DNA of 64,000 nt, from positions 1 through 64,000 of the forward strand of contig NZ_PDKT01000004.1 of NCBI RefSeq assembly GCF_002933315.1. The letters are read 5' to 3'. The stretch comes from Candidatus Pantoea edessiphila (lineage in GTDB: Bacteria; Pseudomonadota; Gammaproteobacteria; Enterobacterales; Enterobacteriaceae). The translations under genes were made by a program, and so were the position numbers. Position 1 is the first letter of the stretch; each line of letters opens with the position of its first letter. Below the pieces are notes generated by a model, which made no database searches, had not been told where the DNA came from, and worked only from the letters and a program-made list of their open reading frames with translations. Of this stretch, positions 1 through 64,000 are shown one piece after another.

Positions 1-50
1 TTCTACGAATACCTACACAGGTTGTCTGATAAATTGTTAAAGAACAACAG
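1..50 (-). promoter_or_regulatory. rRNA operon leader with boxA antitermination site
   Basis: The minus strand at 35-46 reads TGTTCTTTAACA, followed by AATTTATCAGACAA. This matches the E. coli rrn leader (boxA TGCTCTTTAACA, then the AATTTATCAGACAATCTGTGTG region) with few differences. BoxA recruits the NusB/S10 antitermination complex in enterobacterial rRNA operons. The 16S gene should begin beyond the left edge. E. coli also has an rRNA operon (rrnG) directly downstream of clpB in the same direction, so the position is ancestral. Confidence 0.9.
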
Positions 51-57
51 CAGTGCT

Positions 58-86
58 ATCTTAACTTTGTTATGTCTGTTAGTCAA
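58..86 (-). promoter_or_regulatory. Predicted rRNA operon promoter
   Basis: On the minus strand, TTGACT (81-86) and TAAGAT (58-63) are separated by exactly 17 bases. An AT-rich stretch lies upstream, as expected for an UP element. The boxA-containing rRNA leader follows directly downstream, which supports the call. I see one promoter here, whereas E. coli rrn operons have tandem P1 and P2. The operon itself runs off the left edge of the window. Confidence 0.75.
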
Positions 87-203
87 GTTTTTAATGACAT
101 CTTTCTTCCTTTGTTAGATAATTGATTTTTTATTATATTGATTATAGTCATAGATTATAATGTAAATATTTAAAATAGTTAATGAATAATGTTTATACGA
201 AAT

Positions 204-2330
204 TTATTTAATTGATATCATGTTATTCTTAATATTGATTTCTATAGTGTTTTCAGGTGTTAATTCTCCAGAAAGTATTTTTTGTGCTAACAAATTTTCT
301 ATCTGTTGTTGAATAGCTCTTTTAAGTGGACGTGCACCATGTAGTGGATCGTAAGTATTTTTACTTAACAAATTAAATACTTCTTTGTGAATATATAACT
401 TATATCCCTGTTCTTCTAGACGATTACGTAAGTATTTTAGTTGAATTTGTGCAATAGAATGCATATGTTGTTCGTTAAGAGGGTGGAATACAACCACTTC
501 ATCGATACGATTAATAAATTCAGGTTTGAAATATCGATTAACTGTATTCATTATTAGATCTTTCATTTTGTTATAATTAAGGGTACTAAAATGTTTTTGA
601 ATTAAATCAGAACCTAAATTAGAAGTCATGATAATAACTGTATTACAAAAATTAATGGTTCTTCCTTTACTATCTGTTAAACGTCCTTCATCTAATACTT
701 GTAATAAAATATTAAAAATATCAGTATGCGCTTTTTCAATTTCATCTAATAAAATTACTGAATAGGGATGAATACGTATAGCTTCTGTTATATATCCTCC
801 TTGCTCATATCCTATATATCCTGGAGGTGCTCCTATTAATTTAGAAACTGAATGTTTTTCCATAAATTCAGACATATCAATTCTTATAATTGCATTATCA
901 CTATCAAATAAGAAATGTGCTAGTGATTTAGATAATTCTGTTTTACCTATTCCACTAGGTCCTAAAAATAAAAATGAACCTATTGGGCGATTTGCATCGG
1001 ATAAACCTGCTCGGTTACGACGAATAGCATTTGATATTATTTTAACTGCTTCATTTTGACCAATTACTTTTTTATGTAACTCTTGTTCTATACGAATAAG
1101 CTTTTCACGTTCATTTTCCATCATTTGAGCTACTGGGATACCAGTCCAACGAGAAACGATATTAGCAATCTCTATATCATTAACGCAATTACGCAATAAT
1201 GTCATATTATTTTCTTCAGAAGTAGTTGCTTTAACAAGTTTTTTTTCAAGATCTGGAATAATACCATATTGTAATTCAGACATTTTTGCTAAATCTACAG
1301 AACGACGCGCTTGTTCTAAAGATAAACGAGCTTTTTCAAGATTAGTTTTAATATTTTGTGTGTCTAAAAGAGATTTTTTTTCTGTTTTCCATTTTTTTAT
1401 AAAATTATTGTATTCAGTTTCTTTTTTATTAAGTTCTTTTTTTAATATTTCAAAACGCTTAATACTTGCTTGATCAGATTCTTTTTGTAATGTCTGTTGC
1501 TCTAATTTTAATTGTATAATACGTCTTTCAATTCTATCAAGTAATTCAGGTTTTGAGTCTATTTGTAAACGAATACTAGAAGCAGCTTCATCAATTAAGT
1601 CAATTGCTTTATCTGGTAATTGACGTTGAGAAATATATCTATTTGATAAACTTGCTGCAGCAACAATAGCCGGATCAGTAATTTGAACATGATGATGTAT
1701 TTCATAACGTTCTTTAAGTCCTCTAAGGATAGCTATGGTATCCTCAACGTTTGGTTCTGATATATAAATTTTTTGAAAACGACGTTCTAAAGCTCTATCT
1801 TTTTCAATATAATAACGATATTCATCTAAAGTTGTTGCCCCTACACAATGAAGTTCTCCTCGAGCTAACGCAGGCTTTAAAAGATTACTTGCGTTTATTG
1901 ATCCATCACCTTGTCCTGCTGCAACTATATTATGTAATTCATCAATAAATAATATGATATTACCTTCATGTTTAGCTAAATTTTTTAGTATTTCTTTTAA
2001 ACGTTCTTCAAATTCACCACGATATTTAGCACCTGCTATTAATGCACCTATATCAAGAGATAATATTTGACTTTTTTTTAATCCATCTGGTATTTCATCA
2101 TTAATAATACGTTGAGCAAGACCTTCAATGATTGCAGTTTTACCTACTCCAGGTTCACCAATTAATACTGGGTTATTTTTAGTTCTACGTTGTAAAACTT
2201 GTATTGTTCGACGAATTTCTTCATCACGTCCAATTACTGGGTCTAATTTATTATTTTCAGCAAGTTCTGTTATATTTACAGTAAATCTATGTAAAATTTG
2301 ATTTTTATCATTTAATTCTTTGTTATTCAC
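204..2330 (-). CDS. clpB: ClpB disaggregase, short form lacking the N-domain
   Basis: Hsp100 AAA+ disaggregase that works with DnaK to resolubilise aggregated proteins in the cytosol. The 708 residues hold NBD1 (Walker A GEPGVGKT at 58-65, Walker B LFIDELH), the coiled-coil M-domain (roughly 260-390) and NBD2 (GPSGIGKT near 457), ending with the small domain. E. coli ClpB has 857 residues plus an alternative product begun at an internal GTG (Val149). Here the first codon is also GTG, and the following residues ([18 protein letters not shown]) align with the E. coli VNDQGAEDQRQALKKYTI segment. An in-frame TAG at 2337-2339, three codons upstream, excludes a longer product. GAGGG upstream is a plausible ribosome binding site. 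The N-terminal substrate-binding domain has been lost, leaving only the ClpB-deltaN form. The gene precedes the rRNA operon, as in E. coli. Confidence 0.97.
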
Positions 2331-2670
2331 TTCATTCTACCCTCATGAATTATGCTAATAATCTTAATAATATATTTCTAATTAACAAGTAAAATAAAAA
2401 CTAAAAAAATTTTTATATCTTAATTTAAATTATTATGTATTCATCTAATATTCAATGAATAGATTATTTGTTTATATTATTTTTAAATAAATTCATAAAA
2501 TTTATAATAAAAATAATCATTAAACTTAAATTTTAATAAAATACAATTCAAATTATGTGTAATAATTCATAATATACAAATAAATTAAAGATTAAATGTA
2601 TTTAAAATATAATAATATATTTAATTGATATAATTAACAAAATTTATAGTTCTTATATTATTTATTGAAT
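2331..2670. other. Intergenic, eroded (yfiH/pgeF position)
   Basis: A very AT-rich spacer of 340 bases. In E. coli this place holds yfiH (pgeF) and the ClpB N-domain coding sequence. I see no recognisable remnant apart from a short stretch just before the clpB GTG (minus strand ATG AGG GTA GAA), which resembles the E. coli MRGGE codons in that place. Confidence 0.6.
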
Positions 2671-3633
2671 TTAAAATTTTATAATGCGATGATCTTTTTT
2701 AAGAGAATTAATAAGATTATTTATATCTACAGGAATTGGCGCATCAATTACCATTCTAGCATTAGTAATAGGATGGGTAAAAATTAACTTTATTGCATGT
2801 AATGCTTGACGATTAAAATGAAACATTTCATTCATTGTTATATGTTTGTTTTTTTGTACTACAGAAACATGTTTACCGTAAACTTGATCTCCTAATAATG
2901 GATGGTTAATATATGCCATGTGAACACGAATTTGATGAGTACGACCTGTTTCTAAACGTATGTTTATTCGAGAATGATTACGAAAATATTCTATTACATT
3001 ATAATGAGTTATAGCATTTTTTCCTTGTAAACTTACTGTCATTTGTGTTTTTTTAGTTGAATGACGACCAATAGGTGCATCAATTGTACCATTTGATGGT
3101 ACAATACCAACTACTATTGCTTCATATTCACGAATAATTTCATGTCTTTTTATCATATCAATTAATTTTAATTGTGCATTTATGGTTTTTGCTATAAGCA
3201 TAAGTCCAGTAGTATCCTTGTCTAATCTATGTACTATACCTGCACGTGGTATGCTAACTAAAATAGGATATTTATATAACAATGCATTTAGTAAAGTACC
3301 ATTTAAATTATTAGTTCCTGGATGTACTACTAAATTTTTTTGTTTATTTATGACTAAAATATATTGATCTTCATATAAAATATCTAATGGTAAATTTTGT
3401 GGTTCTGGATGTAATATATTTGGATTATTATCATGAATAATTATTAATTTACCACCTGATATTTTTTTCGGTTTCTTGATTATAATATCATCAAGTATAA
3501 CTAATTTATTTGAAATCCATTTTTTTATGCAAGAACGTGAATAATTAGGAAAATGCTGTTTTATAATTAGATCCAATCTCTTTTTAATATTAGTTTTAGG
3601 TAAAATTAAAGTATGTTGATTTTTTTTTATCAT
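2671..3633 (-). CDS. rluD: 23S rRNA pseudouridine synthase RluD
   Basis: Forms pseudouridines 1911, 1915 and 1917 in helix 69 of 23S rRNA. The 320 residues (E. coli 326) have an N-terminal S4-like RNA-binding domain (about 15-75) and the RluA-family catalytic motif HRLDKDTTG at 135-143, with catalytic Asp138. It diverges from bamD, as in E. coli. RluD is the RluA-family member with the strongest growth phenotype in E. coli, which may explain its survival here. RluC is the main alternative, but the position beside bamD and clpB favours RluD. Confidence 0.95.
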   Translation of the reverse strand: MIKKNQHTLILPKTNIKKRLDLIIKQHFPNYSRSCIKKWISNKLVILDDIIIKKPKKISGGKLIIIHDNNPNILHPEPQNLPLDILYEDQYILVINKQKNLVVHPGTNNLNGTLLNALLYKYPILVSIPRAGIVHRLDKDTTGLMLIAKTINAQLKLIDMIKRHEIIREYEAIVVGIVPSNGTIDAPIGRHSTKKTQMTVSLQGKNAITHYNVIEYFRNHSRINIRLETGRTHQIRVHMAYINHPLLGDQVYGKHVSVVQKNKHITMNEMFHFNRQALHAIKLIFTHPITNARMVIDAPIPVDINNLINSLKKDHRIIKF

Positions 3634-3742
3634 AATAGTAATTTCTTTATAAGAATTAATTTTTATAGCAATATTCTCTTTAGTAAAATATTATTATTTT
3701 TATTAAATTAATATAATTTTATAAAAGGATAGTAATTGTATC

Positions 3743-4471
3743 ATGAAAAAAATAAAATATTTATTAACTATTTTTTTAGTAATAATGATGATGAGTTGTT
3801 CTATATGTAACCAAACAGAACTATCATATGATTCACTATATAAAATATATAAAACTGCTCAAAAAAAAATGCAGGAAGGAAATTTTATATCAGCAATTAA
3901 ATACCTAGAAAGTATAAAAAATATAGATTTATTTAGACAACATACACAACAAATACAACTCGATTTAATATATGCTTATTACAAAAATATGGATCTAGAA
4001 TCTTCGGAAAATGCAATTAATCATTTTATGAATGTTTATCCAAATCATCCTAATGTAGATTATTTACTTTATATGAAAGGTTTAATAGGAATGTCAATGG
4101 ATAATCCAGCAACAATGAAGTTTTTTCATTTTGATAATTCTAGTCGTGATCCAGAATATGCTTATAATGCATTTAGTAATTTCGTACAATTAATAAAGTA
4201 TTATCCTAAGAGTATATATGTTAATGATGCTTATAATCGTTTAATTTTTTTAAAAAACAGGCTAGCTAAATATGAATTATCTGTGGCATTATTTTACCAT
4301 AAACATAGAGCTTACGTTTCAGTAATTAATCGTGTCAAAAAAATGATGATATACTATCCCGATACAAAAGCGACTCATAACGCATTACTTTTAATGGCAG
4401 AAGCTTATCGAAAATTAAATATTAATGATGAAGCAGATAAAATTTTTAAAATTATTGATTTAAACCATTAA
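3743..4471 (+). CDS. bamD: Outer membrane assembly lipoprotein BamD
   Basis: Essential lipoprotein of the Bam complex, which inserts beta-barrel proteins into the outer membrane. It has a lysine-starting hydrophobic signal peptide and a lipobox MMSC with the lipidated Cys19. About five TPR-like helical repeats follow, including QLDLIYAYYKN, closely matching E. coli BamD (242 versus 245 residues). A ribosome binding site AAAGGA lies about 13 bases before the ATG. Its presence implies that the cell still makes an outer membrane with beta-barrel proteins, and lipoprotein processing fits with lgt at 50050. Confidence 0.96.
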   Translation: MKKIKYLLTIFLVIMMMSCSICNQTELSYDSLYKIYKTAQKKMQEGNFISAIKYLESIKNIDLFRQHTQQIQLDLIYAYYKNMDLESSENAINHFMNVYPNHPNVDYLLYMKGLIGMSMDNPATMKFFHFDNSSRDPEYAYNAFSNFVQLIKYYPKSIYVNDAYNRLIFLKNRLAKYELSVALFYHKHRAYVSVINRVKKMMIYYPDTKATHNALLLMAEAYRKLNINDEADKIFKIIDLNH

Positions 4472-4983
4472 CATATCAAGAATATTTTTAATGGCTAGTT
4501 ATAAGATGACTTTACTACATACTTTTGCAATTAAATTAATATAATAAAATATTAATTTATAAAAATTAAATAATAAAACATATTATTAATATGTAGAACT
4601 TAGATGTTATTTTAATAATTAATAACTGATAATATTTTAGATTTAAAAAAAACAGATAATTGACTATTTATTAATAGTAAATTGATAAATTATGTACCAT
4701 TATAGTTAATGGTATATAATGTTATCATATTTGAAAATACTTAAAAAAAATGAATAACAATTTTAAATTGTATCAATGCCTATAAATATTAAAAATAATT
4801 AATTTTTTAATATCGATCAAATATAAATAATTTTAAAAATATTATTGTATTATTCTGTATGGTAATTTAAATTTAAAAAGAATTTTTTAATTTTATTTAA
4901 AATTTGTGAAAGTAATATAATTATATTTATTACATAATATCATCTACAAAAAGTTTTTTATTTTATTCCTGATAGGTACCTGT
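4472..4983. other. Intergenic, eroded (raiA and pheL position)
   Basis: An AT-rich spacer of 512 bases between bamD and pheA. E. coli has raiA and the pheA leader peptide gene here. I found no raiA remnant and no short phenylalanine-rich leader ORF. The only small ORF that I checked (ATG near 4750) encodes no Phe run. Confidence 0.6.
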
Positions 4984-6150
4984 ATGAATAATACCAAGTC
5001 ATCATTAACATTGTTACGTAATAGAATCAATGAAATTGATGAAAAAATTTTAATATTGTTATCTAAACGTCGATTGTTGTCCATTGAAATTGCTGAAACC
5101 AAATTAAAAAATAATATTCCAATTCGTGTTATAGAACGTGAAAATTTAATTATAAAACGCCTAATATCATTAGGAAATAAATACAAATTAAATTCGTATT
5201 TTATTACACAATTATTTCAATTGATAATTGAAGATTCTGTTTGCGTTCAACAATCTATTATACAAAAAAAATCTAACTATCTTTACCCAAGTTCAGTTAA
5301 AATTACTTTTCTTGGACCGAATGGTTCATATTCACATATAGCTGTTAAAACATATTCTTCAAGATACTTTGATAATGTAATCGAATGTAGCTGTTTAAAT
5401 TTTTATGACACTATTAAAAATGTTGAAAAAGGAATTGCAGATTATGCTGTATTGCCTATTGAAAATACTAACTCAGGATCTATTAATGAAGTATATGATT
5501 TACTTCAATACACAAATTTGTCAATTATTAATGAAATAATTATATGCATAGATCACTGTATATTATCTAAAAAAGGAAGTGATTTAACAAAAATTACTAC
5601 AATTTATAGTCATCCACAACCACTTCAACAATGTAGTAATTTTATTAGTCTATTTCCTAATTGGAATATTAAGTATACAGAAAGCACAGCAGTTGCAATG
5701 AAAAAAGTAGCATTATTAAATTCATCTAAAATAGCAGCATTAGGTAGTGAAGATGGGGGATTAATATATAATTTAGAAGTATTAAAATGCAATTTAGCAA
5801 ATCAACAGCATAACCAAACAAGATTTATTGTATTATCACGTAATCCTATTGACATTCTTGATTATATACCTGCCAAAACAACTCTGATTATTGCAACTGG
5901 TCAGCATGTAGGGTCTTTGGTTGATGTACTGTTAGTTTTTCGTAAATATAATTTAGTTATTAATAAACTTGAATCACGGCCTATTAATGGAAATCCATGG
6001 GAAGAAATATTTTATATAGATGTTAAAGGTAATGTAAAATCAGAAAACATGCAATATGTACTTAAAGATTTAAAGAATATTACATATTCTTTAAAAGTTT
6101 TAGGAAGTTATCCTAGTGAAAGTCATTTGTTAATGACAGGTATTAATTAA
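4984..6150 (+). CDS. pheA: Chorismate mutase / prephenate dehydratase
   Basis: Bifunctional cytosolic enzyme converting chorismate to prephenate and then phenylpyruvate, on the Phe branch. It has 388 residues (E. coli 386). Domains in order: AroQ chorismate mutase (about 1-95), prephenate dehydratase (about 105-285, with FLGPNGSYSH, LPIENTNSG and the catalytic TRF of QTRFIVL), and a C-terminal ACT regulatory domain. Of the two ACT motifs needed for Phe inhibition, ESRP is intact (330-333) while GALV reads GSLV (310-313). The mutase position equivalent to E. coli Asp48 is Val. AGG about 10 bases before the ATG serves as ribosome binding site. No attenuator leader is visible, so control may be only allosteric. 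It converges with tyrA. Confidence 0.97.
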   Translation: MNNTKSSLTLLRNRINEIDEKILILLSKRRLLSIEIAETKLKNNIPIRVIERENLIIKRLISLGNKYKLNSYFITQLFQLIIEDSVCVQQSIIQKKSNYLYPSSVKITFLGPNGSYSHIAVKTYSSRYFDNVIECSCLNFYDTIKNVEKGIADYAVLPIENTNSGSINEVYDLLQYTNLSIINEIIICIDHCILSKKGSDLTKITTIYSHPQPLQQCSNFISLFPNWNIKYTESTAVAMKKVALLNSSKIAALGSEDGGLIYNLEVLKCNLANQQHNQTRFIVLSRNPIDILDYIPAKTTLIIATGQHVGSLVDVLLVFRKYNLVINKLESRPINGNPWEEIFYIDVKGNVKSENMQYVLKDLKNITYSLKVLGSYPSESHLLMTGIN

Positions 6151-6165
6151 ATTAATATTTTTTAT

Positions 6166-7257
6166 TTAATATAACAAGTTATTTTTTTTAAAAAAATTCT
6201 TTGTGTTATTACTAAACCAGCGTTTAATCCGATTAAATTTTTTGATAAAATTTTTTTTATCTCCTTTCTCTAAAAGAGAGATAGTTTCTCCAAATATTTT
6301 ATGATAACGTTTAACTAATTTTATATTATTTTCTGATGACAGAATAATATCAAGATAAAGCTGAGGATTTTGAGTAAAAAATCTATTGACTAATGAAAGT
6401 TCTAACTTATATATAGGTGATGATAGTGTTAAAAGTTGATGTAAATCAACTTTTTCTTTGTTTAAATGAAACCCATGCATAAAAGTTGTGAAATAACGTA
6501 GAGCTTGAATAAAAGACATATTATAATCATGTACTTTTGCATCAATGCGATATATACGTATACCCCAAGATTTAATTTGTTCTAAAAACCACTGATAATC
6601 TTCTGATTGACGTCCATCACACCAAATTATTAAACGTTTTACTAAATTAGAATTATCTGCACTAAACATTGGATGTAAACCTAATACTGGCCCATTATGT
6701 ACTGAAAGCATAGCTCTTAATGGACCAATTTTTACTGATATAATATCCACTAAGATACAGTCTTTAGGCAATGATGTTAGTTTTGAAATGATTGCATAAC
6801 TTGCATGAATAGGTACGCTTATAATCACCATACCAGCATCAAAAAGTAAATCGCTTGCTTGATTCCAGTCGTTTTTTTCTAGTATTTTAACGTTATAACC
6901 AGATAATACTAGCATTCTTTTAAATACACTACCCATTTTCCCATTGCCACCAATTATTACTATTGATCGCATGTTAGGGCATATTTTTTTGAAATGTTCT
7001 TTATTACTGTAAGATTCTTGTATTATTCTACGTAATATATCTTCTATTAAATCAGGTGAAATACCAATTGTTATGGCTTTTTTACGTAAATTGGATATTA
7101 TAATTTCTTCTTCTGGCATATTAATAGATAAATTGCATAATCTATCTAATTTGCTAACTTTTTTAACTAAGTCAAGTCTATCAGCTAGCAAATTCAATAA
7201 ATCTTTATCTATTTTATCAATTTTACTAAGCAATCCTGCTAATCTATTCACTACCAT
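6166..7257 (-). CDS. tyrA: Chorismate mutase / prephenate dehydrogenase
   Basis: Bifunctional enzyme making 4-hydroxyphenylpyruvate for tyrosine. It has 363 residues (E. coli 373). An AroQ-type mutase domain (about 1-90) is followed by a Rossmann NAD-binding motif GGNGKMG (103-109) and the catalytic His195 in GLHPMF, equivalent to E. coli His197. The gene lies 17 bases downstream of aroF in the same direction, preserving the E. coli aroF-tyrA operon. Tyrosine supports insect cuticle tanning, so retention fits a nutritional role (inference). Confidence 0.96.
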
Positions 7258-7274
7258 TTATTATAATTACTCCC

Positions 7275-8354
7275 TTAACGTTTTGATAGCACTCCCCGTA
7301 AATTTCTTTGTAAATTATATAATATATTTTCTGTTGATGCCCAACTCAGACAAGGATCAGTTACAGAAACTCCATATTTCATTTCATTACGGTGTTGTTC
7401 AGATGGTTGATTTCCTTCATTAATATGACTTTCTAACATAATACCGATAATTGAACGATTTCCATCTATAATTTGAGTAACTACTGATTCAGCTACCAAA
7501 GCTTGTCTTTTGTAATTTTTATTAGAGTTACCATGACTACAATCTATCATTAAAGCTGGATGTAATCCTGCTTTAATCATTTCTTTTTCACATTTAGCAA
7601 CATCATTAGGACTATAATTAGGTAATTTTCCTCCACGTAAAATAATATGACTGTCTGGATTACCTTTAGTTTGCAATAAAGATACTTGTCCAGATTGGTT
7701 AATACCGACAAAGCGATGAGACATTGAAGCAGCTCTCATAGCATTAATTGCTGTATCTAAACTACCGTCTGTACCATTTTTAAAGCCTACTGGCATTGAA
7801 AGACCAGAAGCCATTTCACGATGAGTTTGTGATTCTGTAGTACGAGCTCCTATCGCTGACCAACTAAATAAATCACCAAGATATTGAGGACTATTAGGAT
7901 CTAATGCTTCTGTTGCTAGTGGCAATCCTACTTCTACCAAAGATAACAATAATTTGCGTGCTATACATAATCCTGCTTCCACATCAAAAGAATTATCCAT
8001 GTAAGGATCATTAATTAATCCTTTCCATCCAACTGTTGTACGAGGTTTCTCAAAATATACACGCATAACAAGATATAGTTGATCCTGAAATTTTTTAGTA
8101 ATAGAATACAATCTATTGGCGTAATCAGTTGCTGCTTCTATATCATGAATAGAACAAGGACCACATACTATTAATAATCTTAAATCTCTACCCGAAATTA
8201 TATCAGAAATTATCTTTCTAGAAGAGGCAATTTGTGTTTCTTGATGAGATGTTAAAGGAAATTTTGACTTAAGCTCTTCTGGTGTGATTAATATTTGTTC
8301 ATCAGTAATATGTACATTATTCAGTACATCTCTTCGCATAATTGCGTACTCCAT
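7275..8354 (-). CDS. aroF: 3-deoxy-7-phosphoheptulonate synthase, Tyr type
   Basis: Class I DAHP synthase condensing phosphoenolpyruvate with erythrose-4-phosphate, the first step of the shikimate pathway. It has 359 residues (E. coli AroF 356). Visible motifs include VCGPCSIHD (metal-binding Cys), EKPRTTVGWKG, ATEALDPNSPQYLGD, GFKNGTDG and DCSHGNSNK. The N-terminal sequence DVLNNVHITDEQ and the position before tyrA identify AroF rather than AroG or AroH. The Met at codon 6 (8339) matches the E. coli start better than the first Met. The Asn of DVLNN and the Pro of LDPNSP, where tyrosine-insensitive E. coli mutants map, are retained, so feedback by tyrosine is plausible. Confidence 0.95.
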   Translation of the reverse strand: MEYAIMRRDVLNNVHITDEQILITPEELKSKFPLTSHQETQIASSRKIISDIISGRDLRLLIVCGPCSIHDIEAATDYANRLYSITKKFQDQLYLVMRVYFEKPRTTVGWKGLINDPYMDNSFDVEAGLCIARKLLLSLVEVGLPLATEALDPNSPQYLGDLFSWSAIGARTTESQTHREMASGLSMPVGFKNGTDGSLDTAINAMRAASMSHRFVGINQSGQVSLLQTKGNPDSHIILRGGKLPNYSPNDVAKCEKEMIKAGLHPALMIDCSHGNSNKNYKRQALVAESVVTQIIDGNRSIIGIMLESHINEGNQPSEQHRNEMKYGVSVTDPCLSWASTENILYNLQRNLRGVLSKR

Positions 8355-8704
8355 ATTGTCACTAGTTTTAAAATTATTGTCTTATTTCAAATAGTATTTT
8401 TAATATAAAAATAATTATTTAATAATCGTCTACTAGTAATATGCGCAATTAAATACTATAATCAAATGTAATTTTAATATTAAAATAGCATATGTAAATA
8501 TTAACTGGTTTTTTATACATTTTACTTTACTTACTAGTCTATATGATTAAACATATTTAATTAAAAGTAAACTAAAATAATTATGTCATATAAATGTTAA
8601 ATTTAGCTAATTTATTTATCATAAATTTGAATAATTATTAACATCATATCATGAAAAAATTACTTACTTATAATAGCTTTCATATTTAATAAATCAATAT
8701 CTTT
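8355..8704. other. Intergenic, no recognised content
   Basis: An AT-rich spacer of 350 bases between aroF and rplS. I looked for a TyrR box (TGTAAA-N6-TTTACA) upstream of aroF and found no convincing copy. The E. coli genes of this interval (yfiL, yfiR, dgcN, yfiB) have left no visible trace. Confidence 0.55.
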
Positions 8705-9052
8705 TTATTTAAGACGTTCTTTAATACGAGCAGCTTTTCCAGATAATTTACGTAAATAATATAGTTTAGCTTTGCGGACATCGCCATGACGTTTAACCAA
8801 GATGCTATCAATGGCAGGAGAATAGGTTTGAAAAACACGTTCAATACCTTCTCCATTAGAGATTTTTCGAATAGTAAAAGAAGAATTTAAACCACGATTT
8901 TTTATAGCTATCACAATTCCTTCGAATGACTGAATACGTTTTTTAGAACTTTCAACTACCCACACCCTCACTTCTACTGAATCACCTGGACGAAAATATG
9001 GTATGTTTTTATTCATTTGTTCTTGTTCTAACTTCTTGATAATTTCACTCAT
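8705..9052 (-). CDS. rplS: 50S ribosomal protein L19
   Basis: Ribosomal protein at the 30S-50S interface. It has 115 residues, the same length as in E. coli, with the family signature [18 protein letters not shown] and a basic C-terminus [10 protein letters not shown]. It is the last gene of the operon rpsP-rimM-trmD-rplS and lies 29 bases after trmD. AAGAGA before the ATG is the likely ribosome binding site. Confidence 0.98.
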
Positions 9053-9081
9053 AATTAAATCTCTTATACAATATTTTAAAA

Positions 9082-9840
9082 CTATGTTTTTTTATTTATC
9101 TCTATTTTAAATTCATTTAATAATTTTAATTCTTCTTTAGTAAGAACTAATTTTTCTAAAAGTTCAGGTCTTCTTAACCATGTTCTGCCTAACGATTGTT
9201 TTAACCTCCAACGATAAATTTCAAAGTGTTTCCCAGATAATAATATTTCTGGAACTTTTTTCCCTAGTAAAATTTTAGGCCTAGTATAATGAGGGCAATC
9301 TAATAATCCATTAAAAAACGAATCTTGTTTAACACATTCATATTTACCTACTACTCCAGGAATTAATCTTGCAATTGCATCAGAGACTATCATTGCCGGT
9401 AGCTCTCCACCACTAAGTACATAATCACCTATTGATAATTCTTCATCAATTTTAGACTCAATTATTCTTTCATCTATACCTTTGTAACGGCCACATACCA
9501 AAATTAATTCTTTTTGTTTTGCTAATTCACAAATTTTTTTTTGATTAAGCTTATGACCTTGAGGTGATAAGTAAATTACTTTTGCATTACATCCTATTTT
9601 TGTTTTTGCTACGTAAATAGTATCAATTAAAGGTTGCATCATCATTATCATTCCAGATCCACCACCATAAGGATGATCATCTACTGTATGATGTTTTCCA
9701 TATGTAAAATCACGAGGATTCCAAATTTGGATTTTTATTAATCCTTTTTTTACAGCTCTACCAATAACTCCATAATTAGTAATGATTTTAAATATATCTG
9801 GAAATAAACTAATAATACCAATTTGCATTTCACAATACAT
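9082..9840 (-). CDS. trmD: tRNA (guanine37-N1)-methyltransferase TrmD
   Basis: Methylates G37 next to the anticodon of tRNAs reading CUN, CCN and CGG, which prevents +1 frameshifting. It has 252 residues (E. coli 255). The SPOUT trefoil knot is visible as [22 protein letters not shown] and [15 protein letters not shown]. It is third in the rpsP operon. The start [17 protein letters not shown] may lie at either of the first two Met codons; the second matches the E. coli start ([13 protein letters not shown]) better. Confidence 0.97.
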
Positions 9841-9869
9841 AATTAAATAGAAAAATTATTTTTTAGATA

Positions 9870-10417
9870 TTAAACGAAAATATCCCAATCTACTTCAACT
9901 ACTTTTGTATTTAGATCTATTTTTTTAATTATTTTTTCCTTTATCAACGGAATTAAAAGCTCTTTTTTATTGCATTTGCTATCTGTTTTTTTTTAATAAC
10001 AATTATATAATTCGCTTTATTTTCTATAAAATCAATAATAGTACCTATGTCATATCCTCCCATGTTAATTACCTTACATCCTATTAAATCTTTCAAATAA
10101 TAATCACCATTTTTTAATGGTGGCAACTGTGTATAATCAACTATAATATCATGGTTAGTTAATTTATCAGCAGTGTTTCTATTATCTATATTTTTTAGTT
10201 TTGTTATTATATATTTATTATGATATTTCCAATTACTTACTTTTAATATGTGCCATTTATCTTTAATCTTAATAAACCATGGTTGGTAGTAAAAAATATT
10301 TTCTAGTTTTTCGGTAAAAGAGAATATTTTAACCCATCCCAAAATACCATATACACTTCCTATTTTACCTATAATTACAGGATCATTAATAGTTTTTTTA
10401 ATTAGTTGTTTGTGCAT
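9870..10417 (-). CDS. rimM: Ribosome maturation factor RimM, split by a -1 frameshift
   Basis: RimM binds S19 and helps mature the 30S head. Reading from ATG at 10415-10417 gives 154 residues closing at TAA 9953-9955. The missing C-terminus ([20 protein letters not shown], then [10 protein letters not shown]) is encoded in the -1 frame and ends at TAA 9870-9872. It matches the E. coli end [30 protein letters not shown]. Joining the frames gives 182 residues, exactly the E. coli length. Two candidate slip sites precede the stop: a zero-frame A AAA AAG heptamer (9962-9968) and an A9 run (9986-9994). The N-terminal RimM domain and the PRC barrel are otherwise conserved. The start overlaps the end of rpsP by 20 bases. 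It may be recoded, rescued by transcriptional slippage, an early pseudogene, or a sequencing error. Confidence 0.85.
9962..9968 (-). promoter_or_regulatory. Candidate -1 ribosomal frameshift heptamer in rimM
   Basis: The minus strand reads A AAA AAG in the zero frame (codons ATA AAA AAG), the same heptamer that drives -1 frameshifting in E. coli dnaX. A -1 slip enters exactly the frame holding the conserved RimM C-terminus. The zero-frame stop follows two codons later (AGC TTT TAA). I did not find a strong GC-rich stem-loop downstream, nor a convincing internal Shine-Dalgarno upstream. Confidence 0.5.
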
Positions 10418-10682
10418 CTTGTTTTATCTTAGTATTTTTGAAAATTTTTGCTTGTTTAATTAATGTATAAACTTTATTTGACAATTGTGCGCCTTTAGTT
10501 ATCCAATATTCTATGCGTTTTAAATTTAAATTTAGGTTTTTTTCTTGACCACAATATACTGGGTTAAAAAAACCGACTTTTTCAATAAAACAACCATTAC
10601 GAGCTTTACGACTATCAGCAACAACGACTTGATAAAAAGGACGTTTTTTTGCTCCATGTCTTGCTAATCTAATTATAACCAT
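10398..10682 (-). CDS. rpsP: 30S ribosomal protein S16
   Basis: Assembly protein of the 30S body. The start [20 protein letters not shown] at 10682 matches E. coli exactly in register and has AAGGA about 7 bases upstream. A longer reading from 10721 would begin inside the inverted repeat and is rejected. The protein has 94 residues, against 82 in E. coli. The C-terminal extension (after [10 protein letters not shown]) seems to come from a lost stop codon and now overlaps the start of rimM by 20 bases, which suggests translational coupling. First gene of the rpsP-rimM-trmD-rplS operon. Confidence 0.96.
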
Positions 10683-10702
10683 AATTTTTCCTTGTTTTTT
10701 TA

Positions 10703-10765
10703 ATGAAACACCCGATTCCATAGTGTATCAATTAAATTGATACACTATGGAATCGGGTGTTTCAT
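10703..10765. repeat. 31-bp perfect inverted repeat upstream of rpsP
   Basis: Left arm 10703-10733 and right arm 10735-10765 are perfect reverse complements around a single central base. Arms begin ATGAAACACCCGATTCC and are richer in G+C than the surrounding spacer. It lies 20 bases before the rpsP ATG and begins about 8 bases after the predicted rpsP transcription start. No U-run follows on either strand, so it is not a standard terminator. Possible roles: a 5' stem that protects the operon mRNA, a translational control structure, or an assembly fold-back artefact. Confidence 0.9.
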
Positions 10766-10779
10766 ATTAAAGAACTCGC

Positions 10780-10808
10780 ATTTTACTTATATTAATATAA
10801 AAAATCAA
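10780..10808 (-). promoter_or_regulatory. Predicted rpsP operon promoter
   Basis: On the minus strand, TTGATT (10803-10808) and TAAAAT (10780-10785) are separated by 17 bases. The GC-rich discriminator GCGAG follows, as is common for stringently controlled ribosomal promoters. Transcription would begin near 10773 and run straight into the 31-bp inverted repeat. Confidence 0.6.
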
Positions 10809-10845
10809 CCTATAATAGGTTATTATGTAATTTTTATTTAGTAAT

Positions 10846-12207
10846 TTAATTTTTATAAAAATTTTGTGGAACCATATTTTTTATATATTTTGATATTTTA
10901 TGTATACTGCTTTTTTTCATTTTCTTTACTATATTTTGCATATCAGTAAATTGCTTCATGAGGCGATTAACATCTTGTACTTTCACTCCAGCACCATTAG
11001 CTATACGACGTTTACGTGAACCTTTAATAATTTCTGGATTTTCACGTTCTTTAATTGTCATAGAATTAATTATTGCTTCCATATTAATTAATATTTTATC
11101 ATTTATTTCTGGTTTAATATTATTTGATAATTTTCCTAAACCTGGTATTTTTTTTACTAAATCAGATATATTTCCTATTTTACGTATTTGTTTTAATTGT
11201 TGAAAAAAATCACTAAGATCAAATTTATCTCCTTTTTTCATTTTCTTAGTTAAATTTTCTACTTGTTCAACATCTAATTTATTTTCTATATCTTCTATTA
11301 ATGATAAAATATCTCCCATGCCAAGAATACGAGAAACTATGCGTTCTGGATAAAACTGCTCTAATGCTTCTATTTTTTCACCTACACCCATAAATTTAAT
11401 TGGTTTCCCAGTTATGTGACGAACTGATAATGCTGATCCTCCTCTTGCATCACTATCTGCTTTAGTCAAAATTATTCCAGTAAGAGATAACTTTTTATCA
11501 AAAATTTTTGCCGCATTAGCAATATCTTGACCCATCATAGCGTCAACTACAAATAAAGTTTCTATAGGATTAATTAATTTATGTATTTGTTGGATCTCAT
11601 CCATCATATAATCATTGATATGTAGACGACCAGCTGTATCTATCAACAAAACATCATAACACTTAATCTTTGCTTCTTTTAAAGCATTCTGCACAATATC
11701 AATTGGTTTTTGGTTAAAATTTGATGGATAAAAATCTACATTAATTTGACTTGATAATGTTTCTAGTTGTTTTATCGCTGCTGCACGATAAATATCAGTA
11801 GAAACTGTTAACACTTTTTTTTTAAATTTTTCATGCAAGAAATTAGCAATTTTAGCAACACTAGTAGTTTTGCCAGTACCTTGTAAACCAACTAATAATA
11901 TAATAGCTGGTGGTGCAACTGATAGATTAATATTGTTATTCTTTTCACCCATAGCTATAATTAGTTCATTCCTAACAATCTTAATAAATTCTTGTCCTGG
12001 CGTCATTCGTTTATTTACTTCTTGACCTATTGCTTTTTCTTCTACAGCTTTAGTAAAGCTGCGAACTACAGGTAAAGAAACATCAGCTTCTAATAATGCT
12101 ATGCGAACTTCATGAAGAGTTTGTCGTATATTTTCTTCTGTTAATCTACCTTTGCCACTGATATTCTTTAAAGTTTTTGATAAGCGATCAGTTAGATTGT
12201 CAAACAA
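10846..12207 (-). CDS. ffh: Signal recognition particle protein Ffh
   Basis: SRP54 GTPase that binds 4.5S RNA and signal anchors and targets inner membrane proteins through FtsY. It has 453 residues, equal to E. coli. The N domain is followed by the G domain (GLQGTGKTT near 106, DTAGR, TKAD) and the C-terminal M domain (from about 300). The RNA-binding helix-turn-helix retains SRKRRIANGAG. The M domain is unusually poor in methionine (about 6, compared with about 20 in E. coli), with Ile, Lys, Val or Leu in their place. It lies upstream of the rpsP operon, as in E. coli. Confidence 0.97.
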   Translation of the reverse strand: MFDNLTDRLSKTLKNISGKGRLTEENIRQTLHEVRIALLEADVSLPVVRSFTKAVEEKAIGQEVNKRMTPGQEFIKIVRNELIIAMGEKNNNINLSVAPPAIILLVGLQGTGKTTSVAKIANFLHEKFKKKVLTVSTDIYRAAAIKQLETLSSQINVDFYPSNFNQKPIDIVQNALKEAKIKCYDVLLIDTAGRLHINDYMMDEIQQIHKLINPIETLFVVDAMMGQDIANAAKIFDKKLSLTGIILTKADSDARGGSALSVRHITGKPIKFMGVGEKIEALEQFYPERIVSRILGMGDILSLIEDIENKLDVEQVENLTKKMKKGDKFDLSDFFQQLKQIRKIGNISDLVKKIPGLGKLSNNIKPEINDKILINMEAIINSMTIKERENPEIIKGSRKRRIANGAGVKVQDVNRLMKQFTDMQNIVKKMKKSSIHKISKYIKNMVPQNFYKN

Positions 12208-12670
12208 TTGTATCTCACTTAAAAATTAATTAGTATGGAGTTTAAATCTATTTATTTAATTATAACACAAAGTTATAACTAATTTTTTGTTTGATCATGT
12301 ACAATTAGTAATTTATTTAATTATCTTTAATGCTAAATATTGCTCATTAAAAATAATATAAAGCTAGTATTATATCTAATTGGAAAATATCCATAATTAT
12401 TTTATTATCATTAATGTAATTACGCATAAATTTTTGCAAGAATATATTCAAAAATACTTATTTAACATTTTGTAAGCATATTTGTATTTGTTTTACAGAA
12501 TCTTAAATCGAAAACAATAATTAAATCTTTGTTAAGTATTTTTAATACCTTAAATAAACAAACTGATATTACATTCATCACTATATGATCAACTCTAAAA
12601 CTATCTAATAATTTCATTATTATGTATTACTTAATAATATTGTTTTGCAAAATAATTATTTTATAAAAAA
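12208..12670. other. Intergenic, no recognised content
   Basis: An AT-rich spacer of 463 bases between gshA and ffh. In E. coli a large block lies here (including corB, grpE, nadK, recN and the ssrA region). Nothing recognisable remains, so the whole block was deleted or moved. Confidence 0.55.
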
Positions 12671-14245
12671 TTAAATACTATTCCTAATACGTAAATTGTT
12701 TATATAATTTTCAAAATTTAATAAATCATTATTTTCAATATTTTTCTGTTCAAAAATAGATTGTTTTGCTTTAATTTTAAAATCTTCTTCTGTTATCAAA
12801 TTTAGCGGTTCTAAACAGAGTAAATTATGATATTTTTTTGATAAAGAAATACCAGTTTTAATCATACCATTTTGTTTTATAATATCTAGAATACGTGCTG
12901 AATAAGTTAAATCTGGATTTTCAAAATATAAAAATAGCTGTTCACAAATTTTTTGATATTTCATATTTTTTTCATTTTTATCTAAAATTTCTGCTAATTT
13001 ATATAGATCACTGAAAATTTTTTTACCTATATCTACTAAAGGATATTTATGATTATTGCATCCTATATTAATTTTTTGATTTGGTTTTCTTCCTTCTAAT
13101 GTTACAATGTTCCAGTTTTCTCTATTATATTTAAGTTCTTCAATACTCATTTCAGATATATCCGATAAAATACACCAAATCAGAAACAAATCAAGAAAAT
13201 CAACTTGTATTTTATCAATACCTATAGATGAAAATGGATTTATATCAAGAGATCGGATTTCTATATATTCAATTCCATTTTTTATAAGTGCATTTGAATA
13301 TGATTCATTAAAACGATTAATACATTTAGGACGTATTGGTGAATAAAGTTCATTTTCAATTTGAAGAATATTAGTATTAAGTTGAGTTCTTTTTCCATTT
13401 TTATCATTTATTCCTAATTCTACAAATTTATTTAATGGTGTATTTAATGCATGTTTTATTGTATTAGAATATTCTTTAAGTGAATTAAAAGTTATCTTTA
13501 ATATATTTTGAGCATTATTATCATAACCTATATTACTTAAACGTAATGATGTTGCATATGGTAGCCAAAGAGTATCTTTATTATTTGTTTCGAAATTTAA
13601 AATTGTACTGTTATTTTTTATAAAATTAGAACAAATTGCTGGAGAAGCGCCAAAAAGATACGGTATAATCCATCCAAAGCGATAATAATTACGAATCAAT
13701 ATTAAATATCCTGTTGATATGGTTTCTTTACAATTTTTTAGATTTTGTAAATTAGCCCATTCTTGCCAAAATGCAATTGGTAAAGAAAAATTATAATGAA
13801 TACCAGATATGATTTGCATCATGGCACCATATCTATTTTTTAAACCCTTACGATATAGAGTTTTCATAAGACCGATATTAGATTTTCCATAATTAGCCAA
13901 TTTAATCGTACTTATATCTTTAATATTGCAAGGCATACTCAATGGCCACATAAGTTCATTGCTTAATATTCGAGCAACATAACAATGAATATCAGTTAAA
14001 AAAGATAACATATAATCTATTCTGTTATCTACTGGTGTAATAAATTCTAATAAAGATTCAGCAAAATCTGTTGTTATCCATTCATTTTTAAGAGCTGAAC
14101 CTAAAGCTTTAGGATGTTTACTAGTTGCAATGCTACCATTTTTTTTCACTCGTAATGTTTCACGTTCAATACCACGATTAATATTTTTTAAAACATATGA
14201 ATGATTTTCTAACCAAGATAGTGCATTAGATATATCCGGGAGCAT
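12671..14245 (-). CDS. gshA: Glutamate-cysteine ligase
   Basis: ATP-dependent joining of glutamate and cysteine, the first step of glutathione synthesis. It has 524 residues (E. coli 518). Proteobacterial GshA motifs are present: GIERETLRV near 25-33, TTDFAESLLEFITPV, WPLSMPC, KNRYGAMMQIISGIHYNFSL and EIRSLDINPF. A strong ribosome binding site GGAGG lies 6 bases before the ATG. It uses cysteine from the cys cluster in this window. Its place before csrA and the tRNA genes matches E. coli. Confidence 0.96.
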   Translation of the reverse strand: MLPDISNALSWLENHSYVLKNINRGIERETLRVKKNGSIATSKHPKALGSALKNEWITTDFAESLLEFITPVDNRIDYMLSFLTDIHCYVARILSNELMWPLSMPCNIKDISTIKLANYGKSNIGLMKTLYRKGLKNRYGAMMQIISGIHYNFSLPIAFWQEWANLQNLKNCKETISTGYLILIRNYYRFGWIIPYLFGASPAICSNFIKNNSTILNFETNNKDTLWLPYATSLRLSNIGYDNNAQNILKITFNSLKEYSNTIKHALNTPLNKFVELGINDKNGKRTQLNTNILQIENELYSPIRPKCINRFNESYSNALIKNGIEYIEIRSLDINPFSSIGIDKIQVDFLDLFLIWCILSDISEMSIEELKYNRENWNIVTLEGRKPNQKINIGCNNHKYPLVDIGKKIFSDLYKLAEILDKNEKNMKYQKICEQLFLYFENPDLTYSARILDIIKQNGMIKTGISLSKKYHNLLCLEPLNLITEEDFKIKAKQSIFEQKNIENNDLLNFENYINNLRIRNSI

Positions 14246-14430
14246 ATTAACCTCCGGCTTAAAATTAATTGATTTTTAAGGAATATCATTATTAATTGAT
14301 AACATTACTAGTTAAAAAATGCAAATTGAATAAATTTAACATTTATTTTAAATAAAATTTTTCTAAAATAAAGAAAATTATTCAATTAAAAGAAAACAAA
14401 AATACAAATTATTGTTGTTTATCAGGTAAT

Positions 14431-14504
14431 CGCATCCGGGAGGATTCGAACCTCCGACCGCTCGGTTCGTAGCCGAGTACTCTATCCAACTGAGCTACGG
14501 ATGC
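14431..14504 (-). tRNA. tRNA-Arg (ACG)
   Basis: The minus strand begins GCATCCGTAGCTCAG and closes with a paired GGATGC acceptor. The anticodon loop CTACGAA gives anticodon ACG, normally edited to ICG by TadA. The sequence matches E. coli tRNA-Arg2 almost throughout. The discriminator base is G, where E. coli has A, and no CCA is encoded, so the end must be added by nucleotidyltransferase. It follows tRNA-Ser in the same order as the E. coli serV-argV cluster. Confidence 0.97.
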
Positions 14505-14517
14505 ATTAATAGGACGA

Positions 14518-14606
14518 CGGTGAGAGAGGGATTCGAACCCTCGAGTAGTTTTTAACTACATACTCCCTTAGCAGGGGAGCGCCTTCAGCCTCTCGGCCAT
14601 CTCACC
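14518..14606 (-). tRNA. serV: tRNA-Ser (GCT)
   Basis: The minus strand begins GGTGAGATGGCCGAGAGGCT, has the anticodon loop CTGCTAA (anticodon GCT), a long variable arm (TATGTAGTTAAAAACTAC) and a matching acceptor stem. The discriminator is G and CCA is not encoded. It matches E. coli serV between gshA and csrA. It is presumably cotranscribed with tRNA-Arg 13 bases downstream. Confidence 0.97.
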
Positions 14607-14639
14607 TATTAGAGCTTTTATTGAGCTTTAATCAAATTG

Positions 14640-14670
14640 ATTATATCACTTTTCTATCAGAATAAGTCAA
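14640..14670 (-). promoter_or_regulatory. Predicted promoter of the tRNA-Ser/tRNA-Arg unit
   Basis: On the minus strand, TTGACT (14665-14670) and a perfect TATAAT (14640-14645) are separated by 19 bases, slightly long. The start would lie about 27 bases before tRNA-Ser. Confidence 0.55.
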
Positions 14671-14747
14671 ATATTTTTTAATTTAATTATAGTCTCTATA
14701 TGAAATTAATTAAAAGACTATAATAAAAAATAATAAATAATTTATTT

Positions 14748-14791
14748 AAAATTATTTGCCTCGCTTTGTTTTTAGCGAGGCAAATAATTTT
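14748..14791 (-). terminator. Rho-independent terminator of csrA
   Basis: A stem of 18 base pairs (14748-14765 with 14774-14791) has a GC-rich top (GCCTCGCT/AGCGAGGC) and an 8-base loop. It begins 4 bases after the csrA stop codon. The tail TTTAAATAAATT is moderately U-rich. It is one of the clearest terminators in the window. Confidence 0.85.
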
Positions 14792-14795
14792 CTAA

Positions 14796-14975
14796 TTAAA
14801 TATTTGTTTGAATTTCAGTTCGAATACGCTGATAAATTTCTTCACGATGTACAGATATTTCTTTAGGAGCTGTTACACCAATACGAACTTGATTACCCTT
14901 AACTCCTAATACTGTTACAGTTACTTCATTGCCAATTATTAGTGTTTCACCAACTCGACGAGTTAGAATAAGCAT
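14796..14975 (-). CDS. csrA: Carbon storage regulator CsrA
   Basis: Small dimeric RNA-binding regulator that blocks translation by binding GGA motifs. It has 59 residues (E. coli 61): [15 protein letters not shown] at the start, [17 protein letters not shown], and [10 protein letters not shown] with the RNA-contacting Arg. Only the tail (RTEIQTNI) differs. The ribosome binding site AAGGAG is strong and itself contains a GGA, which would suit autoregulation. It lies between alaS and the tRNA genes, as in E. coli. Retention is unusual for a strongly reduced symbiont. Confidence 0.97.
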
Positions 14976-15219
14976 TATTTGCTCCTTAAAAAATGAAAAG
15001 AATCGGACTTACATGAAGGATTCATTTTGTTTATAACTCGTTATTGAACATTAAATAGTAATCATGAATTATATAAAATTGATGTATATAAATATACTAT
15101 GATACAATACACTTTATATTAGTATTCAAGAACACTGTTTTAATTTAGGTTTATTAAAGATTAATTTTAATTATAGAAAAGAACTCTAAGAATCTTTTCT
15201 GACATTCTTTTCTATATCA

Positions 15220-17865
15220 TTAGCATCGATTGGTAACCCATGGTTTAACACTTAATAATGTATTTTCTAATGCTGTTATTTTTTTACCACCTCCTTTTGC
15301 AAAATCTGATCTACCCCCTCCTTTGCCATCAATTTGCTTTGCTAAATAATTAATTAACTCATTTGCTTTAAAACGATTTGTTAAATCTTGAGTGATATTT
15401 ACTATTAATAAAATTTTATTGTCAATTATTGTAGCTAATACTATAATCGAAGAATTTAATTTATTTCTTAGTCTAATTACTATATTATTTAATGTTTGAG
15501 GATTAATATTATCAATTTTATTTACTAAAATTTTAATATTTTTTATTTCAATAACATTATCAATTAATAAATCAATTAATTGATTAGCTTGTTTGTCGTT
15601 TAATATTTTTATTTCTTTTTCAAGTGTTTTTGTATGATTTATTACACTGTAAATTTTTTCACCTACATTACTAATGTTGACATTCATTAAATTTGATATA
15701 TTATACAATTGTTTTTTAAATTCATTTATATAAATAAAAGCATTTTTACTAGTTACTGCTTCAATACGACGAATACCTGAAGCAATTCCACACTCAGATT
15801 TAATACAAAATAAACCAATTTCACTGGTATGTAATGCATGTGTACCACCACATAATTCTATTGAAATGTTTTCTATTTTAACAACCCTAACATTTTGACT
15901 GTATTTTTCCTTAAATAACATTTTTGCTCCTTGAAGTTTTGCTTCATCAAGACGCATAATTTTAGTTGTAATAGGTAAGTTACAAAAAATTTGTTTATTT
16001 ACTATTGCTTCAATTTTATTAATTTCGTCCTTTGTAAGAGGTTTGTAATGTAGAAAATCAAAACGTAAGTATCTATCATTTATTAATGACCCTTTCTGAA
16101 CTATATGACTACCTAAAACTTGATACAAAGCAGAATGAAGTAAATGAGTTGATGAATGATTTATAGAAATAAGTTTACGATTTATTGAATTAACTTCAGC
16201 TTTACAACAATCACCAATAGATAACATACCTGATAATAAGATACCTATATGAAAAATCGTATTACCATATTTCTTTGTATCTTTTACTAAAAATGTAGTT
16301 TTATTTGTTTTTAAAATACCTATATCCCCAATTTGACCACCAGATTCACCATAAAAAGGAGTTTTATCTAAAATAACTATAGCATCTTGTCCTAAATTTG
16401 AAATATAGCTTACTTCTTTTCCTAAAACGTAAATTGATTTTATAAAACTCAGTAAATTAAGTTGTTTATAACCTTTAAAATAAGATTTAATATTAGATTT
16501 TATGATATCATTATTATTTGGTTCAAATTTATTAAACTCGCGGGCACGCATTTGCTGTAATTTCATTTGTTTTGTAAAACCTATTTCATCTACTTTTATA
16601 TTACGTTCTTTACATATATCTTTAGTTAAATCAATTGGAAAACCAAAAGTATCATGAAGACGAAATATAGTTTTTCCATCTAAACTATTATTTTTTAAAT
16701 TTAGTATCTCTTTATTTAGTATTGATAGACCGAATTTTAACGTCTTAGTAAATTGTTCTTCTTCGATTTTTAATATATTTTCTATTTTAATTTGTTGTAT
16801 ATTTAAATGGTTGTTTTTTTCATTTAAAATTTCAATTAAAGGTTTAACTAATAAATGAAAAAAATTTTTTTTAGATCCCATCATATATCCATGTCGTATC
16901 GCACGTCGAATAATACGACGTAAAACATATCCACGATTTTCATTAGAAGGAAAAACGCCATCTGCAATTAAGAATACAGAAGAACGTATATGATCAGCAA
17001 TGACTTTAAGAGAATTATTATTAATATCTTTAGTACCAATTATTTGCGCTATTTTTTCAATCAATTTTTTAAAAAAATCAATTTCATAATTAGATTGAAC
17101 ATTTTGAATTACGGAAGTTATACGTTCAAGACCCATACCAGTATCAATAAAAGGCTTTAACAATGGCAACATTGTTCCATCTGATTGACGATCAAATTGT
17201 AAAAAAACTATATTCCATAATTCAAGATAATTATTATCATTTGATTTTAAATCACAATTTACTGTATGTTCTGAATCATGATCATTATAATGATATAAAA
17301 TTTCACTACAAGGACCGCAAGGACCAGTATCTCCCATTTGCCAAAAATTATCTGATAAATATGATATACCTTGTTCGTTGCCAATTCTAATAATTCTATT
17401 ATGTGGTATACCAATTTCATTGGTCCAAATATCGTAAGTTTCATGATCTGATTCATAAACAGTCACTAATAAACGATTTTCAGGAATATTAAACCAATCA
17501 TTGTGTGTTAGCAATTCCCATGCAAATAAAATAGCTTCTTTTTTAAAATAATCACCAAAACTAAAATTACCAAGCATTTCAAAAAAAGTATGATGTCTTG
17601 CAGTATATCCTACATTTTCTAAATCATTATGTTTTCCACCAGCTCTAATACAACGTTGAGAAGTTACAACACGTTTATAATAAGGTTGTTCTATAGAAAG
17701 AAATACATTCTTAAATTGATTCATTCCAGCGTTTGTGAATAGTAAAGTTTGATCATTATCAGGTACTAATGAGCTACTATCTAAAACTTTATGCCCTTTA
17801 CTACGAAAAAAATCGAGAAACATTTGACGGACCTCATTAGTACTTTTAATCATATAGTCATTCAT
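15220..17865 (-). CDS. alaS: Alanyl-tRNA synthetase
   Basis: Class II synthetase charging tRNA-Ala. It has 881 residues (E. coli 876). The catalytic domain carries FTNAGMNQFK, RCIRAGGKHNDLENVG, HHTFFEMLGNFSFGDYFK and GMGLERI. The editing domain has the zinc-binding HSSTHLLH and CGGTH motifs (about 570-670). The C-terminal domain ends with KGGGRSDFAKGGG. The first Met is at 17865, but the Met five codons on (17853, MIKSTNEVRQ) matches the E. coli start. The first ATG has its AGGA only one base away, so the second is also plausible. Confidence 0.97.
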   Translation of the reverse strand: MNDYMIKSTNEVRQMFLDFFRSKGHKVLDSSSLVPDNDQTLLFTNAGMNQFKNVFLSIEQPYYKRVVTSQRCIRAGGKHNDLENVGYTARHHTFFEMLGNFSFGDYFKKEAILFAWELLTHNDWFNIPENRLLVTVYESDHETYDIWTNEIGIPHNRIIRIGNEQGISYLSDNFWQMGDTGPCGPCSEILYHYNDHDSEHTVNCDLKSNDNNYLELWNIVFLQFDRQSDGTMLPLLKPFIDTGMGLERITSVIQNVQSNYEIDFFKKLIEKIAQIIGTKDINNNSLKVIADHIRSSVFLIADGVFPSNENRGYVLRRIIRRAIRHGYMMGSKKNFFHLLVKPLIEILNEKNNHLNIQQIKIENILKIEEEQFTKTLKFGLSILNKEILNLKNNSLDGKTIFRLHDTFGFPIDLTKDICKERNIKVDEIGFTKQMKLQQMRAREFNKFEPNNNDIIKSNIKSYFKGYKQLNLLSFIKSIYVLGKEVSYISNLGQDAIVILDKTPFYGESGGQIGDIGILKTNKTTFLVKDTKKYGNTIFHIGILLSGMLSIGDCCKAEVNSINRKLISINHSSTHLLHSALYQVLGSHIVQKGSLINDRYLRFDFLHYKPLTKDEINKIEAIVNKQIFCNLPITTKIMRLDEAKLQGAKMLFKEKYSQNVRVVKIENISIELCGGTHALHTSEIGLFCIKSECGIASGIRRIEAVTSKNAFIYINEFKKQLYNISNLMNVNISNVGEKIYSVINHTKTLEKEIKILNDKQANQLIDLLIDNVIEIKNIKILVNKIDNINPQTLNNIVIRLRNKLNSSIIVLATIIDNKILLIVNITQDLTNRFKANELINYLAKQIDGKGGGRSDFAKGGGKKITALENTLLSVKPWVTNRC

Positions 17866-18030
17866 ATCCTGTTATATAGAGTTAATAATAAAATTTTTAT
17901 TTTTTTACTAAAAAATATATATTTTATATCCAAATATTAAAAATAAATTAAAATTAGTATTGTTAATTATGAAATATTGAAATATCGTCTAGAAAGGTAG
18001 AATTGAATATTTTTACATAGAAAAATGATA

Positions 18031-19101
18031 TTACAAAACCTCATTATTTTTATTAAACGAATTTTCAAGCTGTTTATTATTAGAAGATTCAATTAATTTA
18101 TTAAGATTAGTGTTTAATAGCATTTCACGCAATTCTGTATCTATTTTATTCGCTATTGTCGTGTGATTTTTTAAAAATTCACTAGCATTTAATTTACCTT
18201 GACCAATTTTGTGTTCTTTATAACTATACCAAGAACCTGATTTATCAACTACTCCATGTTTTACACCTAAATCTATTAATTCACCAAAAATATTGATACC
18301 TGCTCCGTACATAATTTGAAAATCAGCTTGCTTAAATGGAACTGCTATTTTATTTTTTACTACTTTAACACGAGTTTCACTACCAATAACATTATCTCCT
18401 TCTTTAATTACACCAATTCTACGAATATCAAGACGAATAGAAGCATAAAATTTTAGCGCATTACCACCAGTAGTAGTTTCTGGATTACCAAATATAACAC
18501 CTATTTTCATACGAATTTGATTTATAAATATTAATAAAGTATTAGATTGTTTAAGGTTACCAGCTAACTTACGCATTGCTTGACTCATCATACGTGCTGC
18601 AAGTCCCATATGGGATGCACCTATTTCACCTTCAATTTCCGCTTTAGGAGTTAATGCGGCTACAGAATCAACAACTATAACATCTACAGCACCTGAACGT
18701 GCTAAAACATCACAAATTTCTAATGCTTGTTCGCCAGTATCTGGTTGCGAACATAATAAATTATCAATATCAACACCAAGTTTTTTAGCATAAGTTGGAT
18801 CTAAAGCATGCTCAGCATCAATAAAAGCACAAGTTTTTCCTTTAAGTTGAGCGGCTGCAATAACTTGAAGCGTTAATGTAGTTTTACCAGATGATTCAGG
18901 ACCATATATTTCTACAATACGACCTAAAGGAAGACCTCCTGCACCTAATGCAATATCTAATGATAAAGAACCTGTCGATATAGTTTCTACATTCATTGAA
19001 CGGTCTTCTCCTAAACGCATTATAGAGCCTTTACCAAATTGTTTTTCAATATGAGATAGTACAGCGGCTAGTGTTTTCTCTTTATTCTCATCAATTGCCA
19101 T
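18031..19101 (-). CDS. recA: Recombinase RecA
   Basis: Strand-exchange protein of homologous recombination and co-protease of LexA. It has 356 residues (E. coli 353). Walker [10 protein letters not shown] lies near 66-74, with loop L1 ([10 protein letters not shown]), Walker B ([10 protein letters not shown]) and loop L2 ([20 protein letters not shown]). The basic C-terminal region is present, and the usual acidic tail is replaced by an Asn-rich stretch. It starts 25 bases after pncC in the same direction, with GGAGAT before the ATG. recX is missing between recA and alaS. No LexA box is visible. Confidence 0.98.
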
Positions 19102-19126
19102 TTAATCTCCTTTTTTTATTAACTAA

Positions 19127-19627
19127 TTACTTAGTAATTATATTTGCCAGAAATTCATTATAAAATATTTGTAATGCCCAATATACAGACTGACGGCGAA
19201 TTAATTCACGATTACCTTTAAAAAGATGGTAAATGGTAAAAACTTTATTATCTGGTCTAACAAAACCAAACCATACTTTACCAACTGGATTTTCAAAATT
19301 TACGCTGTTGGGACCAGCTATACCACTAACTGCAATAGAATAAGAAGACCCTGATTTTCGTTGGGCTCCTAAAGCCATTTCACGTACAATTACTTCACTT
19401 ACTCCACCAAATTTTATCAATAAAGTATTATCTATTCCTAGTAATTTCTCCTTAGCTTTATTACTATAAGTTATAAAACCAAATTCAAACCAACTAGAAC
19501 TACCCACTGTGTCAGTAAAAATTTTGGAAATCCAACCACCTGTACAAGATTCAGCACATGAAACAGTTGCTGATTTTATTTTTAGTTTTATACCAATTTG
19601 TTTGCTAATTAGCAGTGATTTATGCAA
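19127..19627 (-). CDS. pncC: Nicotinamide-nucleotide amidase PncC
   Basis: CinA C-terminal family enzyme that deamidates nicotinamide mononucleotide to nicotinic acid mononucleotide, recycling the NAD breakdown product made by DNA ligase. It has 166 residues (E. coli PncC/YgaD 165). The motif VSCAESCTGGW (about 23-33) holds the catalytic Ser, and AVSGIAGP and GKVWFGF follow. It precedes recA, as in E. coli, and probably shares its transcript. Confidence 0.93.
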   Translation of the reverse strand: MHKSLLISKQIGIKLKIKSATVSCAESCTGGWISKIFTDTVGSSSWFEFGFITYSNKAKEKLLGIDNTLLIKFGGVSEVIVREMALGAQRKSGSSYSIAVSGIAGPNSVNFENPVGKVWFGFVRPDNKVFTIYHLFKGNRELIRRQSVYWALQIFYNEFLANIITK

Positions 19628-19880
19628 AATATAATTCCTTATCTATGTTTTCATTGCTAACGTAAATAATAATTTTATAAAATTTCATAATAATATAAAA
19701 AACATCGCAATCTTTATTGATTCAAAAATAAATATTTAATAAATAAAAAAATAGATTACATCATAATAATGATGATTAATTGATTATATTCTATATATCA
19801 AAAAAATTTTAAAAATTAATATAATATCATTGTACTATTTTAACATAAATTTTTAAAATTTAATCAAAAAGAGAAAGATA

Positions 19881-22427
19881 ATGAATGATTGTATACATAC
19901 TCCTATGATTCAACAATACTTAAAAATTAAAGCTAAATATCCCAATATGCTACTATTTTATCGAATGGGTGATTTCTATGAATTATTTTATGATGATGCC
20001 GAACGCGCATCTCAACTCCTAGAAATATCTTTAACTAAACGTGGAAAATCAGCTGGTAAACCAATTCCTATGGCAGGTGTACCTTATTATAATATTGATA
20101 ACTATTTAGCCAAATTGATACAATTTGGTGAATCTGCAGCAATTTGTGAGCAACTTGCTAGTTCTTCACAGAATAGCGGATTAGTTGAGCGTAAAGTTGT
20201 TCGTATTATTACACCTGGCACTATTAGTGATGAATGTCTATTACAAGAACAAAATGAAAATATAATAGCATGTATTATAGAAGATCAATGTAATTATGGT
20301 TATGCTAATTTAGAGATTAGTTCTGGTAATTTTCGTATCAAAGAATTAGTTAATTTTGATATTTTAGCTATAGAATTATGTAAAACTAACCCTTCGGAAT
20401 TATTATATCCTGAAAATTTTAAAAATTTTCATTTAATTAAAAATTTTCGTGGTTTAAGAAGTCGTCCATTATGGGAATTTGAAATTGACACTGCATACCA
20501 ACAATTAACTTTACAATTTGGTACTAAAGAATTAAAATGTTTTGGTGTTGAACAAGCTTGTTTAGCTTTAAGAGCAGCTGGTTGTCTATTACAATATGTA
20601 AAAAATACTCAATGTACTGAATTATTACCTCATATAAAATCAATAACATTAGAACACCCAAAAGATCACATCATAATTGACTATGATACATGTCGTAATC
20701 TAGAAATTATAAGCAATTTAGACGGTGGAACAAAAAATACATTGTATGAATTATTAAATAAAACATCAACTTCTATGGGTAATAGGATGTTAAAAAGATG
20801 GTTGCAAAAACCAGTCCGTAATATTGCAATTATTAATCATCGTCAGGAATCCATTTTAGAATTACAAAACTCATATAAAACAATCCAACCTATTTTACAA
20901 CAAATAGGAGATATAGAACGTATACTAGCACGCATATCCCTTCGTAATGCAAAACCTCGTGATTTCGTTAGAATACGTACCGCTTTCCGACAATTACCTC
21001 ATTTAAAAAAAATTTCATCTAATTTTAAAACAGAAAAATTAAACGCAATATTCAAACAGATAGGAGAATTTAAAAAATTATGTAATTTATTGGAAATAGC
21101 GATAGTAGAATTTCCTCCTATACTTATTCGAGATGGAGGTGTTATTGCTAAAGGTTATAATGAAGAGCTTGATAAATGGCGTGATTTAGCAAATGGTGCA
21201 AAAGATTATTTAGAGCAATTAGAAATAAAAGAACGCAAAATATTAGGATTAGATTCATTAAAAATAGGGTATAATTCTATATATGGTTATTATATTCAGA
21301 TCAATAGAAACCATATTAATAAAATTCCAAAACATTACATACTACGTCAAACATTAAAAAATATTAATCGTTATATCATTCCTGAATTAAAAACATATGA
21401 AAATAAGATAATAATTTCTAAAGAAAAATGCTTAATTTTAGAAAAATATTTATATGAATCAATATTTGATTATTTTATACCTTATATTGAACTACTACAG
21501 CTTAGTATTCAATCATTAGCTGAACTTGATGTTTTAACAAATCTCGCAGAACGTGCTTGGAATCTTAATTATCATAGACCTAAATTACAACAAAATCCTA
21601 TAATAAATATTACAGATGGTCGTCATCCAGTTATAGAAAGTGTATCAACAGAACCATTTATTCCTAATTCACTATTGTTATCAACAGAAAATAGAATGTT
21701 AATTATTACTGGACCAAACATGGGTGGCAAAAGTACGTATATGCGTCAGACTGCTTTGATAGTATTAATGGCTTGGATTGGAAGTTTTGTACCAGCTAAA
21801 AAATCATTAATAGGAAATTTTGATCGTATTTTTACAAGAATTGGAGCATCAGACGACTTAGCCTCTGGAAGATCAACTTTTATGGTTGAAATGACAGAAA
21901 CAGCAAATATTTTACATAATGCAACTAATAACAGTTTAGTTCTTATGGACGAGATTGGCAGGGGTACTTCAACTTATGATGGATTATCTCTTGCTTGGTC
22001 ATGTGCTCATTATATAGTAAATAAAATTAAATCTATTACATTGTTTGCAACACATTATTTTGAACTTACATTTTTAAAAAATAACATGCAAGGAGTAATC
22101 AATGTATACTTTGATGCTATAGAATATGAAGATAATATAGCATTTATGCATACTGTTAAAAAGGGAAGCATGAATAAAAGTTATGGTTTTTCTGTTGCTT
22201 TATTAGCTGGTATTCCTAAGGAACTTATTAAGTTGGCAAAAGATAAATTAAATGAGTTAGAGATGGAAAATTATCATTTTCACTCTAACTCAACAACTAG
22301 TAACCTTCAAAAACAAACAGTAGAAAAAAGTACATCAATCACAAATATAATAAAACAAATAAATCCAGATAATTTAACGCCACATGAAGCTCTTGATTTG
22401 ATTTATATTTTAAAATCAATAATTTGA
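19881..22427 (+). CDS. mutS: DNA mismatch repair protein MutS
   Basis: Recognises mismatches and small loops, and starts methyl-directed repair with MutL and MutH. It has 848 residues (E. coli 853). The mismatch-binding domain has the GDFYELF motif, whose Phe and Glu contact the mismatch (about 36-42). Connector, lever and clamp domains follow, then the ATPase ([33 protein letters not shown]). The C-terminal tetramerisation helices are short but recognisable. GAGAAAG lies before the ATG. With mutH at 51344 this implies that mismatch repair is functional if mutL and dam exist elsewhere. Confidence 0.97.
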
Positions 22428-22500
22428 CTTATATACTTATATTGTTAATACTTAAATAATATATGCAATAATGTATATGTTATTAAAATAATTAAATATA

Positions 22501-23502
22501 TTATGTTCTAAATAAAGATTCAATATTAAGACCATGAGATTGCAATATTTCACGAAGACGACGTAACCCTTCGACTTGAATTTGGCGAACTCTTTCTCGA
22601 GTTAAGCCAATTTCACGACCAACATCTTCAAGAGTCGATGCATCATATCCTAATAAACCAAAACGACGTGATAGCACTTCTCTTTGTTTAATACTCAGTT
22701 CAAATAACCATTTAATAATACTTTGCTTCATGTCATCATCCTGAGTAGCATTTTCAGGACCATTATCCTTTTCATCTGCTAAAACATCTAACAATGCTTT
22801 TTCAGAATCTATACCTAAAGGCATATCAACTGAAGTAATATGTTCATTTAGTTTTAACATCCGATTTACATCATCAACTGGTTTATCTAATTTCTCTGCA
22901 ATTTCTTCTGCGCTTGGTTCATGATCAAGCTGATGAGAAAGTTCACGTGCGGTACGTAAATAAACATTTAGTTCTTTCATAATATGAATAGGTAAACGAA
23001 TAGTACGAGTTTGGTTCATAATTGCTCTTTCTATAGTTTGACGAATCCACCAAGTAGAATATGTTGAAAAGCGAAAACCACGTTCTGGATCAAATTTTTC
23101 CACAGCACGAATTAAACCGAGATTACCTTCTTCAATTAAGTCTAGTAATGCCATTCCTCTATTGCTATAACGACGAGCAATCTTAACTACTAAGCGCAAA
23201 TTACTTTCAATCATGCGACGACGAGAAGGAACATCACCCTTTATTGCACGACGTGCAAATAAAATTTCTTCCTCTGCAGTTAACAAAGGAGAATAACCTA
23301 TTTCACCAAGGTATAGCTGTGTTGCATCTAAAATACGTTGAGTAGTTCCTGGTAATATTTCTTCTTCAAGAATTTCTTCATCTCCTGATTCAGTTTCAAT
23401 AAAATTATTATCATCAAAAATTTCACTTTTGATTACTTCTTCAATCTCTATATGTTCATGATGTTCATGTATTTTATTTAATTTAAGTATATCCTGACTC
23501 AT
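22501..23502 (-). CDS. rpoS: RNA polymerase sigma factor RpoS
   Basis: General stress and stationary-phase sigma factor. It has 333 residues (E. coli 330). An acidic N-terminus is followed by region 1.2 ([16 protein letters not shown]), region 2 ([24 protein letters not shown]), region 3 and region 4 ([20 protein letters not shown]). Lys176 in [10 protein letters not shown] matches E. coli Lys173, the RssB recognition residue, so regulated proteolysis may persist. The start context CACGGGTAGGA is nearly identical to E. coli. The upstream nlpD, pcm, surE and truD genes have gone. Retention of rpoS is uncommon in strongly reduced symbionts. Confidence 0.97.
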
Positions 23503-23524
23503 AACTAGGTCCTACCCGTGGTAA

Positions 23525-23544
23525 GGCAAAAAACTATTTTTGCC
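23525..23544 (-). promoter_or_regulatory. Hairpin in the rpoS leader
   Basis: GGCAAAAA and TTTTTGCC form an 8-bp stem with a 4-base loop, 23 bases before the rpoS ATG and just ahead of the conserved CACGGGTAGGA ribosome binding region. E. coli rpoS has an inhibitory leader structure opened by Hfq-dependent small RNAs in the same place. Whether this one regulates anything is inference. Confidence 0.5.
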
Positions 23545-24379
23545 CGATTAACGCTGTAATAATTAAAACAACGATTTACGGATTTTTCCTTTTAGGCTTT
23601 TAACTAAATTATTCATAATAGCAATATCCTTATAGAACTTAATTTTTATATTTTTCTAACCCATATTATTGTTAATAATTCTTAAAAGAAGATTAAGGGT
23701 TATCAATAATTCATCAAATAATTTTTAGGATACTATGTAAACATAATATTATTCATAATATAAATACATTATCCTTTATTAAATAAATAATTTACAATAC
23801 CGATTTAATAATTTTATTTTTACAACATCAATTATCTATATAATTTATCTACATCAATATTTTAAGAAAAAATTAATTGTATTAAACAATCCATTTTGTA
23901 ATAAAAATATTTTAAATTAATAAAATTCTAACAAATGTATTTAATAAAATTAAATACAAGCTTTTTTTATTTTATTAATGTAAATTTTACATGTTTTATA
24001 ATATTTAGACTGTTAATTATGATTAAATTTGTTTAATAATTTATATCTATATAAAATGATACGCCAGTTCATTTTATAATTATTTTTTTTTAAATACAAG
24101 TAATCGTGATTAATATTCTATAACTATTAAATTATTAATTATAGTTATCGTTAGACTTTATTGGAATTAAAATTTATATGATTTTTTATATAAATTTTTT
24201 AATAAATTTATATAAAAATTATTAAAATACTAATTAGATAGTATTTAAAATCTGCTTGTCTGAAATGATAAATAAATTTACATTGATAAAAAAGATGATA
24301 TATTATTAAGACGTATAAAAAATTATTAGCTGAAAAAAACTAGTGATAAACAATATAATAAAAATATTTTTTATTGATA
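23545..24379. other. Long eroded intergenic region (nlpD-pcm-surE-truD position)
   Basis: The longest gene-free stretch of the window, almost entirely A and T. E. coli has nlpD, pcm, surE and truD between rpoS and ispF. I see no readable remnant of any of them and no RNA gene. The part nearest rpoS (23545-23640) is less AT-rich, fits the rpoS leader and promoter, and holds a short open frame without recognisable homology. Confidence 0.55.
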
Positions 24380-24853
24380 TCAATTATTTAATAACAAAAC
24401 TATTGCCTCACATGCAATTCCTTCACCACGACCTATAAAACCTAATTTTTCAGTTGTAGTAGCTTTAATATTCACTTTATCTATTTGACAATTAAGGTTT
24501 TTTGAAATATTAATGCACATTTGATTAATATAAGGTAAAAGTTTTGGAACCTGTGCTATTATTGTTAAATCTATATTTCCTATAAAATAACCTTTTAAAA
24601 CAATATATTTCCAAGTTTCACGCAATAAATAACAACTATTAATTCCTTTAAAACGTAAGTTATCATCTGGAAATAAATTTCCTATATCTCCCATAGAAGA
24701 AGCTCCTAAAAGAGCATCGATTAGTGAATGTAAAACAACATCACCATCAGAATGTGCTATCAAGCCATATTTAAAATTTATATTTACCCCTCCAAGAATA
24801 AGGGGTTTAACACCACCAAAAGCATGAACATCAAAACCATGACCAACACGCAT
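24380..24853 (-). CDS. ispF: 2-C-methyl-D-erythritol 2,4-cyclodiphosphate synthase
   Basis: MEP-pathway enzyme forming the cyclodiphosphate, needed for isoprenoids such as undecaprenyl phosphate and quinones. It has 157 residues (E. coli 159). Metal ligands are visible in GHGFDVHAF (Asp8, His10) and [19 protein letters not shown]. The C-terminal motif [15 protein letters not shown] is intact. It overlaps the ispD stop by one base (TAATG), so the two are translationally coupled. Confidence 0.97.
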
Positions 24854-25572
24854 TATTTAATATCCTGTGAAAAATTTTTATTAATATAAAACTCTGCTAA
24901 TAATATATCTTCTGGATAAGTTACTTTTATGTTATCGTTACGTCCTTGAATTAACATAGGGTAATAACCGCAATATTCTAATGCAGAAGATTCATCGTTA
25001 ACATTTATACCTTCTTTTAAAGTTTTTGTTAAACAAAATTTTAATAATGAATAAGAAAATAATTGTGGTGTTAAAGCGCGCCATAAATTTTTGCGTTTTA
25101 CTGTTTTGTTAATAATATTTTTATTATGTTGACTAAGTTTTAGTGTATCAACTACAGGTGTAGCTAAAATACCGCCAATATTACTTTTTTCACGTATTTG
25201 TATTAAATTAGTTAGATCATTTATATGTAAGCAAGGTCTTGATGCATCATGTACTAATACCCAATTTGTAGTACCATATGCAGCCTTTAGTCCTGATAAT
25301 ACCGATTGAGCTCTAGTTTTACCGCCTATAACACATATTATTTGATTATTATGAGATAAAGGTAGTTTATAAAAATATTGATCATTATAATTTAAGACAA
25401 CAATAATTTGTTTAATATGAGGATTAGCAAGCAAGTTAAGAATACAGTGTTCAATAATAGTATATTGACCAATAATTACATATTGTTTTGGATATTTGAT
25501 TTTCATACGTTTACCAATACCAGCAGCCGGTACTATAGCTACAATATCTTTTTTACTAAATAAATTTTTCAT
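24853..25572 (-). CDS. ispD: 2-C-methyl-D-erythritol 4-phosphate cytidylyltransferase
   Basis: MEP-pathway enzyme that adds CMP to methylerythritol phosphate. The nucleotide-binding motif [18 protein letters not shown], the LVHDASRPC signature and the C-terminal [17 protein letters not shown] are conserved. I chose the Met at 25572 ([18 protein letters not shown]), which gives 239 residues (E. coli 236). An upstream Met at 25623 is open but adds a lysine- and isoleucine-rich stretch with no counterpart. Neither start has a strong ribosome binding site. ftsB, next to ispD in E. coli, is missing here. Confidence 0.93.
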
Positions 25573-25736
25573 TTTTTCAATAGTAGTAATTTTTATTTTG
25601 ATAGTTAACAAATGATTTTTCAAACATTAAATTTAACAATATCTTTTAATAAAATTGTTTAATTAAAAAAGTTTGTATTAATTAATACTGAAATATCAAA
25701 TATTATTATAATAGTTTTTATATATTTTATTTAAAA

Positions 25737-26333
25737 TTAAATAATATTACGACTATTAAGGAATTTTATTAACTTATCAACTAATGTGCTAACTGGTACT
25801 TCACCGTTTAATTGAATTTCTGGTTTCTCTGGAATTTCATAACTACTATCAATACCAGTAAAATTTAATAATTTTCCAGAACGAGCTAGTTTGTATAACT
25901 TTTTGGGATCTCTAGATTCACAAATAGATAGAGGAGTATTTACAAAAATTTCAATAAACTGATTTTTATTGAATAAATTTCTTACAATTCTACGTTGTTT
26001 CCGACAAGGAGAAATAAAAGCAGCAAGAACTAATAAACCAGCATCTACCATTAATTTTGCAACTTCACCTACACGACGTATGTTTTCTTTACGATCAAAA
26101 TTATTAAAACCAAGATCACTGCATAATCCATGACGTAAGTTGTCGCCATCTAATAAATAAGTGTTAATACCAATTTGGTATAATTTTTGTTCTAAATAAC
26201 ATGCAATAGTAGATTTGCCTGATCCAGATAGTCCAGTAAACCATAATAATATTCCTTTATGTCCATTTTTCTTTTCTCTTAATTCTCTAGTAATAATATA
26301 CTGGCGCCAAAATGTATTTTTATTTTGTTGCAT
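25737..26333 (-). CDS. cysC: Adenylylsulfate kinase
   Basis: Phosphorylates adenylylsulfate (APS) to PAPS, the second step of sulfate activation. It has 198 residues (E. coli 201). The P-loop GLSGSGKST lies near 34-42, followed by [16 protein letters not shown] and FISPCRKQR. It is the last gene of cysD-cysN-cysC, five bases after cysN, so cotranscription is likely. Confidence 0.97.
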
Positions 26334-26338
26334 TATGT

Positions 26339-27769
26339 TTATTTCGCCAATAAATCACGTACATGCCAATGTGGAAAATGGCTACGCACCAAAGAGTTTA
26401 ATTCTATTTCAAAATTGCTATATTTATCTTTGTAATTATTCAAATCATATTTAGGTTCGATAATCATTCCTGCACCCGTAGTAGCATTACTGATACGGTC
26501 TATAAAAATTAAACCTCCAGTTATTGGATTTTGATCATATCTGTCTATAACTATTGGTTCCTCAAAAAGTATTTTCACTAAACCAATACTATTTAATGAT
26601 AAGCTATTAACTTTGTATGTTTCTAAAGAATTTATATCGATTTTATGTATTATATTTTCTACATGAATAACGACTTTTTTACCAGCTATTTTAATGTAAT
26701 AACTTTGCTGTTCTTTCATACATTTTTCTGACATCCACACAACATTAACAATAGCAGACTTTGCTGACATGATATTAGTATTAACATCTACAATTAAATC
26801 TCCTCTACTAATATCAATTTCTTTTTTTAAAATTAAAGTAATTGCTTTACCTGCGGTAGCTTCTTTTAAATCACCATCAAAAGTTACAATGCGTTCTATA
26901 GTTGATTTAATACCAGATGGAAGTACTCTAATACTTTGTCCAGCTTTTATAATTCCAGATGCTAAAGTACCAGAATAACCACGAAAACCTGCTCTAACAT
27001 AATTCACATATTGAACTGGAAAACGCATAGATTGGTTTTTCATACAATTATTTATATTGATATTTTCTAATATATCCAACAAAGAAAAACCATTATACCA
27101 AGACATTTTTTCACTCTTAACTACTATATTATCACCTCTAAGAGCTGAAATTGGAACAAAATTTATATCTAAATTTTGTGATATTTTTTTTGCAAAATTT
27201 AGATATTCTTGTGTGATATTATCAAATATGTCTGAATTATAATTAACTAAATCCATTTTATTAATAGCTACTATTAAGTGTTTGATATTCAATAGAGTAG
27301 ATATGAAACTATGACGACGAGTTTGATCTATTATTCCTTTACGTGCGTCTACCAATATAATTGCTAGTTGACAATTTGATGCACCTGTTACCATATTGCG
27401 TGTATATTGATCATGTCCTGGTGTATCCGCAATAATAAAATTACGTTTTACTGTAGAAAAATACCTATATGCTACATCAATTGTAATTCCTTGTTCACGT
27501 TCAGCTTGTAATCCATCAACAAGTAATGCTAAGTTAAGTTGTTCACCTTGAATATTATAACGTTTACTATCAGTATAAAGTAATGATAATTGATCTTCAT
27601 ATATATAACAACAATCATGTAATAAACGACCAATCAAAGTACTTTTACCATCATCTACACTACCACATGTAAGAAAACGTAATAAATCTTTACTTTGTTG
27701 TGAAAATAACCAAGCTTTTATGCTATCTTTTTTAATTATCTGCTTTGTATCTTCAACTATAGTGCTCAT
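26339..27769 (-). CDS. cysN: Sulfate adenylyltransferase subunit 1 (GTPase)
   Basis: GTPase subunit that drives ATP sulfurylase together with CysD. It has 476 residues (E. coli 475). EF-Tu-like GTPase motifs are present: [15 protein letters not shown] near 36, [12 protein letters not shown], and NKMD. Beta-barrel domains follow. It lies between cysD and cysC, 10 bases after cysD. Confidence 0.97.
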
Positions 27770-27779
27770 ATAATATTCC

Positions 27780-28688
27780 TTAAAAATAACCTTGTTTTTT
27801 TTTCTGTTCCATTGAATTTGATTGATCTATGTCAATTAAACGATCTTTACGTTCACTAGTTTTATATAACAATATCTCTTCTATAATATCTTCTAATGTT
27901 TGTGCTTTAGATTCAATAGCTCCAGTTACAGGCCAACATCCTAGTGTACGGAAACGTACCATAATTTTTTCTATTAATTCATGTTCTTTAAGATTAATTC
28001 TATTATCATTTATTACAATAAGCATATTATCTCTTTTAATTACAGGACGTAATGCAGAAAAATAAAGTGGTACAATTTCAATTTTTTCTAAAAGAATATA
28101 TTGCCAAATATCTAACTCAGTCCAATTAGACAAAGGGAATACTCTAATATTTTCACCTTTATTAATTTGTCCATTATAATTATTCCACATTTCAGGTCGC
28201 TGATTTTTTGGATCCCAACGATGAAATCTATCCCTAAAAGAATAAATACGCTCTTTTGCTCTAGACATTTCTTCATCACGGCGTGCACCCCCAAATGCTG
28301 CATCAAATTTATACTTATTTAATGCTTGTTTTAGTGCATCTGTTTTCATAATATCAGTATATTTTGTACTACCATGTATAAAAGGATTTATACCCATTTC
28401 CACACCTTTTATATTGCGATATACTATTAACTCAGCTCCTATTGAATTTGTAGTACGATCACGAAAATCATACATTTCATTAAATTTCCAACCAGTATCT
28501 ATATGCAATAAAGGAAACGGAATAGTCGAGGGATAAAAAGCTTTTTGTGCTAAATGTAACATCACAGAAGAATCTTTACCGATAGAATACATCATTACCG
28601 GATTTACAAATTCTGCTATCACTTCTCGAATTATATATATGCTTTCTGCTTCTAATTGATATATATGATTTAGTTTCTTAAAATCCAT
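27780..28688 (-). CDS. cysD: Sulfate adenylyltransferase subunit 2
   Basis: Catalytic subunit that forms adenylylsulfate from ATP and sulfate. It has 302 residues, equal to E. coli. The PP-loop-like motif [17 protein letters not shown] lies at about 36-52, with [15 protein letters not shown] and [12 protein letters not shown] further on. It follows cysG by 9 bases in the same direction. Confidence 0.97.
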
Positions 28689-28697
28689 GCTATTGCC

Positions 28698-30113
28698 TCA
28701 TGATAAATTAATAATAGAAGATTCACGAAGTTTATATTGAACGATGCCATCAAACCAAGCTAACTGTTTATGAAGACTAACTACATCTCCAATTACTATG
28801 AGCGCCGGAGTAAATGCAGATGCTGCTAATGATCCTAATTGTTCTAGAGTACCAATTAACACTTGCTGATCATTGCTTGTTCCTTTACTAATAACAGCCA
28901 CAGGAGTAGATTTGACAAAACCTTTGTCGATTAAAACACTACTAATTTCGCTTGCTTTTATAGTACCCATATAAATTACTAATGTTTGTCGTTTTTGCAT
29001 GGAGTAATCAATATTAATAATATTTTTCTTTAAATTACAATGACCTGTAATAAATACTACACTATGTGCATAATCACGATGAGTTAAAGGAATGCCCGCA
29101 TAAACAGTAGCACCTATAGCTGCTGTTATTCCAGGAACAACTTGAAATGGAATACCAGCTTTTTTTGCAGCTTGAAGTTCTTCACCCCCTCTACCGAAAA
29201 TAAATGGATCTCCACCTTTTAATCTAACTACATATTTACCTTGCAATGCTAACTTTACTAACATTACATTAATTTCTTGTTGTGACACAATATGGGCACC
29301 GAAACTTTTGCCTACACTGATAAGATCAGCATCTCTACGTACTAATTCTAATACTTCTTTACTAACTAAATTATCATATAGTACTACATCAGCTAATTGG
29401 ATTATCTGTAATGCACGTAAAGTTAATAAACTACTATCTCCGGGTCCAGCACCTACCAGGGCAATTTTTCCTTGATTATCTAATTTGTTTTGTAATTCAT
29501 TATGTAAAATAAATTTTGCTTTATTTAAATTGCCTTGCGATATTTGATAAATAAATGCTCCATTAAACATACGTTCCCAAAAACGACGTCTGTCTGATAA
29601 ATAGGTAAAACGTTCTTTAATTTTTTTTCTATATTGACCTGCTATTAATGCTATTTCGCTAATATTTTTAGGTAATAAGGCTTCTAATTTTTCACGTAAT
29701 ATTCTTGCAAGTACAGGAGATGTTGCACTTGAAGATATTGCTATTAATATTGGAGAACGATTGACAATAGCAGGAAATATAAAATTACAATTAGATTTAT
29801 CATCTACTATATTAACTAATTTATATCTAATATTAGCCTCTTGATAAATTTTTTTATTAAGAACGTTATCATTAGTTGCTGCTATTACTAAAAATACTTT
29901 ATCTATTTGTATAGGATCAAATTTAGTAGATATCCATTCGATGTTATATATTGTTATTAATTTTCTTAGTTCATTACAAATATTACTAGCAACTATTTTT
30001 ATATGTGCACCAGCACGATGTAATTGTTCAATTTTTCTTTTAGCAATAATTCCTCCACCAATTACTAAGACTGGACGACAATTTAAATTAACAAAAATAG
30101 GTAAATAATTCAC
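28698..30113 (-). CDS. cysG: Siroheme synthase (trifunctional)
   Basis: Converts uroporphyrinogen III to siroheme, the cofactor of the sulfite reductase CysI. It has 471 residues (E. coli 457). The N-terminal dehydrogenase/ferrochelatase has a Rossmann motif (VIGGGIIAKRK near 17-27) and an Asp in NIVDDKSN. The C-terminal SAM-dependent methyltransferase has GAGPGDSSLLTL, VRLKGGDPFIFGRGGEE, VPGITAA and GIPLTHRDYA. In E. coli cysG lies with nirBDC; here it sits between cysH and cysD, an arrangement I recall from other enterobacteria such as Pantoea and Serratia. The whole sulfate pathway is thus one gene block. Confidence 0.97.
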   Translation of the reverse strand: MNYLPIFVNLNCRPVLVIGGGIIAKRKIEQLHRAGAHIKIVASNICNELRKLITIYNIEWISTKFDPIQIDKVFLVIAATNDNVLNKKIYQEANIRYKLVNIVDDKSNCNFIFPAIVNRSPILIAISSSATSPVLARILREKLEALLPKNISEIALIAGQYRKKIKERFTYLSDRRRFWERMFNGAFIYQISQGNLNKAKFILHNELQNKLDNQGKIALVGAGPGDSSLLTLRALQIIQLADVVLYDNLVSKEVLELVRRDADLISVGKSFGAHIVSQQEINVMLVKLALQGKYVVRLKGGDPFIFGRGGEELQAAKKAGIPFQVVPGITAAIGATVYAGIPLTHRDYAHSVVFITGHCNLKKNIINIDYSMQKRQTLVIYMGTIKASEISSVLIDKGFVKSTPVAVISKGTSNDQQVLIGTLEQLGSLAASAFTPALIVIGDVVSLHKQLAWFDGIVQYKLRESSIINLS

Positions 30114-30285
30114 TTTAACCTTAATATTAAAATATTTTGTTAATTTAAATTATACTTATATGTATTTATTGAAATTAAATGATGAATTAGCATTAGTAGT
30201 TACTGAAGAGAATAAATGGGAATATCCTAAATTGATGAGATACTTTAATTCAAATAATCCTAATACATTATTAATAAATAGGATT

Positions 30286-31020
30286 TTAATCTTCGTGAAT
30301 CCCGCATTCACGCTTTATTCCAAAAAAACGTGTTTCTTCTTCTTTCATACCTGGTTTCCAAGGTTGTGTCATATGTACATCACCTACTGATAAGTAACCT
30401 CTATCCCACAAAGGATGATATTTCAGGTTATACTTTTTCAAATATTTATGAACTTGTCGATTATCCCAGTCTATAATAGGCAATACTTTAAAAATACCAC
30501 GTTGAATTTGTAATATAGATAAATCTGATCTACTAATGGATTGAGTACGCCTTAATCCGGAAAACCAAGTTTTTATACCTAAAGATTTAATAGCATAATT
30601 CATAGGTTTTATTTTGTTTATCAGATTATATTTATTAATACCTTTTATACCTTGTGTCCATAATTTACCATAACGCATTTCTTGCCAAGCTGGTGAAATT
30701 TCAGATCGAAAAATATGTAAATTTAAATTAAGTTTATCAACCAATTCATCAATAAATTGATATGTTTCCGGAAATAAATATCCAGTATCTATTAGTACTA
30801 TTGGAATATTAGGTTTTAAACTTGTAATTAAATGTAAAGAAACAGCAGATTGAATACCAAAACTAGAAGACAATGCATATGTACCTGGTAAATTTTCTAA
30901 CGCCCAAATAATACGATCTTTCGCTACAATAGTTTCTAATTGTATATTAATATCATCTAATTTTTTTTTACACTCTGCTTGTGGTATTTTATTAAACACT
31001 GAAAGATCTAATTGAAGCAT
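30286..31020 (-). CDS. cysH: PAPS reductase
   Basis: Reduces PAPS to sulfite using thioredoxin or glutaredoxin. It has 244 residues, equal to E. coli. The PP-loop-like [14 protein letters not shown] lies near 52, with the YSGLRR-type motif [10 protein letters not shown]. The catalytic Cys is in ECGIHE at the C-terminus. It lacks the extra cysteine pairs of APS reductases, so it is the PAPS type, consistent with cysC being present. It follows cysI by 5 bases; 172 bases separate it from cysG. Confidence 0.97.
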
Positions 31021-31025
31021 TTATT

Positions 31026-32741
31026 TTATTCCCAAAAATCATTTGCTGGATTTAATACTGGTTTTATTATTCCAACTCTTATTACAAAATCACCAAAATC
31101 TTCTTCATGATAGCTTTCTTTAGACCATTGTTCTATTAATTCAGAAATAGTAGCAATGATTTCAGTTTCATTGATATTTTCACGATACATTCGTGCAATT
31201 CTTGTACCTATCCTGTTACCTCCAATATGTAAATTATAGCGACCGATTGCTTTTCCTACTAAACCAATTTCAGCCAACATAGCACGTCCACAACCATTAG
31301 GACAACCAGTAACACGTAATATTATATATTTATCTCCTACACCATAAGATTGCATGATATTTTCAATTTTCGTTACAAAACTTGGCAGAAAACGTTCAGC
31401 TTCTGCCATAGCTAAAGGACATGTAGGAAATGATACACAAGCCATTGAATTTTTTCTCTGCAAAGATATATTATTTATTAATCCATATCTGTATGCAATT
31501 GATTCTATTTTCTGTTTTTTGTCTTCTGATATACCAGTGATAATTAGATTTTGATTGGCAGTTAAAAGAAAATTACCGTTATGAAATTTTGCTATTTCAT
31601 TAATACCTGTTTTTAAATGATATCCTGGATAATCAAGGATACGCCCATTTTCAATAAATACAGTTAAGTGCCATTTGTTATCTATACCTTTGATCCAACC
31701 AATTCTATCACCACGACTAATTATTTTATAAGGGTAACTTGGTTTAAACTCCATATTAGCACGTATTTCTATCTCTTTTTTAAACTTTTCAATACCTACA
31801 CGATCTAACGTATATTTTGTTCTGGCATTTTTGCGATTACTTCTATTACCCCAATCACGTTGAATGGTAACAACTGCAGTAGCTACTTCTAGTATATTGT
31901 CAACTGAAATGTAACCAAAATCAGTAGCGGTACGAGGATAAGTATCTTTATTACCATGTTCTATCGATAAACCACCTCCTATCAATACATTAAAACCAAT
32001 TAATTTACCATGTTGTATAATAGTTATAAAATTAAGGTCATTTGCATGTAAATCAACATCGTTATAGGGAGGAATGACTATTGTAGTTTTAAATTTTCTA
32101 GGTAAATATGTTTTACCTAAGATAGGTTCTACATCTGTTGTATCTATCATTTTATTATCTAACCAAATTTCTGCATAAGCTTTAGTACGAGGTAATAAAT
32201 GTTCAGAAAGTTTTTTTGCTAAATTATAAACTTTTTGATGCAATTTTGATTCAAGAGGATTTGAAGTACAGAGTACATTACGATTCACATCGTTAGCGGT
32301 AGCTAATGAATCTAGACCTATTTGATGCAATATTTTATGACTTAGTTTAATATTCTTTTTAAGAATGCCATGCAATTGAAACGTTTGACGATTCGTTAAA
32401 CGAATGCTGCCGTAAATAGTTTTATCATTAGCGAATGCATCAATAGCTAGCCATTGTTGTGATGAAATAATTCCCCCAGGTAATCGACAACGAAGCATTA
32501 CAGAATGTAATGGTTCTAATTTTTGTTTTATACGTTCAGTTCTAATATCTCTATTATCTTGTTGATACATACCATGAAAACGAATTAATAGAAAATTATC
32601 TCCACTAAAACCACCAGTTATTTCGTTTTCAAGATCTTGTACAATAGTACCACGTAAGTAATTACTTTGTTCTTTTACGCGTTCCGCGTCTTCTAATTTT
32701 CCCTTAATAATTAAAGGATTTTCTAAAAAATTTGCAGTCAT
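31026..32741 (-). CDS. cysI: Sulfite reductase hemoprotein subunit
   Basis: Carries siroheme and a 4Fe-4S cluster and reduces sulfite to sulfide with six electrons from CysJ. It has 571 residues (E. coli 570). Cluster cysteines are visible as CVSFPTC and [10 protein letters not shown] (about 430-485). The sulfite-binding residues in [12 protein letters not shown] are retained. Its start codon overlaps the cysJ stop by one base, so coupling is likely. Confidence 0.97.
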
Positions 32742-34540
32742 TAGTAAATGTCTCGTTGATAACGGTGTTGAATACGTAATTCACTTAAGAAATGTTCAGC
32801 TTTTTCAATGCTCATTTTACCATAATTAACAATAAGTTCTAATAACACTTTTTCAACATCTTTCGCCATATTATTAGCATTTCCACAAACATAAATATAT
32901 GCACCTTCTTTAATCCAATACCATATATCCATACCGTTAATACGAATTTTATCTTGTATATAAATTTTTTCAGATTGATCACGTGACCATGCTAGATTGA
33001 TTTTATTTAAAAAACCTTTTTTTACATACTCTTGCCATTCTATTTGATATAGAAAATCTTCTGTAAAACGAGGATTACCAAAAAACAACCAATTTTTACC
33101 AGAAGCATTATCATATGCACGTTGTTGCATAAATGCACGAAAGGGAGCAATACCAGTACCAGTACAAATCATGATTATTGGTACTGTTTTATCTAGTGGC
33201 AATCGAAAATTGTTGTTGCTTTCAATAAAAACCCTCATATTATCTTCTTCTATGCGATTAGATAGCCAAGTAGATGCACCACCACCGCGAATATAATCAT
33301 CAATTTTAAAATTAACTATATTAACGGTAATATGTATTTCGTTTTCAACTTCAGATTGTGCAGAAGCAATAGAATATAGTCTGGGGGTTAGAGGACGTAA
33401 TATTTTGGTTAACTGTTCTGCTGTTAATTTAACAGGTGTTAAACGCATCATATCTACAATTGGATAATTACTTACATATTTATGTAATTTATGTCTATCA
33501 TGTATGATAGACAATAAATTTTTATCATGTGTTAAAATAGCGTATCTTTCAACTATTTTACTGCTATTTTTTGTTAAATCGTAATGATTTTTTAAAGCTT
33601 CTTTAATCGATATAATATTATCATTAACTTTAACAGTTTCTTCACCCTTTAAACAAATAAAATTTAATATTTCTGTAATCAAATTATCATCATTTTCATA
33701 CCATATACCGATTGAATCACCTGGATGATAAACCATTTTGGAATTATTTATATCAATTTCAATATGACGAACATCTTTATCTGAATTGCGGCCTGTAATT
33801 TTTTGATTTAATAAACAAAAAGCATTGAAAGGATTTTTTCTGTTGTAATTATTAATATGTATTTTTTGTTGGTTTATTAAATTTTCTTTTTTTTGATCTA
33901 AACAGTTGTTTTTTATTTTGTTCTTAAGATTTTTTTTTAACAAATTAAACCATATTTTTATTTTATCTTCGTAGTCAATATCAGCATCAACTCTATCAAT
34001 TAAACGTTTTGCACCTAATATTGCAAACCTATGATCAAAATCTTTTCCTGCTTGACTAAAAAATTCATAAGAACTATCTCCTAAACCAAATACTGCGAAA
34101 TAAGTACTGTTCATTTTTGGAGCTCTTTTTGACATTAAAAATTTATATAATGCCGCTGCTTCTTCTGGAGGTTCACCTGCACCTTGAGTAGAGATTATAA
34201 GCAATAATATTTTTTCTTGATTAATCTTTTTAAACTTATAATTACCTGCATTAATCAAATTTACATTAAATGTATTTAATTGAAGTTCTTTATAAAGCCA
34301 TTCTGATATTTTTCTAGCATTACCAGTTTGTGATGCGGATAGAATTGTTATAGTTGATATTTCTTGTTGTATAATTATATTTGTTTTTTTATTTATATTT
34401 TGATTAACTACACCCCATAAGTAACCTGAAACCCATAGTAGCTGGTTATCTGATAAATCTTTTATAATTGAATTTAATTGATTTAATTGTTCTAAGTTAA
34501 TTGGAGTTGTAATATTTGAAGTTAGTGATTTATTATTCAT
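32741..34540 (-). CDS. cysJ: Sulfite reductase flavoprotein subunit
   Basis: Passes electrons from NADPH via FAD and FMN to CysI. The flavodoxin-like domain has [14 protein letters not shown] and [12 protein letters not shown]. The ferredoxin reductase part has [32 protein letters not shown] and the terminal RYQRDIY. I take the start at 34540 ([20 protein letters not shown]), giving 599 residues, equal to E. coli. An upstream Met at 34609 adds a hydrophobic stretch without homology. It diverges from queD. Confidence 0.96.
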
Positions 34541-34795
34541 TGAATTAAAAGCTTCACTATTTATTAAATTTAATTGCAAAGTTTGATATAATAAAATTAA
34601 AATTAGCAAATTAAAATTTAATATTTAAATAAGCCTTAAATATATTAAATAACTAAAATGTTAATAAAATAATTTACTATTAATTATCTGAATAATTGTA
34701 TTCACAGATATTTAATTATATATTATGCAATTAAATTTTTAACATATAATAATTATATTTAGCATCAATTACTATTAACAAGATAAGTATCATAC

Positions 34796-35155
34796 ATGTC
34801 AATAACATTATTTAAACAATTCAAATTTGAAGCAGCACATTCTCTACCTTATGTTCCTATTGAACATAAATGTAGCAGGATACATGGACATTCATTTGTA
34901 GTAAAATTAGAAATTACTGGAGAAATAAACAAGAATACAGGATGGGTAGTAGATTTTTCTGAAATAAAAAATGTGTTTCAGCCAATTTTAAAAATCCTCG
35001 ATCATCATTATCTCAATGAAATACCAGGATTAGAAAATCCTACGAGTGAAATATTAGCAAAATGGATTTGGAATAAAACAAAACCAAATTTCCCTATTTT
35101 AAGTGCAGTTATAATAAAAGAAACATGTACATCAGGATGTATATATAGAGGATAA
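34796..35155 (+). CDS. queD: 6-carboxytetrahydropterin synthase QueD
   Basis: Converts dihydroneopterin triphosphate to 6-carboxytetrahydropterin, the first committed step to preQ0 and queuosine. It has 119 residues (E. coli 121). The zinc-binding and catalytic CSRIHGHSF motif (Cys and two His), [18 protein letters not shown] and the terminal [12 protein letters not shown] are all present. It diverges from cysJ as in E. coli. Its stop codon is inside a terminator hairpin. Confidence 0.97.
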
Positions 35156-35175
35156 TATCATGATATTATCCTTTT
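35150..35175 (+). terminator. Rho-independent terminator of queD
   Basis: The perfect palindrome GGATAATATCATGATATTATCC, which begins at 35150, includes the queD TAA and is followed by TTTT. On the plus strand this is a compact intrinsic terminator. Confidence 0.8.
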
Positions 35176-35295
35176 ATTAAAAAGAGATTAATTTATAAAT
35201 TTATATTTAATTTTAATATATCTAAAAGGTTTTAATCATAATAAACATACAATATAATTTTAATAATAAAATTATATTGTAATTATTTAATACTT

Positions 35296-35333
35296 TATAA
35301 CACTTATAATTTATTTAGATTATAAGTGTTATA
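35296..35333 (-). terminator. Hairpin downstream of queE
   Basis: A 15-bp perfect stem (35296-35310 with 35319-35333) and an 8-base loop lie 22 bases after the queE stop. There is no clear U-run, so it may be a weak terminator or an mRNA 3'-end stabiliser. Confidence 0.55.
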
Positions 35334-35355
35334 TTTGATCGAATAGTTCTAAATA

Positions 35356-36027
35356 TCATTTAACATTCAGGTACTTATGTACTTGAATGGATAGATGCCA
35401 ATTGCGTATTAGACAATATTGTATGCAAATATTAGTTGCTGTATTACTACAACTAACAGGTTGTAAAGAAATAATCCGCTTTTTATTATTTTTTATATTT
35501 GATAATAATGTATCTAAAATATTAATATCACTTTCTCTTTCTATAATAAATTTAATTTCATTAGATCTATTAATTGCTTGCATTAATATTTTATTACCAT
35601 TATGTGTATTTAATTTTGGTGAAACAGTCACCCAAGTATTTTTTGAACAATAAATTTTATAAGTACCACTAGTTTCTAATTGACAGTAAAATCCATCTTT
35701 TTCTAAAGCGATTGTTAATGGACGAAGATCAAAAATTGAAGGTTCACCTCCTGTAATAACTATATGATTTGTATTCCATTTTTGTTGTTTTATTGTCTGT
35801 ACTAAAGTTAAACAATCTACATTACACCAAATATTATTTTCTTTATCTTTAAATAAAATATCTTTTAACAAACCTGTTTTATTTTTTAACTTTTTCCAGG
35901 TATATTTAGTATCACACCATCTACAATGTATAGTACATCCTTGAAAACGAATAAAAATAGCTGGAATACCTGTATAAAAACCTTCTCCTTGTATAGTATG
36001 AAATACTTCGTTAATTGAATAAATCAT
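35356..36027 (-). CDS. queE: 7-carboxy-7-deazaguanine synthase QueE
   Basis: Radical SAM enzyme that contracts carboxytetrahydropterin to 7-carboxy-7-deazaguanine. It has 223 residues, equal to E. coli. The 4Fe-4S motif is GCTIHCRWCDTKYTW (C-x3-C-x2-C) near 31-38, with the SAM-binding GGEPSIFD. It lies before eno, as in E. coli. It works between QueD and QueC; queC is not in this window. Confidence 0.96.
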   Translation of the reverse strand: MIYSINEVFHTIQGEGFYTGIPAIFIRFQGCTIHCRWCDTKYTWKKLKNKTGLLKDILFKDKENNIWCNVDCLTLVQTIKQQKWNTNHIVITGGEPSIFDLRPLTIALEKDGFYCQLETSGTYKIYCSKNTWVTVSPKLNTHNGNKILMQAINRSNEIKFIIERESDINILDTLLSNIKNNKKRIISLQPVSCSNTATNICIQYCLIRNWHLSIQVHKYLNVK

Positions 36028-36077
36028 TATTTACTTTGATATAACAAAAATAGTGTTTGTTTTTTGAAGTATAACAA

Positions 36078-39416
<3,339 letters not shown>

Positions 39417-40262
39417 ATGACTATAAATAAAAAAAACAAAATAAAAAATAACTTCATGTTAAATAAAAATGTAATTTATACAAAAAAAAGGAATCGTAAT
39501 ATATTAAAAGTAATACCACGTAATATTCATCGTGAAATTATTGGTTTATCTTTTCCAAAAATGCCATTTTTAGGTAATGATATTTGGACTTTATATGAAT
39601 TATCTTGGTTAAATAGTAAGGGATTACCACAGATTAGCATAGGAAAAGTAATCTTTAATGCTGATAGTAAAAATATTATAGAATCAAAAAGTTTAAAATT
39701 ATATCTGCATAGCTTTAATAAAATGAAATTCGATAATTGGAGTGATATTCGTCAGATTTTAGAATATGATTTAAGTATTTGTACTGAAAGTAAAGTTTAT
39801 GTCTCATTATTTCGTTTAAATGAAATAAAGGTACAGTCTATAAATCACTTTAATGGTTATTGCATTGATGAACAAGATATAGAAATTAAAGATTATTGCA
39901 TAAATTCTAATTATTTATGTGGTGCAGCGAGTAATAAAATGGTAAAAGAGACTTTAGTTAGTCACTTATTCAAATCAAATTGTCCAATTACCAATCAACC
40001 AGACTGGGCGTCAATTATGATTTCTTATAAAGGATTGAGTATAAATTATGAGGCAATTTTACGTTATTTAATTTCTTTTCGTAATCATAACGAATTCCAT
40101 GAGCAATGTGTTGAAAGAATATTTAATGATATATCATATTTTTGTTATCCAGAAGAATTAACTGTTTATGCAAGATATACTCGTCGAGGAGGTATAGATA
40201 TCAATCCTTGGCGTAGTAATATACCTTTTGCGCCAACATGTTTACGTTTAGTACGTCAATAA
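39417..40262 (+). CDS. queF: NADPH-dependent preQ0 reductase QueF
   Basis: Reduces preQ0 to preQ1 for queuosine. It has 281 residues from ATG 39417 (E. coli 282), the bimodular long form. The catalytic Cys is in SNCPITNQPDW, the QueF signature ESKSLKLYLHSF lies near 95, and HNEFHEQCVERIFND, YARYTRRGGIDINPWRS are intact. An earlier TTG or GTG start is possible but less likely; GGAAA precedes the ATG. It is the third queuosine gene in the window. Confidence 0.96.
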   Translation: MTINKKNKIKNNFMLNKNVIYTKKRNRNILKVIPRNIHREIIGLSFPKMPFLGNDIWTLYELSWLNSKGLPQISIGKVIFNADSKNIIESKSLKLYLHSFNKMKFDNWSDIRQILEYDLSICTESKVYVSLFRLNEIKVQSINHFNGYCIDEQDIEIKDYCINSNYLCGAASNKMVKETLVSHLFKSNCPITNQPDWASIMISYKGLSINYEAILRYLISFRNHNEFHEQCVERIFNDISYFCYPEELTVYARYTRRGGIDINPWRSNIPFAPTCLRLVRQ

Positions 40263-40335
40263 TATATTAAATCAAAATTAATTTATATAATAACTGGACT
40301 AGTATAAATTAAAAATATAATAGATGATAGTAGTA

Positions 40336-40378
40336 TATTTACATTTAAATATCAATTAATAATATTTAAATGTAAATA
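40336..40378 (+). terminator. Hairpin downstream of queF
   Basis: A 17-bp perfect stem (40336-40352 with 40362-40378) with a 9-base loop begins 73 bases after the queF stop. It is followed by GTTATTTTTAAA, so it could be an intrinsic terminator, although the stem is nearly all A-T. Confidence 0.55.
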
Positions 40379-40492
40379 GTTATTTTTAAATAAAATATAT
40401 ATTATCATCAAATTTTTTAAGATTTTATATTGCCATCACTAATTAATTAAAAAAATAAATAAAAATATTTGTATTTAAAATATCTAAAAGAT

Positions 40493-40521
40493 TTGCAATA
40501 AAATTTAATAATAAGTATAAT
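40493..40521 (+). promoter_or_regulatory. Promoter of the initiator tRNA gene
   Basis: TTGCAA (40493-40498) and a perfect TATAAT (40516-40521) are separated by 17 bases, ending 9 bases before the tRNA. This is the clearest sigma-70 promoter of the window. Confidence 0.85.
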
Positions 40522-40530
40522 ACTATTTAT

Positions 40531-40607
<77 letters not shown>

Positions 40608-40823
40608 TTTCTTTGATATTTAAAATTACTAACTATTTATATAAATATATAAATATGATCCTTGTCATTAATGGTTTCAAATCTTTTTTTTAAAATAACT
40701 ATAAACATGTGTAATATCATTTGCTCTTGTTTTCATTGTTATCTTTTCTACTAAATTTTAGCAAATAGTACTTAAAACCATTTCTGTTTTAATTGTAATT
40801 ACATTTAATAAAAAAGGTTATAT

Positions 40824-42155
40824 GTGAAGAAAAGCAGTAATGCATTGGTTCGTAGTTTTCGACATGCTGTACCATATATAAACACACATAGAGGCAAAAT
40901 ATTTATTATTATGCTGAGTGGCCAATCAATTGCTCATAATAATTTTTATAATATTATTAACGATATCGGTTTAATTCATAGCTTAGGAATTCGTTTAGTA
41001 TTAGTTTATGGCGCAAGTCCACAAATAGATAAATACTTATTAGAATACAATATTAAATCAATCTATCATAAATTTAATCGTATTACTGATAAAAAATCGC
41101 TTGAAATTATAAAACAAGTCGCCGGTCGTCTTCAATTGGATATTACCTCTTTATTATCTATGTCTCTAAATAATACACCTTTACAAGGAGCAAATATAAA
41201 TGTTGTCAGCGGCAACTTTATTACCGCTCAACCATTGGGTATAGATGATGGAGTTGATTATTGTCATGCTGGTAAAATTCGTCGTATTGACATAAAAGCA
41301 ATTCATTATCAACTAAATAATAATGCTATTGTTTTATTAGGACCTATAGGAGTTTCTGTAACTGGAGAAAGTTTTAATTTAAATTCAGAAGAAATAGCTA
41401 CACAATTAGCTATTAAACTTAAAGCAGAAAAAATAATAGGCTTTTGTTCTGGAAAAGGAGTTATTGATAATAAAGGTAATATTATTTCTGAATTATTTCC
41501 AAAAAATGCTCAATTATATATAGATAAGATAGAAAGTAAAAATAATTATTTATCAGAAATTACACTTTTTCTCCGAGCTGCAATTACAGCTTGCCGTAGT
41601 GGAGTATATCGATGTCATTTAATTAGTTATCAAGATGATGGTGCTTTATTACAAGAATTATTTTCACGTGATGGTGTTGGTACACAGATAGTTATGGAAT
41701 CAGCAGAACAGATAAGAAAAGCTAATATAAATGATATTGGTGGAATTCTAGATTTAATTCATCCTCTTGAACAACAAGGTATTTTAGTTAGGAGATCTCG
41801 GGAACAATTAGAAATAGAAGTTGATAAATTTACAATAATTAAAAGGGATAATTTAACTATTGCTTGTGTAGCGCTATATCCTTTTATAAATGAAAAAATA
41901 GGTGAAATGGCTTGTTTAGCAGTGCATCCTGATTATCGTAATTCATCGCGTGGTGATGTGTTATTACAAAATATATCAATTCAGGCTCGTAAAATAGGAT
42001 TAAAAAAAATATTTGTTCTAACCACTAGAAGTATTCATTGGTTTCAAGAACGTGGTTTTAAACCAGTAAGTATTGAATACTTACCAAAAATTAAGAAAGA
42101 AATGTATAATTATCAAAGAAAATCGAAAGTACTTATGATAGATTTAAATAATTGA
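40824..42155 (+). CDS. argA: N-acetylglutamate synthase
   Basis: Acetylates glutamate, the first step of arginine synthesis. It has 443 residues, equal to E. coli, from a GTG start with AAAAGG upstream. The N-terminal amino acid kinase-like domain carries the arginine-sensing segment FRHAVPYINTHRGK, conserved with E. coli. The C-terminal GNAT domain has MACLAVHPDYRNSSRGDVLL and RSIHWFQERGF. The usual LGGEAI motif reads LSGQSI. I see no ArgR box upstream. It converges with recB; recD, which lies between them in E. coli, is missing. Confidence 0.97.
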   Translation: MKKSSNALVRSFRHAVPYINTHRGKIFIIMLSGQSIAHNNFYNIINDIGLIHSLGIRLVLVYGASPQIDKYLLEYNIKSIYHKFNRITDKKSLEIIKQVAGRLQLDITSLLSMSLNNTPLQGANINVVSGNFITAQPLGIDDGVDYCHAGKIRRIDIKAIHYQLNNNAIVLLGPIGVSVTGESFNLNSEEIATQLAIKLKAEKIIGFCSGKGVIDNKGNIISELFPKNAQLYIDKIESKNNYLSEITLFLRAAITACRSGVYRCHLISYQDDGALLQELFSRDGVGTQIVMESAEQIRKANINDIGGILDLIHPLEQQGILVRRSREQLEIEVDKFTIIKRDNLTIACVALYPFINEKIGEMACLAVHPDYRNSSRGDVLLQNISIQARKIGLKKIFVLTTRSIHWFQERGFKPVSIEYLPKIKKEMYNYQRKSKVLMIDLNN

Positions 42156-42185
42156 ATTTATTCTTTGTAAATGTAAAAAAATTTT

Positions 42186-45100
42186 TTATGGTTTTTTGCC
42201 AATAAACTGGTCTAATTTTTCAATTAAATGTCTATTAGGTAGTACATTCATGATACCATTATTGGAGTTTTCATTAATATTCCTTAAAAATAAATAAAAC
42301 ACACCTCCAAAATATCTTTCATAACTATAGTTTTTAACTCTTAATTTAAGATAACGATGAAATGCTAATGTACACAATTGATATTGTAAGTGAAAACTTT
42401 TATTTTTTAAAGAACATATATTACGACAATAATAATTTTTTAATCTATCTATTTTGTAATATAATAAATAATATTTATTTTTCCACATAAATACTAAATC
42501 TATATAACCTCGAATAATTCCTTTTACTTCATTACAACTAAATTGATTTTCTTGTATAAATAATATGTTTTTACTATCAAGGAGTACACTCAAATCTGAT
42601 ATTACTGAAGTATTTCTAATGGGAATAAAAAATTTCATATCTTCTACATAATTGATATTTTTAATAGCTATTAAATTAAGTCCTTTTGAATCCAATTTTT
42701 TATATAATATTATTTTCAGCCATTTATATATGGGTTTTAATAGATTTAAAGAATATCCATTTATATTTAATTGATATTTTAACCATTCTTTTTGGTTTAA
42801 CTTATTAAAATCTATTGATTTAAGTAAGTCAATTATAAATTTATTAAATTTTAAGGTATATGGAAACTCATTATTTGTTAATGACAAATCTTTTTTAGAT
42901 GATATATCAAAAATATTCATATCATTTTTATTTTCAATATTCAAATAATTTGTAATCAACCAACTATCATATAAAATACGATTAATTTTAAGAATATTTA
43001 ATGCAGTATTAATTTTTACTTGTTTTTGTGATTTATTATTTTTATTTTGTTTTTCATTAATATCTATATAATTTATATCTATGCCATTTAGTTTGTTAAT
43101 GCAATTTTTTAATGTTTGTAAGTTAATATTTTTATTACATTGCAATAAGTAACCAAGTACGCTTTTATATAAATTATTGGAGTTTTCTTTTTTATTTGAA
43201 TTTTTTATAAAAGTTGCAATACCAATACTACAGTGATAAACAGCTCTAGTAACTGCTACATAAAAAAGACGTAATTCTTCACTAAATCTTTCTTTATTTA
43301 TTTTTATTAAATTGTTAACATTTGAATTACACGATAAAATATTGTCCTTATAATAAGGCATATTACTATATTCACCAAAACCTGTAGCAAAAGGTATCCA
43401 TACTAATGGATACTCTAAACCTTTTGATTTATGTATGGTGATAATACGTATAACATTTAGATCCTCTAAACGTATTTGTTGATCAATAATTTGATTATCT
43501 TGTTTAAGAATTTGTTTTGAAAAAAAATTTAAAAGATCATTGGGACCAATTAATGATGTGTATTCTACTTGTAGTAGTTCCCCAATGTGCATCAAATTTG
43601 TCAATCTACGCTTACCATTTTTTGAAGCTAAAATATTTACTGCTATACTATCTTTTGATAGGATAGTACGTAACATAGTTAATATGCCATATTTTTGCCA
43701 TATTTCTTTCCATTTTGAAAACTTATCTATTAAATTTATTTTCTTACTGTTATCACTTGTTATTGTATCAATATCTTTTGAATTAATTGAAAAAATAGAA
43801 GTTGCTAGTGCAGTACGTAATAATTTTAGTTTTGTTGGATAGTGTATTGCTTTTAGCAAATATAATAATTCACGTGCTTCAACAGTATTATAAACACTAT
43901 CAGTATCAGATAAATAAACTGATGAAATATAAAATGCATTAAGTGCATTACGTATTAAATTTGCCTCACTACGATTACGAACTAGTATAGTTATATCAGA
44001 AGCTTGTAGTATGTGAAATTCATCATATCTTCTTAAAAAAGCTTGTTGTTGTTTGCTAGCTATCAACCAATTATTTATTTCAATAGCACATTGCTTTGCC
44101 ATATCGTATTTGTAATCAATTAGACTAATTCTATCTCTAGGATGTACCCAAAAACGTAAAGAAGGATAATTTTTTTTATTAAAAATAAATTTTAATTGTT
44201 TGTTGTTAATGGCCGATTTAATCGGTATAAAGGGAATTTCTGGATATATAAAAGGTAAATTTGTTTGCGAAAAGAGACAATTTACGCTTTCAATCATTTC
44301 CGATGATGAACGCCAATTTGTTTGTAAAGTATAGATATCATTAATTTCATAACGCATATTAAGATAAGTGGATATATCTGCACCACGAAATGAATAAATA
44401 GCTTGCTTAGGATCACCAATAATTATTATTGCTTGATTAGGTTGATTTATATATATTTTATGAAAAATGCGATATTGTTGTGGATCTATATCTTGAAATT
44501 CGTCAATTAATAACACTGGAAAATTATTTCTAATATTCTCAGCTAAATAATCACCATTCGGCTGTTTTAAAGCCTTATCCAAATAATATAATAAATCATC
44601 AAAACTTAGTAATCCTTGTAGATATTTTTCTTTATTTATAGAATCAGTAATTTCAATTATTGCTTGTTTGATGAAAGTATCTCTTAAAGACAAATGTTTA
44701 ACTAAAAATTTTTCTATTTCCTCAAATAATTTAAATGTATTAATTACACCTGTTTGATGTATCTCAATTACAGAATATCTGAATCTGGTAAGTTCTTTTG
44801 GTATTTGATAATCTAAAGTTTCACTTTTAGACCATGTTGTTATTTTATTAATCCAATTTGTTAAGTTTTTATTACTATAAATACGTTTATTAATTTTCAT
44901 AGAATTAATAATTTGAAATATATCTTTATGAAACATTATCCACATATTTTTTATTGAAATAATATCAGATATATTTTTAACATGTTTTAGTTCTAAATTT
45001 TCGTTAAAACAAGATGAAAAATCAATAAATTGCATTTTTTTTTGAAATAAAGGATATAAAGTGGATATGAAATCCTCGGCACTATTCCATTCATTTGAAA

Positions 45101-45650
45101 TGATACGCGCTACATCTAATGACATTAAAAAACAACGACGATGCCAAAAATCCAATGTAATTTTTTTAAATAAAGTATATTCATCAGATAATATTTTGTT
45201 TTGAAATAATATATTTAATTCATAATTAAAAAACTTTAGTACCTTTCTACAAAAACCGTGTATTGTATATATAGCCGCATTGCATATATTATTTTCTGCA
45301 AATAATAATATTTCAATAGCTTGATTAATGTCATCAATTTGTTCAATTAATAATTGATGCATAGGATTATCGCTTCTTCCTCGTATACAACTTAAACGTA
45401 ACTGACGTATATCATTAAGTATACGATTGCGTAGCTCAATTGTAGCAATTTCAGTAAAAGTTACTACTAAAATTTCTTCAATAGATAAAATTTTGTAATA
45501 TGCATTTTCATTTTTTAATCCTAATATTAATCTTAAATATAATAAACTAATTGTAAAAGTTTTACCTGTACCTGCTGAAGCTTCAATTAATTTGCTACCT
45601 TGAAGTGGAATTGTTATAGGATTCAATGGATTGATATTTATTTTATTCAT
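42186..45650 (-). CDS. recB: RecB, helicase conserved but nuclease site degraded
   Basis: 3'-5' helicase and nuclease subunit of RecBCD. It has 1154 residues (E. coli 1180). Superfamily 1 helicase motifs are intact: ASAGTGKT (24-31), LLIDEFQDIDPQQY, GDPKQAIYSFRGAD, QTNWRSS, IHKSKGLEYPLVW and RLFYVAVTRA. The C-terminal nuclease domain is still full length. By alignment with E. coli as I recall it, His956 is Ile940, Glu1020 is Asp1004, Asp1080 is Tyr1064 (codon 42459-42461) and Tyr1114 is Cys1093. Asp1067 (Asp1051) and Lys1082 (Lys1066) remain. The protein should unwind DNA but probably cannot cut it. It pairs with recC upstream; ptrA, between them in E. coli, is gone. Confidence 0.95.
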   Translation of the reverse strand: MNKININPLNPITIPLQGSKLIEASAGTGKTFTISLLYLRLILGLKNENAYYKILSIEEILVVTFTEIATIELRNRILNDIRQLRLSCIRGRSDNPMHQLLIEQIDDINQAIEILLFAENNICNAAIYTIHGFCRKVLKFFNYELNILFQNKILSDEYTLFKKITLDFWHRRCFLMSLDVARIISNEWNSAEDFISTLYPLFQKKMQFIDFSSCFNENLELKHVKNISDIISIKNMWIMFHKDIFQIINSMKINKRIYSNKNLTNWINKITTWSKSETLDYQIPKELTRFRYSVIEIHQTGVINTFKLFEEIEKFLVKHLSLRDTFIKQAIIEITDSINKEKYLQGLLSFDDLLYYLDKALKQPNGDYLAENIRNNFPVLLIDEFQDIDPQQYRIFHKIYINQPNQAIIIIGDPKQAIYSFRGADISTYLNMRYEINDIYTLQTNWRSSSEMIESVNCLFSQTNLPFIYPEIPFIPIKSAINNKQLKFIFNKKNYPSLRFWVHPRDRISLIDYKYDMAKQCAIEINNWLIASKQQQAFLRRYDEFHILQASDITILVRNRSEANLIRNALNAFYISSVYLSDTDSVYNTVEARELLYLLKAIHYPTKLKLLRTALATSIFSINSKDIDTITSDNSKKINLIDKFSKWKEIWQKYGILTMLRTILSKDSIAVNILASKNGKRRLTNLMHIGELLQVEYTSLIGPNDLLNFFSKQILKQDNQIIDQQIRLEDLNVIRIITIHKSKGLEYPLVWIPFATGFGEYSNMPYYKDNILSCNSNVNNLIKINKERFSEELRLFYVAVTRAVYHCSIGIATFIKNSNKKENSNNLYKSVLGYLLQCNKNINLQTLKNCINKLNGIDINYIDINEKQNKNNKSQKQVKINTALNILKINRILYDSWLITNYLNIENKNDMNIFDISSKKDLSLTNNEFPYTLKFNKFIIDLLKSIDFNKLNQKEWLKYQLNINGYSLNLLKPIYKWLKIILYKKLDSKGLNLIAIKNINYVEDMKFFIPIRNTSVISDLSVLLDSKNILFIQENQFSCNEVKGIIRGYIDLVFMWKNKYYLLYYKIDRLKNYYCRNICSLKNKSFHLQYQLCTLAFHRYLKLRVKNYSYERYFGGVFYLFLRNINENSNNGIMNVLPNRHLIEKLDQFIGKKP

Positions 45651-45748
45651 TGAATATTGCTTATTCCTTTAATTAATGTTTTTATAGTAAATAATATGTA
45701 CTATAAATAGAGATAATCTTAAAAAAATAATATAAATTAAATATTTAA

Positions 45749-48700
45749 TTAATATTTCATTTTTTTATTAGCTATAAGAACTGGCAAATACCAGCGTTTT
45801 GCAGCTTTAATAATTTGATTGATTTTTGTATCATCCAAAATATTATATAAACGTTGTAAATAAGGATCTGTATTTTCTCCTCTTGATATTTTATATTGTC
45901 CATTCCAAGCTGCTACTAAACGATTGTTTGCTTTCATAATAGTATGATGATCAGTAATTAATTTTTTATCTCTTTGGTCATAACAACACATTAACCAAGC
46001 ATTTCCGCTTTTTTTTAACAATGGTATAGGTTGGCTCATTCCATGAATATAACCATTGATATAATTATTTAAAAGATTAATAGCTTTATTTTGAGATAAA
46101 TTATCGAAACACCAATAACTTTTAGATAAACCAAACATCTTACTAGTACCAGAACCACCTACTGCACAATATATTAGATGTTCTATCCAAAATAACAATC
46201 CTTCTCTAATAGTAAGAACATTTGGATGCCAACGTAATAAACCATTTTCTTGTATTGTTGTTAACCAACCTGTTAATGTTGATTTATGAAATTTTAATTG
46301 AATTTTACAATGTTTATTATTTCTAATATTGTTAACTACATTTATTGCTATTTCTTGCATTTTCTGTTTTTGAGATAACCAAAATAATTCTGAAAAAACA
46401 CCTGGAGGTAAATTACCTATTTTTTTATGAAACATATACATATCATTAATAAACCCAACATCATTTTCTATTAATGCGTTAAGTAATTTAGATTTAATTC
46501 GCAATAATTGTAAATTATCGCAATGGTAATATTTATTTTTTATTGAAAGTTGTTGTATAGGAAAATATATATTTAACCTATTATTAAACCAAGCACGTAC
46601 TGGATGACTCCAAAAATGTAATAATTCTTTTATATTTATAAAAGGTATTTTATGAACATTTAATATACTAATAAAACTAGGTTGTACCTTGCCTGTTTTT
46701 TGTACTACTGATAGCCATTCTATAGCAAAACTTTGTTTATTATAATTTAATTGGCAATTTTCTTGAGAAAATGGTGCTATACTATGGTATTGTAATAAAT
46801 GATTTTTGATATTTTTATGACTTTCATTGATTTCAGTATCTTCATCTCCTTTTAGATAGAAATTTTGTCCAATATATTCTATTAATTCTGTAATTAAATT
46901 AGATGGATGACATTCTGTATTGTCATGTATAGATTTACCAATGTAACTTATATATATTTTATTTTGAGCAGCAATTATGGTATCAAGAAACAAATAACGG
47001 TCTTCGTCAAGGAGATTATAATCTCCTTGACGTGGTTGTTTATACATTAAATTTAGTTCATGAAGATTTGATTTTCTTGGATATAAATCATTATTCATGC
47101 CTAATAAACATATCACTTTAAAAGGAAAGGAACGCATAGCCATTAAATTACAAAAATTAATTTTTCCAGCGAGAAAAAATTGGCTAATACGATGTTGAGC
47201 AAGGCGATCATAAAAAATATTTTTTATTAATTTTATTGATAACTTACGAAAAAATATATTTATACCGGACTTTATCATTTTACTCCAATAATCTTCTAAT
47301 AGAAATAAAATTATTTTAGATTCATTGTTTATATTAAAAAAATCTTTAATTATATTTCCGCATATGGGTAACCAATCTTTCAGTAAATAAGATTTTTGTA
47401 AAATTATATTCCATTTATTTAATTTCATTATAATTTTACTTAAATTTAATAACAAATTATCTAGTATATTTTCTATTTCTTTTTTTTGTAACATATCTGG
47501 AAAAAAATTATTTTTATTTTTATATATATAGACCAATAAATTAGCTTTTAACTCACAGATTATAACTTCATTTTCTTTGTTTTTTAACAATATTTTTAAT
47601 TCATTTAATTTTTCGTAACAATATGTATTATCAATCAAATTTTGTAATAAAATCAATTGATTACAGTCAATCAAAAAATGATTTGCTAAACACTTTAAAT
47701 CTAATAACGCCAGTATATCTTCAATAGTAGAACAATTATCATCAATCGCTAAAAGTTTAAAAAAAACAATAATAATCGAATGTTCTTTACTCAAAGAATT
47801 ATCTGAAATTGTAAAAGGTAAATCTAAATTATCTGATATATGAGAAAATGTTGATTTAATAAATGGTATGTAAGTATCAATATTAGTGGTCATCACTAAA
47901 ATATCGCTTGGTTTAAGCTCTAAATCAGCATTCATTAATCTTATCAAATAATCTTTTAATGCTTCAACTTCTCGCTGAATACTATAACAAATATTAATTG
48001 AAATAGATTTATCATGAATATCAATACAGCGTTTTTTGATATTGCATTTAGGTTTTTTATAAATTAACTCAATAGGAACACTATTTTTTAAATGAAGAAT
48101 ATCATTTTGAATATTATGTAGTAAACTATCTTCATTAATATCAATAAAAGCTTCTATTTGGTTATTAGGTTCTAATTGATTTAAAATTAATAAATTATCG
48201 GAACCTAGTTTACCCCATGATACTAAAAGTGAATTACTAAGATGACTATCATATTCTTCTTTAAAATATTCTGATGTGTATTTATTAGATTGATCTTGAA
48301 TATCTCCCCAATAACTACGGCAAGGGTTAAAAAAAAATAAGTGAATATCAATATAATTACTAATCGTATTTAAAACTTGTAAATGATATGGAGGAAAGGA
48401 AGATATACCAAAAATAAATAGACGTGACGGTAGAAATGCTAGTACTCTTTTATCTTGATGTATTTTTTGAATAAAAACAGAGTAAAAGTTATCTAAGTTA
48501 GATTTAGATGATTCTGAGTAATTTCCATAATTAAATATTAAATCTCTCCAAATTGCAGCTTGCCACAATTGTTTATCTCCAATATTCTTAATTAATTTGC
48601 CAGATTCCCAAATATCAAGCCAATCTGGCCTGTAAATCAAATATTTTTCAAAAATATTTGCAATATTTAAGCTAAATTCAAATAAATTCTTTTCATGTTG

Positions 48701-49054
48701 GCAATTATCAAGATAATTTGAAATAAAATTAAATTTATTATCTTTTAAAATTATTGGCATACGAGAAATAATCATCCAACAAACAATATTTTTATCAAAA
48801 AATTTATTAATAGAAATATTTGGTTTTATTTTATAAATTATATCCCATATAAAATCAGCAAATATGTAAAATTTAATATTTGCAGCAATATCTAAATCTG
48901 AGGCTATTCCTATTTTTAACCACCTTGCCATATCTAAATTATTTACAATTATTAAATCTGTTTCAAGAGGATTATCGTTAGCATTATAATTTATTACTGA
49001 GTTTAATAAAGTTTTAAGAACATCAAGTTGATTAGAATGATATATATAAAACAT
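45749..49054 (-). CDS. recC: RecC, Chi-recognition subunit
   Basis: Non-catalytic subunit that splits the strands and, in E. coli, recognises Chi. It has 1101 residues (E. coli 1122), with clear similarity from YHSNQLDVL to the C-terminus, including KVICLLGMNNDLYPR and DEDRYLFLDT. Chi-contacting positions have changed by alignment with E. coli: Gln38 to Asn, Thr40 to Leu, Gln44 to Arg, Leu64 to Ile, Asp133 to Asn and Asp136 to Glu. Trp70 and Arg142 are kept. A 28-bp perfect palindrome lies at 47005-47032 inside the gene. 98 bases separate it from recB. Confidence 0.95.
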   Translation of the reverse strand: MFYIYHSNQLDVLKTLLNSVINYNANDNPLETDLIIVNNLDMARWLKIGIASDLDIAANIKFYIFADFIWDIIYKIKPNISINKFFDKNIVCWMIISRMPIILKDNKFNFISNYLDNCQHEKNLFEFSLNIANIFEKYLIYRPDWLDIWESGKLIKNIGDKQLWQAAIWRDLIFNYGNYSESSKSNLDNFYSVFIQKIHQDKRVLAFLPSRLFIFGISSFPPYHLQVLNTISNYIDIHLFFFNPCRSYWGDIQDQSNKYTSEYFKEEYDSHLSNSLLVSWGKLGSDNLLILNQLEPNNQIEAFIDINEDSLLHNIQNDILHLKNSVPIELIYKKPKCNIKKRCIDIHDKSISINICYSIQREVEALKDYLIRLMNADLELKPSDILVMTTNIDTYIPFIKSTFSHISDNLDLPFTISDNSLSKEHSIIIVFFKLLAIDDNCSTIEDILALLDLKCLANHFLIDCNQLILLQNLIDNTYCYEKLNELKILLKNKENEVIICELKANLLVYIYKNKNNFFPDMLQKKEIENILDNLLLNLSKIIMKLNKWNIILQKSYLLKDWLPICGNIIKDFFNINNESKIILFLLEDYWSKMIKSGINIFFRKLSIKLIKNIFYDRLAQHRISQFFLAGKINFCNLMAMRSFPFKVICLLGMNNDLYPRKSNLHELNLMYKQPRQGDYNLLDEDRYLFLDTIIAAQNKIYISYIGKSIHDNTECHPSNLITELIEYIGQNFYLKGDEDTEINESHKNIKNHLLQYHSIAPFSQENCQLNYNKQSFAIEWLSVVQKTGKVQPSFISILNVHKIPFINIKELLHFWSHPVRAWFNNRLNIYFPIQQLSIKNKYYHCDNLQLLRIKSKLLNALIENDVGFINDMYMFHKKIGNLPPGVFSELFWLSQKQKMQEIAINVVNNIRNNKHCKIQLKFHKSTLTGWLTTIQENGLLRWHPNVLTIREGLLFWIEHLIYCAVGGSGTSKMFGLSKSYWCFDNLSQNKAINLLNNYINGYIHGMSQPIPLLKKSGNAWLMCCYDQRDKKLITDHHTIMKANNRLVAAWNGQYKISRGENTDPYLQRLYNILDDTKINQIIKAAKRWYLPVLIANKKMKY
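47005..47032. repeat. 28-bp perfect palindrome inside recC
   Basis: CGTCAAGGAGATTA is followed directly by its reverse complement TAATCTCCTTGACG. It encodes RQGDYNLLD on the minus strand, at an alignable place in the protein without change of length. It contains eight G or C bases per 28, so simple AT bias does not explain it well. Confidence 0.85.
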
Positions 49055-49253
49055 GAAATTCCTGATTGTTATTTACTTTAGTACAACATTAAAATTTATT
49101 GCATTGTTACAATGTAAATATTAATTTTAATTTAAAAATATACATATTCGAATAATTATATTTCGAAGTAAAAAATAAAAATATTAGATATCTAAAATTT
49201 TTATTTTATATTAAGTTATGTATTTTTTTCAAATTTTACTGTACTAAAAAATA

Positions 49254-50045
49254 TTAAATAGCTATGGGAGCTTTAATTATTGGATAAGGATAATAACCTT
49301 TAATTTCAAAATCATTAATATTATAGTTAAATATTTTATTTGGTTTCCTTTTTATAATTAAATTAGGCATTACACGTGGTATACGAGTTAATTGTAAATT
49401 AGCTTGATTTAAGTGATTTTTATATAAATGAACATCACCACCACTCCAAATAAATTCCCCTACTTTTAGACAACATTGTTGTGCTATCATGTGAACTAAC
49501 AAAGCATAACTTGCAATATTAAAAGGTAAACCTAGAAAAACATCACAAGAACGTTGATATAATTGACAAGATAATTTATTATTTACCACATAAAATTGAA
49601 ATAAAACATGGCAAGGTGGTAATGCCATATCACTTAAATCACCCACATTCCAAGATGAAACAACAAGACGACGGGAATGTGGATTAAACTTTAATTGATT
49701 AATAACTTGTTTAATTTGATCAATCTTGCCTTTTTTTGTATTCCAGTTACGCCATTGTTTCCCATAAATTGGACCTAAATCTCCTTTCTGATCAGCCCAC
49801 TCATTCCAAATAGAGACATTGTTTTTATTTAAATATCCTATATTAGTATCTCCTTTAAGAAACCATAATAATTCATGTACTATTGAACTAAAATGACACC
49901 TTTTAGTAGTAATTAACGGAAAACCACTATTTAAATCAAAACGCATTTGATAACCAAAAATAGAAATAGTGCCAACACCAGTACGATCAGGTTTTAATGT
50001 TCCTTTATTTAAAATATATTTCATTAGTTTCAAATACTGTTGCAT
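49254..50045 (-). CDS. thyA: Thymidylate synthase
   Basis: Methylates dUMP to dTMP with methylenetetrahydrofolate. It has 263 residues (E. coli 264). The catalytic Cys lies in [13 protein letters not shown], the dUMP-binding [13 protein letters not shown] and [16 protein letters not shown] are intact, and the C-terminus ends PIAI. It follows lgt by 4 bases, preserving the E. coli lgt-thyA operon. Confidence 0.98.
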
Positions 50046-50049
50046 TTAT

Positions 50050-50913
50050 TTAATTCTTACGCTTTAACCCAGAATTAGACCAAATAATAATTATTATACC
50101 TATTACCACCATTGGTAAAGATAACATCTGTCCCATACTAATTTTATCATAAAATAGTCCTAGTTGAATATCTGGTTGACGAAAAAATTCTACTAAAATA
50201 CGAAATGCACCATAACATAATAAAAATAAACCAGATGTACTTCCTATAGGTCTATTTTTTTGAATAAATATATTTAGTATAAAAAATAAAACTACACCTT
50301 CAAGAATAAACTCATATAATTGAGAAAAATGACGTGGTAAGCCACCATAAGTTTTTAATAATGAATAATATTCCAAATGATCCATTGAAAATATTAAATC
50401 TTCTTGATATGCATTAGGAAATAATACTGTTATTGGAAAATTTGGATCCACTCTACCCCATAATTCACCATTAATCAAATTACCTAAACGACCTGCACCT
50501 AATCCAAATGGAATTAATGGAGCTATAAAATCTGATATTTTAAAAAAATTGAGTTTATTTTTATGAGCAAAGAAAGAGATTGTCAAAATAACACCTATTA
50601 ATCCTCCATGAAAAGACATTCCACCATCCCAAATTTTAATCAAATATATGGGTTGTCTTATAAGTAATGGCAAATTGTAGAATAACATGTAACCTATTCT
50701 ACCGCCTATTACTGCACCAAAGAAACAGTAATATATTAAATTTTCTATTTCTGTTATTTTCCAATTGTTATTATTATTTATACGACGCTTAGCTAACCAT
50801 AAAGCAAATATCAATCCTATTAGATACATCAAACCATACCAACGAAAAGAAATCGGACCAATAGAAAAAATAATAGGATCAATTTTAGGTAGAATTATAC
50901 ATTTTGTATTCAT
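50050..50913 (-). CDS. lgt: Prolipoprotein diacylglyceryl transferase
   Basis: Integral inner membrane enzyme attaching diacylglycerol to lipobox cysteines. It has 287 residues (E. coli 291) with about seven hydrophobic segments. The signature [18 protein letters not shown] (catalytic His) and [18 protein letters not shown] are conserved. Its likely clients include BamD in this window. Confidence 0.97.
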
Positions 50914-51343
50914 TTTAGACTTAAATAAAATAGTAAATAAAATATGTTATATGATATAGTCTCTTTTTACTAATTTATATAATATTTTTAGATATTTTAT
51001 TAAACTAAAAATGCTTAATAATTTATATATTTAATATTAGTAATATAAATTCTATGATTTTTATACATTTGAAATGTACATTATTTTAGCAAAACATCTA
51101 TGTTATGCATGTTTCACTATTATAATATTATATAATTAATCATGTAAGATAATTCTTTCATAATTTTAAGATGTATTTTATTTATATATAGTTGATTTTA
51201 AAAAAATACTAAATAATTAATTTTTATTATTTTTTTATTTATAAGCTGATATAATGATATTAAATTAATAAAATGTTAATTTAATATCTAATCTAATAAT
51301 TAATTGATTCTATAATTTATTTATAACTATTTAAATTTACATC
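50914..51343. other. Intergenic, eroded (ptsP-rppH position)
   Basis: An AT-rich spacer of 430 bases between the divergent lgt and mutH. E. coli has ptsP and rppH here. No remnant is readable; poly-T and TA-rich stretches dominate just before mutH. Confidence 0.55.
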
Positions 51344-52015
51344 ATGAGATATTTACCAAATACACCAAAAAATATAATTACTTTATTAGCAAGAGCTCAT
51401 GCTTTAGCAGGGTTTACAATAGAAAATCTAGCATATAATGCTGGTTTGTTAGTTCCTGACAATTTAAAAAATAATAAAGGCTGGATAGGGAAATTAATAG
51501 AACTTTATTTAGGTGCAAATTCAAAAAATAAAGCACAACAAGATTTTATTAATCTTGGAATAGAATTAAAAACTATACCAATAGATTCATTTGGTCATCC
51601 TATACAAAATACTTTTATTTGCACAGCTTCGATTAATAATATTGCTGTCAATTGGGAAGATAGTAATATTTATAATAAATTATCAAATATATTGTGGATT
51701 CCCATAGAAGGAACAGTCAGTATTCCTTTAAAAATACGTAAAATTGGTAAGCCTTTGCTGTGGAGTCCTAACATAAAAGAAAAAATAATGTTACGTAAAG
51801 ATTGGGAAGAAATTATAGATATGATTGTTTTTGGTAAAATGAGATATGTTACTACATATCAAGGAACATTATTACAGATAAAAACTAAAAATAATAATAA
51901 AATGTTAATTAAAAATATTGATAGTAAAATCAGAAATATTTTAAGTACAACTAGATCTTTTTACTTAAAAAGATCTTTTACAAAAATAATAATGTCGAGT
52001 CATCATATTATATGA
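51344..52015 (+). CDS. mutH: DNA mismatch repair endonuclease MutH
   Basis: Nicks the unmethylated strand at hemimethylated GATC sites after activation by MutS and MutL. It has 223 residues (E. coli 229). The restriction-enzyme-like catalytic motif is DFINLGIELKTIPID (Asp, then Glu-x-Lys). GTVSIPLKIRKIGKPLLWSP-like residues around 125-145 are also conserved. Presence together with mutS implies Dam methylation in this genome (inference; dam is not in the window). Confidence 0.96.
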   Translation: MRYLPNTPKNIITLLARAHALAGFTIENLAYNAGLLVPDNLKNNKGWIGKLIELYLGANSKNKAQQDFINLGIELKTIPIDSFGHPIQNTFICTASINNIAVNWEDSNIYNKLSNILWIPIEGTVSIPLKIRKIGKPLLWSPNIKEKIMLRKDWEEIIDMIVFGKMRYVTTYQGTLLQIKTKNNNKMLIKNIDSKIRNILSTTRSFYLKRSFTKIIMSSHHII

Positions 52016-52048
52016 TAATTACTATTATTCTTAATAATGTATTTTTTT

Positions 52049-53305
52049 TTAAATTAACTCTAAAGATAACAAATCCTGAATAGTTTGAGCTTTGCGAATT
52101 TCCCTATATTGACCATTTTCAAATAGTACTTCTGGAATTAAAGGACGACTATTATAATTAGAAGACATGGATGCACCATATGCACCAGAATCATGAAATA
52201 CTAAATAATCTCCTACTTGTGCTGAAGGAATAACACGCGTTTGTAATATAGATCCTTCTGATTGCGTGAATATATCGCCAGATTCACATAACGGTCCAGC
52301 TATTACACTATTAGTTGTATTTTTCTCATCTATAAGACGATTATCCTGAGTCATTAGAGATATATGATGATAACAACCATACATTGACGGACGTATTAAA
52401 TCATTAAAACCAGCATTAACTAAAATAAAATGTTTATTGCCCATATTTTTTATTGCACGTATTTGAGCTACTAATACACCTGATTCAGCAACCAAAAAAC
52501 GACCAGGTTCAATTTCTAATTGAACTGAGTGACCTAAATAATTGGAAATATATTCCCTAGTTTTATTCCAAATATAAAAATAACGATCAGTATCAATTTT
52601 TTTTTCACCATAATGATAAGGAACGGGCAGTCCTCCACCTGCAGAAATACTTTCTAAGTCGTGGTTTAATTCCATCACTATACGAATCATTGAGTTACAC
52701 ACTAACTTTAAGTGATCATAATTTACTCCAGAACCTATATGTATATGAATACCTAATAGACGTAATTGATACTGCCTGATTAATGATAACGCTAAAAATA
52801 AATGTTCATACCAAATGCCATGTTTACTGTTTTCCCCTCCAGTGTTTGTTTTCTGATTAAAACCATGACCAAAACCAGGATTTACACGTAACCAAATTTC
52901 ATGTCTAGGAGATATAGAACCAAGTTGTTTTAACATATCAATGGATCCAACATTCACCTGTAATTTCAATTCAACAATACGTTTCAATGTAATTTCATCT
53001 AATATATCTGAAGTGAATATTATATCATCATTATGAATTTTATATCCAGCTACTAATGCTCGTTCTATTTCGCCTAAAGAAACCGAATCAACTTTAACAC
53101 CTTCTGAACGCATTAAACTTAAAATATGAATATTTGAATTAGCTTTTTGGGCAAAACGTATAATATCAAAATTACGTAACTGGGCAATACGAGATCTTAT
53201 AATTTGAGCATCGTAAGCCCAAAAAGGACTTTTGTAACGATGTGCTAATGGCAATAAATTATTATAATTAAGTGCAGTATCTAGATTATTTAAAGGATTT
53301 GGCAT
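52049..53305 (-). CDS. lysA: Diaminopimelate decarboxylase
   Basis: PLP-dependent last step of lysine synthesis. It starts at 53305 with a strong AGGAGA ribosome binding site; a longer reading from 53323 is rejected. It has 418 residues (E. coli 420). The PLP lysine lies in RFAQKANSN, with HIHIGSG, SAGGGLPVPY, EPGRFLVAESG, GPLCESGD and FHDSGAYGASM. An essential amino acid gene that fits a nutritional symbiont. Confidence 0.97.
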   Translation of the reverse strand: MPNPLNNLDTALNYNNLLPLAHRYKSPFWAYDAQIIRSRIAQLRNFDIIRFAQKANSNIHILSLMRSEGVKVDSVSLGEIERALVAGYKIHNDDIIFTSDILDEITLKRIVELKLQVNVGSIDMLKQLGSISPRHEIWLRVNPGFGHGFNQKTNTGGENSKHGIWYEHLFLALSLIRQYQLRLLGIHIHIGSGVNYDHLKLVCNSMIRIVMELNHDLESISAGGGLPVPYHYGEKKIDTDRYFYIWNKTREYISNYLGHSVQLEIEPGRFLVAESGVLVAQIRAIKNMGNKHFILVNAGFNDLIRPSMYGCYHHISLMTQDNRLIDEKNTTNSVIAGPLCESGDIFTQSEGSILQTRVIPSAQVGDYLVFHDSGAYGASMSSNYNSRPLIPEVLFENGQYREIRKAQTIQDLLSLELI

Positions 53306-53421
53306 AATTAATCTCCTGTACATTTAAAATGTTAAATATGAATAATACTTGCCTAAAAGACCAAATTAGTATCAGTGAAATATAATTTTTCTATAATATA
53401 TCATTATATAAATCTGATGGT

Positions 53422-54951
53422 TTATTGTTTTGGTCGAAGTGTAGGAAATAATATAACATCTCGAATGTTATGAGTATTAGTAAATAACATAGTAATACGG
53501 TCAATACCCAAGCCTAATCCAGCAGTAGGCGGTAGACCGTATTCTAAAGCTGTAATGTAATCTTGATCATAAAATATTGATGAACTATCGTTATTATTTT
53601 TATTTATAAATTGTTCCATAAATATTTTTGCTTGATCTTCTGGATCATTAAGTTCTGAAAAACCATTGCAAATCTCATAACTATTAATAAACAATTCAAA
53701 TCTATCAGCTATTTCAGAATTTATGTCATTTCGACGTGCAAGAGGAGAAACTTCTGATGGGTATTCAGTAATGAAAGTAGGTTGAATTAGATGTGGTACA
53801 ACATATTTTTCAAATATTTCATTTGTTATACTACCTATGCCCCAATTATTTTCAATTTTAATATCTAGTAATTTAGCAATTGTCTTTATTTCTTCATAAT
53901 TGTTTAAATTATTTATATTTATTTCAGAACAATATTTCTTTATTGCATTATGCATAGTCAATATTTCAAATGGTTTACCAAAATCAAATTGCACTTTACC
54001 GTAAGAAATAGTAGTGTCTCCAATAATATTAATAGCAATTAAACGAAATAAATTTTCTATTAATTTAATTAGATCTTTATAATCAGAATAAGCCATATAT
54101 AGTTCCATCATAGTGAATTCTGGATTATGACGTGCTGATATTCCTTCATTACGAAAGTTTCTATTTATCTCAAATACACGTTCAAATCCTCCTATGACTA
54201 ATCGTTTTAAATATAATTCTGGTGCAACACGCAAATACATATCGATATTTAATGTGTTATGATGAGTAACAAATGGACGAGCTATTGCACCTCCTGGAAT
54301 AGTCTGCATCATAGGAGTCTCTACTTCTATGAAATTAGATTCAAACATGAATTTACGAATAACATTTATTATTTGAGAACGTATCTTAAATATATTAAAA
54401 GATCTATTATTTACAATTAAATCTAAGTAACGTTGACGATAACGCGACTCTGTATTGTTAAGACCATGAAATTTATCTGGTAAAGGACGTAGTGATTTAG
54501 TTAACAAATAAATCTTAAAACAATTAATGGATAACTCTCCAGTTTTTGTTTTGAATAATTTACCGCTAGCACCAATAATATCGCCAATATCCCATCTTTT
54601 AAAATTATTGTTATAAATATCATAAGATATATTTTGACAATTTATATATAATTGAATACGACCACCAAAATCTTGTAGGGTAACAAAAGAAGCTTTACCT
54701 AATATACGACGTGTAATCATGCGACCAGCAACACTTATTTCAATATTTAACAGATCTAGCTCTTTACTCATGCTACTATCATATTTACGATGTAAGTCAT
54801 CGGAAATGAAATTACGTCTAAAATTATTAGGAAAAGCTATACCATTATTACGTAATATTTTTAATTTTTCTCTACGTAATTTTATTTCATCATGATGATT
54901 GCTATTCGATTTAAACTTACTTTTATAAACATATTTTTTTTTCTCATCCAT
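53422..54951 (-). CDS. lysS: Lysyl-tRNA synthetase
   Basis: Class IIb synthetase charging tRNA-Lys. It has 509 residues (E. coli 505). An N-terminal OB-fold anticodon domain precedes the catalytic core, with [40 protein letters not shown] (motif 2) and [13 protein letters not shown] (motif 3). It follows prfB by 9 bases, preserving the enterobacterial prfB-lysS operon. Confidence 0.97.
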
Positions 54952-54960
54952 ATTTGCTTC

Positions 54961-56059
54961 CTATAAACCTAATTTTAAACTTTCTTTTATAAATGGATCT
55001 AAATTACCATTTAATACTTCTTGTATATTACGCATTTCTATACCAGTTCTTAAATCTTTAATACGAGAATCATCAAGTATATAAGAACGAATTTGGCTAC
55101 CCCAACTTATGCAAGATTTATTATCTTCCAAAGATTTTTTTTCATCGTTTTTCTTTTTTATTTCAATTTCATATAATTTTGCTTTCATTTGTTTAATTGC
55201 TTGTTCTTTATTTTTATGCTGAGAACGATTATTTTGACATTGAGTTACAATACCAGTAGGAATGTGAGTAATACGCACAGCTGATTCCGTACGATTAACA
55301 TGTTGACCACCAGCACCTGATGCTCTATATACATCAATACGCAAATCTGATATATTAATGTCAATATTGATATAATTATTTATTTCAGGATAAACAAAAA
55401 CTGAACTAAAAGAAGTATGTCGACGATGACCTGAATCGAAAGGACTTTTGCGTACTAATCTATGAATTCCCGTTTCTGTACGTAACCATCCGAAAGCATA
55501 ATTTCCAGATACATGAATTGTAGCAGATTTTATTCCAGTTATTTCCCCTGGGGATTCTTCAATTATTTGAGTTTTTAATCCCTTATATTCTAACCAACGC
55601 AAATACATACGCATTAACATAGTTGTCCAATCTTGGGATTCTATTCCTCCAGAACCAGATTGAAGATCAATATAACAATCACATTGATCATTTTCACCGG
55701 AAAACATACTATTAAACTCTAATTTTTTTAAATCGTTTTCAATAATTTTTAATTCTATTATGATTTCTTTAATTTCTTTATAATCATTAATATTGATAAT
55801 TAATTCAAATAAATCTTGAATATCATTTAATTTCACTGAAATTTGATCTAAATCTCTAATAATCATTGTTAGAAAAGATCTTTCTTTACTTAATTTTTGT
55901 GCACGTTTATGATCATTCCAAACATTTGATTTTTCTAATTCAATATTGATTTCGTTAATTCTATCTTTCTTATTATTATAATCAAACATACCTCCTAACT
56001 TGATTATTTCGTTCATTAAGATCACTAATGATATTACTTACTAATTGTATTTCAGTCAT
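54961..56059 (-). CDS. prfB: Peptide chain release factor 2, programmed +1 frameshift
   Basis: Recognises UGA and UAA stop codons. Translation from ATG at 56057-56059 ([20 protein letters not shown]) meets TGA at codon 26 (55982-55984), exactly as in E. coli. A +1 shift continues with [20 protein letters not shown] and gives 365 residues, the E. coli length. SPF (in [12 protein letters not shown]) and GGQ ([13 protein letters not shown]) motifs are conserved. AGAGG precedes the ATG. The internal Shine-Dalgarno is a perfect AGGAGG. The slip codon is GTT instead of the usual CTT, and the base after TGA is T instead of C. A GTG or ATG in the +1 frame (56025, 56016) could bypass the shift but has no ribosome binding site. 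Confidence 0.95.
55982..55996 (-). promoter_or_regulatory. prfB +1 frameshift site (AGGAGG TAT GTT TGA)
   Basis: The minus strand reads AGG AGG TAT GTT TGA T. The spacing between the internal Shine-Dalgarno and the stop is the same as in E. coli (AGG GGG TAT CTT TGA C). This is the autoregulatory site that senses RF2 level. The slip codon and the base after the stop both differ from the usual form. Confidence 0.9.
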
Positions 56060-56226
56060 AAATCAATACCTCTTAATATTTAAAATTAAAAATTTAGAAT
56101 TTTAACATACTTATGTAAGACTTATAATTATATTTAGGTCATAATTAATTTTTTATGAAAAAAAACAATTAAAATTATTTATTATGTAAACAATATAACA
56201 ATTTTACAATAAAATTTAGTATTGCA

Positions 56227-57972
56227 TCAATTTATAGGCCATAAACATTCAATTAATAATTGAACAAAATGTTTATTACTATATTTATTGATATCTAATC
56301 TGTATACTAATTCAACTTTATTGATATTTTTGTTTGGCCAACTTTTTGTATCTACATTAAATAATATCCCATTAATTAATGGACCGTTATTAACAATCCT
56401 TAATAAAACATGTAGATGTTTTTTATTTATTAAACGTTGTTGAATTAATTCAAATTTACCATCAAAAGTAGGTTCAGGAAAAGATGACCCCCATGGTCCT
56501 GCTTCACGTAATAAATTTACTGTTTTAACAGAAAAATCAGAAGGTTCCAGAGATCCATCTGACCAGACAATATCTGAAATTATATTATCTTTAAATGATT
56601 TTTGTACTATATTTGAAAAATGCTGACTAAATTCTTCATAATGTGATTCTTTAATAGATAAACCAGCAGCCATAGCGTGACCACCGAATTTTATAATTAA
56701 CTGTGGTTGCAGCAAGTTTAGATGTGCAAGTATATTTCTTAAATGAAAATTTTCAATAGAGCGACCAGAACCTTTTAAAATACCATCTCCTATACCAGTA
56801 GGTGCAAATGCAATTACTGGACGATGAAAACGTTCTTTTAAACGTGATGCTACAATACCAACTATTCCTTGATGCCATTTGGGATGATATACAGTAAGAC
56901 CTAAAGGTAAGTTATTATCTTTTTGTTGTAGTGTATTACATAATTTTAATGCATCATTTTGCATAACTTTTTCAATTTTTTTACGATTTTGATTTAATTT
57001 GTCTAATTCATTAGCTAAAATACGTGCTTGCATTAAATTATCAGTTAATAATAATGCAACTCCAATTGACATGTCATTTAATCTTCCTGCTGCATTAAGA
57101 CGAGGTCCTAATACATAACTAATATCATCTGTAGAAAGATCTTTTCTATTACATTTAGATTTTTCTAAAAGAGCTGTAATACCTGGACGACACATCCCAG
57201 AACGAATACGTTTTAATCCTTGCCATACTAAAATTCTATTATTTATATCAAGAGGAACTACATCAACAATAGTGCCAATAGCAACTAGATCTAATAAAAT
57301 AGCTAAATTTGGTTCAACAATGTTTTGTTGCTTAAACCATTTTTTATCCCGCAAATAAGTTCTTAAAGCGATCATTAAATAAAAAGCAACACCTACCCCT
57401 GCTAATGAACATAATTGAGAAGAACAATTTGAAATATTAGGGTTAATAATCACTGAAGCATCAGGAAGGTTTTCAGGAGGCAGGTGATGATCAGTAATTA
57501 TTACAGGTATACCATAGTTTCTTGCACATTTTATCCCTTCATGAGATGAAATACCATTATCTACAGTAAGTATCATTTCAGCACCTATCATATATAAATG
57601 TTTTACCATTTTTTCACTTAAACCATATCCATCTTCAAACCGATTTGGTATTAGATATTGTATATTTTTACTACCCATACTTTTTAGAGCTAATACTGTT
57701 AATGCAGTACTGGTTGCACCATCGGCATCAAAATCTCCTACTACTATGATTTTGCGATCTTTTGTTAACATGTTATATAATATCAAAACTGCTTTATCAA
57801 TTCCAGATAATGATCTAAATGAAGATAAATATTTTGTACTACGTTCCAAGTGTTCTGGATAACATAATCCACGATTTAAATAAAGACGTTTTATTAATGG
57901 TGCTAAATCTGTTGGTAAACTATCTTTAACGGTGATTTTACGCCTACGTAATTCAATTTTATAATTTAACAC
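56227..57972 (-). CDS. recJ: Single-strand DNA 5'-3' exonuclease RecJ
   Basis: DHH-family exonuclease used in mismatch repair and RecFOR recombination. It has 581 residues (E. coli 577). Metal motifs are VVGDFDADGATSTAL (near 78), TVDNGISSHEG, ITDHHLPPENLP and GPRLNAAGRL, with KFGGHAMAAGLS in the DHHA1 domain. dsbC and xerD, next to it in E. coli, are missing. If RecB cannot cut DNA, RecJ may provide 5' resection (inference). Confidence 0.97.
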   Translation of the reverse strand: MLNYKIELRRRKITVKDSLPTDLAPLIKRLYLNRGLCYPEHLERSTKYLSSFRSLSGIDKAVLILYNMLTKDRKIIVVGDFDADGATSTALTVLALKSMGSKNIQYLIPNRFEDGYGLSEKMVKHLYMIGAEMILTVDNGISSHEGIKCARNYGIPVIITDHHLPPENLPDASVIINPNISNCSSQLCSLAGVGVAFYLMIALRTYLRDKKWFKQQNIVEPNLAILLDLVAIGTIVDVVPLDINNRILVWQGLKRIRSGMCRPGITALLEKSKCNRKDLSTDDISYVLGPRLNAAGRLNDMSIGVALLLTDNLMQARILANELDKLNQNRKKIEKVMQNDALKLCNTLQQKDNNLPLGLTVYHPKWHQGIVGIVASRLKERFHRPVIAFAPTGIGDGILKGSGRSIENFHLRNILAHLNLLQPQLIIKFGGHAMAAGLSIKESHYEEFSQHFSNIVQKSFKDNIISDIVWSDGSLEPSDFSVKTVNLLREAGPWGSSFPEPTFDGKFELIQQRLINKKHLHVLLRIVNNGPLINGILFNVDTKSWPNKNINKVELVYRLDINKYSNKHFVQLLIECLWPIN

Positions 57973-58407
57973 TTTTTATTCACTATATTTAAAAAATTTT
58001 TATTAAATAAAATATCCATAATGTTTTTATAAAAAACTATTATTTAAATATTGTTTATATAATTATTTATATTCATAATGCTATTTTTAATAACATTAAT
58101 AAATTATTAAAAATAGAATGTTAAGATATTTACTTTGATGATTATTAACTTATTTTATTAATATCTCTTAATCATACCATATCATTATTAAATTTTAGTA
58201 AAAATATCTAATTTATATTGATATTTCAAGAAAGTACTTGTATTAGTTTTAATGTCTTATTTAATAAATAATATTATTACAGAAATAATATAAATAAAAT
58301 ATTAAATTTTTTAAATTAACAGTATAAATATTTTTGATTGAATAATATAATTGATAAATTATTACAATCAAGGAATATATTAAAAAATATTAAGGTTAAC
58401 TACTAAG
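57973..58407. other. Intergenic, eroded (dsbC-xerD-fldB position)
   Basis: An AT-rich spacer of 435 bases between the divergent recJ and ygfZ. No remnant of dsbC, xerD, fldB, cptA or sdhE is readable. XerD, if truly absent from the genome, would affect chromosome dimer resolution. Confidence 0.55.
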
Positions 58408-59382
58408 ATGTTTATAAAAAAACCTGTAGAATCTAAATATCTAACATCAACTTTAATGTATCTTGATGATTGGATATCTGTTTCAATATCTGGTCGTGAT
58501 ACAATTAAATATTTACAAAGTCAGTTAACGTTAGATTTAACAAGTATCAATGAAAATCAGCATTATATGGCAGCACATTGTAATTCTTTTGGAAAAATGT
58601 TAAGTAATTTACGTCTTTTTTATTTTGGTAAAACACTCACATATATCATACGTAAAGAATTACTTAAATTTCAATTAACAGAACTTAAAAAATATGCAAT
58701 ATTTTCAGAAATAAAATTTTCATACGGTGATAAATTATTGTTAGGTTTTGCCGGATATAAATCAGAAAAAATATTAAAACATGTATTTGAAAAAGTTCCT
58801 AATCATAAGATACCCGTAGTACAAAATAATGATACTGCTATTTTATGGTTTAAAAATCCGATTGAACGTTTCTTGATAGTTACTAATTCTAATAAAATTA
58901 ACGTTCTGAAAAAACATTTAATGTGTTATCAAACGCAATTTAGTGATAATCAACAATGGTTAGCATTAGATATTGAATCTGGTATTCCTATAATAGATAT
59001 AAAAAATAGTGGTAAATTTATACCACAAGCAACCAATTTACATATGTTAAATGCTATTAGTTTCAATAAAGGTTGTTATATAGGACAGGAAACAATAGCT
59101 CGTGCTAAATATCTTGGAATTAATAAATATAGGTTGTGTTGGTTAACAGGACAATGTAAAAATTTACCTTCAGCAAATGATCAATTGGAAATTAAAGCTA
59201 ATAATATCTGGCGATGTACTGGTAAAGTTTTAGCTTCAGTAAAACTAGATAATAACTTAAGTTGGATACAAGCAGTATTAGATAAAAATGTTCATGTTGG
59301 TAATGTTTTGCGAGCTCAACAAGATAATACTGGATATTTAAAGATTAAATCTTTACCTTATTTATTAGAATATACTAAATAG
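58408..59382 (+). CDS. ygfZ: Folate-dependent Fe-S protein YgfZ
   Basis: Tetrahydrofolate-binding protein related to GcvT, needed for the activity of certain iron-sulfur enzymes such as MiaB. It has 324 residues (E. coli 326). The signature FNKGCYIGQETIARAKYLG (about 218-237) contains the conserved Cys. It has no close operon partner. CysI, QueE and other Fe-S enzymes in the window may explain the retention (inference). Confidence 0.94.
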   Translation: MFIKKPVESKYLTSTLMYLDDWISVSISGRDTIKYLQSQLTLDLTSINENQHYMAAHCNSFGKMLSNLRLFYFGKTLTYIIRKELLKFQLTELKKYAIFSEIKFSYGDKLLLGFAGYKSEKILKHVFEKVPNHKIPVVQNNDTAILWFKNPIERFLIVTNSNKINVLKKHLMCYQTQFSDNQQWLALDIESGIPIIDIKNSGKFIPQATNLHMLNAISFNKGCYIGQETIARAKYLGINKYRLCWLTGQCKNLPSANDQLEIKANNIWRCTGKVLASVKLDNNLSWIQAVLDKNVHVGNVLRAQQDNTGYLKIKSLPYLLEYTK

Positions 59383-59433
59383 TATTTTTAAATATTAATT
59401 TTCCTTAAAATAAAATTTACTTTATCAAATATA

Positions 59434-60753
59434 TTAATTTATTTTTTTTAGTTTCATTATATCTTCAATTAATTCAATTTCTTTCACTGCACCATTAGTA
59501 AAACATTCATTACCCGTCTCAGTAATAAGAATATTATCTTCTATGCGAATACCAATACCACGATATTCAATAGGTACATTTGCATATGGTGAGATATATA
59601 ATCCTGGTTCTACTGTTAGCACCATATTTGGTTGTAATATTTGATTTTTCATTGATTTACCGTATCTACTAACATCGTGAACATCAAGACCTAACCAATG
59701 ACTTAAATTATGCATAAAAAATTGTTGATATGTACCTTCACTAATTAATTCATCTACTTTTCCTTTTAATATTCCTATTTTAACCAAATTATTTACAATA
59801 ATATTTATTACAACATTATTCACTTCATCAATAATAATACCAGGTTTTAGCATTAATAATGCAGATTTTAATGCAGTTAATACAATATTATATAACTCTC
59901 GTTGTTGTTTATTAAATTTTCCATTTACTGGAAAAGTACGAGTAATATCACTAGCATATTCTTTAAAACTGCATCCAGCATCAACTAATACTAAGTCTCC
60001 ATCACACATTTTATTTTTATTTTTTGTATAATGTAAAATACAAGCATTATTTCCGGAACCAACAATAGTATTGTAAGATGGAAATTTGACTCCATGATAA
60101 CTAAATTCATGGTGAATCTCTCCTTCTAATTGATATTCAAACATATTAGCATGACATGCTTTCATTGCTCTAGTATGTGCTAATGCACTTATTTTACCAG
60201 CAATACGCAATAATTCAATTTCTTCTGGTCCTTTAAATAAACGCATCTCGTGCACTAATGGACGCCAATCAATAATAGTACTAGGAATAATTGAACTATG
60301 CGATTTATCATTGCGAATATTATTAAGTGCATCAAAAACTAATGTATCAGCTTCAACATATTCTCCCCATGCATAATATATTGTATTTAAACCAATTAAA
60401 AACCTATAAATATTTTCATTTATAACATTCCATGGCAAAGCATAATCAACATCTATTTTAGTTAAAGCAGAATCTTGACCTAAATTACTGCCAAACCAAA
60501 TTTCATTATCAGGATCTTTTGGTTTATTAAATAATATTTTCTGAGTAAATTTGTCATCTTTTTTTACTATAATAAATAATGCATTTGGTTCATTAAAACC
60601 AGTAAAATACCAAAAATCTTTATTTTGACGAAATTGGTATTCATTTTGCCTTTTAATATTTTCCGGTGTTGCAAATATTAATATGGCACTTTTAGCAACC
60701 ATTTTTGATATAAGTATATCACGACGTTTCTTTAGTATGTTTACTGAAATCAT
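59434..60753 (-). CDS. pepP: Xaa-Pro aminopeptidase P
   Basis: Dinuclear manganese enzyme releasing the first residue before proline. It has 439 residues (E. coli 441). Metal ligands are visible in LVDAGCSFKEYASDITRTFP (two Asp), HNLSHWLGLDVHDV (His), TVEPGLYI (Glu) and RIEDNILI (Glu). ubiH, visC and the ygfB-zapA-ssrS region next to it in E. coli are missing; I saw no 6S RNA in the 243 bases upstream. Confidence 0.95.
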   Translation of the reverse strand: MISVNILKKRRDILISKMVAKSAILIFATPENIKRQNEYQFRQNKDFWYFTGFNEPNALFIIVKKDDKFTQKILFNKPKDPDNEIWFGSNLGQDSALTKIDVDYALPWNVINENIYRFLIGLNTIYYAWGEYVEADTLVFDALNNIRNDKSHSSIIPSTIIDWRPLVHEMRLFKGPEEIELLRIAGKISALAHTRAMKACHANMFEYQLEGEIHHEFSYHGVKFPSYNTIVGSGNNACILHYTKNKNKMCDGDLVLVDAGCSFKEYASDITRTFPVNGKFNKQQRELYNIVLTALKSALLMLKPGIIIDEVNNVVINIIVNNLVKIGILKGKVDELISEGTYQQFFMHNLSHWLGLDVHDVSRYGKSMKNQILQPNMVLTVEPGLYISPYANVPIEYRGIGIRIEDNILITETGNECFTNGAVKEIELIEDIMKLKKIN

Positions 60754-60996
60754 AATATATAAGTCTCTAAGCGATACGTATTTCAGTTATATTTATAATT
60801 AAAATAATATTTTTATAAAAATTTAATATTTAATAAATAATAATATATTATTATAACTTTCATTAAAAAAATATAAGAAATTATTTAATCAAAAATATAT
60901 TATTTTGCAAATAAATTTTACAATTAAATAACTTTATTGATAATGTGAAGTTTTTAAAAGATATCTTTAATATTTTTTATAGAAATGGAAATTAAT

Positions 60997-61586
60997 ATGT
61001 TCGAAGATAAATTGTTAAAGCGTAAGTATATTAGAAAACAAATGCGTTATTTAAGACGTTCAATTACAGAACAACAAAAAAAAAATCAGCCAATCAAATA
61101 ACGGAACATTTAATGAATTATCATCCAGTGATAAAAGCTAAAAACATATCTTTTTTTTTATCAGTAGATGGTGAAATAGATAGTAGCCTCGCAATTAATA
61201 ATTTCTGGAAACAAAAAAAAATGGTTTTTCTTCCAGTATTAGATCCTAATATTTCTGGCCATCTATTATTTATAGAATATAAATCACAAACTAATTTAGT
61301 CTTAAATAAATTTAAAATTTTAGAACCTGAGATAAATATATATAAATCAATATCACTTAATAAAATTGATATTATGTTAGTCCCACTAGTAGCTTTTGAT
61401 ATTAAAGGTAATCGTTTAGGTCTAGGAGGTGGTTTTTATGATCGCACCTTGAACAACTGGAAAAGGAATAATTTTTTACCTATTGGAATAGCATATGATT
61501 TTCAATTAGTAAATAATTTGCCAAATGAAAAATGGGATATACCATTACCTGTTATAATAACACCCTCAAAAATATGGCAGTGGTAA
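60997..61586 (+). CDS. fau: 5-formyltetrahydrofolate cyclo-ligase, split at an A10 run
   Basis: Converts 5-formyl-THF to methenyl-THF. Translation from ATG 60997 (MFEDKLLKRKYIRKQMRYLR) stops at TAA 61099-61101, shortly after a run of ten A (61076-61085). The rest (SANQITEHLMNYHPVIKAKN onwards) is in the -1 frame and would be restored by one extra A. The joined protein has 196 residues and aligns with E. coli YgfA throughout, including RLGLGGGFYDRTL and WDIPLP near the C-terminus. The reading from ATG 61113 alone lacks the ATP-binding N-terminus and is unlikely to work. Possible rescue by polymerase slippage, an early pseudogene, or a sequencing error. Confidence 0.8.
61076..61085 (+). other. 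A10 slippage tract in fau
   Basis: Ten consecutive A within the coding sequence, exactly where the reading frame breaks. One additional A in the transcript, or a -1 ribosomal slip on A AAA AAA, restores the frame. Confidence 0.7.
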
Positions 61587-61605
61587 TATAATAATATTTT
61601 ATTGT

Positions 61606-62826
61606 TTAAGATAACAAACGAGTTCTAATAGTTCCTTGAATAGAGCAAATTAATTCTAAAGTTTTTTTCAATACCTTTTTATTAGCATTAACATCTATTA
61701 CTACATATCCTATAGATGGAGAAGTTTGAAGATATTGCGACGAAATGTTAATATTTTCGTTTGCAAAAATTTGATTTATATCTTTCATTATTCCTGGACG
61801 GTTTTCATGTATATGAATAAAGCGACTATCATTGTTTTTATGTACTGGAAGCGTTACTTCTGGAAAATTTACTACTGATAATGTAGAACCATTATCAAAA
61901 TATTTTATTAATTTACTGCTAACTTCTATTCCAATATTTTCCTGTGCTTCTTCTGTAGAACCACCAATATAAAGAGTAAGAATAACATTATTAAATTTAC
62001 TAAAAGAAGAAACAAAAGAAATATTATTTTTTTGGTTCATAAGGAAATACATCAAGAGCTGCACGAGATATCTTTTTATTTAGTATAGCATCATATAGTG
62101 CAGTAAGATCGACTACACTGCCACGGGAAGTATTAATTAATAATGCTGTTGGTTTCATATAAGAAATTTCTTTTAGGCTAATCATATTATAAGTAGATGT
62201 TGTTTCTGGTACATGTAGACTTAATATGTCACTTATTTTAATTAATTCATATATATTACTAACTTGAATGGCATTACCTACAGGAAGTTTATTCTGAATA
62301 TCATAAAAAAAACATGCATACCTAAAGATTCAGCTAATATAACTAATTGCATTCCAATATGACCATAACCAATAATTCCAATGTTTTTACCACGCGCCTC
62401 AAAAGAATTTTTTGTAATTTTGTTCCAAATATTACAATGCATTTTTGCATTTGCTTTAGGAACTCCACGCAACATTATCAACATTTCACCGATTACCAAT
62501 TCTGCAACAGAGCTGGTATTAGAAAATGGTGCATTAAAAATAGGAATACCTCTTATAGTCGCATGATGTAAGTGCACTTGGTTAGTACCTATACAAAAAC
62601 AACCAATAGCTAATAATTTTTTTGATATTTAAAAAATATCTTCATTAACTTGAGATCTAGATCTAATTCCAATAAAATGAGTATTACTCAAAGAAGTTTT
62701 TAACTTTTTAACATTAAGTGCAGTATCATAAAATTCAATATTAGAATATCCAGCAGAATGTAAATTATTTACTGTATTTTGATATATATTTTCTAATAAT
62801 AAAAATTTAATGTGATCTTTTTTCAT
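61606..62826 (-). pseudogene. serA: Phosphoglycerate dehydrogenase pseudogene
   Basis: SerA oxidises 3-phosphoglycerate, the first step of serine synthesis. Homology covers nearly the whole E. coli protein, from DHIKFLLLENIYQNT to GTIRTRLLS, but in pieces. Defects on the minus strand: an in-frame TAA at 62629-62631, a frameshift at a T8 run (62305-62312, where nine T would keep the frame), and a second frameshift at an A7 run (62027-62033). The catalytic His292 equivalent is Tyr (codon 61969-61971: LTLYIGGST for LTPHIGGST). The NAD-binding motif GYGHIG and the ACT domain are still readable, so the loss is recent. Confidence 0.95.
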
Positions 62827-62948
62827 AGTACATATTATTTAAAATTTTTATAAAAAATAAAACTAATATTAATTTTATGTTAAAAATGGTAAGTATTGCA
62901 GTAAATAAATTATCTTTCTGATAAAATAATTTCGCATATTTTAAACGA

Positions 62949-63608
62949 TTATTTTACAATAATGTCAATGCCATTGTAATTACCAACCAATAAAATATCT
63001 GCCCTACGAGATGCAAAAATTCCAACAGTGACAACCCCAGGTATAGAATTAATATATTGTTCCAATAAAATAGGATTTGAAATAAGTAGATTATGTATAT
63101 CTAAAATAATATTTCCGTTTTCAGTTATAACATTTTGACGATATTTTGCAATACCACCTATTTTCTCTAACTCATAAGTCACAAAATTACGAGCTATAGG
63201 AATAACTTCAATAGGTAATGGAAACGTTCCAAGTGTTTTTACTTTTTTAGAAATATCTATAATACATATAAATTTATCTGCCACTGATGCTATAATTTTT
63301 TCATGTGTCAAGGCTGCACCGCCACCTTTAATCATACACATTTGACTGTCAATTTCATCTGCGCTGTCAATATAAATTGGTAAGTAATCAATTTCATTTA
63401 AATCTAAGATATTTATTCCAATTTTTCTTAATTTTTTTGTTGATTGTTTTGAGCTAGAAACAACACCTTTAATTTGATGTTTGATAGAACCCAATGCATT
63501 TATCAAATACCCAATGGTTGATCCAGTACCGATTCCAATAACACTATTAGTTTTTATAAAATCAATAGCAGCCTGACTAACAGCTTTCTTTAAGCTATTC
63601 TGATTCAT
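62949..63608 (-). CDS. rpiA: Ribose-5-phosphate isomerase A
   Basis: Interconverts ribose-5-phosphate and ribulose-5-phosphate in the non-oxidative pentose phosphate pathway. It has 219 residues, equal to E. coli. GIGTGSTIGYLI (about 26-37), DSADEID, KGGGAALTHEKI and the C-terminal DILLVGNYNGIDIIVK are conserved. It lies beside serA, as in E. coli. argP, which follows in E. coli, is missing. Confidence 0.97.
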   Translation of the reverse strand: MNQNSLKKAVSQAAIDFIKTNSVIGIGTGSTIGYLINALGSIKHQIKGVVSSSKQSTKKLRKIGINILDLNEIDYLPIYIDSADEIDSQMCMIKGGGAALTHEKIIASVADKFICIIDISKKVKTLGTFPLPIEVIPIARNFVTYELEKIGGIAKYRQNVITENGNIILDIHNLLISNPILLEQYINSIPGVVTVGIFASRRADILLVGNYNGIDIIVK

Positions 63609-63848
63609 GATGTATTTAAAAATCCAATAAATGATAAAATTTAATACTTACCTAAAGTAAATCGAATGTATTACTATTTAATATATTTAACAATCATTAT
63701 AAAACTTTAATTTATGTACCGAATGAATTTAAAAATAATAATTATTAAAATATATTCAAGATATCAATATAAAATATTTGTATATTTTATAAAAATTACA
63801 CATCAATTAATTTTAACATGAAATTATTAATAATATTAAGACTCGATA

Positions 63849-64000
63849 TTAATTTTTAGTGTTTTTTAAAAAAAGAACACTAATTTTTTTAGAATCTAAT
63901 ACTGATTTAAAATTTTTTAATAAATCCCAATAAACATTTTGTAAATCACTAGTTTTACACCAACATCTAACGATGAAATTAATAGATGATGTATTAATTT
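63849..64000 (-). CDS. mscS: Mechanosensitive channel MscS, 3' end only
   Basis: The minus-strand frame ending at TAA 63849-63851 reads SSINFIVRCWCKTSDLQNVY then WDLLKNFKSVLDSKKI, matching the E. coli MscS C-terminal domain ([20 protein letters not shown]). The last residues VLFLKNTKN replace the expected FPYPQMDVNF segment, so the final beta-barrel is altered. The N-terminal part with the membrane helices lies beyond the window. The gene protects against hypo-osmotic shock. Whether it is intact cannot be judged from here. Confidence 0.8.
   Translation of the reverse strand, partial: INTSSINFIVRCWCKTSDLQNVYWDLLKNFKSVLDSKKISVLFLKNTKN

Follow-up and report, generated by a model that had tools for sequence, protein, structure and literature searches.

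A RecB with lost nuclease residues and intact helicase motifs in a genus without detectable RecD

What becomes of a RecB whose nuclease residues have been replaced while its helicase stays intact, and what removed those residues? The question is raised by the recB gene of a 64,000-nucleotide stretch of DNA (the window, G+C about 26%) from an 850-kb draft genome in 12 contigs, 99.95% complete. A first-pass annotation of the sequence had described an apparently dead nuclease beside an intact helicase, and had suggested selection for unwinding without degradation. We compared this gene within its genus (g1), whose six genomes, 99–100% complete, are reduced and A+T-rich and probably belong to insect gut symbionts, and across a wider set of bacteria.

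Catalytic site and helicase of the window RecB

The window protein scored 911.7 bits against the NCBIfam model TIGR00609 (cut-off 696), which identifies it as a RecB equivalog, and 1215.9 against PRK10876, below the stricter cut-off of that model (1697). Its residues 8–1150 matched the E. coli RecB chains in the PDB (phmmer, 1.5e-272). The gene order, argA-[recD lost]-recB-[ptrA lost]-recC-thyA-lgt, is that of E. coli minus two genes: recD, which in E. coli separates argA from recB, and ptrA, which separates recB from recC. RecC, as a partner in the RecBCD holoenzyme, is present in the window (Table 1); across the genus, five genomes encode it at full length, and in the remaining one the contig ends within the gene. 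The window RecJ has 63% identity over the query segment; overall it is 57% identical to its E. coli counterpart, and its DHH-family motifs are intact.

When the window protein was aligned with more than 35 RecBs, E. coli residues H956/E1020/D1067/D1080/K1082/Y1114 corresponded to I/D/D/Y/K/C at window residues 940/1004/1051/1064/1066/1093. Hence the PD-(D/E)XK site (H956, D1067, D1080, K1082) is broken in the window by H956I and D1080Y, with D1067 and K1082 still present. The spacings of 111 residues (956–1067) and 13 residues (1067–1080) are preserved, the flanking motif aligns gap-free, and the frame is anchored by GIIRGYIDLVFMWKNKYYLLYYK aligned with GMLKGFIDLVFRHEGRYYLLDYK; no shift of the alignment places an acidic residue opposite D1080. 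The substitutions, the spacing and the two surviving residues reported in the first-pass annotation were all recovered in this way, and the catalytic residues did not move onto intact neighbours when related symbionts and other bacteria were aligned. The SF1A helicase motifs I–VI are intact, as had also been claimed.

Outside the genus, the six catalytic positions were invariant in the first alignment (more than 35 RecBs). A further symbiont set added conservative D/E exchanges only, namely D1080E in G112 and G139 and E1020D in G081, and in 66 of 66 RecBs from RecD-bearing genomes the six positions were identical or D/E-exchanged only. Among 29 columns conserved elsewhere at ≥95%, 14 are changed in the genus, including all six catalytic ones, a coincidence that chance does not explain (P = 0.006); the remaining 15, none of them catalytic, show no change in any of the four sequences with the domain. 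Judged from the alignment, structural columns have been kept and catalytic ones lost, as expected of an enzyme domain that has been inactivated and is putatively kept for another role. A single-sequence AlphaFold2 model of the nuclease domain was set aside (pLDDT 33).

Table 1 Features of the window and RecB proteins of the genus (catalytic positions in the order 956/1020/1067/1080/1082/1114 of E. coli RecB).
Feature	Position	Strand	Evidence
recA, 356 aa	18031..19101	-	PF00154, 461.6 bits; Walker motif present
argA, synteny anchor beyond lost recD	40824..42155	+	profile match, synteny
ancestral recD slot, 30 bp between argA stop and recB stop	42156..42185		gene order; RecD family absent from genome
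recB, whole gene, 1154 aa	42186..45650	-	TIGR00609, PRK10876, PDB RecB chains, synteny
RecB nuclease domain (E. coli 930-1174), predicted catalytically dead, frame open	42195..42911	-	alignment; omega ~0.25
Tyr1114 position = Cys	42372..42374	-	alignment with >35 RecBs
Asp1080 position = Tyr	42459..42461	-	alignment with >35 RecBs
Glu1020 position = Asp	42639..42641	-	alignment with >35 RecBs
His956 position = Ile	42831..42833	-	alignment with >35 RecBs
RecB helicase part (E. coli residues 1-870), motifs I-VI intact	43059..45650	-	motif check; omega ~0.2
recC, full length, 1101 aa	45749..49054	-	TIGR01450, 801.8 bits; Exonuc_V_gamma and RecC_C domains
recJ, 581 aa, proposed 5'-3' exonuclease partner	56227..57972	-	identity to E. 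coli RecJ; DHH-family motifs
G000 (window genome), catalytic positions I/D/D/Y/K/C			alignment
G003, catalytic positions N/N/D/Y/K/C			alignment
G004, catalytic positions I/D/D/Y/R/C			alignment
G002, catalytic positions Y/D/H/D/K/Y			alignment
G001, RecB 854 aa, without nuclease domain			
G005, RecB 860 aa, without nuclease domain			

Congeners and residual constraint

The defect extends beyond what the first-pass annotation had described: RecD is missing, and the five congeners share or exceed the damage to the nuclease site. The site is non-working in all six genomes of the genus, through catalytic substitutions in four and absence of the domain in two, and the helicase motifs are intact in all six species at 47–67% identity. 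G002, the deepest of the four domain-holding sequences, has lost a different pair of metal ligands (H956Y, D1067H). In G001 and G005 the gap between recB and argA measures 232 bp and 660 bp, respectively; read by eye, the G005 gap contains short stretches that resemble the nuclease, interrupted by stops and frameshifts. A tblastn search with the E. coli domain gave no match to a nuclease remnant in either genome, and a whole-genome RecB profile search gave no detached nuclease domain among the matches listed. A RecB of 837 aa without the nuclease domain was also observed in G058 (L046:6510-9023), a 349-kb genome of another family, with RecC and RecA present (recA about 1.8 kb downstream) and RecD absent. 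This loss is apparently independent.

Selection on the two parts of RecB was estimated separately, as had been advised in the first-pass annotation. Pairwise NG86 dN/dS was set aside, with synonymous sites near saturation in this A+T-rich genome, in favor of codon maximum likelihood. For G000, G003 and G004, which share D1080Y, the likelihood profiles put omega at about 0.25 in the nuclease domain and about 0.2 in the helicase, values that are rough because dS is near saturation; omega = 1 was rejected by about 30 and about 150 lnL units, respectively. Two control genera with intact nucleases had omega values of about 0.1–0.2 for both domains. Both parts are constrained, so relaxed selection over the whole gene was not seen. 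In a neutral domain several stops would be expected even at 0.1 substitutions per site, and none was observed. On these codon comparisons, purifying selection evidently still acts on the dead domain in the lineage of the window. With the tree fixed, amino-acid branch lengths gave nuclease/helicase rate ratios of 1.71 for the stem of the genus, 2.12 for the next one, 1.6–2.1 for the three tips and 0.78 for G002; the ratio over all other lineages was 0.88.

RecD and the rest of the repair pathway

Whole-genome family searches returned no RecD above cut-off in the six genus genomes, and the recD slot is closed in synteny. The genus therefore lacks the RecD partner of the RecBCD holoenzyme and has the gene set of a RecD-less RecBC type (RecB, RecC, RecA and RecJ without RecD). 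RecA, RecJ, ExoI (SbcB), RecG, RuvA, RuvB, RuvC and PriA are retained in all six genomes. No orthologue-grade match was obtained in these genomes for RecF, RecO, RecR, XseA, LexA, RecQ, RecN or SbcD, all eight of which were scored in the control genome G028. RecR was absent from the genus genomes by family search as well, and the RecQ segment gave weak helicase-like matches only, in G002 and G112. The sister lineage of the genus in the RecB helicase tree, G087, has RecD and an intact RecB nuclease site; the same eight proteins were undetected there too, so RecFOR was probably lost before the genus arose.

The survey covered 392 genomes of the family; RecB and RecA were then searched for in 50 genomes, most of them small. 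Loss of the nuclease site was found in none of the 63 RecD-bearing genera whose RecB was read, compared with two of four RecD-less lineages (Fisher P = 0.003, a value that ignores phylogeny). From these gene comparisons, RecD loss looks necessary for loss of the nuclease site but not sufficient, because G112 and g141 are RecD-less and keep a motif-compatible site. A rule by which RecA-minus symbionts keep the nuclease and RecA-plus ones drop it fitted the first 18 genomes but did not hold once more were added, because RecD and an intact nuclease are both present in several small genomes with RecA.

The survey also yielded some observations on individual symbionts. RecD is strongly diverged in g126 (L071, L072, L073; E 1e-37 to 4e-12), possibly a decay in progress, and the RecB nuclease site there is intact. 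In the RecA-minus symbiont G035, which has RecD and an intact RecB nuclease, recC is split into ORFs of 589 and 493 aa (L045:3270-6541); in G159, RecA-minus with RecD present, recB is split into ORFs of 352 and 843 aa (L078, recB approximately 1905-5461). RecB of G145, a 756-kb relative, is open except for two in-frame TGAs (L074:2395-5937), the first of them where Trp is conserved (W901 in E. coli), which suggests that TGA is read as Trp in its genus. Read so, the protein is full length, and G145 was rejected as a third truncation; its relative G248 has no in-frame TGA in RecB. The same reading is suggested for G131, a genome of about 300 kb whose RecB (L077:1702-5136) has seven in-frame TGAs, several at likely Trp positions, and no other stops.

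The RecC residues that we take to contact Chi are T40, Q44, D133, Q137, R186, W70, R142 and D705; on this list the first five are changed in the genus and W70, R142 and D705 are kept. Exact Chi octamers (GCTGGTGG) occur at window positions 11906, 17636 and 55307, that is, three in 64 kb compared with 0.26 expected, a number reached in 0 of 100 shuffles. They occur although a Chi response is expected to be lost, and may reflect conserved coding.

Probable release of an idle nuclease, its alternatives and known systems

The explanation we favor, and consider probable, is that RecD was lost first and that the catalytic site, then idle, was released, with RecBC left to unwind DNA and load RecA while RecJ trims the 5' strand. 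In E. coli, RecBC that lacks RecD shows no nuclease activity (PMC5592934, PMC2586629); it unwinds DNA, is Chi-unresponsive and loads RecA constitutively, while RecJ and ExoVII trim the 5' strand (PMC5592934). With RecD absent genus-wide, the catalytic residues were thus probably released, not selected against, since the decay of a site that is idle without RecD needs no positive selection. From what the sequences show (which genes are present, how RecB is substituted or truncated, synteny and the constraint that remains), we infer an order of events in which RecD was lost on the genus stem, RecFOR having gone earlier or being lost as well, and the idle site then decayed, at H956 and E1020 throughout, at D1080 and Y1114 on one branch and at D1067 on another. 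The fold would have been kept in four species, probably for RecA docking or DNA-end melting, and the domain would since have been deleted in the two sister species G001 and G005. By analogy with E. coli, the RecBC of the genus would have nuclease-free helicase activity and load RecA constitutively and, with RecFOR gone, would probably be the only known RecA loader left; RecJ would trim the 5' strand, and RuvABC, RecG and PriA would finish repair. RecBC of P. syringae is inactive without RecD (PMC2828478), so the E. coli behavior may not transfer.

RecA has been proposed to dock on the RecB nuclease domain, which also influences the melting of DNA ends (PMC13101046); either role would explain why a dead domain is kept. 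Docking by the domain cannot be essential genus-wide, because G001 and G005 keep RecA without it. In these two species, and independently in G058, RecA might be loaded by an undescribed mediator or by another surface of RecBC, without RecFOR, RecD or the RecB nuclease domain, a possibility that we regard as rather doubtful.

Selection against the nuclease itself, for example because degradation is costly with no Chi sites or with many chromosome copies, and with RecD loss and substitutions as two routes away from it, would fit the constrained helicase, the joint absence of RecD and nuclease, the faster nuclease domain on most branches of the genus (1.6–2.1 times the helicase rate), and the arrival of two independent lineages, the genus and G058, at a nuclease-free RecBC with RecA kept. 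RecBCD subunit genes are also listed among the positively selected genes of Benitsuchiphilus, a relative of Ishikawaella capsulata, which lives in the gut of plataspid stinkbugs (PMC7218078); the listing possibly reflects similar decay. However, RecD loss alone removes the nuclease, so that later catalytic substitutions would confer no additional advantage; both domains have an omega below 1, and many RecA-plus reduced genomes keep RecD with an intact nuclease. Substitutions that differ between lineages, together with two domain deletions, fit released constraint better than one adaptive change, and we consider such selection unlikely. Of the first-pass interpretation, the dead nuclease beside an intact, constrained helicase stands; selection for unwinding without degradation is neither shown nor needed.

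The reduced, A+T-rich genomes, the faster evolution of the nuclease domain relative to the helicase and its deletion in two species would also be consistent with a recB on its way to becoming a pseudogene, the helicase lagging behind. Helicase motifs that survive in six species at 47–67% identity, an omega of about 0.2 rather than 1, RecC that is full length wherever the contig does not end, and the retention of RecA, RecJ and RuvABC make whole-gene decay improbable. An altered nuclease that stays active through D1067, K1082 and replacement residues could draw on the presence of both in the window and on the conservative nature of E1020D, but the loss of D1080 alone is enough to abolish activity in E. 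coli (D1080A; PMC12135197), and here D1080Y is joined by H956I and Y1114C. With another pair lost in G002, the domain missing in two congeners and RecD absent, we hold residual activity to be very improbable. A sequencing or assembly artefact, conceivable for a draft in 12 contigs, is negligible given six genomes with open frames and with both shared and lineage-specific changes.

A RecBC without RecD has already been proposed, with RecJ, for Moranella endobia PCIT, which keeps recABCGJ, ruvABC and priAB and has lost recD (PMC3620526); with D1080E as the sole change, the nuclease motif of its RecB would still allow activity, and no dead domain was noted there. In the open-licence literature we found no natural RecBC described as having a dead or deleted RecB nuclease domain, and such a domain without RecFOR appears to be unreported. 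The RecB-delta-nuc constructs of E. coli and P. syringae resemble G001, G005 and G058 in lacking the domain, but were studied with RecD in RecFOR-proficient cells, and the E. coli version does not restore recombination (PMC2828478). The E. coli recB1080 mutant (D1080A), cited as the analogue in the first-pass annotation, shares the lost Asp1080 metal ligand and the intact helicase, and the change does abolish the nuclease by itself. It differs in that RecB1080CD contains RecD, cannot load RecA and leaves cells dependent on RecFOR (PMC5592934, PMC12135197), whereas the genus has neither RecD nor RecFOR. The E. coli recD mutant is the closer analogue, because RecBC loads RecA constitutively. Like the genus, that mutant combines the RecB helicase with RecC in the absence of RecD, which in the mutant gives nuclease-free unwinding and constitutive RecA loading (PMC5592934) and would be predicted to do so in the genus. 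In the genus a RecBC without RecD is a fixed natural state, the RecB catalytic residues are gone as well, and ExoVII (XseA), RecFOR, RecQ and LexA were undetected.

The species of the genus are natural counterparts of laboratory RecBC mutants and pose the question of how repair works without standard parts. The RecD-plus sister, the RecD-minus species with a dead domain and those with no domain form a natural series that separates three roles of RecB (unwinding, cutting and RecA loading), until now told apart mainly with mutants made in the laboratory. Should RecA docking be the reason why the dead domain is kept, the conserved residues of the domain would map that surface, and the species without domain or RecFOR bear on the old question of recombination in bacteria without presynaptic proteins (PMC1193525).
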